Shown here: one piece after another, positions 1 to 64,000 of the stretch | Layout: each line of letters begins with the position of its first letter | Position numbering within the stretch: the stretch's first letter is position 1 | Origin: Cyanobium sp. FACHB-13342 | GTDB taxonomy: Bacteria > Cyanobacteriota > Cyanobacteriia > PCC-6307 > Cyanobiaceae | Direction: 5' to 3' | DNA length: 64,000 bases | NCBI RefSeq assembly: GCF_014697415.1 | Contig: NZ_JACJRT010000009.1 | Coordinates: 124,001 to 188,000 of the forward strand | Notes under the pieces: model-generated | What the model was told of the DNA's origin: nothing | The model's input: the letters and a program-made list of their open reading frames with translations, nothing else | Databases searched by the model: none | Program-made: the position numbers and the translations under genes

Positions 1-198
1 TCCCAGCCCTTCTTTGTGGCCGAGATCTTCACCGGTCAAAAAGGTGAATACGTGAAACTGGAAGAAACCATCGCCGGTTTCAACCAGATCCTCGCCGGCG
101 AACTCGACGATCTGCCGGAAGCGGCGTTCTACCTGGTGGGCAACATCGACCAGGTGAAGGCCAAGGCCGCCAAGATCCTCGCCGAAGCCAAGGGTTGA
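1..198 (+). CDS. atpD: ATP synthase F1 beta subunit, C-terminal end (5' truncated by window)
   Basis: Only the last 65 codons are in the window, read in frame from base 1. The peptide contains the motif [12 protein letters not shown] and the ending typical of the F1 beta C-terminal helical domain. The beta subunit carries the catalytic nucleotide sites of the F1 head, but the Walker motifs lie upstream of the window. atpC follows 29 bases later on the same strand. This is the usual cyanobacterial atpDC (beta-epsilon) unit, separate from the large atp operon, which lies about 14 kb away on the opposite strand. Confidence 0.95.
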
Positions 199-227
199 TC
201 CCCTCCCCGTTCTGAGGACCTCCCCCC

Positions 228-635
228 ATGAGTCTCACCCTGCGCGTTCTGGCCCCTGATCAGAGCGTTTTTGATGGAACCGCCGAAGAGGTGATCCTGC
301 CCAGTACCACGGGTCAGGTGGGCATCCTGCCCGGGCACGTCACCATGCTGGCCGCCCTGGACACCGGCGTGATGCGCCTGCGCTCCGGCGGCAACTGGTC
401 CACGATCGCCCTGATGGGCGGCTTCGCCGAAGTGGAAGCGGACGAAGTCACTGTGTTGGTGAACGGCGCCGAGCTGGGCAGCAGCATTGATGCCAACGCC
501 GCTGAAGCCGCCTTCGAAGCGGCCCAGAGCGCCGCAGCCACCTTTGAGGGCCAGGCCAACAGCCCCGAAAAGGTGAAGGCCCAGCAGGCCCTCGCCGCCG
601 CCCGCGCCCGATTCCAGGCCACCAAGGCTGGCTAA
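228..635 (+). CDS. atpC: ATP synthase F1 epsilon subunit
   Basis: The 135-residue product is the normal length for epsilon. It has the N-terminal beta-sandwich (residues about 3-85, with the motifs LPGHVTML and MGGFAEV) followed by a two-helix C-terminal domain rich in Ala and Glu (about 88-135). Epsilon forms part of the central rotor stalk and can inhibit ATP hydrolysis through its C-terminal helices. It lies directly after atpD and is the last gene of that unit. A strong terminator hairpin follows about 70 bases downstream. Confidence 0.97.
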   Translation: MSLTLRVLAPDQSVFDGTAEEVILPSTTGQVGILPGHVTMLAALDTGVMRLRSGGNWSTIALMGGFAEVEADEVTVLVNGAELGSSIDANAAEAAFEAAQSAAATFEGQANSPEKVKAQQALAAARARFQATKAG

Positions 636-703
636 AGGCCGAAAACTCCAGGAGCTAGCTGCCCCCATACGGCCCCATCCCGTACCAGAAAGCCCCTCCT
701 CCC

Positions 704-726
704 AAGCGCCCCCCAGGGCGCTTTTT
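704..726 (+). terminator. Rho-independent terminator of atpDC
   Basis: An 8-bp perfect stem, AAGCGCCC at 704-711 and GGGCGCTT at 716-723, encloses a 4-base loop. It runs into a T-tract at 722-726. Its position and orientation fit the end of the atpDC transcript. Confidence 0.85.
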
Positions 727-786
727 CATGGACCTTTGATGGATTGGATCGATCCATCCCACCGCCCCACGCGGGGGCAGACCCAC

Positions 787-811
787 AAAAAAGCGCCCCA
801 CGCGGGGGCGC
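787..811 (-). terminator. Rho-independent terminator of the PSRP-3 gene
   Basis: On the minus strand, GCGCCCC (811-805) pairs with GGGGCGC (799-793) around a 5-base loop. Six T residues follow (792-787). It lies 26 bases past the stop codon of the minus-strand PSRP-3 gene and faces the atpC terminator, so the two convergent transcripts each have their own terminator. Confidence 0.85.
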
Positions 812-836
812 ACTGTGGATTGGGCAGCCCCGGCAA

Positions 837-1337
<501 letters not shown>

Positions 1338-1378
1338 TCAAACAACTAACCTACCAGCCGCCCTGCCGGCCCCCGGCC

Positions 1379-2038
1379 ATGGCCCTGCGCCTGTTTCTCG
1401 ATTCGGCCGACCCGCAGGCCTGGCAGCAGTGGTTGCCCAGCGGGCTCTTCCACGGGGTCACCACCAACCCCACCCTGCTGCACCGGGCCGGCCAGCCCTG
1501 CAGCCTGGAGGGGCTGGCCCAGCTCGCCCCCGTGGCCCTGGCCCACGGCATCCAGGAACTGCACCTGCAGGCCTGGGGCCCCTCCGCCGCCGACATGCTG
1601 CACTGCGGCCGGGCCCTGGCAGCCCTGGCCCCGGGCCGGATTGCGGTCAAACTGCCCGTGACCCCGCAGGGCGCGGCGGTGGCCCGCCACCTGGTGGGCG
1701 ACGGCATCCCCATCACCTTCACCGCCTGCTACGAGCCCCACCAGGTGCTGATCGCCGCGGCCCTCGGGGCTGCCTACATCGCCCCCTACCTGGGCCGGAT
1801 CAACGACCAGGGGCGCGACGGGGCCGCCGCGGTGATCGCCATGCAGCGGAGCCTGTCGGGTCTGGGCTCCAGTGTCCGGCTGCTGGTCGCCAGCCTGCGT
1901 CAGCCGGGCGAACTCAGCCAACTGGCCGCTGAAGGCCTGAACACCTTCACGATCAGTGCCGACCTGGCTGCGGCCTTAGTGCACTGTGACGCCACCGAAG
2001 CCGCCAGCGCCCAGTTTGAACGCGACGCCCAACCCTGA
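1379..2038 (+). CDS. Transaldolase / fructose-6-phosphate aldolase family protein
   Basis: The 219-residue protein has the size and layout of the small TalC/FSA transaldolases. It opens with LFLDSADP, has the motif GVTTNPTLLHR near residue 27, and carries a lysine in IAVKLPVT (about residue 89), the expected Schiff-base residue. FTACYEPHQVLIA and YIAPYLGRINDQGRDG follow, as in the family. Known members cleave or transfer dihydroxyacetone units between sugar phosphates. The substrate of this protein cannot be told from sequence, and a separate larger transaldolase may do the pentose phosphate reaction. A HAD phosphatase follows 36 bases downstream. Confidence 0.85.
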   Translation: MALRLFLDSADPQAWQQWLPSGLFHGVTTNPTLLHRAGQPCSLEGLAQLAPVALAHGIQELHLQAWGPSAADMLHCGRALAALAPGRIAVKLPVTPQGAAVARHLVGDGIPITFTACYEPHQVLIAAALGAAYIAPYLGRINDQGRDGAAAVIAMQRSLSGLGSSVRLLVASLRQPGELSQLAAEGLNTFTISADLAAALVHCDATEAASAQFERDAQP

Positions 2039-2074
2039 GACCGCTTCACCACCCCCACACCCCAGCCAACCCCA

Positions 2075-2851
2075 ATGCCCACCCGCCCCCAGGTCGTTGT
2101 GCTGTTCGACATCGACGGCGTGATCCGCGACGTGAGCGGCAGCTACCGCCGGGCGATCGTCGAGACGGTGCACCACTTCCAGGGCGAGCGGCCCGATCCC
2201 GCCGCCATCGACGCCCTCAAGAGCGAAGGCTGCTGGAACAACGACTGGGAGGCCTCTTTGGAACTGCTGCGTCGGTCGGGCCACGCGCCCCTGCCGGCCT
2301 TTGAGGCTGTGGTGGCTGTGTTTGAGAGCTTCTATTTCGGCGGCGATCCCAACGGCGACCCCAGCCTCTGGCAAGGGTTCATCGGCGACGAGCCGCTGCT
2401 GGTGCAGCCGCCCTTCTTTGCCGCCCTGGAGGCGGCCAACGTGCCCTTCGGCTTCGTGAGTGGGGCAGAGCCCCCCTCCTGCCGCTACGTGCTGGAAAGC
2501 CGGCTAGGGCTGAAGGATCCGCCCCTGATCGCCATGGGCGATGCGCCGGACAAGCCCGATCCCAGCGGCCTGCTGCGGCTCGCCAGTCGCTTGGCGGGCG
2601 GCAGCCTCGGTGCCGGCGCCCCGCCGGTGGCCTACCTAGGCGACACCGTGGCCGATGTGCTCACCGTGCGACGGGCCCGGACCCAGTGTCCCGGCCAGCG
2701 GTTTCTGGCGCTGGCCGTGGCGCCGCCCCACCTGCACGGGCACCCCGAGGCCCGTGCCAGCTACGAGGCCAAGCTGCTGGAAGCCGGCGCCGATGGGGTG
2801 ATCCCGGCCACCGCCACCCTGCAGCGGCACCTGGAGACCCTGCTGGCCTGA
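2075..2851 (+). CDS. HAD-superfamily subfamily IA hydrolase
   Basis: The 258-residue protein starts with motif I, VVLFDIDGVIRD, which contains the two catalytic aspartates of HAD phosphatases. Motif II is near FGFVSGAEPPS. The C-terminal acidic motif is in AYLGDTVADVL, after a conserved lysine region around PDKPDPSGLLRL. A helical cap lies between motifs I and II. The sequence resembles a cyanobacterial HAD-IA subgroup of unknown substrate. The gene follows the transaldolase-like gene on the same strand and ends 4 bases from the convergent pepP stop. Confidence 0.85.
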   Translation: MPTRPQVVVLFDIDGVIRDVSGSYRRAIVETVHHFQGERPDPAAIDALKSEGCWNNDWEASLELLRRSGHAPLPAFEAVVAVFESFYFGGDPNGDPSLWQGFIGDEPLLVQPPFFAALEAANVPFGFVSGAEPPSCRYVLESRLGLKDPPLIAMGDAPDKPDPSGLLRLASRLAGGSLGAGAPPVAYLGDTVADVLTVRRARTQCPGQRFLALAVAPPHLHGHPEARASYEAKLLEAGADGVIPATATLQRHLETLLA

Positions 2852-2855
2852 GGGC

Positions 2856-4175
2856 TTAGCGCTCCAGGGCCGCCGGTGCTTTGAGGGCGGCGGCGGTGAG
2901 GGTCTCATGGCCGTGGTTGGTCACGGCCACATCGTCTTCAATGCGGATGCCGATCCCCTTCCAGCGCTCCTCGATGGCAGGCTGGCCGTCGGGCACCGGC
3001 AGCCGATCGCTCACATAGAGACCCGGTTCCACCGTGAGCACCATGCCGGGCTCCAGCTCCACATGGTGCTCCCCGAGTCGATAGGCCCCCACGTCATGCA
3101 CATCGAGCCCCAGCCAGTGGCCGGTGCGGTGCATGTACAGATGGCGGTAGGCCCCCTGCTCGATCACCCCCTCCACCGAGCCCGCCAGCAGCCCCAGGTC
3201 GAGCAGACCGGCCACCAGCACCCGCAGGGCCGTGTCGTGCACCCCCTCGGCGGTGAACCCCGGCTCCACCGAGGCCACCGCCGCTTCCTGGGCCGCCAGC
3301 ACCAGCTCATAGAGGGCCCGCTGCTCGCCGCTGAAGCGGCCATTCACCGGGAAGGTGCGGGTGATGTCGCCGTTGTAGTAATCCGAGAGGGAACAACCGG
3401 CGTCGATCAGCAGCAGGTCGCCGTCGTTCAGCGGGGCACTGTTGGCGGTGTAGTGGAGCACGCAGGCGTTGTCGCCGCCGGCCACGATCGTGCCGTAGGC
3501 CGGCCCGCGGGCGCCCTGCTCCAGGAAGTGCTGCTCGATCACCGCCTGCACCTGGCGCTCCAGCAGGCCCGGCCGCGCCACCTGGCGGGCCAGTTCATGG
3601 GCCTCCGCCGAGATCCGGGCCGCCTCCCGCATGCGCTCCAGCTCCTCGGGCCCCTTGCGCAGCCGCAGCTCATGCAGCAGGGGGCAGGGGGCCACCAGGC
3701 CGAGGGCGGCGGAGCCGCTGCGGGGGGCCCGATCCAGCTGGCCGGCCCAGGCCGCCAGCACCAGGGGCTCCACCTTGGGGTGCTTGCCCACCCGGAACGC
3801 AATGCCCTCGGCCCCCTTGAGGTACTCCGGCAGACGCTGCTCCAATTCGCTGCGGGGATGGGCCAGATCGGCGCCAAACGTGGCCACGGCCCCTTCACAC
3901 CCCCAGCGGAAGCCGTTCCACACTTCGGCGCTGGCCTCGCGGGGCTGCACGAACAGCACAAAGCGCTCCCCCTCAGGGCGGTGCGGCAGGAACAGGGCCA
4001 CCGCCTCCGGCTCATCGAAGCCGGTGAGATACCAGAAGTCGCTGTTCTGGCGGAACGGCCACTCGCAGTCGGCGTGATGCACCGCCAGAGCCGCCGCCGG
4101 GATCACCGCCGCCGCGCCTCCCAGCTGCTCAAAGAAGCGCCCGCGCCGCTGGGCAAAGATCGAGGGATCGTGCAT
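2856..4175 (-). CDS. pepP: Xaa-Pro aminopeptidase (aminopeptidase P)
   Basis: The 439-residue protein has the two-domain pita-bread layout of M24B aminopeptidase P. The N-terminal domain (about 1-170) includes SDFWYLTGFDEPEAV. In the catalytic domain the five metal ligands are visible: Asp in LLIDAGCS, Asp in NGDITRTFP, His in HRTGHWLGLDVHD, Glu in LTVEPGLY and Glu in GIRIEDDV. It removes N-terminal residues preceding proline. The ATG at 4175 gives the usual MHDPSIF-type start. The gene is convergent with the HAD gene and divergent from the CNNM-family gene. Confidence 0.95.
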   Translation of the reverse strand: MHDPSIFAQRRGRFFEQLGGAAAVIPAAALAVHHADCEWPFRQNSDFWYLTGFDEPEAVALFLPHRPEGERFVLFVQPREASAEVWNGFRWGCEGAVATFGADLAHPRSELEQRLPEYLKGAEGIAFRVGKHPKVEPLVLAAWAGQLDRAPRSGSAALGLVAPCPLLHELRLRKGPEELERMREAARISAEAHELARQVARPGLLERQVQAVIEQHFLEQGARGPAYGTIVAGGDNACVLHYTANSAPLNDGDLLLIDAGCSLSDYYNGDITRTFPVNGRFSGEQRALYELVLAAQEAAVASVEPGFTAEGVHDTALRVLVAGLLDLGLLAGSVEGVIEQGAYRHLYMHRTGHWLGLDVHDVGAYRLGEHHVELEPGMVLTVEPGLYVSDRLPVPDGQPAIEERWKGIGIRIEDDVAVTNHGHETLTAAALKAPAALER

Positions 4176-4282
4176 GGAGGGTGGCCTGCGGGCCCTGGCT
4201 GGGTACCAGTCTGGGGCAGGCCCCAGGACAGGCGTTGGCAGAGACGATTGAATAGGGGGATGGCTAGCGGTAATCCGGCGGA

Positions 4283-5299
4283 ATGAACGACCTGCTCGCC
4301 TTGGCGCTGCTGGTGCTGGTCGTGATCGCCGGATCGGCCCTGTGCTCGGGGGTGGAGGCGGCCCTGCTGACCGTTAACCCCGTGCGGGTGCATGAACTGG
4401 CAGCCCGCAGCAAACCCGTGCGCGGCGCTCGGCGGCTGGAGCAGCTGCGCCAGCGGCTGGGGCGCACCCTGTCGGTGCTGGTGATCGCCAACAACGGCTT
4501 CAACATCTTCGGCAGCCTGATGCTGGGCGGCTATGCCGCCATCGTGTTCAAACGCCACGGCGTTGAAGGGGTGGCCCTGCCCCTGTTTTCCGTGGGGCTC
4601 ACGGTGCTGGTGATCCTGCTGGGCGAAATCCTGCCCAAGGCCCTCGGCAGCCGCCTCGCCATGCCGGTGGCCCTGGCCAGCGCCCCCACCCTGGCGGTGA
4701 TCGCCCGGCTGATGCTGCCGCTGGTGCTGCTGCTGGAGCGGCTGCTGCCGGCGATCACCGCCGAAAACGAGATCAGCACCGACGAGGAGGAAATCCGGCT
4801 GCTGGCCCGCCTGGGCTCCCAGAAGGGCCAGATCGAGGCCGATGAGGCGGCCATGATCGCCAAGGTGTTCCAGCTCAACGACCTCACCGCCCGGGATCTG
4901 ATGACCCCACGGGTGGCCGCCCCCACCCTGGAGGGGGCGGCGAGCCTCGAGCAGCTGCGTGGGGAGCTGCTGGCCAACAATGCCGAGTGGTGGGTGGTGC
5001 TGGGCGAAGAGGTGGACGAGGTGCTGGGGGTGGCCAGCCGGGAGCGGCTGCTGACGGCCCTGCTCCAGGGCGAGGGGGGCCGCAGCGCCTCCTCCCTGAG
5101 CGAGCCCGTCGACTACGTGCCGGAGATGATCCGGGCCGACCGGCTGCTCACGGGCTTCCGCCGCAACAGCACCGGCGTGCGGGTGGTGGTGGATGAATTC
5201 GGGGGCTTTGTGGGCGTGATCGGCGCCGAGTCGGTGCTGGCCGTGCTGGCGGGCTGGTGGCGGCGACCCCAGCCCGCGGCCGAGGGAGCCCGTCCATGA
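4283..5299 (+). CDS. CNNM/CorC-type membrane protein (DUF21 + CBS-like region)
   Basis: The 338-residue protein begins with a DUF21-type membrane domain (about 1-165). It has four hydrophobic segments, the motif GSALCSGVEAALL near the N-terminus and GEILPKALGSR at about residue 113. A cytosolic CBS-like region follows (about 195-320, with LMTPRVAAPTLE and VVDEFGGFVGVIG). A C-terminal CorC/HlyC domain is absent or very short. Members of this family act in Mg2+/divalent cation transport or are annotated as hemolysin-like; transport is inferred. It is the first gene of an overlapping series, with its stop overlapping the next start by 4 bases. Confidence 0.85.
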   Translation: MNDLLALALLVLVVIAGSALCSGVEAALLTVNPVRVHELAARSKPVRGARRLEQLRQRLGRTLSVLVIANNGFNIFGSLMLGGYAAIVFKRHGVEGVALPLFSVGLTVLVILLGEILPKALGSRLAMPVALASAPTLAVIARLMLPLVLLLERLLPAITAENEISTDEEEIRLLARLGSQKGQIEADEAAMIAKVFQLNDLTARDLMTPRVAAPTLEGAASLEQLRGELLANNAEWWVVLGEEVDEVLGVASRERLLTALLQGEGGRSASSLSEPVDYVPEMIRADRLLTGFRRNSTGVRVVVDEFGGFVGVIGAESVLAVLAGWWRRPQPAAEGARP

Positions 5300-6621
5300 G
5301 ACCGGCCCCTGGCGCCACTGCCGTGCCCACCACCCCGGAGCGCTGCCGGCTGCTGCTGGAGCAGTGGCGCAGCCAGCTGCAGCTCAGCGGCCGGGAGCAG
5401 AGCCAGCTGACCGGTCAGCACCAGGCCCTCGATCGCCAGCTGGAGCGCCTGCGCCAACGCTGCCTGCGGGTGGCCGTGTTCGGCCGGGTGGGGGTGGGCA
5501 AGTCGAGCCTGCTCAATGCCCTGCTGGGGGAGGAGGCCTTCGCCACCGACGTGGCCCACGGCTGCACCCGCCACCAGGACGCCCGGACCTGGCACCAGCC
5601 CATTGACGGCCTCCAGCGGGTGGAGCTGGTGGACACCCCCGGCATCGATGAGATCGCCGCCGCGGCCCGGGCCCGGCTGGCGGCCCGGGTGGCCCTCGGC
5701 TCCGACCTGGTGCTGCTGGTGCTCGACGGCGACCTCACCAGCGTTGAACTCGACGCCCTCGCGCCCCTGCTGGCCAGCGGCAAGCCCCTGCTGCTGGTGC
5801 TGAATCGCTGTGACTGCTGGAGCGAAGCCGAACAGGCCGCCCTGGTCGCCAGCATCCAGCGGCGCCTGCCCGCCGCGGCCCGGCACCTGGAACTGATCCC
5901 GGTCGCCGCCGCACCGCGCCAGCCCGAGCTGCTGGCCGATGGACGGGTCCGCAGCGTCGTCCAGGCGCCCCGGGTGGCACCCCTGCGGCGGGCCCTGGTG
6001 TCCCTGCTGGAGCAGCACGGTGAACTGCTGCTGGCCCTCAATGCCCTGGGCGCCGCTGACCGCTTCCACCAGGCCCTGCAGCGCTGGCGCCTGGGGGTCA
6101 GCCGCCGGGCCGCCCAGTCCCTGATTGGCCGCTTCGCCGCCCTCAAGGCCACCGGCGTGGCCGCCAACCCGCTGGTGTTGCTGGATCTGGCCGGCGGCCT
6201 GGCCTGCGACACGGCCCTGGTGCTGCAGCTCTGCCAGCTCTATGGCCTGCCGATGCACGGGTCCGGCGCGCGCCAGCTGCTGCGGCGCCTGTCGGGCCAC
6301 AACGCCCTGCTGGGTGGGGCCCAGCTCGGCATCCAGCTGGCCCTGGGGGGCCTGCGCCAACTGCTGCTGCTGGCCGCGCCGTTCACCGGGGGGCTGAGCC
6401 TCGCCCCGGCAGCGCCGGTGGCCCTGGCCCAGGCGGCCCTGGCCGTGCACACCACCCGGCTGACGGGACGGCTGGCCGCCGCCGAACTGCTGCGGGGCGC
6501 CCAGAGCGGGGGCCGCCCCGGTGCCCTGCTGCGCCGCCTGGCCCACAGCGATCCCCAGGTGCGCCGGTGGCTGGGCGACCGCCCCCATCCTCCCGCCAAC
6601 CTGCAGGCCCTGCTGCCATGA
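5296..6621 (+). CDS. Era-like GTPase with C-terminal hydrophobic domain
   Basis: The start used is the ATG at 5296, which shares ATGA with the upstream stop. The 441-residue product has a short helical N-terminus, then a G domain: P-loop GRVGVGKSS (about residue 61), a candidate switch-I threonine in HGCTRHQ, G3 in DTPGID and G4 NRCD. The C-terminal half is helical and hydrophobic (Leu/Ala-rich between about 340 and 410), resembling the membrane-associated tail of DUF697-type GTPases. Its role is unknown. It sits between a cation-transport-like protein and NAD synthesis genes, with 4-base overlaps on both sides, so translation is probably coupled. Confidence 0.82.
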   Translation: MRPAPGATAVPTTPERCRLLLEQWRSQLQLSGREQSQLTGQHQALDRQLERLRQRCLRVAVFGRVGVGKSSLLNALLGEEAFATDVAHGCTRHQDARTWHQPIDGLQRVELVDTPGIDEIAAAARARLAARVALGSDLVLLVLDGDLTSVELDALAPLLASGKPLLLVLNRCDCWSEAEQAALVASIQRRLPAAARHLELIPVAAAPRQPELLADGRVRSVVQAPRVAPLRRALVSLLEQHGELLLALNALGAADRFHQALQRWRLGVSRRAAQSLIGRFAALKATGVAANPLVLLDLAGGLACDTALVLQLCQLYGLPMHGSGARQLLRRLSGHNALLGGAQLGIQLALGGLRQLLLLAAPFTGGLSLAPAAPVALAQAALAVHTTRLTGRLAAAELLRGAQSGGRPGALLRRLAHSDPQVRRWLGDRPHPPANLQALLP

Positions 6622-7241
6622 GCAGCGGGGGCATCCAGACGGGAGAAGGGCCGGTCGCCCTGTTCGGCACCAGCGCCGACCCGCCCACTCGGGGGCACCA
6701 GGCCCTGCTGGAGGGGTTGCTGCAGCTCTATCCCACGGTGGCCACCTGGGCCAGCGACAACCCCCTCAAGCAGCACGGGGCGCCGCTGGAACAACGGGCG
6801 GCCCTGCTGGGCCAACTGGTGGCCGCCATCGGCAACCCCCGGCTCCATCACCAGCAGGAGCTCAGCAGCCCGTGGGCGATCACCACCCTGGAGCGGGCGG
6901 CGGCCTGCTGGCACGGCCGCGACCTGGTGTTTGTGGTGGGCAGCGACCTGGCTTCCCAGGTGGCTGGCTGGAAGCAAGCCCAGGCGGTGCTCCAGCGCTG
7001 CGTGCTGGCCATTGCCCCCCGGGCCGGCTTCCCGCTGCAACCCGGCAGCCTGGAAACCCTTGAGACCCTCGGCGGGCGGGTGATCACCCTCAACCTGGAA
7101 GTGCCCGCCACCGCCAGCTCGGCGGTGCGTCAGAACCCGGACCCCAGCCAGATCCCCGCCGCCCTGGTGCCACTCCTGCTGGAGCACAATCTCTACGGGT
7201 TGACCCGCTCGAGCCTCCCCTGCCGCCTCGAAAGCCCCTGA
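6618..7241 (+). CDS. nadD: Nicotinate-nucleotide adenylyltransferase
   Basis: The ATG at 6618 overlaps the GTPase stop by 4 bases and gives 207 residues, normal for NadD. The nucleotidyltransferase motif reads LFGTSADPPTRGH, a variant of the common GGxFxPxHxGH in which the first His is Thr. ISSxxxR-type C-terminal residues appear as TASSAVRQNP. The enzyme adenylates nicotinate mononucleotide to deamido-NAD. The next gene, nadE, completes NAD synthesis, and its ATG overlaps the nadD stop by one base. The variant motif fits my recollection of cyanobacterial NadD proteins, but I could not check this. Confidence 0.88.
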   Translation: MSSGGIQTGEGPVALFGTSADPPTRGHQALLEGLLQLYPTVATWASDNPLKQHGAPLEQRAALLGQLVAAIGNPRLHHQQELSSPWAITTLERAAACWHGRDLVFVVGSDLASQVAGWKQAQAVLQRCVLAIAPRAGFPLQPGSLETLETLGGRVITLNLEVPATASSAVRQNPDPSQIPAALVPLLLEHNLYGLTRSSLPCRLESP

Positions 7242-8962
7242 TGCGCCTCGCCCTGGCCCAACTCAATCCGTTGGTGGGGGACCTGGCGGGCAACGGCGAG
7301 CGGATCCTGGCCGCCTGCCGCCAGGCCGCCGCCCAGGGGGCTGATCTGGTGCTCACCCCCGAGCTCTCCCTCTGGGGCTACCCGCCGCGCGACCTGCTGC
7401 TGCGGCCGAGCCTGCTCATCCAGCAGGCCACCGAGCTGCAGCGGCTGGCCGATGCCCTGGCCCTGGAGTGGCCGGATCTGGCCGTGCTGGTCGGGGTGGC
7501 CGAGCCGGCCGGCGCCACCGAGCGACCGAACCTGTTCAACGCCATCGCCCTGATTGGGGCGGGCCAGTGGCGCATCGTCGCCCGCAAACGGCTGCTGCCC
7601 ACCTACGACGTCTTCGACGAGCAGCGCTACTTCCGGGCGGGGGATCAGGCCTCAGTGCTCGACCTGGAGCACCAGGGGCGCTGCTGGCGTCTGGGTCTCA
7701 CCATCTGCGAAGACCTCTGGGTGGAGGAGGAGCTGCAGGGCCACCGCCTGGCCGGTGCCGATCCCGTCGCCGAACTGCTTCCGCGCCAAATCGACCTGCT
7801 GCTGAACCTCTCGGCTTCCCCGTTTGGCCAGGCCAAGGCGGCCCTGCGCCATCGCCTCGCCGCCCGGGCCGCCCAACGGTTGCAATGCCCAGTGGTGTAC
7901 GTGAACCAGGTGGGCGGCAACGATGAACTGGTCTTCGACGGGGCCAGCTTTGTGGTGGCGGCCAGCGGCACGGTGGTGCGCCAATTGGCCTGTTGCCGCG
8001 AACAGGTGGCGGTCTGGGACACCCCTGGAGTCAACCCGGCCCCCAGCCCCCCTGCGGCGCAGCTGCCGGAGGCCAACGACCAACTGTTTCGGGCCCTAGT
8101 GCTGGGCGTGCAGGACTACGCCCGCAAGTGCCGCTTCGCCCAGGCCCTGCTGGGGCTGAGTGGGGGGATCGATTCGGCCCTGGTGGCGGTGATCGCCACC
8201 GCGGCGCTGGGGCCAGACAACGTCCAGGGGCTGCTGATGCCCTCGCCCTGGAGCTCGGCCGGATCCCTCGCGGACGCCACGGCCCTGGCCCAGCGGCTGG
8301 GGATGGGCACCCACACCCTGCCGATCGCTCCGCTGATGGCGGGCTTTGATGCCGCCCTCCACCCCGCCCTGGCGGGGCCTCCCGCTGGGCTCACCGCCGA
8401 AAACCTGCAGTCGCGCATCCGCGGCACCCTGCTCATGGCCGTGGCCAACCAGCAGGGCCAGCTGCTGCTCTCCACCGGCAATAAATCGGAGCTGGCCGTG
8501 GGCTACTGCACCCTCTACGGCGACATGAACGGCGGCCTGGCGGTGATCGGGGACCTCTACAAAACCACGGTGTTTGCCCTCTGCGCCTGGCTTGACAGTC
8601 CAGCGGCCGCACCCTGCCGCGCCGAGCTGGGCCTCCCGCCCCAGGGCGAGCTGGTGGGCCGCGCCATCCGCGAGAAACCACCCAGCGCCGAGCTCCGTCC
8701 CGACCAGCGCGACAGCGACTCCCTCCCGGATTACGCGCTGCTGGACCCCATCCTCCAAGCCCTGATCGAAGACCTGCGCAGCCCCGAGGAGCTCGCCAGC
8801 CAGGGCCTGGCCGATGGCACGGGTGTGGATCGCGCCGACGCCGAGCGGATCCTGCAGCTGCTGCGCCGGGCCGAATTCAAACGGCGCCAGGCGGCCCCCC
8901 TGCTGAAGGTGAGCAGCCGCGCCTTCGGCAGCGGCTGGCGGATGCCGATCGCCGCGCTGTGA
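7241..8962 (+). CDS. nadE: Glutamine-dependent NAD+ synthetase
   Basis: The 573-residue protein is a fusion of a nitrilase-type glutaminase domain and a PP-loop synthetase domain. The N-terminal domain (about 1-270) has the triad Glu in TPELSLWGYPP, Lys in ARKRLLPTYDVFDE and Cys in LTICEDLW. The synthetase domain (about 285-573) has the ATP-binding GLSGGIDSALVA and the motifs STGNKSELAVGYCTLYGD and REKPPSAELRPDQ. It amidates deamido-NAD using glutamine-derived ammonia. The ATG start overlaps the nadD stop, and the GTG of the permease gene overlaps its own stop. Confidence 0.96.
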   Translation: MRLALAQLNPLVGDLAGNGERILAACRQAAAQGADLVLTPELSLWGYPPRDLLLRPSLLIQQATELQRLADALALEWPDLAVLVGVAEPAGATERPNLFNAIALIGAGQWRIVARKRLLPTYDVFDEQRYFRAGDQASVLDLEHQGRCWRLGLTICEDLWVEEELQGHRLAGADPVAELLPRQIDLLLNLSASPFGQAKAALRHRLAARAAQRLQCPVVYVNQVGGNDELVFDGASFVVAASGTVVRQLACCREQVAVWDTPGVNPAPSPPAAQLPEANDQLFRALVLGVQDYARKCRFAQALLGLSGGIDSALVAVIATAALGPDNVQGLLMPSPWSSAGSLADATALAQRLGMGTHTLPIAPLMAGFDAALHPALAGPPAGLTAENLQSRIRGTLLMAVANQQGQLLLSTGNKSELAVGYCTLYGDMNGGLAVIGDLYKTTVFALCAWLDSPAAAPCRAELGLPPQGELVGRAIREKPPSAELRPDQRDSDSLPDYALLDPILQALIEDLRSPEELASQGLADGTGVDRADAERILQLLRRAEFKRRQAAPLLKVSSRAFGSGWRMPIAAL

Positions 8963-10290
8963 CGAACGAGCTGCGGCGCTGCCTGGGACCGGTGGCGGTG
9001 ACCGCCCAGGCCGTCGGCACGGTGGGACTCACCCTCACCGCCGTGTTCAACATCCCGGAGGCGATGCGCAGCGCCGGGCCTGCCACCTGGATCAGCTACG
9101 CCCTGGCCCTGGTGCTGGTGGTGCTGGTGGGCGAAACCCTGGTGCTGTTCCGCCAGCTGCCGGGCAGCCCCAGCGGCATCGCCGGCTACGTGGCCGCGGG
9201 GCTTGGCCTCCGTATCGGCGCCACAGCCAGCTGGGCCCTGCTGCTGGGCTACGGCGCCACCCTGCTCGGCTGCCTGGTGTTCTTTGGCTTCTTCCTCGAG
9301 CAGCTGGTCCTGCACCTCGGCTGGCAGGCGCCACGGCTGCTGGCCTATCTGCTGGGCGGGCTGGGCTGTCTGGAGTTGGCGCGCCGGGACGTGCAGCTCT
9401 CCACCCGCGCCATGTTGCTCACCGAGTCGATTTCGGCGCTGATCATCCTGACCCTCACCCTGGTGATCGTGCACCAGGGCTGGGGAGCGGCGGATCTGCG
9501 GGCGATCAACCCCCTCGCCGACACGGCGGGCCAGGTGCGCTCTGGCCTGATGGTGGCCGTGCTCAGCTTCATCGGCTTTGAGAGCGCGGCCAACCTCGGC
9601 CGCGAGGCGCTGCAACCGGAGCGGGCCATCCCGCGCAGCATCCGCACTGCCGTGCTGATCGCCGGAGTGCTGTTTGTGATCTGGGGTGCCTTTCTGCCGG
9701 AGGGGCTGGCCTGGTTGCCGGCCTCCGTGCGTCAAGGTCTGGATCCCCTCAGTGCCCTGGCGGAGCAGCTGGGGATTCCGGGGGCGGGAGCGTGGATCAA
9801 GGTGGGGGCGCTGCTGTGTCTGTTCGGCACCTGCCTGGGATCACTCACCGCCCTGGCCCGACTGGGCTTTGGGCTGGCGGAGCAGGGCCTGTTGCCCGAG
9901 GTGCTGGCCCGGGTGCATCCGCGCAGCGGCGCGCCCGCCAACGCCCTGCTGAGCCTCGGCCTGCCCCTGGTGGCGGGGGGTGCCCTGGTCGTGCAGCACA
10001 ACCTGAGCATCAGCCAGATCTTCGGCCTGTTCGGTGGCTTTTCGGTGTTGTGCTTCCTGCTGGTGTACGGGCTGGTGGCCTGCTCCAGCCTGCAGGTAGC
10101 CCTGCCGGGCAACTCCCGCGGCCGCCGCTGGCTGGTGGGCGGCACCTCCCTGCTGGCTGTCACGGCGATCACCGCCGCCTACCTCACCAGCGTGGTGGGT
10201 CAGCAGAACGGCATGCTCCTCACCGTTGCCGGGCTGCTGCTGCTCGGGGCACTGCGGGCCTGGTGGGTGTTGCCCCCGGGCAGGGCCTAG
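8959..10290 (+). CDS. APC-family amino acid permease
   Basis: The 443-residue, very hydrophobic protein has about twelve predicted membrane segments. The N-terminal motif VGLTLTAVFNIPEAM and the central LSFIGFESAANLGREALQPE, followed by IPRSI, match the amino acid-polyamine-organocation (APC) superfamily. The GTG start at 8959 overlaps the nadE stop by 4 bases. Alanine dehydrogenase follows about 100 bases downstream, so alanine or another small amino acid is a possible substrate; this is inference from context only. Confidence 0.85.
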   Translation: MTNELRRCLGPVAVTAQAVGTVGLTLTAVFNIPEAMRSAGPATWISYALALVLVVLVGETLVLFRQLPGSPSGIAGYVAAGLGLRIGATASWALLLGYGATLLGCLVFFGFFLEQLVLHLGWQAPRLLAYLLGGLGCLELARRDVQLSTRAMLLTESISALIILTLTLVIVHQGWGAADLRAINPLADTAGQVRSGLMVAVLSFIGFESAANLGREALQPERAIPRSIRTAVLIAGVLFVIWGAFLPEGLAWLPASVRQGLDPLSALAEQLGIPGAGAWIKVGALLCLFGTCLGSLTALARLGFGLAEQGLLPEVLARVHPRSGAPANALLSLGLPLVAGGALVVQHNLSISQIFGLFGGFSVLCFLLVYGLVACSSLQVALPGNSRGRRWLVGGTSLLAVTAITAAYLTSVVGQQNGMLLTVAGLLLLGALRAWWVLPPGRA

Positions 10291-10392
10291 GCCCGTGGCT
10301 GGCGCATGCCGGTCGCCGCGGCCAATCTGGAGGGACATCTCCGCAGCACATCCATGGCAGCCCCAAGCCCAGGCCCGGGCCTCAAGGCACCG

Positions 10393-11505
10393 ATGGCCAG
10401 CATTGGCGTGCCGGCGGAAATCAAGCGCGATGAGCAGCGGGTGGCCCTCACCCCCGATGCGGTGCGCGACCTGACGGGCCAGGGCATCGAGGTACGGATT
10501 CAGGCCGGTGCGGGCCTCGGGGCCGGATTCGCAGACCCAGCCTTTGCCGCGGCCGGCGCCCGGCTGGTGAGCGCTGAGGAAGCCTGGGGCGCCCACCTGG
10601 TGGTGAAGGTGAAGGAGCCGCAGCCGCAGGAATTCGGCTACCTGCGGTCCGACCTGGTGCTGTTCACCTACCTGCATCTGGCGGCCTACCCGGAGGTGGG
10701 CCAGGCCCTGCTGGAGGCGGGCACCACGGCGGTGGCCTACGAAACCGTGCAGCTCGAAGATGGCAGCCTGCCCCTGCTGGCGCCGATGAGCGAGATCGCC
10801 GGCCGCCTGGCCGCCCAGGTGGGGGCCCACCTGCTGGAACAACCCCACGGCGGACGGGGGATCCTGATGGGCGGTTGCACCGGCGTGCGGCCGGCCCGGG
10901 TGGTGGTGCTGGGGGCGGGCAGTGTGGGCTGGAATGCGGCCCGGATCGCCGCCGCCATGGACGCCGAGGTGTTGTTGCTCGACCGCTCGCCCCAGAAACT
11001 GCGCAGCCTGGAAGCCCACCGCAGCGGGCGCCTGGTGAGCCTAGTGAGCAACCGCAGCCTGATCGAACGCCTGGTGCCGGAAGCCGACCTGCTGATCGGG
11101 GCGGTGCTCACCGCCGGGGGCAGGGCCCCCACCCTGGTGAGCGAAGACCTGGTGCGGCAGATGCAACCGGGCTCGGTGATTGTGGATGTGGCCATCGACC
11201 AGGGGGGGTGCATCGCCACCAGCCGCGAAACCACCCACACCGAGCCGGTGCACACCCTGCACGGGGTGCAGCACTACGCCGTGGGCAACATGCCCGGCGC
11301 CGTGCCCTTCACCTCCACCGAAGCGCTGGTGAGCGTCACCCTGCCCTACATCCTGGTGATGGCCGGGCGGGGGCTGGTGGAGGCCATCACCGACCGACCG
11401 GAGCTGCTCTCGGGCCTCAACACGGTGGATGGGGCGGTCTGCCATCCCGGCGTGGCCCGGGCCCTGGGGGTGGCTCCCCGCCATCCCATGGCCTGCCTGC
11501 GCTGA
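10393..11505 (+). CDS. ald: Alanine dehydrogenase
   Basis: The start is placed at the ATG at 10393 because homologues begin with a short IGVPxEIK motif, and here MASIGVPAEIKRDEQRVALT begins exactly there. This gives 370 residues, the family's usual length. In-frame ATGs at 10306 and 10354 would add an atypical tail. The pyruvate-binding lysine region is LVVKVKEPQ and the NAD-binding Rossmann motif is VVVLGAGSVGWNAA. It interconverts L-alanine and pyruvate plus ammonia with NAD. The context is a permease and the NAD synthesis genes upstream. It converges with the DUF3326 gene. Confidence 0.94.
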   Translation: MASIGVPAEIKRDEQRVALTPDAVRDLTGQGIEVRIQAGAGLGAGFADPAFAAAGARLVSAEEAWGAHLVVKVKEPQPQEFGYLRSDLVLFTYLHLAAYPEVGQALLEAGTTAVAYETVQLEDGSLPLLAPMSEIAGRLAAQVGAHLLEQPHGGRGILMGGCTGVRPARVVVLGAGSVGWNAARIAAAMDAEVLLLDRSPQKLRSLEAHRSGRLVSLVSNRSLIERLVPEADLLIGAVLTAGGRAPTLVSEDLVRQMQPGSVIVDVAIDQGGCIATSRETTHTEPVHTLHGVQHYAVGNMPGAVPFTSTEALVSVTLPYILVMAGRGLVEAITDRPELLSGLNTVDGAVCHPGVARALGVAPRHPMACLR

Positions 11506-11535
11506 CGCCCCGCCGCCCCGAAGGGAGCCCAGCGC

Positions 11536-12609
11536 TCAGACCAACCGGGCCAGGGGGCGCTGCAGGGCCGCGGGGCTAATCCCCTCACGCAGGGCCACCA
11601 GCAACCCCGCCGCTGCCGCATAGCAGCCGGCCTTCAGCGCCGGCAGCCCGAGGGCTTCCGCCGACACGTCCAGCACACAGGGATTGTGGACGGCAATCAG
11701 GGGGATGCCCCGCTCGGCGCAGGCCAACACGGCGGCCCCTCCCAGGGCTCCCGCCGGCGCCACCACCGCTCCCACCGCACCGATCTGGAGCAGGTCCGCG
11801 GCGGGGGCCGGCAGACCAGAAGACTCGGACACCCCGGGCAGCAACGGCACCAGATCCGGTGCCCGACTCAGCCCCACCAGCACACAGGCGAGGAAGGTGT
11901 AGCCCAACTCTTCGCCCGCCGCCCGGGGATCCAGGGCCGGATCCAGGGGCAGCGCGCTCAGGGCGGGTGCATGGGCGCAGGGGAGCCCCAGCTCCCGGCT
12001 CAACAGATGGCTGATGACCGCCTCAGCCCCGGCGAGGGCATCCACCCCGGAGCCCTGGCGATAGGCCGCCAGCGCCTCGCTGCCGGAATCGTCCGGGAAG
12101 CGGGCCACCACGGCGATGGCCGTGGCCCCGGCCGCCTTGAGCTGCTGACCTGCCCGGAGCAGCACCTCCGGACGACCCAGCTGGCCCCAACTGGCTCCGC
12201 TGGCCCCCTGGCTCAAGCTGACGTCCAGGGGCGCCTCGGTGGTCACCACCGGGCCGATCTCCAGGCCCAGGCTGGCCCGGCACCCCTCCGCCACCTGCAA
12301 ATGGCGCCAGCGCAGGTCCTCCTCGATCCCCGCATCGAGCAGCAGCCCCACCCGCTGGCGCCGCACCGGCCGCAGACCGATCGTGCCGCGGGCGAAACGA
12401 TCCAGGGCCGAACCCTCTACGTAGTGGATGCGGGGGTCGCTCCAATAAAGGGCCGCCCCGTTCATCACGTTGGGATGGGTGATCAGGCAGCCACTGGCGG
12501 CCGCCAGCAGCCGGGCAGAAGGCAGGGCATCGCCCGCATAGCCCCCCAATTCGCAGCCGATGCCGGTGGGAATCACCAACAGGGTGGGCAGGGGTCGGCC
12601 CGCCGTCAT
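11536..12609 (-). CDS. DUF3326 family protein
   Basis: The 357-residue protein matches the cyanobacterial/plant DUF3326 family as I recognise it. It has an N-terminal IPTGIGCELGGYAGDALP, then THPNVMNGAALYW, and a Gly/Ala-rich C-terminal half with GAVVAPAGALGGAAVLACAE. I know of no established function. No membrane segment or signal peptide is clear. It is the last gene of a minus-strand set, with its ATG overlapping the stop of the 65-aa gene upstream (ATGA). The set also includes a 2Fe-2S ferredoxin and a 2OG-Fe(II) oxygenase, which hints at a redox-linked process. Confidence 0.8.
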   Translation of the reverse strand: MTAGRPLPTLLVIPTGIGCELGGYAGDALPSARLLAAASGCLITHPNVMNGAALYWSDPRIHYVEGSALDRFARGTIGLRPVRRQRVGLLLDAGIEEDLRWRHLQVAEGCRASLGLEIGPVVTTEAPLDVSLSQGASGASWGQLGRPEVLLRAGQQLKAAGATAIAVVARFPDDSGSEALAAYRQGSGVDALAGAEAVISHLLSRELGLPCAHAPALSALPLDPALDPRAAGEELGYTFLACVLVGLSRAPDLVPLLPGVSESSGLPAPAADLLQIGAVGAVVAPAGALGGAAVLACAERGIPLIAVHNPCVLDVSAEALGLPALKAGCYAAAAGLLVALREGISPAALQRPLARLV

Positions 12610-12803
12610 GCCAGCACCACCGCCTCGATCAGCAGCACCGATCCCGGCAGCAGCGGCTCCTCGCCAGATTCCACACCGGTGATAGCCCAGCGCAGGGGAT
12701 CGCCATGGATCTCCAGAGCCCGCTCGATCTGGGGCATCAGGGGACCAGGGACCCGCTGCAGACGCAGCGTGACGGGCTGCAATCGCACCGCCGATCGACT
12801 CAC
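12606..12803 (-). CDS. Small conserved-type protein, unknown function (65 aa)
   Basis: The short gene overlaps both neighbours by 4 bases: its start overlaps the ferredoxin stop and its stop overlaps the DUF3326 start. This is strong evidence that it is translated. The product has basic and hydrophobic residues (motifs RLQRVPGPLMPQIERAL and PLRWAIT) and ends in a hydrophobic strand LLIEAVVLA. No cysteines, signal peptide or known domain are visible. I do not recognise the family. Confidence 0.75.
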   Translation of the reverse strand: MSRSAVRLQPVTLRLQRVPGPLMPQIERALEIHGDPLRWAITGVESGEEPLLPGSVLLIEAVVLA

Positions 12804-13129
12804 TTCTGGTATTGACCGAACTGGGCTTCGTAGAGGGCGTCTTCCTGGCCCGCCTTCAGCTTGAGATCAGCCAGGGGGAAGGACACACACAGAAGGGCAA
12901 ACCCCCGCTGCTGCAGCTCCGCCTTGACGCCCATGGCGTCGGGCTGGTGCACGCTGCCCTCGCTGATCAGGGCCGCGCAGGTGGTGCAGACCCCAGAGCA
13001 GCAGGAACTGGGCAGGGGCACGCCGGCGGCCTCGGCCGCCGCCAGCACGGTCTGGTCGCTGCGGCAGGGGAAGGTGTGCTGGGAGCCTTCGAATTCGGCG
13101 GTGATCGTGAAGGTGTGGGGTTCGGTCAC
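12800..13129 (-). CDS. 2Fe-2S ferredoxin (plant type)
   Basis: The GTG at 13129 gives a 109-residue protein beginning MTEPHTFTITAEF, the normal ferredoxin start. A longer reading frame to 13213 would overlap the upstream oxygenase gene. The cluster ligands are in SSCCSGVCTTCAAL (C-x4-C-x2-C), with the fourth Cys about 29 residues later in FALLCVSFP. It carries single electrons. Lying between an oxygenase gene and DUF3326, it may serve one of these partners rather than photosystem I. The divergent, Cys-adjacent motif differs from the major PetF. Confidence 0.92.
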   Translation of the reverse strand: MTEPHTFTITAEFEGSQHTFPCRSDQTVLAAAEAAGVPLPSSCCSGVCTTCAALISEGSVHQPDAMGVKAELQQRGFALLCVSFPLADLKLKAGQEDALYEAQFGQYQK

Positions 13130-13197
13130 GGGAGGGCCGGATCGGAACAGCGATGCCCCATCTTCCCAGCCCGCCTCCACCCGCCCTGCAGCGACCC

Positions 13198-13920
13198 TCA
13201 GCAGTCCTGCCATTGGCTGGGATGGGGCGCGAGGTATTCCGGCGGGGGGGAGCCGGCCTCGGCCGGGGGGGCCGTCAGGAAGAAATCGAGGCTGAGGGAA
13301 CAGCGCAGATCATCGGGATCCCCGTTGGGCAGCACCGCATGATCGAGGCAGCTGGGGAACAGCAGCAGCAGCCCGGCCCTGGGGGCCACATCGACCCAGG
13401 GGAGCGTCCAGGTGGAGGGGCCCAGCGGACCACCGTGCCCCACGGCCATCCCCGGCACCAGCTCATTGGCCTGCCGCTGGGGCCAGAGGCGCAGACAACC
13501 GCTGCGGCCACTGCCATCCCCATTGAGGTAGTAGATGGCGCTGAGGTGGGCGTTGGGATGGTGATGGCGCCCCACCACCTGCCCCTCCTCACTGAGCACC
13601 GGCCAGCAGCGCTGAATGTGCAGGGCCACTTGGGAGCGATCAAAACCAAGTTGCTGGAGATAGGCCTCCGCCTGATCCACGAGCTCGGCAATCAAGGGGG
13701 CAAACACCGGGTGCCGATGCAGCTGCCAGACGCCGTTGAGATCGCCGGTCCAGGCGGAGCCGGGATCGGGATTCGAGCCGGCCTCGCCCCGCAGCCCATG
13801 CAGAGCCTGGATCTGCAACGCCGTATCGAGGGGGTCGGGCTGGAGCTGCACCCGGCCGAGGGCCACAGGGAACAGGGGCTCGACCGTCAGGCCCATGCCG
13901 GCAGGCAACGGCGACAACAT
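13198..13920 (-). CDS. Putative 2OG-Fe(II) oxygenase
   Basis: The protein resembles the TIGR02466-type 2-oxoglutarate/Fe(II) oxygenases. It has HHHPNAHLSAIYYLNGDGSG, containing the first metal ligand region. Further on come LLLFPSCLDHAVLPN with the distal His, and the 2OG-binding Arg in LRCSLSLDF. The start is uncertain: ATG at 13920 (240 aa) is chosen because family-like sequence (VEPLFPVALG) begins a few residues later. ATG at 13956 and a start at 14013 are alternatives, but 14013 falls in a hairpin- and T-rich region after atpG. The substrate is unknown. The ferredoxin gene follows about 70 bases downstream. Confidence 0.8.
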   Translation of the reverse strand: MLSPLPAGMGLTVEPLFPVALGRVQLQPDPLDTALQIQALHGLRGEAGSNPDPGSAWTGDLNGVWQLHRHPVFAPLIAELVDQAEAYLQQLGFDRSQVALHIQRCWPVLSEEGQVVGRHHHPNAHLSAIYYLNGDGSGRSGCLRLWPQRQANELVPGMAVGHGGPLGPSTWTLPWVDVAPRAGLLLLFPSCLDHAVLPNGDPDDLRCSLSLDFFLTAPPAEAGSPPPEYLAPHPSQWQDC

Positions 13921-14038
13921 GGGCTCCTCCAAAGCACAGGCGTTCGGATCCAGCATCCCAGCCAGCCTGAACAAGGCTCGGGGGCGCCGATCCCCAACCC
14001 GGTCAGCCAGCAAAAAGCCCCGAAAATCCCTGGCTGTG

Positions 14039-14057
14039 GCACACGCAGGGCGTGCGC
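14039..14057 (-). terminator. Hairpin after atpG, possible operon terminator
   Basis: On the minus strand an 8-bp stem (14057-14050 with 14046-14039, one G-U pair) has a 3-base loop. It lies about 65 bases after the atpG stop. There is no immediate T-tract, but T-runs occur about 15-25 bases further on (near 14026 and 14013). It could end the atp operon transcript, or simply stabilise its 3' end. Confidence 0.4.
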
Positions 14058-14066
14058 AACCACTGG

Positions 14067-14093
14067 GGAGATCCGGGGTAGGAGATCCGGGGT
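14067..14093. repeat. Two tandem copies of a 13-base repeat downstream of atpG
   Basis: GGAGATCCGGGGT occurs at 14067-14079 and again at 14081-14093, a 14-base period. It lies in the short gap between the end of atpG and the hairpin. No function is evident. Confidence 0.7.
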
Positions 14094-14122
14094 TGGGGGA
14101 GCGCCCCGCGCGCTGGACTCGC

Positions 14123-15076
14123 TCAGCTCATCGCGGCCGCACCGCCCACCACTTCCAGGATTTCCTGGGTGATGGCGGCCTGGCGGGCCTTGTTGTAATC
14201 GAGGGTGAGGGTCTTGGCGAGCGCCTTGGCGTTGTCGCTGGCGTTGTTCATGGCCGTCATCCGGCTGGCCAGCTCGGACGCCGCCGCCTCCTGGAGGGAG
14301 CGCAGCAACTGGTTTTCCAGATACAGGGGCAGCAGCGCGTTGAGCAGCTGATCCGGGCTCTGATCGAACACGATGTCCGAGGGCAGCTTGGGCTGCACGT
14401 TGGAGGCCGTACCGACCTCAACGCCCAGCTGGCCATCGCGGGTGGTGAGACGGAAGATCTCGTCCTCGGGGATGGCGATGCCCTGGGGATCCAGGGGCAG
14501 CAGGGTCTGGATGACCGGCTTGGAGCTCACCAGGTTGATGAACTTGGTGAAGATGATCTCGACGCGGTCGGTGGTGCCGGAGAGGAATTCAGCCAACACC
14601 TCATTGGCGATGCCCATGGCCTCACTGGCCTTGGGCACCTGCTCCAGGCCGGTGAAGGTGGCCCGGATGGTGTAGAGGCTCGCCCGGTTCTGGAAATAGG
14701 TGATCGCCTTGCGGCCAATCAGCACCAGGTCCACCTTGTAGCCCTGGCCGGTGAGCTCGGCGTAGCGCTGTTCGGTGCGCTTGATGATGTTGGCGTTGTA
14801 ACCACCGCAGAGGCCGCGGTCACCGGTCACCGAGAGGAGGGTGATCGTGCCCACGTCGCGTTGCTCCAGCAGGGGAGCATCGGCATCTTCAAAACGCATG
14901 CGCGACTGGAGGTTTTCCAGCACGCGGGCGAGGCGGTCGGCGAAGGGCCGGCTGCGCAGCACCTGCTCCTGGGCCCGCCGCACCTTGGCGGCAGCCACCA
15001 GACGCATGGCCTCGGTGATCTTGCGGGTGTTCTTGACCGAACTGATCCGGTCGCGGATGTCCTTGAGGTTTGCCAT
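14123..15076 (-). CDS. atpG: ATP synthase F1 gamma subunit
   Basis: The 317-residue product has the long N-terminal helix ([24 protein letters not shown]) and the C-terminal helix with [14 protein letters not shown] that form the rotating coiled coil. The central Rossmann-like domain begins around [15 protein letters not shown]. It is longer than bacterial gamma (about 285), consistent with the extra internal segment of cyanobacterial and plastid gamma subunits (about residues 195-235). The two regulatory cysteines of plant gamma are not seen there. It is the last gene of the large atp operon, 15 bases after atpA. Confidence 0.97.
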
Positions 15077-15091
15077 CGGTAATGCCCCTCC

Positions 15092-17242
<2,151 letters not shown>

Positions 17243-17243
<1 letters not shown>

Positions 17244-17767
17244 CAGGCTTTCCTCAGGGTCGTGATGGACTGGTCGATCAACCGTGCCTGGGCATCGGCA
17301 TCGAGCTTTCCAGGAAGGGTGGAGAGGGCCTTGGCGATGGCACGGTTGGCAGCCTCACGGCGCAGCTGGTCGGTCACCCGGGCTGCCTCGGCGCTGAGGT
17401 CGGCAATGGCACCCTGCTTGAGGCGTGCCATTTCCTCAATGGTCCGCTTCTCGCTTTCGAGGCGTAGGGCCTCGGCACGGGCCTGGCCATCGGCGCGGAT
17501 CTGGTCAGCTTTCTGCTGGGCGGCGGCCAGATCCTGTTGGGCTTTGGCCAGAGCAGAGGTGGCCGACACCAGACGCTGCTCGGCGTCCTGGAGGTCGCTC
17601 AAGATGGCGTTGCGACGGCGCTCCAGAATGCTGCCGAGGAATCCGGGCAGGAACTTCCAGAGCCCGAAAATGACGATCGCCAGGTTAATGATGTTGGTCT
17701 CAAAGGGATTGAGATTGAGACCAAAACCGCCATGGCTGGCGAGCAGGGTGGGAAGCAGGACTGTCAT
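17243..17767 (-). CDS. atpF: ATP synthase F0 subunit b
   Basis: The 174-residue protein has one membrane segment near the N-terminus (about 28-48, around [18 protein letters not shown]). A long charged alpha-helix follows ([19 protein letters not shown] onward). It forms the peripheral stalk with b'. The ATG overlaps the b' stop by 4 bases, so the two stalk subunits are translationally coupled. Confidence 0.96.
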
Positions 17768-18234
17768 GAGGTGGCCAGCAAGCGGGACACGATCAGGTCA
17801 CCGAGCTTGTCGGCATCCTTAATGAGCTGGGTCATCGCCTGATCCCGCTGGGCATCGATCTCGCGGCGAGCCTGCTCCCGGGAAGCATTGGCATCGGCCG
17901 TCGCAGCCGCCAAGGCATCGCGATAGAGACGATCCATCTCCTGTTCGGCCTCCAGGATCAGCTTCTGGGACTGCTGGCGCGCGTCCTTGAGCTGTTCCTT
18001 GAGGTCGGATTCCAGCCGCTCAACCTGGGCCAGCTTCTGCTTGGCGTCGGCACGACTGGTGGAAATGAAGCTCTCGCGCTCCTCCACGGCCCGGCCAACG
18101 GGGCGGAAGAACAGCGAATTCAGAATGAAGGTGAGGAGAACCACCTGCACCGCCATCAGCGGCAGGGTGGCATCGAGGTCAAACAGACCTCCCTCCGGGA
18201 CACCTGCTTCGGCGAGCAGAAGCCAGCTGGTCAT
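17764..18234 (-). CDS. atpF': ATP synthase F0 subunit b'
   Basis: The 156-residue second b-type subunit is characteristic of photosynthetic bacteria and chloroplasts. One membrane segment (about 28-47, [20 protein letters not shown]) is followed by [14 protein letters not shown] and a long coiled-coil region rich in Glu, Lys and Gln. In cyanobacteria it pairs with b as a heterodimer. It overlaps atpF by 4 bases. Some genomes call this gene atpG, which is easily confused with the gamma gene. Confidence 0.95.
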
Positions 18235-18331
18235 TGGGGCGAGGGCGCTGGAACGGTCGGGCGGGATGGGCGGTGGTGAGATTGGGAGGGCAGGGGCTCA
18301 GGCCCCCACCTTCCGTCCACTCACGCAACGA

Positions 18332-18700
<369 letters not shown>

Positions 18701-18740
18701 TTAGCAGAGCGCCGGAGCAGCTCCGCCAGACGAAGAGCGC

Positions 18741-19460
18741 CTAGTGGTGCTCTTCGTGCACCGCCTCGCCGATGTAGTAGGCGGCGAGGGTGGCGAAGAT
18801 CAGAGCCTGGATGGCGCTGGTGAACAGTCCCAGGAACATGGCCGGCAGGGGCACGATCAGGGGCACCAGAAACGCCAACACCGCCACCACCAATTCGTCG
18901 GCCAGGATGTTTCCGAACAGACGGAAGGAGAGGGAGAGGGGCTTGGTGAAATCTTCGACGATCTTGAACGGGAGCATGATCGGCGTCGGCTCCACGTAGT
19001 ACTCGAAATAGCGCAGACCCTTGCGGCTCAGACCGGCATAGAAATAGGCCAGGGAGACCAGCAGAGCCAGGGCAATCGTGGTGTTGATGTCCGCGGTAGG
19101 CGCACCGAGTTCGCCGCTGGGCAGGTGGATCAGCTTCCAAGGAACCAGGGCACCGCCCCAGTTGCTCACGAAGATGAACAGGAACAGGGTGCCGATGAAG
19201 GGCATCCAGTCGCGGTAGGCCTTCTCACCGATTTGCTCGCGGGAGAGGTCGCGGATGTAGTCCCAGAGGAACTCCAGCAAGTTCTGGGTGCCGCGGGGAT
19301 CCCGCTCCAGCTTGCGGGTGCCTACCACCACCAGGGCCAACAGGGCACCGATTACAACCCAGGAGCTCAGGAAGACCTGGCCGTGGATTTTGAGGTTGCC
19401 GAGTTGCCAATAGAGGTGTTGACCAACCTCCAGTTCGGCAAAGGGGAGAAGGAGAGGCAT
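18741..19460 (-). CDS. atpB: ATP synthase F0 subunit a
   Basis: The 239-residue membrane protein has five or so hydrophobic segments. The essential arginine lies in [16 protein letters not shown] (around residue 174), with conserved residues in [21 protein letters not shown] near the C-terminus. Subunit a forms the two proton half-channels against the c-ring. The C-terminal tail HEEHH is exposed. It lies second in the operon, after atpI. Confidence 0.96.
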
Positions 19461-19514
19461 CGGAGCCAGCGAGGGGGGTTCGGGGTCGCCGGGGCGACGG
19501 AACGGGATGGAGCG

Positions 19515-19970
19515 TCAGGTGTCGAAGACTGCCTGCAAAATCACCGCCGGCTTGTAGAGCAGGAAGCCCAACAGGGCCGGCAGGGTCGAGAGCTGGGGAA
19601 CCCTGGACGACACCAGCACGAGAGCGACCGGCACCAAGAGCTGGGCCTTGCTCATGCGGCGGGAATTCTCTCCCAACCGGGTGACGCTGCGGCTGAGCAG
19701 CCACAGATAGAGCAGGCCGGCCATGGCACCCACGAACAGGCTGAAGGCCGTTGCGAGGGACCCAACGACGGCGGTGGCGACCACGGCCACTGCGGAGAGC
19801 AGCAGGGTGGCCAACAACAGCCGGCGTTGCAGCCGGAAGTAGTCGTCCATGCCGTTACTGGGATCGGGCGTGGCCCGATCGGCAGCTGCGGGAGGAACCA
19901 CAGCCAGGGGAGACGCGGTGCTGGGGCCATCCATCTGAACCAGATCCACCGTCACCAGGGGAGCAGCCAT
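19515..19970 (-). CDS. atpI: ATP synthase subunit I (assembly factor)
   Basis: This is the first gene of the large atp operon. The product has an acidic/Pro-rich N-terminal part, then MDDYFRLQRRLLLATLL and about four membrane segments, with conserved LGENSRRMSKAQLLVP near residue 100. AtpI helps assemble the c-ring in other bacteria. The start is uncertain: ATG at 19970 is used (151 aa), an upstream ATG at 20021 would add 17 residues, and ATG at 19850 would give only the conserved core. Confidence 0.85.
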   Translation of the reverse strand: MAAPLVTVDLVQMDGPSTASPLAVVPPAAADRATPDPSNGMDDYFRLQRRLLLATLLLSAVAVVATAVVGSLATAFSLFVGAMAGLLYLWLLSRSVTRLGENSRRMSKAQLLVPVALVLVSSRVPQLSTLPALLGFLLYKPAVILQAVFDT

Positions 19971-20067
19971 GGCGGCTGGCCCGGGGTCGGGAATCGAGGA
20001 ACAGGGGAGGGAAACCGGCAAGTGCGTTCAACCCCTGAAAAGGCGAGCGGAATTTATCACGCTCGGG

Positions 20068-21267
20068 TCACTGCACCGGCAGCAACACCCGTTGCTCCAA
20101 CAGCTCTCGCGCCACCGCAAGCCGTTGCGCCATGGGCCACTCCAGGGGGAGCTGACCAATCGCCAGGGCGGGGGCCGCCTCCAGGGCCCGCATCAGGTCC
20201 AGCCCCTCCTCGCTGAGGCTGAGCGGCATCAGGTCGGGGCCCATCAGGCTGGTGGAGGGCCAGCCCCAGAGACAGCGGTTGACCTCACCCCGGGCCGCGA
20301 GCAGGGCCGCATCGGAGCTCCAATCCGCAACGGCGACCGGGCCCTTGCTGAGGAAAAACTCAAAGTGACTGATGTCGGGGTCGAGCTCCTCCACCAGCGC
20401 CCACTGCTGGCGCGGGGAGAGGGCCAGAGCGCGGTCCAGCAGCTCGCCCCTCAACAGACGGGCCGGCGACCAGACTTCGGGATTGGAGAACCCGACGAAG
20501 TCCAGCCCCGCTGAGGCCACGAAGGCCATCAGCCGCTCGAGGTTATAGCTCGTCTCCTGGGGGTGGAGATACATGTCGGCGAAGTTGGCGTCGGCCGTGG
20601 TGTCGAGGGCCCAACGCTGCTCGTGATGGCGGCGCAGTCGATTGGGTTCGGGCAGCTCCGCCAGCAGTTGACGACCGAGACGCAGCCCGTCCTCGCCCGT
20701 GCCCGCCCCCAACAGCGCCAGGGCCCTCTGGGTGCGATGGATTTCCCAGCGGCCGCCGTCTGCATAGAGAAAAAGATGGAGCAGCCCACCCGGCCTTAAC
20801 AGCCCGGCCAGGGCCTTCAGACCCGCTTCCGGCTCACGCAGGTGGTGCAGCACCCCCACCGAGTTGATGTAGTCGAACGGGCCCTCGCCCGCCAGATCCA
20901 GCAGGCTGCGCTCCTCCACGCGCAGCTCGTGCACCTGGGCGGCGGCTCCGGAGCGCCGGGTGCGCTCCCGCGCCACCTCGAGGGTGCCGGGACTGATATC
21001 CACCGCCAGCACCGAGGAGCCCGGATTGAGATGGCAGAGGTAGTCCGTGCTGACGCCGGTGCCGCAGCCGGCATCCAGGATCCGCCAGGTGCGCCGGCCC
21101 GTCGCCGGACGGGGCGGCAGGGCGCCGAAGGCGGCGACCCAGGCGCTATCGACACACCAGCGCCAGTTGTAGCCGGGGGGCGGCCCGTCCTGGAGGGGGT
21201 CGCCCGGATAGGGGAAGCGGTCGTAGAAGGCGCTCACCACCGGCGTGGCGGCATCACTGGCGGGCAC
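20068..21267 (-). CDS. Class I SAM-dependent methyltransferase
   Basis: The 399-residue protein begins with FYDRFPYPGDPL, a signature of a cyanobacterial methyltransferase group. SAM-binding motif I follows in ILDAGCGTGVSTDYL (about residue 64), with the acidic residue in VLAVDISPGTL and post-I motifs in GPFDYINSVGVLHHL. The C-terminal ~200 residues are helical and of unknown role. The substrate is unknown. The gene diverges from apcE, and the ~150-base gap between them must hold both promoters. Confidence 0.82.
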   Translation of the reverse strand: MPASDAATPVVSAFYDRFPYPGDPLQDGPPPGYNWRWCVDSAWVAAFGALPPRPATGRRTWRILDAGCGTGVSTDYLCHLNPGSSVLAVDISPGTLEVARERTRRSGAAAQVHELRVEERSLLDLAGEGPFDYINSVGVLHHLREPEAGLKALAGLLRPGGLLHLFLYADGGRWEIHRTQRALALLGAGTGEDGLRLGRQLLAELPEPNRLRRHHEQRWALDTTADANFADMYLHPQETSYNLERLMAFVASAGLDFVGFSNPEVWSPARLLRGELLDRALALSPRQQWALVEELDPDISHFEFFLSKGPVAVADWSSDAALLAARGEVNRCLWGWPSTSLMGPDLMPLSLSEEGLDLMRALEAAPALAIGQLPLEWPMAQRLAVARELLEQRVLLPVQ

Positions 21268-21417
21268 GGGGGCATCAGCGGGAACGGGCCGAGCTTTTCA
21301 CGACCCGGTGCCCCCTCGACGGCCCAGCGGCCAAAGCGGCTGCAAACATTTGTTCATGGCCCGACGAAGGCCCAGAGGGGCAGCCGTAACGTGGCCCAGC
21401 CCGGTTCGCTCTCGTCA

Positions 21418-24400
21418 ATGACCGTGACCGCCAGCAGCGGCAGCACCAGGGTTTCACCCCAGCGCTACGACACCCTGCCGCTCTCCAGCGTCCGTCAGGC
21501 GGAGCAACAGGACCGCTTCCCCGACGGCGGGGAACTCGACACCCTGATCGCGTTCTTCCAGAGCGGACAGCAGCGGCTCGAAGCCGCTCGCCGCATTTCG
21601 GAAAACGCCGACTTCATCGTGGCCAAGGCGGCCAACCGGATCTTCTCCGGCGGTACGCCGCTCTCCTATCTCGATGCCCCCCTGAGCATCGGTGCCAGCG
21701 GCGGCGGCGGCGACGCCACGCCCCTCGCCGCTGACCAGGCCGCCTTCCAGCGCTCGGTCCAGACCTTTGCCCAGGGCACGGGCAGTTCCAACGGCAACCT
21801 GATCTCGCGGCTGCTGGAGGGTGCCGGTGGCGATGCGGACGTGCGCGTCGTGCTGCCCACGGGCTTCAGTCCGATCGCCGTGGGGCGCTACGGCACCGAC
21901 CGGATGCGCAAGTCGCTGCGCGACATGGCCTGGTTCCTCCGCTACGTGGGCTATGCCCTGGTGGCCGGCGATCCGAGCATCCTGGCGGTCAACACCCGCG
22001 GCCTTCGCGATGTGCTGGAAAAGGCCTGCTCTCTAGCCGCTACCAACGTGGCCCTTCAGGAGATGCGCGCTGCAGCGGCAGGCCTCTGCAAGGACAATCC
22101 CCAGGCCCGCCAACTGGTGATCCAGTACTTCAACGTGCTGATCGCCGAGCTGGAGGTGGCCACCCCCTCCACCCGTCAGCGCCTCGGCAGCCCAGAGAAC
22201 CAGGGCCTGCAACTGCCCGCCACCTACGCCCTGGCTGCCGATGGCAAGCAGCGTTTCATCATGCGTCCGCGGCTGAGCGGCGCCCAGAAGGCCGAAGTGA
22301 TCCGGGCCGCCTACCGCCAGGTATTTGAGCGCGACATCGCCAAGGCCTACAGCCAGATGCCCTGCCCGGTGGAGGCCACCCAGGTGCGCCAGGGCCAACT
22401 CTCCATGCGGGAATTCATCCGCGCCCTCGGCCACAGCAAGGAGTACCGCCAGCAGTTCTACGGCCGCTTCTCCAACAGCCGGGCCGTGGAGCTGGCCTTC
22501 CGCCATTTCCTGGGTCGGGGCATCAGCTCCCGGGAGGAGTTCACCCGCTACTTCGACATCGTCAGCGCCCAGGGCCTCAACGGTCTGGTGGATTCCCTGA
22601 TCAACACCCTGGAATACGCCCGCGTCTTCGGGGAAGAAACCGTTCCCTACCTGCGCGATCTGGGCGAAGAGGCCCAGGAGAGCGCCGGCTGGGGCTCCAA
22701 CCGGAAGCTGTTCCGTTTCAGTGCCCCGTTTGAAGGCGCACCCCAGTACGTCACCCTCTACGCCTCCTACCGCCAGCCCTTCCCGGATCAGCACGCCTAT
22801 GGCGGCGGCAACGATCCCCTCGCCCTCAATTACGGCGCCATCTTCCCCTCAGGTACCGCATCGGTGGCCACCCGCCCCGTGCCCTACGGCTATGACAGCC
22901 GTCGGATCCTGATCGGCAACGGCCTCTCCCAGCCTGGCCAGATGGACAGCGTCCAGTTCCGCCAAGCCAAGCCCCGCCGGGTGGGTCCGAAGGTGGTACG
23001 GCTGCAGCAGATCGCCACCGGCGGCAGCTCCGTGCCCCGCCGCGGCGGCCAACCCAGCGTCCGCGGAACCGAAGCCAGCACCCAGGCGGTCATCAACGCC
23101 GTGTACGTGCAGATCCTGGGCAACGCCGGCTACGCCGGCGAACGCAACAAGGTGGAGGAGATCAAACTCGAGAATGGCGACATCAGCCTGCGCGAGTTTG
23201 TGCGTCAGGTGGCCCGTTCCACCGCGTTCCGGCGCCGCTACTGGAGCGGCCTCTACATCACCAAAGCCATCGAGGTGATGCACCGCAGGATCTTGGGGCG
23301 TCCCACCTTTGGCCGCTGGGAAATCGACGCCTATTTCGACACCGCCGCCCGCTCTGGCTTCTACGGCGTGGTCGACAAAATGCTGTCCAGCCGTGAATAC
23401 AACGACTGTTTCGGCGAAGACACGGTGCCCTATGAGCGGTTCATCACCGCTGGAGACCGCAATGCCCGGAAGGTGCCTGGCCTGAACCGCCCCTTCAATG
23501 CGGCGGCCTACGCCGACCTCAGCGCCGGAAAGCGTCCCGACGTGGCAGCGCCGCAAAGCCTGCGAACCACGACGGACGTGGTGTCCAGAAACCTGGCTGA
23601 TCGGCCGCGCGTGGTGATGGGGGGCTGGAGCGCCCAGATCGCCGGCGGCGAAACCATGGCAGCGCCGACCACCCCCGTTCCAACAGGCCCCGGCAGTGTC
23701 CGCCAGGCTCCGGCGCCCAACCGCCGCTGGAAGCAGACCCCGGCCACCTCAACCGGCTTCTGGAGCTCCACCCCGGCGGGTGCTCCCTCCACCTCCACCA
23801 CCCGGCCCCTGATCAGTGGCGAATGGCGGGCGGCCGTGAGCAGTGGCCAGACCAGCGGTCTCGCCAGCCAGCCCGGTGCCGCCATGGCCAAGGCGATTCA
23901 ACCGGGCCGGCCCCAAGGTTTCGGCCGGCGCCAAAGCGTCGGACGCCCCGTCCGACTCGGCCGCACCACCACCGAAACCCAGGTTCAAGAAGCCCTCGAG
24001 ACGGTGTACAAGCAACTGCTCAACCGGGTTCCCTTCGCCGCTGAACGGCTGAATGATGCCGAATCCCAATTCCGCAACCAGCAGCTCACGGTGGCGGAGC
24101 TGGTCACCCAGATCGCCGGCAGCGACCTGTTCCAGCAACGCCTCAACCGCATGGCACCGCTGCGGGCAGCGGCAGCGGCCTACCTTGCCCTGCTCGGACG
24201 GGCCGCCCAGCCCCAGGAAGTCAGCGTCTTCCTAGCCACCAGAGCCAACCGCGGCCAACAGGCAGCGATTGATGCTCTGCTCAGCAGCCAGGAATACGCG
24301 CAAGCCTTCGGTCAGGACACGGTGCCCTACATCCGAGGACTGGCCACCGCCGATGGCATTCCACTGGCGACCGTGAATCGAACCGCCCAGCTCTACGGCG

Positions 24401-24441
24401 GCAACGCCGGCCTCACCCCCGGTCCCAAGGCGGCCATCTGA
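21418..24441 (+). CDS. apcE: Phycobilisome core-membrane linker ApcE (LCM)
   Basis: The ATG at 21418 gives 1007 residues with the typical opening of ApcE. Residues about 20-255 form the phycobiliprotein-like domain. It is interrupted by a loop (about 85-150), and Cys204 in LEKACSLAATN is the expected chromophore site. Three linker (REP) domains follow at about 286-410, 554-680 and 851-970, marked by AAYRQVFERD, AVYVQILGN and TVYKQLLNRV. Three REP domains predict a three-cylinder allophycocyanin core. The segment between REP2 and REP3 is Pro/Thr/Ser-rich. It is followed by a strong terminator, then apcABC. Confidence 0.97.
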   Translation: MTVTASSGSTRVSPQRYDTLPLSSVRQAEQQDRFPDGGELDTLIAFFQSGQQRLEAARRISENADFIVAKAANRIFSGGTPLSYLDAPLSIGASGGGGDATPLAADQAAFQRSVQTFAQGTGSSNGNLISRLLEGAGGDADVRVVLPTGFSPIAVGRYGTDRMRKSLRDMAWFLRYVGYALVAGDPSILAVNTRGLRDVLEKACSLAATNVALQEMRAAAAGLCKDNPQARQLVIQYFNVLIAELEVATPSTRQRLGSPENQGLQLPATYALAADGKQRFIMRPRLSGAQKAEVIRAAYRQVFERDIAKAYSQMPCPVEATQVRQGQLSMREFIRALGHSKEYRQQFYGRFSNSRAVELAFRHFLGRGISSREEFTRYFDIVSAQGLNGLVDSLINTLEYARVFGEETVPYLRDLGEEAQESAGWGSNRKLFRFSAPFEGAPQYVTLYASYRQPFPDQHAYGGGNDPLALNYGAIFPSGTASVATRPVPYGYDSRRILIGNGLSQPGQMDSVQFRQAKPRRVGPKVVRLQQIATGGSSVPRRGGQPSVRGTEASTQAVINAVYVQILGNAGYAGERNKVEEIKLENGDISLREFVRQVARSTAFRRRYWSGLYITKAIEVMHRRILGRPTFGRWEIDAYFDTAARSGFYGVVDKMLSSREYNDCFGEDTVPYERFITAGDRNARKVPGLNRPFNAAAYADLSAGKRPDVAAPQSLRTTTDVVSRNLADRPRVVMGGWSAQIAGGETMAAPTTPVPTGPGSVRQAPAPNRRWKQTPATSTGFWSSTPAGAPSTSTTRPLISGEWRAAVSSGQTSGLASQPGAAMAKAIQPGRPQGFGRRQSVGRPVRLGRTTTETQVQEALETVYKQLLNRVPFAAERLNDAESQFRNQQLTVAELVTQIAGSDLFQQRLNRMAPLRAAAAAYLALLGRAAQPQEVSVFLATRANRGQQAAIDALLSSQEYAQAFGQDTVPYIRGLATADGIPLATVNRTAQLYGGNAGLTPGPKAAI

Positions 24442-24478
24442 GCCCCAGGCCCGCCGCCAGCCAGCCCATCGGCAATGC

Positions 24479-24510
24479 AAACCTCCCGGATACCAACCGG
24501 GAGGTTTTTT
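24479..24510 (+). terminator. Rho-independent terminator of apcE
   Basis: A 9-bp stem, ACCTCCCGG (24481-24489) with CCGGGAGGT (24497-24505), encloses a 7-base loop and is followed by T residues to 24510. It separates apcE from the apcABC transcript, at least in part. Confidence 0.88.
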
Positions 24511-24809
24511 GATGAAAAGAAATAACAATGGCCGCAAAGATCGGGTCGCATCGTGAAACGAGCGAGCCAATCAGCGCGACTGAATGGTGAACAATTGCTG
24601 CGGCGGCGCTCTATCAGCAACAGGCGCCAAAGCCATTGCGGGACAAGGGGTTTCCCGCCCGCTAACGCCGTGAAGAACTGTTACCGCACCCCGAGGCTGC
24701 GCGACCCGTTGCCACAGAATGCTTGGGCGATCGGCGCGAGTCGATCACTCCCTTACCCACCGGATACCGGTCTCCGTCAAGGCGGCCGCTTGTTTCGAGG
24801 CAGAACTGC
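24511..24809 (+). promoter_or_regulatory. apcABC upstream region
   Basis: This is about 300 bases between the apcE terminator and the apcA start, the only such gene-free stretch in the window. It must carry the apcA promoter and leader, because the terminator blocks read-through and apcA needs very high expression. No clear tRNA, small RNA or start-to-stop gene is visible. I could not assign a convincing -35/-10 pair by eye. Confidence 0.5.
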
Positions 24810-25295
24810 ATGAGCATCGTCTCCAACTCGATCATCAACGCGGACGCCGAAGCCCGCTACCTCAGCCCTGGCGAACTCGACCAGATCAAGTCCTTCGTGG
24901 GCGCTGGTCAACGTCGTCTCCGCGTTGCTCAGGTTCTCAGCGAGAGCCGCGAGCGCATCGTCAAGACCGCGGGCGGCGCCCTCTTCCAGAGGCGCCCCGA
25001 CGTCATCTCCCCTGGCGGCAGCGCCTATGGCGAGGAAATGACCGCGTCCTGCCTGCGCGACATGGACTACTACTTGCGCCTGGTGACCTACGGGATCATT
25101 GCCGGTGACGTGACGCCCATCGAGGAGATCGGCATCATCGGCGCCAAGGAGATGTACCGCTCCCTGGGAGTGCCCCTCGATGCCATGGCGGAATCCGTGC
25201 GTGAAATGAAGTCGGCGGCCATGGGCCTGCTCACCGGCTCTGACGCCGAAGAGGCTGGCTTCTACTTCGACTACGTCGTCGGCGCCCTCTCCTAA
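24810..25295 (+). CDS. apcA: Allophycocyanin alpha subunit
   Basis: The ATG at 24810 gives 161 residues, the exact family length, starting [20 protein letters not shown]. The phycocyanobilin-binding cysteine is Cys81 in [14 protein letters not shown]. The globin-like fold is expected along the whole length. It pairs with ApcB to form the trimers of the phycobilisome core. apcB follows 47 bases later. Confidence 0.98.
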
Positions 25296-25342
25296 GCACG
25301 TCCGCTTCTCCGCACTTCGCCTCTCCGCACCCAGCAGGATTC

Positions 25343-25831
25343 ATGCAAGACGCCATCACCAACGTCATCAACCAGGCCGACGTTCAAGGCCTGTATCTCG
25401 ACGGCTCAGCCATGGGCCGCCTGGAGCAGTACTTCGCCAGCGGTGAGCTGCGGGTGCGGGCTGCTGCCACCATCAGCGCCAACGGTTCGGCCATCATCAA
25501 AGAAGCCGTGGCCAAGTCGCTGCTGTACTCGGACATCACCCGTCCCGGCGGCAACATGTACACCTGCCGTCGCTATGCGGCCTGCATCCGCGACCTCGAC
25601 TACTACCTCCGCTACGCCACCTACGCCATGCTGGCGGGTGACACTTCGATTCTCGATGAGCGGGTGCTGAACGGCCTCAAGGAGACCTACAACTCCCTGG
25701 GTGTGCCCATCGGTGCCACCGTGCAGTCGATTCAGGCCATGAAGGAAACCACCGCCGCCCTGGTGGGTCCTGATGCCGGTCGTGAAATGGCCGTCTACTT
25801 CGACTACATCTGCTCCGGCCTGGGCAACTGA
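25343..25831 (+). CDS. apcB: Allophycocyanin beta subunit
   Basis: The 162-residue protein matches ApcB. Cys81 (in [13 protein letters not shown]) binds phycocyanobilin, and Asn71 in [10 protein letters not shown] is the residue that is gamma-N-methylated in beta-type phycobiliproteins. It forms the allophycocyanin monomer with ApcA. It lies between apcA and apcC, with short gaps (47 and 34 bases), so the three are most likely one transcript. Confidence 0.98.
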
Positions 25832-25865
25832 TCCCTGCCATCGGCACACCCCGAGGATCACTCCC

Positions 25866-26066
25866 ATGCGTCTGTTCAAGATCACGGCCTGCATCCCCTG
25901 CCCGGAGAAAAGCCGCTCCCAGCGCGAGCTTCAGAACACCTACTTCACCAAGTGGGTGCCGTTCGACAGCTGGTTCGCTGAGCAGCAGCGAATCATGAAG
26001 CAGGGCGGCAAGATCCTCAAAGTGGAATTGGCTACGGGCCGGCGCCAGCAAAACGTCGGCAACTGA
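25866..26066 (+). CDS. apcC: Phycobilisome small core linker (LC7.8)
   Basis: The ATG at 25866 gives 66 residues, beginning MRLFKITACIPC and ending in a Lys/Arg/Gln-rich tail. This is the size and sequence of the small core linker that caps allophycocyanin trimers. It is the last gene of apcABC and is followed 37 bases later by a strong terminator. Confidence 0.96.
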   Translation: MRLFKITACIPCPEKSRSQRELQNTYFTKWVPFDSWFAEQQRIMKQGGKILKVELATGRRQQNVGN

Positions 26067-26103
26067 GCACTCGTTCAGCGACGTTCGCGACGACAAACCC
26101 TTC

Positions 26104-26130
26104 AAGCCCGGCTCCGGCCGGGCTTTTTTG
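26104..26130 (+). terminator. Rho-independent terminator of apcABC
   Basis: AGCCCGG (26105-26111) pairs with CCGGGCT (26118-26124) around a 6-base loop, followed by six T residues (26124-26129). It ends the apcABC transcript. Confidence 0.88.
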
Positions 26131-26196
26131 TTGGCCACCGATTGCGGCGCAGGGGTCGACAACCACCCCCCGGACACGGCTCAATGGGGCCTCAGG

Positions 26197-27450
26197 ATGG
26201 TGCCGCCCAGGCCACCCCCACTCCCTGCTTTGGCCCGCACCGCAGACCCCTCCCGCAGCAGCGCCCCAGCCAACAAGCGCCCCCCCAGCCGGGGGGCCAA
26301 TGGCGCCGGATTGCTGCCCCTTCCCTGGCACCAGTGGCCCGCAGAAGCACGCCTCCTGCTTGGCATGGTGGCCCTGTGGAGCGTGATCGGGCTTCTGGTG
26401 CTCACCTCTGCCAGCTGGTGGGTGGCCGAGCGGGAAATGGGGGATGGGGCCTTCTATCTCAAACGCCAGCTGATCTGGATGGGGGCGAGCTGGGGGCTGC
26501 TCTGGCTGGGTCTGCGCACGAGCCTGCGCCGCTGGTTGCACCTGGCACCCCTGGGGCTCTGGGTGGGCATCGTGCTGATTGCCGCAACCCTGGTGATGGG
26601 CAGCACCGTGAATGGGGCCAGCCGCTGGCTGGTGGTTGGGCCGATCCAAGTACAGCCCTCCGAGCTCGTGAAACCATTCGTGGTGCTCCAGGGAGCTGCC
26701 CTCTTCGCCCATTGGCGGCGCATCGGGGCCGACCAGAAACTGCTCTGGCTCGGTGTGTTTGGGGCCCTGATCCTGCTGATCCTCAAACAGCCCAACCTCA
26801 GCACGGCCGCCCTCAGCGGCCTGCTGCTCTGGCTGATGGCCCTGGCCGCTGGCCTCTCCCTGCCCCTGTTGTTGGGGGCCGCCGCTGGGGGGGGAGTGCT
26901 GGGCACCGCCAGCATCCTGGTGAACGAATACCAGCGCCTGCGGGTGGTGTCGTTCCTCGATCCCTGGCGCGATGCCCAGGGCGATGGGTACCAACTGGTA
27001 CAGAGCCTGATGGCCATCGGCTCAGGAGGATTTCTGGGGGAGGGCTTTGGACTGTCAACCCAGAAGCTGCAGTATCTGCCGATCCAAAGCACCGACTTCA
27101 TCTTCGCGGTGTTCGCCGAGGAGTTCGGCTTTGTGGGCTCGGTCGTGTTGCTCCTGTTCCTCCTGCTCTTCGGCTTTGTGGGCCTGCGGGTGGCCCTGAG
27201 CTGCCGCAGCAACCAACAGCGCCTGATCGCGATCGGCTGCACCACCTTGCTGGTGGGCCAGTCGATCCTCAACATCGCCGTGGCCAGTGGCTCCATGCCG
27301 ACCACCGGCCTGCCCCTGCCGCTGATCAGCTACGGGGGCAACTCCCTGATGGCCAGCCTGCTGGTGTGCGGTCTGCTGATCCGCTGCTCCCTGGAAGCTG
27401 GCGGCCTCGCCCCCACCCCCCGACGCCGGCGCACCGCAGCTGCCCGATAG
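26197..27450 (+). CDS. ftsW: Cell division lipid-II polymerase FtsW (SEDS family)
   Basis: The membrane protein has about ten hydrophobic segments and the SEDS signatures VNGASRWLVVGPIQVQPSELVKP, DFIFAVFAEEFGFVG and STTGLPLPLISYGG-like residues (here MPTTGLPLPLISYGG). It polymerises septal peptidoglycan together with a class B PBP. The ATG at 26197 (417 aa) is used. The frame is open further upstream, but there it runs into the apcC terminator. The N-terminal ~50 residues are Pro/Arg-rich and cytoplasmic. RodA is the alternative call, but the motif context fits FtsW better. Confidence 0.9.
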   Translation: MVPPRPPPLPALARTADPSRSSAPANKRPPSRGANGAGLLPLPWHQWPAEARLLLGMVALWSVIGLLVLTSASWWVAEREMGDGAFYLKRQLIWMGASWGLLWLGLRTSLRRWLHLAPLGLWVGIVLIAATLVMGSTVNGASRWLVVGPIQVQPSELVKPFVVLQGAALFAHWRRIGADQKLLWLGVFGALILLILKQPNLSTAALSGLLLWLMALAAGLSLPLLLGAAAGGGVLGTASILVNEYQRLRVVSFLDPWRDAQGDGYQLVQSLMAIGSGGFLGEGFGLSTQKLQYLPIQSTDFIFAVFAEEFGFVGSVVLLLFLLLFGFVGLRVALSCRSNQQRLIAIGCTTLLVGQSILNIAVASGSMPTTGLPLPLISYGGNSLMASLLVCGLLIRCSLEAGGLAPTPRRRRTAAAR

Positions 27451-27459
27451 GCTGGGGAC

Positions 27460-28206
27460 ATGATCAGCCTCGGGCCCCAACTGGCCGATTGGGCCCGCAG
27501 CAGCGAAGCCCTGCTGCAGCAATCCCTGGCCAGTCCCACGCCCACCACACTGGCGGTGGTGTTCGCCGGTGGGCTGCTCACCAGCCTGGGTCCCTGTTCC
27601 CTGTCCCTGCTGCCGGTCACCCTGGCCTATCTGGCCGGCTTTGGGGCGAGTGCCGCCCCTGACGCCAGTCGGCCCAGCCAGCCCCCCTGGCAGCGCAGTC
27701 TCTGCTTTGCCGCCGGCATCGTCGGTGCCCTGGTGCTCCTGGGTCTGGTGAGTGGGCTGCTAGGCCGCATCTATGGCCAGATTCCGGGCCTGATTCCCAC
27801 CGTCGTGGCGGTGTTGGCTCTGCTGATGGGACTCAACCTGCTCGGCCTGCTCAAATTGCGCCTGCCCGCCGGACCTGATCCGGATCTCTGGCGCCGCAAG
27901 GTGCCGGCCCCCCTGGCCCCGATCGCCGCGGGCCTGGCCTTCGGACTGGCCGCCACCCCCTGCACCACCCCGGTGCTGGCGGTTCTGCTGGCCTGGATGG
28001 CGCAGAACGGCAAGCCCCTGGTGGGCATGGTGCTGCTCACCAGCTTCGGAGCGGGCCAGGTGGTGCCCCTGCTGCTGGCCGGCACCGCCGCCGCCAGCCT
28101 GCCGGGCCTGCTCAGCCTGCGCCGCATCGGCCAATGGGTGCCGCCGATCAGTGGCGTGGTGTTGGTCACCACCGGGGCCCTCACCCTGGTGGCCAATTGG
28201 CGATGA
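27460..28206 (+). CDS. ccdA: Cytochrome c biogenesis thiol-disulfide transporter CcdA
   Basis: The 248-residue protein has six or so membrane segments. The two redox cysteines lie in [17 protein letters not shown] (helix 1) and [13 protein letters not shown] (helix 4). CcdA carries reducing equivalents across the thylakoid membrane to keep apocytochrome CXXCH cysteines reduced. Its stop overlaps the start of ccs1 by 4 bases. Together they form the System II cytochrome c assembly pair. Confidence 0.94.
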
Positions 28207-29513
28207 CGGGCTTCACCAAAGGCTTCACCAGGCTGCTGGGCTGGATCTCCGATCTGCGCCTGGCAATCGTGCTGCTGCTGGTGATTGCCATCGCCAGCGG
28301 CGTGGGCACCGCCATTCCCCAGCGGGAAACGGCCGCGTTCTACCACCGGCTCTATGACCCCCAACCCTGGCTGGGTGTGCTGAACGGCGATGGGGTGATG
28401 GCCCTGCAACTCGACCACGTGTATTCCAGTGGCTGGTTTCTGGGCTTGCTGGCCTGGCTGGCCCTGGCCCTACTGCTGTGCAGTTGGCGGCGCCAGTGGC
28501 CGGCCCTGCAGGCCGCCCTGCGCTGGATCGACTACCGCTCACCGCGCCAGCTCAGCAAGCTGAGCGTGGCCGAAAGCCTGCCCAGTCAGAGCCCCGGCAC
28601 GAGCCTGAACAACCTGGCCACCCTGCTGCAGAACGAGGGCTGGCAGATCCAACTCCAGGACGGGCGCCTTGCCGCCCGCAAGGGCGTGCTGGGCCGGGTC
28701 GGTCCCCTGCTGGTCCATGCCGGCATGGTGGTGCTGATGCTGGGGGCGGCCTGGGGGGCCGTGGCCGGCCAGCGTGCCGAGCAATACCTGGCCCCTGGCC
28801 GCAGCCTGGAACTGATGGACAGCCGCGGCAGCAGCCAGCTCACCCTGGCCCTCGATGGCTTTTCCATCCAGCGGGATCCGGCCGGAAGGCCTGAGCAATT
28901 CACCTCCCAGCTGCGCATCCTCGACGGGGACGGCAGCGACGGGGCCCTGCTGAAGCAGGCCGAGATCAGCGTCAACCACCCCCTGCGGTTCCAGGGCGTG
29001 ACCCTGTACCAGGCCGACTGGGCCCTGGCCGCGATCACGGTGCAGCTCGGCAAGAGCCCCTTGCTCCAATTGCCCTTGCAGAGCTTCCCCCAACTGGGCG
29101 ATCAGGTGTGGGGGCTGGTGCTGCCGACCCGCCCCGATGGCAGCGAGCCCGTGCTGCTCAGCCTGGGCAGTGAACAGGGCCCCGTGGATGTCTACGGCGC
29201 CGACGGCAGCTTGCTTAGCCAGATCGCCCCCGGCGGTGAACCGGTGGAGGTGAAGGGTCTGCCCATCCGGGTGGAGAGCGTGCTTCCCGCGAGCGGCATC
29301 CTGCTCAAGCGCGACCCCGGGGTGCCGCTGGTCTACGCGGGCTTCGCCATCGCCCTGGCCGGCGGCGGCCTCAGCCTGCTCGCCACCCGCCAGCTCTGGG
29401 CCATTGCCGAGGCCCCCTCCGGCCAGGGTGGCCAACTGCACGTGGCCGGGCTCTGCAACCGCAACCTCACGGGCTTTGCGGCGGAACTCCCCCAGCTGCT
29501 GGCCCAGCTCTAA
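28203..29513 (+). CDS. ccs1: Cytochrome c biogenesis protein Ccs1/ResB
   Basis: The ATG at 28203 overlaps the ccdA stop (ATGA) and gives 436 residues. Features are an N-terminal membrane pair with [26 protein letters not shown] split around it, a large lumenal domain (about 190-380, with [16 protein letters not shown]), and a final membrane segment ([20 protein letters not shown]). With CcsA it delivers heme to c-type cytochromes. CcsA itself is not in the window. It converges with queF, sharing a 4-base overlap. Confidence 0.95.
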
Positions 29514-29935
29514 CAGGGCAATCTGGATCCATGGCTCACCCGCACCACCGTGTGCACGTTGCCGCGGGGATGGAAATCAGCCTCCAGCTGCATCCACTGG
29601 GGATCGGTGGCCGCCACCAGGTCGTCGAGGATCCGGTTGGCCACCTCCTCATGGGAGATGGCGCGGTCGCGGTAGCTGTTCACGTAGAGCTTGATCGCCT
29701 TGAGCTCCACCACCCGGGGGCCGGGCTGGTACAGCAATCGCAGCACGGCGAAGTCGGGATAGCCCGAAAAGGGGCACTTGCAGGTGAATTCCGGCAGTTC
29801 GATGGAGATCTCGTAAGGCCGGCCGGGCCTGGGATTGTCGAAGCAGATCAACGCGGCGTCGGCGATGGCCCGCTCGCCGTACAGGGGCGTCTGGGTGAGG
29901 GAGGAAGCGCCGGCAGTGGCGGGGCTGGAGGACAT
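29510..29935 (-). CDS. queF: NADPH-dependent 7-cyano-7-deazaguanine reductase
   Basis: The ATG at 29935 gives 141 residues, typical for the short type-I QueF. The catalytic cysteine is in [15 protein letters not shown], and the substrate/NADPH motif is [16 protein letters not shown]. The C-terminal region includes FHPRGNVHT. It reduces preQ0 to preQ1 in queuosine synthesis. An upstream in-frame start at 29992 would lengthen the N-terminus but is less family-like. The stop codons of queF and ccs1 overlap on opposite strands. Confidence 0.95.
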
Positions 29936-30014
29936 GGGAACGGAAAGGCCAAGTCGGCCAGAGCCAGGCGGCGATCCTAGGGAGAACACCACGCACCACC
30001 GGTTGATCAGGCCT

Positions 30015-30056
30015 GTAACAACCGCTACGACGACCCCCGCAAAGCTCGGGCCTAAT
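30015..30056 (+). promoter_or_regulatory. NtcA-activated promoter of glnB
   Basis: A perfect NtcA box, GTA-N8-TAC, lies at 30015-30028. Exactly 22 bases later (30051-30056) is CCTAAT, a fair -10 element. This box-to-(-10) spacing is the hallmark of NtcA class II activated promoters in cyanobacteria. It predicts induction of glnB under nitrogen limitation, with transcription starting near 30063. Confidence 0.8.
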
Positions 30057-30091
30057 GGAGCAACTCCCTCCCAACGGCAGGGATTTCCTGA

Positions 30092-30460
<369 letters not shown>

Positions 30461-30467
30461 GCCGGTT

Positions 30468-31325
30468 TCAACGGTCAGAGGGAGTCGCCCTGGTGGCCAG
30501 CGTGCTGGCCACCAGGGCTTTGATGTGGTCAGGACTCACCGTGGCGCCCTGCTCATCAACCTGAGATCCAACATCCCGGCGCCGCAGCCAGAGCAGATAT
30601 TCATGGTTGCCCGCCGGGCCGGTAATCGGCGACGCCACCAGCCCGCAGGCGTGCAGCCCCAGGGCCGCGGCCGCCCCAATCACGCCCGCAATGGCATCGC
30701 CATGGGCAGCGGGATCGCGCACCACCCCGCCCTTGCCCACCCGGGCCTTGCCCACCTCAAACTGGGGCTTGACCAGCAGCACCAGATCCGCCTGGCCATC
30801 GGGCTGAAGCAACCCCAGCAGGGCTGGCAGCACCAGGGCCAGGGAAATGAACGACACATCGGCCACCGCGAGGTCGGGCCAGGGGTCGTCGGCCCCGTAG
30901 AGATCAGCGGGGCTGAGATGGCGCAGGTTGGTGCGCTCGCGCAACACCACCCGGGGATCGCTGCGCAGGCTCCAGGCGGTCTGGCCGTACCCCACATCAA
31001 TGCCGTAGATGCGGGACGCCCCGTGTTGGAGCAGGCAATCGCTGAAGCCGCCGGTGGAGATGCCCCCATCCAGGCAGACGCGCCCGGACACCGTCAGGGG
31101 GAAGGTGTCGAGGGCCATCAGCAGCTTCTCACCGCCGCGGGAGACGAATCGGGGGGGCCGCTGCACCTGGAGCTCCGCCTCCGGCAGCACCTCCGTGCCG
31201 GGTTTGTCGAGCACCCGGTCACCCAGGCGCACCCGTCCGGCGCGAATGAGCTGCTGGGCCTGCTGACGGCTGACGGCCAAGCCGCGGGCCACGAGCTCCA
31301 GATCCAGACGTTGCTTGCGGGCCAT
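30468..31325 (-). CDS. tlyA: TlyA family rRNA 2'-O-methyltransferase
   Basis: The ATG at 31325 gives 285 residues, beginning MARKQRLDLELVARGLAVSRQQAQ split across the S4 RNA-binding domain (about 3-65). An FtsJ-like Rossmann methyltransferase domain follows (VCLDGGISTGGFSDCLLQHGA, VGYGQTAWSLR, DLAVADVSFISL). Family members methylate 16S/23S rRNA, and the 'hemolysin' name is historical. The 3' end contains a perfect 15-bp inverted repeat that looks like the terminator of the convergent glnB, so the last codons serve two roles. Confidence 0.92.
   Translation of the reverse strand: MARKQRLDLELVARGLAVSRQQAQQLIRAGRVRLGDRVLDKPGTEVLPEAELQVQRPPRFVSRGGEKLLMALDTFPLTVSGRVCLDGGISTGGFSDCLLQHGASRIYGIDVGYGQTAWSLRSDPRVVLRERTNLRHLSPADLYGADDPWPDLAVADVSFISLALVLPALLGLLQPDGQADLVLLVKPQFEVGKARVGKGGVVRDPAAHGDAIAGVIGAAAALGLHACGLVASPITGPAGNHEYLLWLRRRDVGSQVDEQGATVSPDHIKALVASTLATRATPSDR
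30487..30521 (+). terminator. Strong hairpin, likely glnB terminator inside the tlyA coding region
   Basis: Positions 30487-30501 and 30504-30518 form a perfect 15-bp inverted repeat separated by only GT, so about 4 bases form the loop. TTT follows at 30519-30521. It begins 27 bases past the glnB stop and lies within the last codons of the opposite tlyA gene. The T-tract is short. Confidence 0.7.
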
Positions 31326-31436
31326 GGCACTCGCGCTTTTGTGATCAAACCACAACGCAAACGGAACACATTCCAAGCAACGGGGCACTCCCACCAAAAC
31401 CCGTCAGAGGATGGTCCCCAACGATCTGCAGCGGCC

Positions 31437-31622
31437 ATGGCCAACAACGTGCTGGAGCTGCTCTACCCCGGCAGTTTTGTCAAACTGCGCAACCAACCAC
31501 CTGACCTGCCGCCCTTCCAGCTGATCCAGTGCCGCGGGGGCCGCTGCTGGGTGCGGCAGCAGGCCTGGGGCCAACTGGTGCATTGGGAAGTCTCCCACCG
31601 CCAGCTCACCACGGCGGCCTGA
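31437..31622 (+). CDS. Small protein of unknown function (61 aa)
   Basis: The ATG at 31437 gives 61 residues. The protein has the motifs NVLELLYPGSFVKLRNQP, FQLIQCRGGRCWVRQQAWG and VHWEVSHRQL. It looks like a small beta-rich fold, with two cysteines spaced C-x4-C and several Trp. Codon use matches the neighbours. It diverges from tlyA and precedes purB by about 55 bases, so it may share the purB transcript. I do not recognise a named family. Confidence 0.7.
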   Translation: MANNVLELLYPGSFVKLRNQPPDLPPFQLIQCRGGRCWVRQQAWGQLVHWEVSHRQLTTAA

Positions 31623-31677
31623 CCAGACTCCAGGGGGCGCCCCCATACATTGGTCTGGATGTGAGCCAGGCGCGGCC

Positions 31678-32973
31678 TTGATCGAGCGTTACACCCTGCC
31701 CGAGATGGGCGCCATCTGGAGCGAGGAAGCGAAGTTCCAGAGCTGGCTGGATGTGGAGATCGCGGCCACGGAGGCCAACTGCGAGCTGGGCCGGGTGCCA
31801 GCCGAAGCCGTGGCCACCATCAAGGAGAAGGCCTCCTTCAGCGTGGAGCGCATCCTCGAGATCGAGGCCGAGGTGCGGCACGACGTGATCGCCTTCCTCA
31901 CCAACGTGAATGAGCACGTGGGCGATGCGGGCCGCTACATCCACGTAGGCATGACCAGCTCGGATGTGCTCGACACCGGCGTGGCCCTGCAGATGAAGGC
32001 CTCGGTGCAGCTGCTGCGCACGGAGCTCGACAAGCTGGCCGATGCCCTGCGGGAGCTGGCGCGCGCCCACAAGGGCACCGTGATGATCGGCCGCTCCCAT
32101 GCCATCCACGGCGAACCGATCACCTTCGGGTTCAAGGTGGCCGGCTGGCTGGCGGAGGTGGTGCGCAACCAGGAGCGCCTCGAGCGCCTCGAAACGGTGG
32201 TGAGCGTGGGCCAGATTTCCGGGGCGATGGGCACCTACGCCAACACCGATCCCCAGGTGGAGGCGATCGCCTGCGCCAAGCTCGGACTGGAGCCGGATAC
32301 GGCCAGCACCCAGGTGATCTCCCGCGATCGCCACGCCGAATACATCCAGACCCTGGCCCTGGTGGGCGCCGCCCTGGAGCGGTTCTCCACCGAGATCCGC
32401 AACCTGCAGCGCACCGACGTGCTCGAGGTGGAGGAGAACTTCGCCAAGGGACAGAAGGGCAGCTCGGCCATGCCCCACAAGCGCAACCCGATCCGCAGCG
32501 AACGCATCGGCGGCCTGGCCCGGGTGCTGCGCAGCTACGTGGTGGCGGCCCTGGAGAACTGCGCCCTGTGGCACGAGCGCGACATCAGCCACAGCTCCGT
32601 GGAGCGCATGATGCTGCCCGACTGCTCCGTCACCCTGCACTTCATGCTGCGGGAGATGACGGACGTGGTGAAGGGCCTGGGGGTCTACCCCGCCAACATG
32701 GGCCGCAACATGAACGTCTACGGCGGCGTGGTGTTCAGCCAGCGGGTGCTGCTGGCCCTGGTGGGGAGCGGCATCAACCGCGAAGACGCCTACCGGATCG
32801 TGCAGCGCAACGCCCACACCGCCTGGAACACCGAGGGGGGCAACTTCCGCGCCAACCTCGAGGCCGACACCGAGGTGACCAGCCGCCTCAACGCCGAGCA
32901 ACTGGCCGAGTGCTTCTCCACCGACCTGCACCAGGAGAACCTGGGCGTGATCTGGCAGCGGCTGGGGATCTGA
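31678..32973 (+). CDS. purB: Adenylosuccinate lyase
   Basis: The 431-residue protein begins with a TTG start followed by IERYTLPEMGAIWSEEAKF, the normal PurB N-terminus. The fumarase-superfamily signature is GSSAMPHKRNP (about residue 262). The catalytic His/Ser regions are MTSSDVLDTG and RSHAIHGEP. It catalyses two fumarate-releasing steps of purine synthesis. No better ATG exists nearby, so TTG is the likely real start. Confidence 0.96.
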   Translation: MIERYTLPEMGAIWSEEAKFQSWLDVEIAATEANCELGRVPAEAVATIKEKASFSVERILEIEAEVRHDVIAFLTNVNEHVGDAGRYIHVGMTSSDVLDTGVALQMKASVQLLRTELDKLADALRELARAHKGTVMIGRSHAIHGEPITFGFKVAGWLAEVVRNQERLERLETVVSVGQISGAMGTYANTDPQVEAIACAKLGLEPDTASTQVISRDRHAEYIQTLALVGAALERFSTEIRNLQRTDVLEVEENFAKGQKGSSAMPHKRNPIRSERIGGLARVLRSYVVAALENCALWHERDISHSSVERMMLPDCSVTLHFMLREMTDVVKGLGVYPANMGRNMNVYGGVVFSQRVLLALVGSGINREDAYRIVQRNAHTAWNTEGGNFRANLEADTEVTSRLNAEQLAECFSTDLHQENLGVIWQRLGI

Positions 32974-33093
32974 GCAGGCAGCGACGCACGAGCTGTGAGC
33001 GAGGGCGTCAACCGAGAGGCGCCCTCCCAAACCAACGAAGCCACCCGAACACCGTTCTTGATTCCGTGCGTTCTGTACAGGATCAAGGACGCT

Positions 33094-33528
33094 TCACTTG
33101 TGATAAGGCCCGCCCTGTTGAATCGTGAGGGCCCGGTAGAGCTGCTCAAGCAGCAGCAGGCGGGCGAGATCGTGGGGAAAGGTCATCGGTGAAAGGCTGA
33201 GGCGCCAGCTGGCACGGGCCTTGAGGGCTGGATCAATCCCATCAGCGCCGCCGATCACCAAGGCCAGGCGCACGGAACCTGAGCCCTCAAGCCGCTGGGC
33301 AAAGGCCACTGAATCAAAACTCTGGCCTTCCTCGGTGAGCACCACCAGCTGCTCCTCCGGCCGCAGGGCAGCGGTGATCGCTTCGGCCTCGCGGGCCATG
33401 CCACCATCGCGGAGCTCCAACACTTCAAGCCCCGGCAACCGCTTGAGATAAAGCGCCACCCCTTCGCTCACCCAGCCCTTGCGCACCTTGCCGATGGCAA
33501 TGATGCGAATCCGGGCGGGATTGATCAC
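33094..33528 (-). CDS. rlmH: 23S rRNA pseudouridine-1915 N3-methyltransferase RlmH
   Basis: The GTG at 33528 overlaps the stop of the helicase gene (GTGA) and gives 144 residues, the usual RlmH length. The protein begins [19 protein letters not shown]. The SPOUT knot motifs are LVIGGADGI and [17 protein letters not shown]. It methylates pseudouridine 1915 of 23S rRNA. The translational coupling with the helicase fits an RNA-related unit. Confidence 0.95.
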
Positions 33529-36272
33529 GGCATCGGGCGCTCGATCGCCGGATCCAGCTGACCGTTTCCGCTGGCCAGCAGATCCTCGATCTCGCACACC
33601 GGGAAGCGGTTGATCGCCTTGAGGGCGGCGCGGGCCTTGGTGCGCAGCTGCTCGCTGATCGCCTCGCAGTAGGGCACCTGGGCCAGCAGGTCGACGGTGC
33701 GGCGCAGGATCCGCACCACATCGCCCTCATCGAGAGAGGTGTTGGCAATCACGTCGCTCCAGCTGGCCCCCTTCGCCCAGGCGTGCACCAGGCCGGTGAG
33801 CTCTGGCTCCCACCAGAGCGGGAAGGTCACCTTGGCGTGCTCCTGCTGGCGCTCCAGCTCGCGGCGCAGCCCGCGCAGATCGTGCAGGGCCTCCTCGGCG
33901 GCGGGGGGCGGCGGAAAGCCGCACCACAGATCGGGCCGATTCACCTCGGTGGAGATGGCCTCAAACACGGCCGCCAACTGGGGCGGATCGAGCTCATCGA
34001 GATGGCCGCTCATCAGGGCCAACCCCAGCCACAGCTCGTTGTCGCCGCGCAGGGCCGCCACGGTACGGCCCACCTCGGTGGGCTCCAGGCCATCGGCCCC
34101 CGCCAGCGCCCCAAAGAAGCGCAGCACCTCGATCAGGGCCAGGAAGGTGTCCCAGTGGCGGTTGGAGCGGAAGTGCAGCAGCCGCTGGCGCTCGTCGATC
34201 TCCAGCTGCAGTTCCTCCATGCGCCGGCGGTGCTTCTTGAGCTGGCGCCGGTCGCCCCAGCGGTGGGCCGGATGCAACTCCAGCTGCTCCTCCAGCTCGT
34301 GCACCAGCCGGGCATGGGCCTGCACCTCGCCGGCCAGGTCGTACTGGGGAGTGACCATGTCATGCCGGCTGGCCATGGAGGCCACCGCCAGGGCCAGGCC
34401 ACCACTGGCCTGGTCACCGTGGCGCAGCTCGCCGGCATGGCGCAGCTCGGGCGCGTCCACCTGGCTCACCTGCAGGCAGCTGAGCTCGGCATGGAGGGCC
34501 ACCACGGCACCGCAGGGCAGCAACAGCCACACGTTGTCGTCGGTGAGGCACTTGAGCAGGGGGAACTGGCCTGGCCCCTTGACCTTCTCGACGATCACCG
34601 CCGGCGTCACCCGACCGCGCAGCTGGGGGGCCTTGAGGCTCACCAAGGTGCCCTCACTGGCGAACTGCAGGGCGAGGGTGAGCTCGTGGGCGAGGGTTTC
34701 CTCGGCCTGCTGCTGCAGGATCCGCAGGATGCGGCGCTCCTCGCGCAGGTGGCCCCGCTGTTTCTCGTAGTCCTCAAAGTCGTCCCAGGGCACCTCGCCG
34801 GAGCCGTCCTCCAGGCTCTCGAGCTGCTGCATCAGCTGGGCGATGCGGGCCTCGTCCTCGGCCAGATCCAGGGTGGCCAGGTAGCGGCCAAAGCTGCGCT
34901 CCACCAGCTCCTTGGCCTTGGCCAGGTCGTAGCGCTGCAGCAGGTTGAGCACCATGCCGTAGCTGGGGGTGAACTGGCTCACCAAGGGATCGGCGGGGGC
35001 CGTGGCCAGCTGGCCCGCCTCGCGCACGCCCTCAAAGCGGCTCTGCACCGTCACCACATAGCCCTGGGAATCGAGCCCACGGCGGCCGGCCCGGCCGGCC
35101 ATCTGCAGGAATTCACTGCCCATCAAGGCCCGGTGGCCCCGCTCGGTGCGTTTGGAGAGGGCCGAGATCACCGTGGTGCGGGCCGGCATGTTGATGCCGG
35201 CGGCCAGGGTTTCGGTGGCGAACACCACCTTGATCAACCCCTGCTGGAACAGCTCCTCGATCAGCTCCTTCCAGGCCGGCAGCACACCGGCGTGGTGCGC
35301 CGCGATGCCCCGCAGCAGGGCCTCGGCGTGGCCACCCTCCCGCACGGCCTCGGGGGTGGTCGCCACGAAGGCATCGAGCCTGGCCTTGATGCGGGCCTGC
35401 TCCGCCGGCGTGACCAGGGTGGCCTTGCCCAGCTCCTTGACCCCCTTGTCACAGCCGCGGCGACTGAAGATGAAATAGATGGCGGGCAGCATGTCGCGCT
35501 CCGCCATCTGGGCCACCACAAAACCGAGCGGCGGCGCTTCGGGTTGGGGGGGCTTGGGCGTTTTCGGGCCCTTGCGGTGGCTGCCCTTGGGGGCGCGCCA
35601 CACCTTGCAATTGGGGTGCAGCCCCGTGCCCTCGTCGTTGAGCAGGGGGTGCAGGCCCTTGGCACTGCAGAAGCTGAAGGCCAGGGGCACCGGCCGGTAG
35701 TCGCTGAACACCAGCCGGGTGGGGCCATGCACCCGCTCGATCCAATCGGTGAGCTGACCGGCATTGGCCACCGTGGCCGATAGGGCCACCAGCTGGATGG
35801 GCGGCGGGCAATGGATGATCGATTCCTCCCACACGGTGCCCCGCTGGGAGTCGTTCATGTAGTGGCACTCGTCCAGCACCACCGCTTCCACGCCCTCGAG
35901 GGGGTCATCGCCTGAATCGGCTTCCGCGTAGAGCATGTTGCGGAAGATCTCGGTGGTCATCACCACCACCTGGGCCTCCCGGTTGAGGCTCAGATCGCCG
36001 GTGAGCAAGCCCACCTTGTCGGCGCCGAACTGGTGGCGGAAATCGCGCAGTTTCTGGTTGGAAAGGGCCTTCAGGGGCGTGGTGTAGAACACCTTCTGGC
36101 CATGGGCCAGGGCGCGGTAGATGGCGTACTCCCCCACCAGGGTTTTACCGGAGCCCGTGGGGGCACTCACCACCACCGAGTGGCCCTGGTTGAGGGCGTC
36201 GATCGCTTCCAGCTGGAAGTCGTCGAGCGGGAAGGGAAAAATCGCCCCCGGATCCAGCACCGAATCAGGCAC
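33525..36272 (-). CDS. Ski2-like DExH-box RNA helicase
   Basis: The 915-residue protein has an N-terminal helicase core. Walker A is [13 protein letters not shown], the DExH box is [11 protein letters not shown], then come motif III SATVAN and motif [18 protein letters not shown]. The C-terminal half contains a DSHCT/Mtr4-like helical region (about 700-890). It resembles the cyanobacterial and chloroplast Ski2-type helicases (ISE2-like) thought to act in RNA processing or ribosome assembly. That role is inferred from family. It overlaps rlmH by 4 bases. Confidence 0.92.
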
Positions 36273-36351
36273 GCTGCTGTCGGAGCTGTGTCATCACCCC
36301 ATCCTATGGGCCCCAGGCCTGGCCCAGCCCTGCCCTGCCTGGGCCTAGCGT

Positions 36352-37623
36352 TTGGCTGACGCGGCCAGGTCATTGGGATCCAGGTCATTGAGATCCAGCC
36401 CCTCGGGCTCCAGCACGCTGTGGCGTGACGACCTGCAGCGACAACTCGCCGCGATCACCCCCGAGCGACGCCGGGCGTTGCGCAGCTTCAAGCCAGGTGA
36501 GGCCCCCGGCTCCTTGGAAGCCGCCAGCCTCCCCACCAGCGCCGCTGCGAATCCAGCCGTCCCCTTGCTGGATCTGGCCAGCAACGACTACCTCGGCCTG
36601 AGCCGCCACCCCAGCCTGGTGGCGGCAGCCCAGGCCGCGGCCGAGGCAGAGGGAGTCGGTGCTGGGGCGTCCCGCCTGGTGAGCGGCAGCCGGCCGGTGC
36701 ATGCCCAGCTGGAAACAGCCCTGGCCAGCTGGCTGGGACGGGACCGGGTGTTGCTGTTCCCCAGCGGCTTCCAGGCGAACTTGGCGGCGGTGACCGCCTT
36801 GGCCGATCGTCACAGCCTGGTGCTGGCCGACCGGCTGATCCACCACTCCCTGCTCAGCGGGGTGCGCGCCAGCGGCGCCCGGCTGCAGCGCTTTGCCCAC
36901 AACGACCTGGCCGCCCTGGAGCAACGGCTGCAAGCCGCCCGACGGGATCGGCCCCACCAGCGCCTGCTGGTGCTGAGCGAAAGCCTGTTCTCCATGCAGG
37001 GCACCAGTCCGGAGGTGGGGCCCCTGGCAGCCCTTTGTGCGAGTCACGGTGCGGCCCTGCTGCTCGACGAAGCCCACGCCCTCGGGGTGCTGGGACCCGG
37101 CGGCCGGGGCCTGGGCTATGGCCTCAACGGGGAGGGAGGCCAAGCCGAGATCGCCCTGATCAGCGGCACCTTCGGCAAGGCCTTCGGCAGCGGTGGGGCC
37201 TTCCTGGCCGGCGGCAACCTGGTGATGGAGTGGCTGCTGCAATGCAGCGGCCCGTTCCGCTACACCACGGCCCTGGCGCCGCCCCTGGCCGCCGCGGCCC
37301 TGGCGGCCCTGGCCTGCCTGCAGGCCGCCCCCCGTGGGGTGCAACTGCTGCAACGGGCCGCGCGCTGGCGCACCGCCCTGGAAGCGGCGGGCTGGCCTCG
37401 CCCCCCCGGCACGGGCCCGATCCTGCCGCTGCTGGTGGGGGATGACGGCTGCGCCCTAGCCCTGCAGCAACGGCTGGAGGACGCGGGTCTGCTGAGCGTG
37501 GCCATCCGTCCGCCGACGGTGCCCGAGGGCACGGCACGCCTGCGGCTGGTGCTGCGTCATGACCTGCCGGAGGGCAGCCTGGAGCGGTTGCTGACAGCCC
37601 TCGGAGACCCACCATGCAGGTGA
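36352..37623 (+). CDS. bioF: 8-amino-7-oxononanoate synthase
   Basis: The PLP enzyme joins pimeloyl-ACP or -CoA and alanine in biotin synthesis. Conserved features are LDLASNDYLGLSRHP, the substrate-binding HHSLLSG, the cofactor Asp in LLLDEAHALGVLG, and the Schiff-base Lys in SGTFGKAFGSGG (about residue 272 of the long form). There is no ATG near the start. TTG codons at 36352, 36373 and 36388 are candidates; the last gives a length closer to the family. The first codons contain a 15-base tandem repeat. It overlaps the bioH-like start by 10 bases. Confidence 0.93.
   Translation: MADAARSLGSRSLRSSPSGSSTLWRDDLQRQLAAITPERRRALRSFKPGEAPGSLEAASLPTSAAANPAVPLLDLASNDYLGLSRHPSLVAAAQAAAEAEGVGAGASRLVSGSRPVHAQLETALASWLGRDRVLLFPSGFQANLAAVTALADRHSLVLADRLIHHSLLSGVRASGARLQRFAHNDLAALEQRLQAARRDRPHQRLLVLSESLFSMQGTSPEVGPLAALCASHGAALLLDEAHALGVLGPGGRGLGYGLNGEGGQAEIALISGTFGKAFGSGGAFLAGGNLVMEWLLQCSGPFRYTTALAPPLAAAALAALACLQAAPRGVQLLQRAARWRTALEAAGWPRPPGTGPILPLLVGDDGCALALQQRLEDAGLLSVAIRPPTVPEGTARLRLVLRHDLPEGSLERLLTALGDPPCR
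36367..36396. repeat. 15-base tandem duplication at the bioF 5' end
   Basis: AGGTCATTGGGATCC (36367-36381) is followed directly by AGGTCATTGAGATCC (36382-36396), differing at one base. Each unit carries one of the candidate TTG start codons of bioF. Confidence 0.8.
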
Positions 37624-38297
37624 TCGCCATGCACGGCTGGGCCGGCGATGCCCGGGGCTGGGAACCCTTCCTGGATGCCTGGCAGCGGCGCAGCTGGCAC
37701 TGGCAGTGCGGCGACCGGGGCTATGGACCGCGGCCCCCCGAGACCGTGGCCTGGCGGCAGAACGCGGGCCCGCGGGTGGTGATCGCCCACTCGCTCGGCT
37801 CCCATCTGGTGCCACCCGCCGTGCTCCAGCAGGCCGATGCGGTGGTTCTGCTGGCCAGCTTTGGCCGTTTCGTGCCCGAAGGCACCGCCGGCCGCCGTCT
37901 GCGAGCCGCCATGGCGGCGATGGCCGAGCAGCTCGCCTCAGACCAGGCCAGCGCCATGCTGCAGGCCTTCCTGGACCGGGCCGCTGCCCCCCAGCCAGCC
38001 AGCCTGCTACCGCCCGGCATCGCGGCCGCCCCCCTGGGCGATGCCGGACGGCAGCGGCTGCAGGACGACCTGGCCCTGCTGGCGGCCACCACCGGGCTGG
38101 CCCCGGCGTTTCCGCCCCACGCCCGGGTGCTGATCGTGGAAGGGGGCGCCGATCAGATCGTGGTCCAGGAGGCGCGCGCACTGCTGCGCGATGCCTTACC
38201 CGCAGCCGACACCCTCGTGCTGGCCGGGGTGGGGCACTGCCTGCTGAGCCCGGCGTTGGTGCCCCTCGTGTGCGGCTGGATCGAGGGACTGCCGTGA
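37614..38297 (+). CDS. bioH: BioH-like alpha/beta hydrolase (pimeloyl-ACP methyl ester esterase)
   Basis: The 227-residue protein has an alpha/beta hydrolase fold: an oxyanion-hole region at VIAMHGWAGDARGW, the nucleophile Ser in IAHSLGSH, a C-terminal Asp in VEGGADQIVV and His in AGVGHCLLSP. The position between bioF and bioC supports a role in cleaving pimeloyl-ACP methyl ester. Direct homology to E. coli BioH is modest, so the gene name rests largely on context. Its stop overlaps the bioC GTG by 4 bases. Confidence 0.82.
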   Translation: MQVIAMHGWAGDARGWEPFLDAWQRRSWHWQCGDRGYGPRPPETVAWRQNAGPRVVIAHSLGSHLVPPAVLQQADAVVLLASFGRFVPEGTAGRRLRAAMAAMAEQLASDQASAMLQAFLDRAAAPQPASLLPPGIAAAPLGDAGRQRLQDDLALLAATTGLAPAFPPHARVLIVEGGADQIVVQEARALLRDALPAADTLVLAGVGHCLLSPALVPLVCGWIEGLP

Positions 38298-39073
38298 CAT
38301 CCCCTTCCTTCAGCAGCCCTGGATTCAGCAGCCAGGTGGGCGCGCGCTTCAGCCGCCAGGCTCCCAACTACACCCACCAGGCCCGCCTGCAGCAGGGGGT
38401 GGCCTGGCGGCTGGCCCACCTCTGCGCCCCCCTGCCCGTGCCGAACGGCCCCCGGGCCGACCTGGGCGCCGGCAGCGGGTTGGTGGGCCAGGCCCTGGAC
38501 TGCCAGGGGCTGGCCGGACCCCTGCTGCAACTCGATCTCTGCGCGGAGCTCCTGGCCCACAATCCCCTGGCTGGAGCGGACCGCGCGCTGGTGTGGGACC
38601 TCAACCAGGGGCTGCCCCAAGCCCTGCAGCAGGCCGCCCTGCTCACCTCCAGCTTTGCCCTGCAGTGGCTCGAGGACCCCGCTGCCCAGCTGCAGCACTG
38701 GTGCGGCGCCTTGTGCCCGGGCGGATGGCTGGCCCTGGCGGTGCCCACCGCCGCCAGCTTCCCCCAGTGGCACCATGCCGCCACGGCCGCCGGGGTGCCC
38801 TGCACGGCCCTGCCCTTGCCCCAGGCCGAGGTGCTCCTGGCCGCCGCCAGACGCGGGGGTCTGGAGCTGATGCACAGCCACCGGCTGACCTTCAGCCGCA
38901 CCTACGGCAGCGGCCTCGGCTTTCTGCAACAGCTGAAAACCCTGGGGGCCAGCGCCAGCCGCTCCCGTCGCCTGAATCCAGACCAGCTGCGCCGGCTCTT
39001 GGACAGCTGGCCTGGCCATGGACGGGTGAGCTGGGAGGTGCTACTGCTGCTAGGCCAGCGGCGATCGCGATGA
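38294..39073 (+). CDS. bioC: Malonyl-ACP O-methyltransferase BioC
   Basis: The GTG at 38294 overlaps the bioH-like stop (GTGA) and gives 259 residues. FSRQAPNYTHQARLQQGVAWRL is the BioC N-terminal signature, interrupted here only for length. SAM motif I is in ADLGAGSGLVGQAL, and TSSFALQWLEDP follows as in BioC proteins. The C-terminal half includes FSRTYGSGLGFLQQLKTLGA. It methylates malonyl-ACP so that fatty acid synthesis can build the pimeloyl chain. The next gene, bioD, overlaps by 4 bases. Confidence 0.92.
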   Translation: MTSPSFSSPGFSSQVGARFSRQAPNYTHQARLQQGVAWRLAHLCAPLPVPNGPRADLGAGSGLVGQALDCQGLAGPLLQLDLCAELLAHNPLAGADRALVWDLNQGLPQALQQAALLTSSFALQWLEDPAAQLQHWCGALCPGGWLALAVPTAASFPQWHHAATAAGVPCTALPLPQAEVLLAAARRGGLELMHSHRLTFSRTYGSGLGFLQQLKTLGASASRSRRLNPDQLRRLLDSWPGHGRVSWEVLLLLGQRRSR

Positions 39074-39744
39074 GCGTGCCCCAGCCCCACCAAGCGGCGC
39101 CCCAACTGGTGATCTGCGGCACCGACACCGACGTCGGCAAGACGGTGGTGAGCGCCCTGGTGGTGCAGGGCCTCGGGGCCCACTACTGGAAGCCGGTGCA
39201 GAGCGGTCTCGAGGGCGGGGGTGACAGCGGTCGGCTGCAAGCGCTGCTGCAGCTGCCGGCCGAGCGCCTGCTGCCGGAGGCCTACCGGCTGCGAACACCG
39301 GTGTCGCCCCACTGGGCCGCCGAACAGGAGGGCATCGCCATCGACCGGGCCCGGCTGACCTTGCCGGCGGTGCCGGGCCCCCTGGTGGTGGAAACCGCCG
39401 GGGGGCTGCTGGTGCCGTTGCGGCGCGACTGGCTCCAGATCGACCAGCTGGCGGTCTGGGGGCTGCCGGTGCTGCTGGTGGCCCGCAGCGGCCTGGGCAC
39501 CCTCAACCACACCCTGCTGTCGGTGGAGGCCCTACGCCGCCGCGCCATCCCCCTGCTGGGCCTGGTGCTGAACGGCCCCCTCCATCGGGACAACCCCGCC
39601 ACCCTGGCTTCCCTGGCCCAGACACCGGTCCTAGCCCAACTCCCGCCCCTGGACCCCCTCACGGCCCCAGCCCTGGCCACCCAGTGGCAAGCCCAGAACC
39701 TGGGCCATAGCCTGGCCCTGGCCCTGAACCACCGGCACCCATGA
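39070..39744 (+). CDS. bioD: Dethiobiotin synthetase
   Basis: The ATG at 39070 overlaps the bioC stop and gives 224 residues. The P-loop is ICGTDTDVGKTVVS, followed by the DAPA-binding YWKPVQSG. A VETAGGLLVPL motif replaces the usual EGAGGxxVP, with the acidic residue retained as Glu. It closes the ureido ring of dethiobiotin using ATP and CO2. Upstream aminotransferase activity (BioA or BioU) is not encoded nearby. Confidence 0.94.
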   Translation: MSVPQPHQAAPQLVICGTDTDVGKTVVSALVVQGLGAHYWKPVQSGLEGGGDSGRLQALLQLPAERLLPEAYRLRTPVSPHWAAEQEGIAIDRARLTLPAVPGPLVVETAGGLLVPLRRDWLQIDQLAVWGLPVLLVARSGLGTLNHTLLSVEALRRRAIPLLGLVLNGPLHRDNPATLASLAQTPVLAQLPPLDPLTAPALATQWQAQNLGHSLALALNHRHP

Positions 39745-39896
39745 CCAAACAACACTGGCTGGTGAGTGGCGTGCTGGTGCTCCTCTGCGGCGGGGTTCTG
39801 GTGCTGTTCACCGACGTCGAAGACTCCCTGACCCGCTGGATTAACTGCGGCCCCATCGCCACGGAGGCCGAGCGCCGCAGCACCATCTGCCGCTGA
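39741..39896 (+). CDS. Small single-pass membrane protein (51 aa), end of bio operon
   Basis: The ATG at 39741 overlaps the bioD stop by 4 bases (ATGA), exactly as the other bio genes overlap. This is the main evidence that it is real. The product has a short polar start (MTKQHW), one hydrophobic helix (about residues 7-23, LVSGVLVLLCGGVLVLF) and a soluble tail with two cysteines (INCGPIATEAERRSTICR). The topology and function are unknown. It is too short to be caught by many gene finders. Confidence 0.65.
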   Translation: MTKQHWLVSGVLVLLCGGVLVLFTDVEDSLTRWINCGPIATEAERRSTICR

Positions 39897-39913
39897 CCGC
39901 GGTTCAACAACGC

Positions 39914-40180
39914 CTAGGGGCCCGCCAGGATCACGGCCTCGGCATCGGCACGGGACAGGCCGTAGGGGAAGTGGCGAACCGACACCTGACCATCGCGGTG
40001 CCAACTCACCTTGAGCTCCTCCACCTCCAGCTCGATCTGGGCACTCCATTCCGGACGATGCAGATCCCAGAGACAGGGGTTGGCGCGCTGGCGACTCGCC
40101 CCCAGCTCCCCGAGCCAATGCTCCAGGGCCGGCAAGGGGTGGTGATACAGGGGCGTTTCGGGAGTGGGCAAATCGGTCAT
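39914..40180 (-). CDS. DUF3143 family protein
   Basis: The ATG at 40180 overlaps the stop of the J-domain gene by 4 bases and gives 88 residues. The motifs TPLYHHPLPALEHWLGELGA, LWDLHRPEW and ELEVEELKV, then YGLSRADAEAVILAGP, match the cyanobacterial DUF3143 family. The function is unknown. Tight coupling to a membrane-anchored J-domain protein suggests a chaperone-related role, by inference. Confidence 0.82.
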   Translation of the reverse strand: MTDLPTPETPLYHHPLPALEHWLGELGASRQRANPCLWDLHRPEWSAQIELEVEELKVSWHRDGQVSVRHFPYGLSRADAEAVILAGP

Positions 40181-40704
40181 GGCACCAACCCTGTCATCTT
40201 GGGGGATCCGGAGTCGGGCCCGGCGGACACCGCCGCTTCGCTGCCCACCACGACCGCAGACTCGCTCCACCAGGAGGGCCACTGCACCAGTTCGACGCCG
40301 CGCATCCAGGCCACCCCCACCCCGAGCACCAGGCTCACCAGCAGGGCGAATCCGAGCAACAGCAAGGCGAGCCACTCCCCGCCGGAGAGATCGCGCCGCA
40401 CCGAGGCCGGCCTGGGAGCCGGGGCTCCCGGCGGCGGGCTCGGGGGCCGGAGCGGCGGTGCGGGATGGAGCTGGGCGTCGTAACGCTGCCGCTGGGCGGG
40501 ATCGCTGAGCACCGCATAGGCCTGCTGCAACTGCTGGAAGGCAGCCGCCGCCTCAGCCGGCGGCAACACGGTGGTGTCGGGGTGGTAGCGCTTGCTCAGC
40601 CCGCGGAAGGCCTGCCGCAGGTCCTGCGGCGACGCCGTCTCCGGCACCTGGAGCAGGGCGTAGTAGCTGGTTGGGGACGGGGGTGGAGAACTGGCCAATG
40701 GCAC
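40177..40704 (-). CDS. J-domain protein with C-terminal membrane segment
   Basis: The 175-residue protein has an N-terminal J domain (about 12-78): SYYALLQVPETASPQDLRQAF, then the HPD motif in KRYHPDTT, then AYAVLSDPAQRQRYD. A Pro-rich linker (80-105) leads to one hydrophobic segment (WLALLLLGFALLVSLVLGVGVAW) and an acidic/Ser tail. It probably recruits DnaK to a membrane site. It is the first gene of a two-gene unit with DUF3143 and diverges from rsmG. Confidence 0.87.
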   Translation of the reverse strand: MPLASSPPPSPTSYYALLQVPETASPQDLRQAFRGLSKRYHPDTTVLPPAEAAAAFQQLQQAYAVLSDPAQRQRYDAQLHPAPPLRPPSPPPGAPAPRPASVRRDLSGGEWLALLLLGFALLVSLVLGVGVAWMRGVELVQWPSWWSESAVVVGSEAAVSAGPDSGSPKMTGLVP

Positions 40705-40767
40705 CGCACCGGCGAGGACATCCGGTCTGCGGGATCCTAGAGATCAGAAACCCCATCGCCACGCTGG

Positions 40768-41523
40768 ATGGCCCGCACCCTCATCGGCACTGTCCTCTGG
40801 CAGGAGCTGGGCTGGCAGCCCAGTCCTGGCCAGGAGCAGTTGCTGCTCGACCTGCAGGACCAACTGCGCCAGTGGAACGGCCGGGTCAACCTGACCCGCC
40901 TGGTGGAGGACGACGACTTCTGGATTGCCCAGGTGTTCGACAGCCTCTGGCCCCTGGTGCCCCTGCTGCAATCGGCCGCAGCCCAGGAGCCCCTGCGGCT
41001 GATCGACGTGGGCACGGGCGGGGGCTTCCCCGGCCTGGCGCTGGCAATCGCCTTCCCCCAGGCCCAGCTCACCCTGGTGGATTCGGTGGGTCGCAAGGTG
41101 GACGCGGTGCGGGCCATGGCCGAGGCCCTGGGGCTGGGGAAGCGGGTGAGCCTGCGCTGTGAACGGATCGAGCGCACCGGCCAGCAGCAGGCCTGCCGGG
41201 GCCAGTTCGACTGGGCCCTGGCGCGGGCCGTGGCCAGCGCGCCCGTGGTGGCGGAATATCTGGTGCCCCTGCTGCAACCCCAGGGCCGGGCCCTGCTGTA
41301 TCGCGGCCAGTGGTCGGCCTCCGACCAAGGGGATCTCGACGCCGCCCTGGCCCCCCTGAAGGCCGCAACCGAGCGCTGCCTGGCCCGGGAGCTGCCCGGT
41401 GGCCGGGGCGTCCGCCACGCCCTGGTGGTGCAGCCCCTGGCCCCCTGTCCCCGCACCTACCCCCGGGCCGTGGGGGTGCCGGCCAAGCAACCCCTGGGGG
41501 TCAGGAGGTCATCAGGCGATTGA
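40768..41523 (+). CDS. rsmG: 16S rRNA (guanine-527-N7)-methyltransferase RsmG
   Basis: The 251-residue protein has the GidB/RsmG layout: [17 protein letters not shown] upstream of SAM motif [17 protein letters not shown], then [14 protein letters not shown] and [11 protein letters not shown]. It methylates G527 of 16S rRNA. Its 3' end overlaps the convergent aldo/keto reductase gene by 23 bases. The last ~15 codons (after [13 protein letters not shown]) therefore also encode the end of the other protein. Confidence 0.95.
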
Positions 41524-42727
41524 CGGGCTGGCCGCCGAGCCGATCGCGCAGACGCCGCAGCAGTCCAGGGATGTGATCCACCCAGGGGCTGCCGGCCAAG
41601 GCCGCCCGCAGCTCGGCCTCGTTCACCGCATGGTCCAGCAGATCGGCGCTCTGCCCGGGGAACCAATGGCCGCCGCGCCCGAGCAAGCCGTAACGGGCCC
41701 GGGCAAAGCTCTCCAGATCCCAGGCCTCCAGCAGGTTGTGCAGCCAGAGCAGAACCTTCACATTGAGCTCCCCAGGCAGCTCCGACCACTCCGGCAGGCC
41801 CTGCTCCCAGCTGGCCAGCCAGGCCGGATCAAGGGCGTCCCGCCGGGCCTGCTCCAGCCTCGCCTGCACCGGCACCACCAGGGCCTGCGCCTGCTCCAGC
41901 CGGGCCACCGCCTCCAGGTGGAGGTCGAGGTCGTCGGGGTGGGCGGCCCCAACGCTGAGGGTGTGCACGGCGGGCGCTCCTGAACAGCCGGATTCCGCCA
42001 GGCAGAAGAGATCGTTGAACACAATCGGATGCAGGGGCGCACACAGCTCACGCAGCGGGGCCGAGGGGGTGTGCAGGTGGCCGCCCTTGTCGGTCGGGCT
42101 GATGACAAACACACCCAGGTCGTGGGCCCGGGCCAGCTCGAGGGCGGGACGGTTGTCCTGAAAAATGAAGTACCAATGCAAGTTGACGTAGTCGAAGGCA
42201 TCGCTGGCGATCGCCTCACAGATCAGGGGCAGGGGGGCGTGGGTGGAGAAGCCCACATGGCCAATCCGTCCCTCGGCCTGCCAGCGGCGCAACACGTCCC
42301 GGCAGCCACCCGGCCGCAGGCTCTGCTCCAGATGCTCGGGCAGGTTGAGGCCGTGGAGCGTCAGCAGATCCACCCGCGCCACCCCCAGCCGCTCGAAGCT
42401 GGTGGCGAGTTCCGCCTCGAAGACCGCCGGATCGGCCTGGGGCGGCACTTTGGTCTGCAGGATCCGCAGGGGATCGGGCACCTGGTCGAGCAGCCAGCCC
42501 AGCTGGCGCTCCGAGGTTCCGTAATGACGGGCCGTCTCAATGTGGTGGAGGCCCGCCGCAACCGCCTTCTCGAGGATGGCCCGCAGATTGGCCTGGCTGG
42601 CCGCGCTGATCTGGTCAGGCGGCAGGTCGGTCCAGCTGTGCTGAAAGCGCATGCAACCCAGGGAGAGCACCGGCATGGCCAGCTCGGTCCGTCCAAACCG
42701 CCGGGTGGGCAGTTGGGCCGATGGCAT
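41501..42727 (-). CDS. Aldo/keto reductase family protein
   Basis: The 408-residue protein has an AKR barrel (about 8-300): [27 protein letters not shown] with the catalytic Tyr, LQTKVPP with the Lys, and LLTLHGLN with the His. The usual catalytic Asp of the D-T-A motif is Glu here. The C-terminal ~100 residues form a helical extension as in AKR-ferredoxin-type proteins, but no cysteine cluster is seen; instead a separate ferredoxin gene lies directly upstream. The ATG overlaps the ferredoxin stop by one base, so a functional link is likely. Confidence 0.85.
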
Positions 42728-43122
42728 CAGCCCGCGTCCCGGCGGGGCAGGGTGCGCTTGAGCCGGGCCGGAGTGGGCACCCCGAGGGGCAAAATCTCTT
42801 GGCCAGCCAGCTGTTGCTCCAGCTCAGGCAACTGCTCATAGGGCACCCAGTGAATGCAATCCACCGGACAGGTGTCGATCGCCTCCTGGATCAAGGCCGT
42901 GGAGTCTCCGTCCTGCCGGATCGCCCGGGAACGGCCCCAGTCGGGCTCCACCACAAAGGTGTTGACGGCCACGTGGGCGCAATAGCGGCAGCCGATGCAG
43001 ACGGCCTCATCCACCCACACCGCTTTCTGACGCAGGGATCCACCCAGCAGCGGCTCCAGACCGGTGCGGGTGGACTCCGGTGCTTCCGCGATGGCGGTGA
43101 AAGCCAGGGAGGGATCGACCAT
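42727..43122 (-). CDS. 4Fe-4S ferredoxin-like protein
   Basis: The 131-residue protein has CIGCRYCAHVAVNTF and, about 40 residues later, EAIDTCPVDCIHWV. This gives C-x2-C-x2-C plus C-P, enough for one 4Fe-4S cluster. The sequence between, with GRSRAIRQDGDS, is typical of a cyanobacterial/plastid-type ferredoxin group found with Ycf35. It probably passes electrons to the coupled aldo/keto reductase or acts in a Ycf35-linked process; neither is shown here. Confidence 0.9.
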   Translation of the reverse strand: MVDPSLAFTAIAEAPESTRTGLEPLLGGSLRQKAVWVDEAVCIGCRYCAHVAVNTFVVEPDWGRSRAIRQDGDSTALIQEAIDTCPVDCIHWVPYEQLPELEQQLAGQEILPLGVPTPARLKRTLPRRDAG

Positions 43123-43142
43123 GGCGACGGACGTCAGGGGAC

Positions 43143-43532
43143 CTAGGCCCAGCGGGTCACCACCAATTCGATGCTGCCGTCCTGCTGCTGGGTTTGCTCA
43201 CACACCTGAAATCCCTCTTCCGTGGTCGCCGCCAGGATGCTGCGCAGGGCGTAGCGCTGGTTGAGCTGGGCCACAAAGCGCTCCACCGGCACCGGCTGGC
43301 TCCAAAGATCGAGGTCGGTGACGAGCTCATAACTGCCGGTGGCGGGGTTGAGGCGGAAGCCGATGTCGGCACCGTTGACCTGGGTCACCGCGAGCTGGGC
43401 CTCCAGGGTCTGGCCGCGGTAGCCGCGCACCTGCAGGGAACCCTCCCGGGGGGCATGGCCGAGGTCGCTCAGGGCCTCAAGCAAGGCCTGGCGATCACGC
43501 AGCTCGGTCTTGATGGTGCTGAAGTGGGACAT
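43143..43532 (-). CDS. ycf35: Ycf35 family protein (DUF1257)
   Basis: The 129-residue protein begins MSHFSTIKTELRDRQALLEAL, the clear Ycf35/DUF1257 signature. It continues with GYRGQTLEAQLAVTQ, GADIGFRLNP and ERFVAQLNQRYALRSILA. It is conserved in cyanobacteria and many plastid genomes, with no established function that I know of. It lies between a DUF2997 gene (20 bases upstream) and the 4Fe-4S ferredoxin gene (20 bases downstream). Confidence 0.93.
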   Translation of the reverse strand: MSHFSTIKTELRDRQALLEALSDLGHAPREGSLQVRGYRGQTLEAQLAVTQVNGADIGFRLNPATGSYELVTDLDLWSQPVPVERFVAQLNQRYALRSILAATTEEGFQVCEQTQQQDGSIELVVTRWA

Positions 43533-43552
43533 CGGTTCGGAATGCTCGGCGT

Positions 43553-43771
43553 TTACGGGAGCGGGACGGGATTGACCAGGGGCTGTCCAAGGGGCTGGAC
43601 CTGGCCTTGGACCTGGAACGCCTCAGCCGTGCTCTGGCGCTGCTGCACAGCACCGAGCCTGGCCTCGATTCGTTCGGTGAGCTGCTCACAACCGAGCCCC
43701 CGAACCCCTTCCACCAGCTCTTCCACCCGACCATCGGGCAGGATCCGAAATCGGATGGTCTGATGGTCCAT
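43553..43771 (-). CDS. DUF2997 family protein
   Basis: The 72-residue protein starts MDHQTIRFRILPDGRVEELVEGV and continues GLGCEQLTERIEARLG, matching the small DUF2997 family often encoded next to Ycf35. The C-terminal ~25 residues are Gln/Pro-rich. The function is unknown. It is the first gene of the DUF2997-ycf35-ferredoxin-reductase run on the minus strand. Confidence 0.85.
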   Translation of the reverse strand: MDHQTIRFRILPDGRVEELVEGVRGLGCEQLTERIEARLGAVQQRQSTAEAFQVQGQVQPLGQPLVNPVPLP

Positions 43772-43852
43772 CCCTGGCCTGATCAGGTCCCGAGATGTTA
43801 ACCGTGTTTTCCAGGGGGCGGGTGCCCGCGGCCTCCACGCCCCAGCCGCCTC

Positions 43853-44704
43853 TCAGCTGAGCAGGCCTTCATCCACCAGGGTTTGCAGCCGGTCGAGCAC
43901 CTCGGGTTGCTCGAGCTGCTCCAGGGCCAGTCGGGCCTCATCCCGCACGCCCGATTCCGCATCGTGAACCATGGCGTGCAGCAGGGCCTCGACCACGACC
44001 TGCTGGCGGGGCTCCACCAGATCGCCGTAGAGCCGCCCCAGGGCCCAAGCACTGTTGCTGCGCACCGCCGGCTCACTGTCGATGCGCAGGCTGAGCAGCA
44101 GCTGGGCCGCCGCCGGATCGGCCTTGGCGGGGCCGGTGCAGCCCGCTTCGGCCAGGGAACTGGCCGCCCAGAGCCGCACGGCGGCAATGTCCACCTGCAG
44201 GGAGCGGATCAGGGGGTTGAGCACCGGGGCTTCGGGATAGTTGCCCAGGCTCCAGGCCACCGCCTTGCGCACATAGCCGTTGTCATCGGAGCCCAGCAGG
44301 GACAGCAGGGGCTCCACCGCCAGGGGGCTGGGATTGCGACCCAGGGCATACACGGCACTCATCCGCAGGATCGGGCAACTGGCCTCCAGCAGGGGCAGCA
44401 GCAGCGGCAGGGCCCGGGGATCCCGGTGCTCACAGAAGATCCTCAGCCCCTGCATGCGCTGGTCATGGCTGCCGGCATCCGCCCCCAGCCGCAACAGCTG
44501 CAAACCGAGGTCGCACTCCGCCGCCACATCGGAAGCGCTGGGATCCTGGGTGTCCAGGTCATCGAGCGGATCGCCGAGCAGCTCCTGGGCCAGCTCCTGG
44601 GCCAGCACCTCGGGATCGAGGTAGAGCTCTTGAGGACTGTCGCCGAAAGGCCCGCTGGACGTCGGCTCGGGCTGCGCCGGTTCGGATTGCGGAGAAGGGC
44701 TCAC
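43853..44704 (-). CDS. HEAT-repeat protein (PBS lyase-like repeats)
   Basis: The 283-residue protein has an acidic, Ser/Pro-rich N-terminus (1-60) followed by about five HEAT-like repeats. The repeat pattern is visible at PILRMSAVYALGRNPSPLAVEPLLSLL, split over two helices, then YVRKAVAWSLGNYP, AVRLWAASSLAEAG, AVRSNSAWALGRL and GVRDEARLALEQL. Such repeats occur in phycobilin lyase subunits (CpcE-type) and IaiH-like proteins. Without a partner lyase gene nearby, a scaffold role is as likely as lyase activity. Confidence 0.85.
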   Translation of the reverse strand: MSPSPQSEPAQPEPTSSGPFGDSPQELYLDPEVLAQELAQELLGDPLDDLDTQDPSASDVAAECDLGLQLLRLGADAGSHDQRMQGLRIFCEHRDPRALPLLLPLLEASCPILRMSAVYALGRNPSPLAVEPLLSLLGSDDNGYVRKAVAWSLGNYPEAPVLNPLIRSLQVDIAAVRLWAASSLAEAGCTGPAKADPAAAQLLLSLRIDSEPAVRSNSAWALGRLYGDLVEPRQQVVVEALLHAMVHDAESGVRDEARLALEQLEQPEVLDRLQTLVDEGLLS

Positions 44705-44713
44705 GACACTGTC

Positions 44714-44839
44714 TCAGCCGATCGGGGCAGGGGCAGCCATGTCGCCGGGCAACCAGATGCGGGCACTGACCGCAAACAGAGCAAGCCCGAAGAGCACCAC
44801 GATGGCGGCTGGCAACAGGGTGGAGCGAAAGAATTGCAC
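44714..44839 (-). CDS. Very small single-pass membrane protein (41 aa)
   Basis: The minus-strand frame starts at a GTG (44839) and encodes MQFFRSTLLPAAIVVLFGLA followed by LFAVSARIWLPGDMAAPAPIG. This is one membrane helix with a short positively charged N-terminus and a Pro/Ala tail. It ends 9 bases before the start of the HEAT-repeat gene, which suggests co-transcription. It has the size of photosystem-type small subunits, but I do not recognise it. Confidence 0.6.
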   Translation of the reverse strand: MQFFRSTLLPAAIVVLFGLALFAVSARIWLPGDMAAPAPIG

Positions 44840-44907
44840 AGCCTTGGGGGAGAGCGGGCGCCTGGTCCCATCATCGCCCCTAGTGTTCGCCGATCTGCCC
44901 CCCTGTG

Positions 44908-46176
44908 ATGGCCCCGACCCCCGGCACCTGGCGGCGCCTCACCGCGGTGGCCGCGGAAGGCGTGGCCAGTGGCACGCCCTACATGGTGGGCACCAAGCTG
45001 CTGCAGGGCTGGCTCACCGCCTCCGGGGTACCCCTCGGCCTGATCGGCCTGCTCGCCTACGCCGAGCTGCCCTACACCTTAAAAATGATTTGGGCGCCGG
45101 CCCTGGACCGCTGGCCCATCCCCTGGCCCGACCGGCGACGCGGCTGGCTGCTGCTGCTCCAACTGCTGCTGGTGGCCGTCATCGGGGCGATGACCTTCCT
45201 AAGGCCCAGCCAGGACCCGGCCAGCCTGACGGCGATTGGGGCCATGGCCCTGCTGCTGGCGTTCGTGAGCGCCACCCAGGACATCGTGGTGGATGCCTAC
45301 CGCACCGACCTGCTGCCCGAACAGGAGCGGGGGGCCGGGGCCGCCGCCACCACCCTGGGTTACCGCGGGGCCATGCTCGCCATCGGGGCGGGGGGCTTCA
45401 TCCTGGCGGGCCGCTTCGGGTGGCCCCTGGCCTTCGCCGGCTCGGCGGTGCTGATGCTGCTGGTGGTGCCCTTCACCCTCACGGCTCCGCCACTGCCGCC
45501 GATCCAGCACCAGGTCACCAGCCTGCGCCAGGCGGTGGCCGGGCCAGCCCGGGAATTCCTGCACCGCACCGGCCGGGGCCGGGCCGTGATGCTGCTGGCC
45601 CTGGTGCTGCTCTACCGCTGGCCCGACGGCCTGCTCAACGTGATGGCCGTGCCCTTTCTGATCCAGAAGGGCTTTTCACCGGAGGTGGTGGGTTCGGTGC
45701 TGGCCGGCTGGGGCATCGGCGCCACCATCGTCGGCACGATCCTGGGAGGGGTTTTGTTCGCCCGGCTGGGCATGAACCGCTCCCTCTGGATCTTTGCCCT
45801 GGTGGGGGCCGCTGGCAACCTGTCCTATTGGGCCCTGGCCAGCTTCGACGGCGGCCCCGCGGCCCTGTTGCTGGCGGTGGGCCTGGAAAACCTGGGCGGG
45901 GGGCTGGTGGGCGCCGCCTTCGTGGCCCTGTTGATGAGCCTCTGCAATCCCCGTTTCTCCGCCACCCAATACGCCCTGCTCTCCGGGGTCTACGCCCTGA
46001 GCCGCTCAGTACTCGCCGGCCAGGCGGGCTTCGTGGCTCAAGGGGTGGGTTGGAGCAGCTTCTTCCTGCTCACCGTGGCCTCCTCGCTGCCGGCCTTCCT
46101 GCTGATGGCCTGGCTGACACCCTGGAATGGGAATGGGGCCAAGGGAGCCTTCGATCCCGCCAAGGACCCCACCTGA
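44908..46176 (+). CDS. AmpG-like MFS transporter
   Basis: The ~422-residue protein has twelve hydrophobic segments. The motifs VASGTPYMVGTKLLQGWL, LPYTLKMIWAPALDRW and VSATQDIVVDAYRTDLLP match the AmpG branch of the major facilitator superfamily, whose known members import anhydro-muropeptides. A GTG one codon upstream (44905) is an alternative start. In cyanobacteria the substrate is not established, so peptidoglycan recycling is an inference. It ends one base before the convergent rlmN stop. Confidence 0.85.
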   Translation: MAPTPGTWRRLTAVAAEGVASGTPYMVGTKLLQGWLTASGVPLGLIGLLAYAELPYTLKMIWAPALDRWPIPWPDRRRGWLLLLQLLLVAVIGAMTFLRPSQDPASLTAIGAMALLLAFVSATQDIVVDAYRTDLLPEQERGAGAAATTLGYRGAMLAIGAGGFILAGRFGWPLAFAGSAVLMLLVVPFTLTAPPLPPIQHQVTSLRQAVAGPAREFLHRTGRGRAVMLLALVLLYRWPDGLLNVMAVPFLIQKGFSPEVVGSVLAGWGIGATIVGTILGGVLFARLGMNRSLWIFALVGAAGNLSYWALASFDGGPAALLLAVGLENLGGGLVGAAFVALLMSLCNPRFSATQYALLSGVYALSRSVLAGQAGFVAQGVGWSSFFLLTVASSLPAFLLMAWLTPWNGNGAKGAFDPAKDPT

Positions 46177-46177
46177 A

Positions 46178-53502
<7,325 letters not shown>

Positions 53503-53566
53503 CGGGATTGGGGCGCGCGGAGATCCAGAAGGAAGGGCTAGTCAGCGGGGTGCTGCAAACAAGCAA

Positions 53567-56857
<3,291 letters not shown>

Positions 56858-56953
56858 GCGGTGAACCTGCAGGAACGGGTGGACGTGAACTGGCTGGTGG
56901 GGCAGCCCTGGTTGGGCGCCGCCGCTGACTGAGCGACCCGCAGCCGCCCACAC

Positions 56954-56987
56954 GAACGGCCGCCCCCCGGATGGGGAACGGCCGCCC
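56954..56987. repeat. Paired 12-base direct repeats in the rpoB leader
   Basis: GAACGGCCGCCC occurs at 56954-56965 and again at 56976-56987, with a period of 22 bases (about two helical turns). They lie about 100-130 bases upstream of the rpoB start. A regulator site or an RNA structure are both possible. Confidence 0.65.
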
Positions 56988-57069
56988 ATGGGGGCTCGCT
57001 TAACGGGGTTGCTTCAAGACTGCAGGCGTCGACAACAAGGAGCGCTTCCGCTTCCAGGCCAATGAAACA

Positions 57070-57870
57070 TCATACATTGTGAAGTGGCAGGCAGAACAGG
57101 CGAGCCGCATTGGAAGTGCTGGTAAGGGCCACCTGCGTGAGCGTTTCCCCACGCAGCTCGGCCACCCGCGCCGCCACCGAGGCCACGAAGGCCGGTTCGT
57201 TGCGCTTGCCCCGCCTGGGCACGGGCGCCAGGAAGGGACAGTCGGTTTCCACCAGGTAGCGATCTGCGGGCACCTGCCGGGCACAGGCATGGGTGGCCTC
57301 GGCCTTGGGGAAGGTGACGGTGCCGCTGAAGCTGATGTAAAATCCCAGCTCGAGGAAGGCGTCCATCTCCTCGGGTGTGCCTCCCCAGCAGTGCATCACA
57401 CCCGCCGGACAGGAGCCCCGCTCGGCCCGCTGACGCAACAGGGCCAGCATGGGATCGGCCGCATCGCGGCAGTGCACGATCACCGGCAGATTGAGCTCGA
57501 CAGCCAGGTCGAGCTGGGGTTCAAGCATGGCCACCTGCTGCTCGAGGTTGCTATCCCGGAAGAGGTCGAGCCCCAATTCCCCAATCGCCACCACCCGGGC
57601 ATCGTCCTGGGCGGCCTGGCGCAGCACCGCGGCGGTGTCGTCGCGCCAGTGCTGGGTGTCCAGGGGATGGACCCCTACGGAGTAGCGCAGCTCGGGGAAG
57701 CGGTCAGCCAGGGCCCGAATGGCCGGGATCTCGGCCGGCTCCACACAGGCGTGCACCAAGGCTTGAACTCCCGCCTCCCGCCAGCGCTGGGACACGGCAT
57801 CCAGATCGTCGTCGAAGTTGCGGAAGACGATGTGGCAGTGGCTGTCGACCAGGACTGGACTTGCGGCCAT
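57070..57870 (-). CDS. tatD: TatD family metal-dependent hydrolase
   Basis: The 266-residue protein has the TatD metal ligands: DSHCHIVF at the N-terminus, Glu in VAIGELGLDLF, His in PVIVHCRDA, His in GVMHCWGG and Asp in YLVETDCPFLAP. Family members act as 3'-5' DNA exonucleases or deoxyribonucleases. It lies between rpsT and rpoB on the same strand. The end of the coding region (GTATGATG) contains a possible -10 element for rpoB. Confidence 0.92.
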   Translation of the reverse strand: MAASPVLVDSHCHIVFRNFDDDLDAVSQRWREAGVQALVHACVEPAEIPAIRALADRFPELRYSVGVHPLDTQHWRDDTAAVLRQAAQDDARVVAIGELGLDLFRDSNLEQQVAMLEPQLDLAVELNLPVIVHCRDAADPMLALLRQRAERGSCPAGVMHCWGGTPEEMDAFLELGFYISFSGTVTFPKAEATHACARQVPADRYLVETDCPFLAPVPRRGKRNEPAFVASVAARVAELRGETLTQVALTSTSNAARLFCLPLHNV

Positions 57871-57902
57871 GGCGCTTGGGGCTCAGGCCCGGGCAGGGCG
57901 AA

Positions 57903-59692
<1,790 letters not shown>

Positions 59693-59713
59693 GATGGGGG
59701 AGCTGGGCTCGCC

Positions 59714-60157
59714 ATGGTGACGTTTCACTCCACCCGGCTGGAACGCACCACCACGGCCAGCTTCAGCTGCCACGACATCAGTGGCGAACTGCAGGCCTTC
59801 GTGGAGGCCACCGGGATCCGCAACGGCCTACTGGTGGCCGCAGGCCAGCACACCACCACCGCCCTGGTGGTGAACGAGGCCGAGGAGCGGCTGCTGGGCG
59901 ACATCGAGCGCCACTTCCTGGCCCTGACGCCCCCCGACCGGGCCTACGCCCACAACGACCTGCACTTGCGGCCGAACATTCCCGCCGATGAGCCGCGCAA
60001 CGCCCATGCCCACCTGATCGCCCTCAAGCTGGGCAACCACCTCACCCTGCCGGTCGTGGACGGCAGCCTGGGCCTGGGCCGCTACCAGGCCGTGCTGCTG
60101 GTGGAGCTGGATGGCCCCCGTCAGCGCCAGGTGCTGCTGCAACTCTGCGGCGTCTGA
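59714..60157 (+). CDS. yjbQ: YjbQ/UPF0047 family protein
   Basis: The 147-residue protein has the UPF0047 signature: QHTTTALVVNEAE, YAHNDLHLRPNIPADEPRNAHAHL (split), LPVVDGSLGLGRYQAVLLVELDGPR. Members show weak thiamin phosphate synthase activity, and their true role is unclear. The stop codon forms part of an 8-bp stem whose other arm holds the stop of the convergent rpiA. Confidence 0.9.
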   Translation: MVTFHSTRLERTTTASFSCHDISGELQAFVEATGIRNGLLVAAGQHTTTALVVNEAEERLLGDIERHFLALTPPDRAYAHNDLHLRPNIPADEPRNAHAHLIALKLGNHLTLPVVDGSLGLGRYQAVLLVELDGPRQRQVLLQLCGV

Positions 60158-60179
60158 GGGGGAGGGGAGCTCGCCCCCC

Positions 60180-60893
60180 TCAGCGCTTGACCAGATCCCG
60201 CACCCGGGGCTCGCCATCAACGATCTCGCCCACCAGCACCTGGTCGGTGATGTTCACGAACAGACCGTTCTCCAACACCCCCGGCAGGTTGTTGATCGCC
60301 GCCTCCAGGCCAGCCGGATCGCTGATGCCACCGGCGAATTTCACATCCAGCACGAGATTGCCCTGGTCGGTCACCACCGGGCCCGCCTTTTTCACCGCCA
60401 TGCGCAGCTGGGCATCGCCGCCCATGGCGGCGAGCTCGGCCTGAACCTGCCGCCAGGCGCCGGGCAGCACCTCCACCGGCAGCAGAAACCCGAGGTTGAG
60501 GGTGTCCACCAGCTTGGTGGAATCCACCACCACCACGAAGCGCTGGGCGCGGCGCGCCACCAGCTTTTCCTGCACGTGGCAGGCGCCGCCGCCCTTGATC
60601 AGCTGGAAGGAGGGGTCCACCTCGTCGGCGCCGTCGATGGCCAGATCGATCCGCTCGATGGCGTTGAGGCTCTTGAGGGGGATGCCCAGTTCGGCCGCCA
60701 GCACCTCGCCCTGGAAGGAGGTGGTGACGCCCACCACATCGGTGAGCTCACCGCTGCGGAGCTTGGCCCCCAGGGCCTGAATCATCAGGGCGGCCGTGGA
60801 GCCGGAGCCCAGCCCCACCACCATGCCGCTCTTGATCTGCTCGGTGGCGGCGGTGGCCACCGCCTGCTTCATCCGGTCCTGCAGATCCGACAT
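60180..60893 (-). CDS. rpiA: Ribose-5-phosphate isomerase A
   Basis: The 237-residue protein has [35 protein letters not shown], the catalytic [15 protein letters not shown] and [14 protein letters not shown]. These are the family hallmarks, including the active-site Asp and Lys. It interconverts ribose-5-P and ribulose-5-P for the Calvin cycle and pentose phosphate pathway. It is followed at a short distance (36 bases) by an HtrA-type protease gene read in the same direction upstream. Confidence 0.96.
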
Positions 60894-60929
60894 CCATCAC
60901 TCCTGAACGGGCCGCGACCGTAGCAGCGC

Positions 60930-62859
<1,930 letters not shown>

Positions 62860-62893
62860 CCGCCTAAATTGACCCTTGAACGCTCAGTCGGCC

Positions 62894-63163
62894 ATGGCAG
62901 CAATTCCCCCCGGCTCGCGTCAGCGCTGCAGCCTGTGTCAGGTGGAGATCCAGGGCATGGCCGGCGGCAACGACCTAGTGCACTTCAGCCAGGGGGCCCC
63001 GGGCACCCGCGCCAAGTTGTGGGCCCGGGTGTGTCAGTACCTGCGCACCGACGAACAGAAGGCCCAGTGCCTCAACCAGGACCCCAGCCTGCGCGGCACC
63101 GTGCAGCCCAGTGATTTCTTCGCCGAGGCTCCGGTGATCGAGATGCCTCCCCTGGGCGGCTAG
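62894..63163 (+). CDS. Small protein with cysteine pair, unknown function (89 aa)
   Basis: The ATG at 62894 gives 89 residues. The protein has CSLCQVEIQGMAGGNDLVHF near the N-terminus and RVCQYLRTDEQKAQCLNQ later, four cysteines in all, which could bind a metal. The C-terminal part is acidic. I believe it is a conserved cyanobacterial protein, but I do not recognise a named domain. A TTG at 62876 is an alternative start. Confidence 0.72.
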   Translation: MAAIPPGSRQRCSLCQVEIQGMAGGNDLVHFSQGAPGTRAKLWARVCQYLRTDEQKAQCLNQDPSLRGTVQPSDFFAEAPVIEMPPLGG

Positions 63164-63318
63164 GGGTCTGGAACCGACCATCCCCTAGGGTGATGGCTTG
63201 CCCGGCGGGCAATCCCTGATGCACGTTTCAGCCCCAGGCTGAGCCGTCGTGCCTCCCAGGGCAGTTTTTCCAGACTGCAACAGCCGGCGGGCCGCCTGCC
63301 CCCCGCTCCCCTGCAGCA

Positions 63319-63792
63319 TTGCCCCACCCCCTTCAGCCCGACCTGGAGCGCCTGGCCCAAGCGGCCGTGACGCAAGCCGGCTTCGCGCTGAAGGGGGTGA
63401 ACCTGTTCACCCATCGCATTCCGATGACGGTGCAGGTGCTGGTGCAGCGGGCCGATGGCAGCGACATCAGCCTCGACGAGTGCGCCTCCCTGAGTGCGCC
63501 GCTCGGCGAGGCGATCGAAGCGGCCGAGCTGCTCGGCGATGCCTATGTTCTGGAGGTCAGCAGCCCTGGCGTTAGCGACGACCTGCACGACGACCGGGAC
63601 TTCCGCAGCTTCCGCGGATTCCCGGTTGACGTGCACTATCGCGACGGCAAGGGCCTTGATGTGCGGCGCGAAGGGCTCCTGCTGGAGCGCGATGCGACGG
63701 ATGTGCACCTGAACATCCGCGGCCGCACCCAGCGCATCCCCCGGGACGCGGTGATCAGCGTCCGTCTGGTCACCCCGACCCAGCCCTCCTGA
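63319..63792 (+). CDS. rimP: Ribosome maturation factor RimP
   Basis: The 157-residue protein has the RimP pattern: MPHPLQPDLERLAQAAV, LFTHRIPMTVQVLVQ, SLDECASLSAPLGEAIEA, YVLEVSSPGVSDDL and HYRDGKGLDV. The start is a TTG at 63319, matching the family N-terminus; no ATG is nearby. RimP binds the 30S subunit during maturation. nusA follows 32 bases later, the common rimP-nusA-infB order. Confidence 0.94.
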   Translation: MPHPLQPDLERLAQAAVTQAGFALKGVNLFTHRIPMTVQVLVQRADGSDISLDECASLSAPLGEAIEAAELLGDAYVLEVSSPGVSDDLHDDRDFRSFRGFPVDVHYRDGKGLDVRREGLLLERDATDVHLNIRGRTQRIPRDAVISVRLVTPTQPS

Positions 63793-63824
63793 CCGCCCCC
63801 TTGACCATTTCTCACCCCTGATCC

Positions 63825-64000
63825 ATGGCCCTGGTTCTGCTCCCCGGTCTGAACAACCTGATCGAGGACATCAGCGAAGAGAAGAAGTTGCCGCCTGCCG
63901 TCGTGGAGGCCGCCCTGCGGGAAGCCCTCCTGAAGGGCTACGAGCGCTATCGCCGCACCCTCTACCTGGGGATCAGCGAAGACCCCTTCGAGGAGGACTA
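63825..64000 (+). CDS. nusA: Transcription elongation/antitermination factor NusA (3' truncated by window)
   Basis: The first 58 codons are in the window. They read MALVLLPGLNNLIEDISEEK and continue with PPAVVEAALREALLKGYERYRR, the NusA N-terminal domain that binds RNA polymerase. The S1 and KH domains lie outside. It is the second gene of a rimP-nusA unit. Confidence 0.93.
   Translation, partial: MALVLLPGLNNLIEDISEEKKLPPAVVEAALREALLKGYERYRRTLYLGISEDPFEED

Follow-up and report, generated by a model that had tools for sequence, protein, structure and literature searches.

On the minus strand of a 64,000-nucleotide window of the Cyanobium sp. FACHB-13342 genome, three short genes follow one another with 20-base gaps. 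They encode a DUF2997 protein (43553..43771, 72 amino acids; PF11211, 63.7 bits against a cut-off of 24.1), Ycf35 (a DUF1257 protein; 43143..43532, 129 amino acids; PF06868, 121.8 bits, cut-off 22.2), and a Fed7-type [4Fe-4S] ferredoxin (42727..43122, 131 amino acids; Fer4_13, 57 bits, cut-off 24.5). The fed7 stop codon shares one base with the start codon of an aldo/keto reductase gene (TGATG) on the same strand (41501..42727, 408 amino acids). The PF00248 match of the reductase spans residues 21-215 (61.1 bits, cut-off 24), so that it belongs, like DUF2997 and Ycf35/DUF1257, to its Pfam family by a score above the cut-off. A HEAT-repeat protein (43853..44704, minus strand, 283 amino acids; PF13646, 115 bits) is encoded 81 bases upstream of the DUF2997 gene. 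These coordinates bear out the spacing given in the original prediction, which had described three short genes with 20-base gaps, the last of them overlapping the reductase by one base. A consensus scan from 41.3 to 44.9 kb gave no promoter-like sites (0.1 expected) and one terminator-like site (1.2 expected), and counts this close to expectation decide neither way.

A conserved cluster and its neighbors

The DUF2997-Ycf35-ferredoxin group is the already published "cluster g" (duf2997-ycf35-fed7, PMC4284462): the three families occur in the published order and on one strand. The ferredoxin has the CxxCxxC...CP pattern (Cys 42, 45, 48, and 85) and, four residues further along, a fifth cysteine (Cys 89); this spacing equals that of Synechocystis Fed7 (C53, C56, C59, C96, and C100; PMC4284462). 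The FACHB-13342 locus differs from the published cluster in that the reductase comes after fed7 with a one-base overlap. In Synechocystis, Fed7 interacts with FtrC, glutaredoxin 2, and a DnaJ protein, and its stress phenotypes have been attributed to a thioredoxin-reductase and glutaredoxin pathway (PMC4284462). Also, ssl1263, fed7, and ycf35 are listed jointly as SigD-dependent (PMC8875361).

In a sample of 146 genomes from the phylum, we found cluster g in all 64 genomes of the window's class. The ferredoxin match was always on the same strand as the DUF1257 match and at most 458 bases away, and DUF2997 was within 1.6 kb in 62 of these genomes and within 2.6 kb in the remaining two. Given this regularity, the grouping exceeds chance, and the claim that the three small genes form a conserved unit stands. 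Because ferredoxin and Ycf35 co-occur so strictly within the class, the gene context does give clues to the role of Ycf35, as had been suggested. Independent distribution of the families had been named as what would count against such a unit. For Fed7 this is partly the case: among the 82 genomes outside the class, DUF2997 is present in 23, DUF1257 in 10, and Fed7 is represented by one marginal match, in G035, with E = 9.9e-4. Within the class the three families are always found together.

The flanking genes behave differently from this core. A HEAT-like gene, judged by eye, lies upstream of DUF2997 in all five other Cyanobiaceae loci that were inspected, and the HEAT-repeat gene is a neighbor within Cyanobiaceae but outside the conserved core. 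An orthologue-level match to the reductase (our own cut, E of 4e-95 or better) was found in 61 of the 64 class genomes, and the other three had a more distant match only. It was within 3 kb of fed7 in just 7 of those 61 genomes (six Cyanobiaceae and G036, at 813 bases), and we therefore rejected the reductase as a member of the unit. The link between the reductase and the three small genes that the original prediction had drawn is not supported as a general one. Within Cyanobiaceae, the reductase comes after fed7 in 31 of the 34 genomes that we read (35 loci with one genome counted twice, comprising the best-scoring 30 of 111 genomes with a match and five earlier loci). It is thus a neighbor in this family and not part of the core. 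The original prediction had also passed over the published description of cluster g, the known partners of Fed7, and the AAA+ ATPase that accompanies DUF1257 and DUF2997 elsewhere.

Co-occurrence with a Ycf46-type ATPase

The partnering of DUF1257 and DUF2997 with a Ycf46-type AAA+ ATPase appears to be new; the portions of PMC4284462 available to us mention no ATPase partner. DUF2997 is present in 87 of the 146 genomes, and all 87 have a strong match to the ATPase (E ≤ 1e-80, a threshold chosen post hoc, although the matches fall into two groups, at 1e-83 or better and at 1e-31 or worse). Outside the class, the strong match is found in 23 of 23 genomes with DUF2997 and in 6 of 59 genomes without it (P = 4e-15, Fisher exact test, with the caveat that related genomes are not independent draws). 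Exceptions to the pattern are the six genomes of the 146 in which the ATPase occurs without DUF2997 and the non-photosynthetic genome G096, where DUF1257 is present but no ATPase match is strong. Among the matches listed, several non-photosynthetic genomes carry the three genes at separate places; neighbors of the ATPase were likewise taken among the matches listed, so a missing neighbor is no proof of absence.

The three genes are also found together on mobile elements. The ATPase, DUF1257, and DUF2997 were all present in 15 of the 16 plasmid or non-cyanophage loci that we read (for plasmids, 13 of 24 DUF1257 records and 1 of 14 from a further search; for phages, 2 of 15 and 2 of 13 records). 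As some of these same loci (L051, L053, L054, and L056-L058) had gone into profiles A1 and A2 and into the ATPase profile, their profile matches are partly by construction, but the records' own annotation independently names an AAA ATPase, DUF1257, and DUF2997. The gene order varies among the trios, with the ATPase first, last, or separated from its partners by other genes. In Treponema, DUF1257 lies inside the tail module of a phage, and the 12 kb that were read contain neither partner. When genome contigs were scanned with one DUF1257 protein, the single locus recovered was that of the query itself. A plasmid DUF1257 had no relative in a viral scan, and phage searches found nothing with the P. 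urinalis protein and 13 weak records with the P. polymyxa protein.

One non-photosynthetic family has 16 loci (in 15 genomes) with the ATPase and DUF2997, and in all 16 the ATPase has a member of one further gene family no more than about 2 kb away. We built profiles A5 and A6 from 13 of these 16 genes, and the profiles also recognize the other three loci (1e-8 or better). Profile A5 resembles DUF1257 (probability 91.8%, E = 7e-7, versus 0.3% for the DUF2997 control); the resemblance of A6 is weak (23.7%, E = 9e-4). By these profile comparisons, a DUF1257-like gene seems to complete the trio in 16 of 16 loci, as the prediction of a trio requires. In G016, which belongs to a different family, all three genes are together.

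Most loci of the non-photosynthetic family (14 of 16) also have a radical-SAM-like gene, with the CxxxCxxC motif, beside the ATPase. The one that was checked by family, in L174, is NrdG-like, at 125.1 bits just under the cut-off of 126.1. In a Paenibacillus plasmid, a radical-SAM gene adjoins DUF2997. The "4Fe-4S" proteins beside two Firmicutes trios were considered as ferredoxins and rejected, as both match radical-SAM families. A radical-SAM protein is not a ferredoxin, so the recurrence of 4Fe-4S proteins may mean little.

A second DUF1257 paralogue is linked to an ATPase of its own: the two genes are on the same strand and within 1.5 kb in all 57 genomes that have this ATPase. In two loci (L047 and L048), a small gene, the ATPase, and the DUF1257 paralogue stand in a row. 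This resembles the slr0373-slr0374-slr0376 stress operon of Synechocystis, which contains a Ycf46-type ATPase (PMC7496141), and by analogy with this layout slr0376 is probably a DUF1257 gene. Unlike the FACHB-13342 cluster, this operon has neither DUF2997 nor a ferredoxin alongside, and its ATPase is a paralogue with a cysteine in the P-loop (GVPGCGKS in 12 of 12 sequences of the presumed Slr0374 type) that was not found in the six Cyanobiaceae genomes of the phylum sample. Cys269 of Slr0374 is reported to be more reduced in the light (91.6 vs. 78.3%, PMC13214033).

Ycf46 as the candidate partner of Ycf35

All three families are present in FACHB-13342, but the single-copy ycf46 does not adjoin the DUF2997-Ycf35 pair: it is on another contig (C16:110498-111970) than the cluster. 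More broadly, we inspected 72 stretches around Ycf35, each 2.6 to 13 kb long, and found no Ycf46-type ATPase gene in them, so the link between Ycf35 and Ycf46 is by analogy with the trios. Ycf46 is kept in all 23 near-complete Cyanobiaceae genomes. In a tree of 62 ATPase sequences, Ycf46 of FACHB-13342 groups with ATPases that have DUF1257 and DUF2997 in their own operons (FastTree local supports of 0.999 and 0.983) and apart from the paralogue of the 57 genomes. In a tree of 85 DUF1257 sequences, Ycf35 is placed with the types that occur with DUF2997; the main split has a support of 0.925 and the inner node is weak (0.447). (Further Ycf35 and family Ycf46 rows, the duplicates L155, L156, and L196, and fragments under 70 amino acids were excluded from the trees.) Distance profiles did not discriminate between candidate partners: the correlation of Ycf35 with Ycf46 (rho = 0.76) barely exceeded that with another group (0.75), and the second DUF1257 paralogue correlated more strongly with Ycf46 (0.93) than with its own linked ATPase (0.64).

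Many red-lineage algae have retained ycf35 and ycf46 in their plastid genomes. The two genes are reported to be jointly absent from several red algal plastid lineages (PMC5940233), and ycf35 has been described as being of unknown function, with work on Ycf46 cited for that (PMC11019260). By analogy, we judge that the unlinked Ycf46 is probably the partner of Ycf35.

The Ycf46 protein of FACHB-13342 has one AAA domain behind an N-terminal part of its own of about 220 residues. The best PDB sequence match of the AAA part is the D2 domain of p97 (residues 224-447, E = 6e-58). Unlike p97/Cdc48, Ycf46 has a single AAA domain and another N-terminal part, and it scores 110 bits against a cut-off of 803 for TIGR01243, so the likeness is to be read as "works like" only. 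Ycf46-type ATPases also match the IetA and TRIP13 models of PADLOC, over the AAA part only.

A proposed redox-coupled complex

From the gene families and their arrangement, a functional partnership of DUF1257, DUF2997, and the Ycf46-type ATPase is very probable. We propose that DUF2997 and Ycf35 are the two small subunits (adaptors or regulators) in a machine of three parts, with the ATPase as its motor, and that in phototrophs the gene for the motor moved away and the pair came to sit beside fed7. The activity of the ATPase would probably be to remodel or unfold client proteins, with Ycf35, as a stable domain, docking on the motor or on the client. Ycf35 is predicted to be a compact alpha/beta domain (AlphaFold2, mean pLDDT of 90.4). 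DUF2997 is predicted to have a beta-beta-alpha fold, in which Cys28 stands at the helix start, together with a loose tail (mean pLDDT of 59, with about 77-85 in the hairpin region), and this cysteine is kept in 70 of 70 aligned rows (68 distinct sequences). The invariant cysteine and flexible tail might let DUF2997 report or gate redox state. Fed7, fed by ferredoxin-thioredoxin reductase, could set the DUF2997 cysteine or the client, and remodelling would then track light and oxidative stress. We put forward this gating through Fed7 tentatively, as something short of an even bet. Overall, the best explanation is that Ycf35 and DUF2997 are subunits of the Ycf46 ATPase and are redox-coupled via Fed7, with a probability of roughly 0.6. 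If so, an orphan gene becomes part of a testable complex, and Ycf35 is connected to the published work on Fed7 redox chemistry and DnaJ.

The original prediction implies another scheme, in which Fed7 is the dedicated electron donor for a Ycf35-dependent reaction or for the reductase and no ATPase is involved. This would explain why fed7 is so strictly linked to DUF1257 (64 of 64 class genomes) and why the reductase gene shares one base with fed7 and so often comes after it in Cyanobiaceae. However, of the 61 class genomes with an orthologue-level reductase match, 54 do not have it within 3 kb of fed7; enzymes of the aldo/keto reductase fold are known to use NAD(P)H; and there are also DUF1257 and DUF2997 genes that Fed7 does not accompany, which then often adjoin an ATPase. 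This scheme seems quite improbable. Another possibility is that gene transfer or shared history holds these old genes together without any physical partnership. The loci are certainly not independent, as one family accounts for the 16 non-photosynthetic loci and many others are borne by plasmids or phages. Yet the three families stay together while their order changes, a third member turned up where it had previously gone unrecognized, and the second DUF1257 paralogue is always linked to its ATPase; we give ancestry alone little credence.

A third possibility accepts that DUF1257 and DUF2997 partner with ATPases generally, but holds that Ycf35 of phototrophs has left that role and now acts with Fed7 in the published stress pathway of ferredoxin-thioredoxin reductase, glutaredoxin, and DnaJ. 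The lack of an ATPase gene in any of the 72 stretches around Ycf35 and the weakly supported placement of Ycf35 would fit with this, as would the partners of Fed7 that are demonstrated in print, FtrC and DnaJ (PMC4284462). It seems unlikely because Ycf46 is retained throughout the near-complete family genomes and groups with the ATPases of the trios, and because ycf35 and ycf46 are jointly absent from several red algal lineages (PMC5940233).

For Ycf35, Foldseek against the PDB gave nothing at E ≤ 0.001 (the best was 0.14), and VIA-align gave a best Z of 6.4 (KA1 domains) and about 4.9 for Bcs1 AAA proteins, all below the tool's telling level. Sequence searches of the PDB gave no convincing match: the best E was 0.11 for DUF1257 and 0.25 for DUF2997, the latter with a copper-ATPase domain. 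A known anti-phage system was also rejected, as the DUF1257 and DUF2997 proteins that we scanned had no PADLOC match. In BFVD, the Ycf35 model matched one viral protein (E = 3e-8).

Finally, cyanophage-like contigs carry the DUF2997-Ycf35 pair (our viral scans covered the top 80 of 139, the top 80 of 351, and 46 of 46 matches), and the ATPase was absent from the 11 such records that we searched. A more specific and rather doubtful version of our proposal casts Ycf35 and DUF2997 as redox-gated adaptors. They would serve a Cdc48-like remodelling ATPase that looks after photosynthetic or iron-sulphur proteins under light and oxidative stress and has a 4Fe-4S protein as its redox input, and marine cyanophages would bring in an adaptor pair of their own with which to redirect Ycf46 of the infected host. 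The proposed tie of Ycf35 and DUF2997 to the ATPase would suggest why cyanophages carry the pair.

Conservation of the duf2997-ycf35-fed7 cluster

The genome with the window (2.37 Mb in 18 contigs; the window is C18:124001-188000) encodes DUF2997, Ycf35 (a DUF1257 protein), a ferredoxin, and an aldo/keto reductase. The original prediction had placed these genes around 42727-43771 of the window, with 20-base gaps and a one-base overlap at the start of the reductase, and the window sequence confirmed these positions and spacings. Fed7 was reportedly the subject of work by Mustila et al. in 2014. The cysteines of the window's ferredoxin (residues 42, 45, 48, 85, and 89) have the same spacing as printed for Synechocystis Fed7 in passages of PMC4284462. 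The cluster itself is already known: the same passages name it as the conserved "cluster g", place fed7 in a three-gene operon, describe a fed7 mutant with normal growth and reduced tolerance to low iron and to oxidative, metal, and salt stress, and report that Fed7 contacts FtrC and a DnaJ protein (PMC4284462). Also, in passages from PMC8875361, the list of SigD-dependent genes under standard conditions includes ssl1263 (the DUF2997 gene of Synechocystis), fed7, and ycf35.

Across 146 genomes from the phylum, we found DUF1257 in 74, DUF2997 in 87, and the ferredoxin in 65 (with one marginal match, in genome G035, E = 9.9e-4). All three are present in all 64 genomes of the window's class, which we take to be phototrophs, and they are closely spaced: the ferredoxin is within 458 bases of a same-strand DUF1257 match in 64/64 genomes, and the distance to DUF2997 is at most 1.6 kb in 62 and at most 2.6 kb in the other two. 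So, the proposed conserved group of DUF2997, Ycf35, and ferredoxin stands. The reductase does not stand as a general partner, as it lies within 3 kb of fed7 in only 7 of the 61 (of 64) class genomes that have an orthologue-level match. Its link to the cluster is local. In the window's family, we examined 35 loci (the 30 best-scoring of 111 genomes and 5 others, with one genome appearing twice). DUF2997, Ycf35, and Fed7 were together in 35/35 loci (34 genomes), and the reductase came next after Fed7 in 32 of them (31 genomes). The three loci with no reductase in the roughly 1 kb that was read are all from one genus.

The Pfam match of the reductase (window 41501-42727, minus strand) stops at residue 215 of 408. 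A gene with HEAT repeats (window 43853-44704, minus strand) lies upstream of the cluster, and by eye, the same is true of five other family loci that were printed.

Linkage to a Ycf46-type ATPase

The main finding, which appears to be new, is that DUF1257 and DUF2997 are linked to a Ycf46-type AAA+ ATPase. DUF1257 has paralogues in the phylum genomes, and among the matches listed, one paralogue is on the same strand as this ATPase and within 1.5 kb of it in 57 of the 57 genomes that have that ATPase. (Among these matches, the linked ATPase is missing from seven class genomes, namely six from the window's family and G095.) Another DUF1257 paralogue adjoins a second ATPase and DUF2997 (loci L049 and L050). 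The trio is also found on plasmids of Bacillus, Paenibacillus, Planktothrix, Pseudanabaena, Trichormus, Geminocystis, and Nostoc and in phages HJ05 and PA_L9. Of 16 plasmid or non-cyanophage loci that we read, 15 have all three families, in variable order; the sole miss is from Treponema. The three families stay together as a genetic association.

Strong ATPase matches (E ≤ 1e-80, a cutoff chosen after the results were seen) are present in 64/64 class genomes, in 29/82 others, and in all 87 genomes with DUF2997. Outside of the class, they are present in 23/23 genomes with DUF2997 versus 6/59 without it (Fisher P = 4e-15, which overstates the case because the genomes are related) and in 9/10 genomes with DUF1257 (the exception is G096) versus 20/72 without it (P = 3e-4). 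The literature passages that we searched, which cover a minority of subscription papers, contained no proposal that the ATPase is linked to DUF1257, DUF2997, or ycf35; the link may have been published elsewhere.

Many non-photosynthetic genomes have the ATPase and DUF2997 with no DUF1257 match. If the trio is real, an unrecognized DUF1257 should be found nearby. In 16/16 loci (15 genomes from one family), the ATPase has a gene from one further family at a distance of about 2 kb or less. Two profiles were built from 13 of these genes, for which a match would be circular; the other three loci match the profiles at 1e-8 or better. Against the DUF1257 profile, the shorter form has a probability of 91.8% (E = 7e-7; DUF2997 control, 0.3%), and the longer form has a weak match in its C-terminal part (23.7%, E = 9e-4). 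The DUF1257 profile matched directly in 3/16 loci (L195, L381, and L391; E = 1e-6 to 9e-4). In G016, which is from another non-photosynthetic family, all three occur together. A gene with the radical-SAM motif CxxxCxxC adjoins the ATPase in 14/16 loci, and the single such gene whose family was checked is NrdG-like, slightly below the cutoff.

In L381-L393, from small non-photosynthetic genomes, a common order is radical-SAM-like gene, Ycf46-type ATPase, DUF1257-like gene, and DUF2997, and the DUF1257-like protein is often larger (around 420 amino acids). In L052 (Treponema succinifaciens pTRESU01), DUF1257 is inside a module for phage tail and baseplate proteins, and both partners are absent from the 12 kb that was read. 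In L057 (Pseudanabaena pPg_01, 3864-9808), the trio is next to genes for GrpE, for Hsp70, and for an AAA_21 ATPase with a match to the PADLOC model HEC-02B (E = 3e-148). Finally, a long protein that by eye resembles part of a NACHT-type NTPase ends, at its C terminus, in a DUF1257 domain of the second-paralogue type (L031, G097:C71, 4602-6275).

Ycf46 in the window's genome and in phages

The window's genome has a single Ycf46 (C16:110498-111970, L150), and Ycf46 is present in 23/23 near-complete genomes from the family and 38/41 overall. (Jiang et al. reportedly worked on Ycf46 in 2015, as cited by others.) In the ATPase tree, the window's Ycf46 groups with ATPases whose operons contain DUF1257 and DUF2997 (support of 0.999 and 0.983), apart from the paralogue in the 57 genomes. 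The DUF1257 tree agrees at its main split (0.925) but weakly at the inner node (0.447). Candidate pairings could not be told apart by a distance-profile test, and the 72 stretches surrounding Ycf35 that were searched (2.6 to 13 kb) yielded no ATPase gene. In print, the name Ycf46 refers to Slr0374, which by operon layout is like the paralogue of the 57 genomes.

By eye, yidC and a DUF177-like gene neighbor Ycf46 in L150, L157, L165, and L167, a possible hint of a role in membrane-protein biogenesis. A second, divergent DUF1257 is also present in the window's genome (L156, G000:C17:199799-200050, 39 bits), with no match to the ATPase or DUF2997 within a 3 kb stretch. Other genomes of the family contain weak DUF1257 copies similar to L156.

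Relatives of the P-SSM2 DUF1257 protein, the window's Ycf35, and the P-SSM7 protein are found on 139, 351, and 46 IMG/VR contigs, respectively (these sets overlap). Among the 204 loci that we read (203 viral, from the best 80, the best 80, and all 46), DUF2997 is encoded on the same strand in 197 and overlaps the DUF1257 gene in 193. Of the seven loci without DUF2997, five begin no more than 58 bases into the stretch, L140 is non-viral, and L300 is a genuine miss. The DUF2997-Ycf35 pair is at NC_006883.2:147491-148070 in P-SSM2 and in viral loci L060-L139 and L226-L348; in both P-SSM2 and P-SSM7, the overlapping pair is annotated as hypothetical proteins. The likeness to these two phages suggests that the viral contigs with the pair are from marine cyanophages. 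Ycf46 had no match in the whole records of P-SSM2 and P-SSM7 or in nine viral fragments; phages of Aeromonas and Pseudomonas do match it. If our reading is true, cyanophages supply the DUF2997-Ycf35 pair and use the host's motor.

A possible redox-gated complex

We propose that the ATPase, Ycf35, and DUF2997 form a complex, in which the ATPase would remodel client proteins, Ycf35 would be the adaptor, and DUF2997, with Fed7, would gate the complex by redox state. There are hints for this mechanism in the contact between Fed7 and DnaJ, in the plasmid trio beside genes for GrpE and Hsp70, and in the light-responsive Cys269 of Slr0374 (as given in passages of PMC13214033). A P-loop cysteine is present in 12/12 sequences of the Slr0374-like paralogue and is probably the counterpart of Cys269.

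The best match for the ATPase is the D2 domain of p97/Cdc48. The model of Ycf35 is confident (pLDDT of 90.4) and has no clear likeness to any solved fold. The model of DUF2997 (pLDDT of 59) is a small beta-beta-alpha unit plus a tail, and the protein's cysteine is kept in 70/70 rows (68 distinct) and in 57/57 rows of the alignment of viral sequences and the window.
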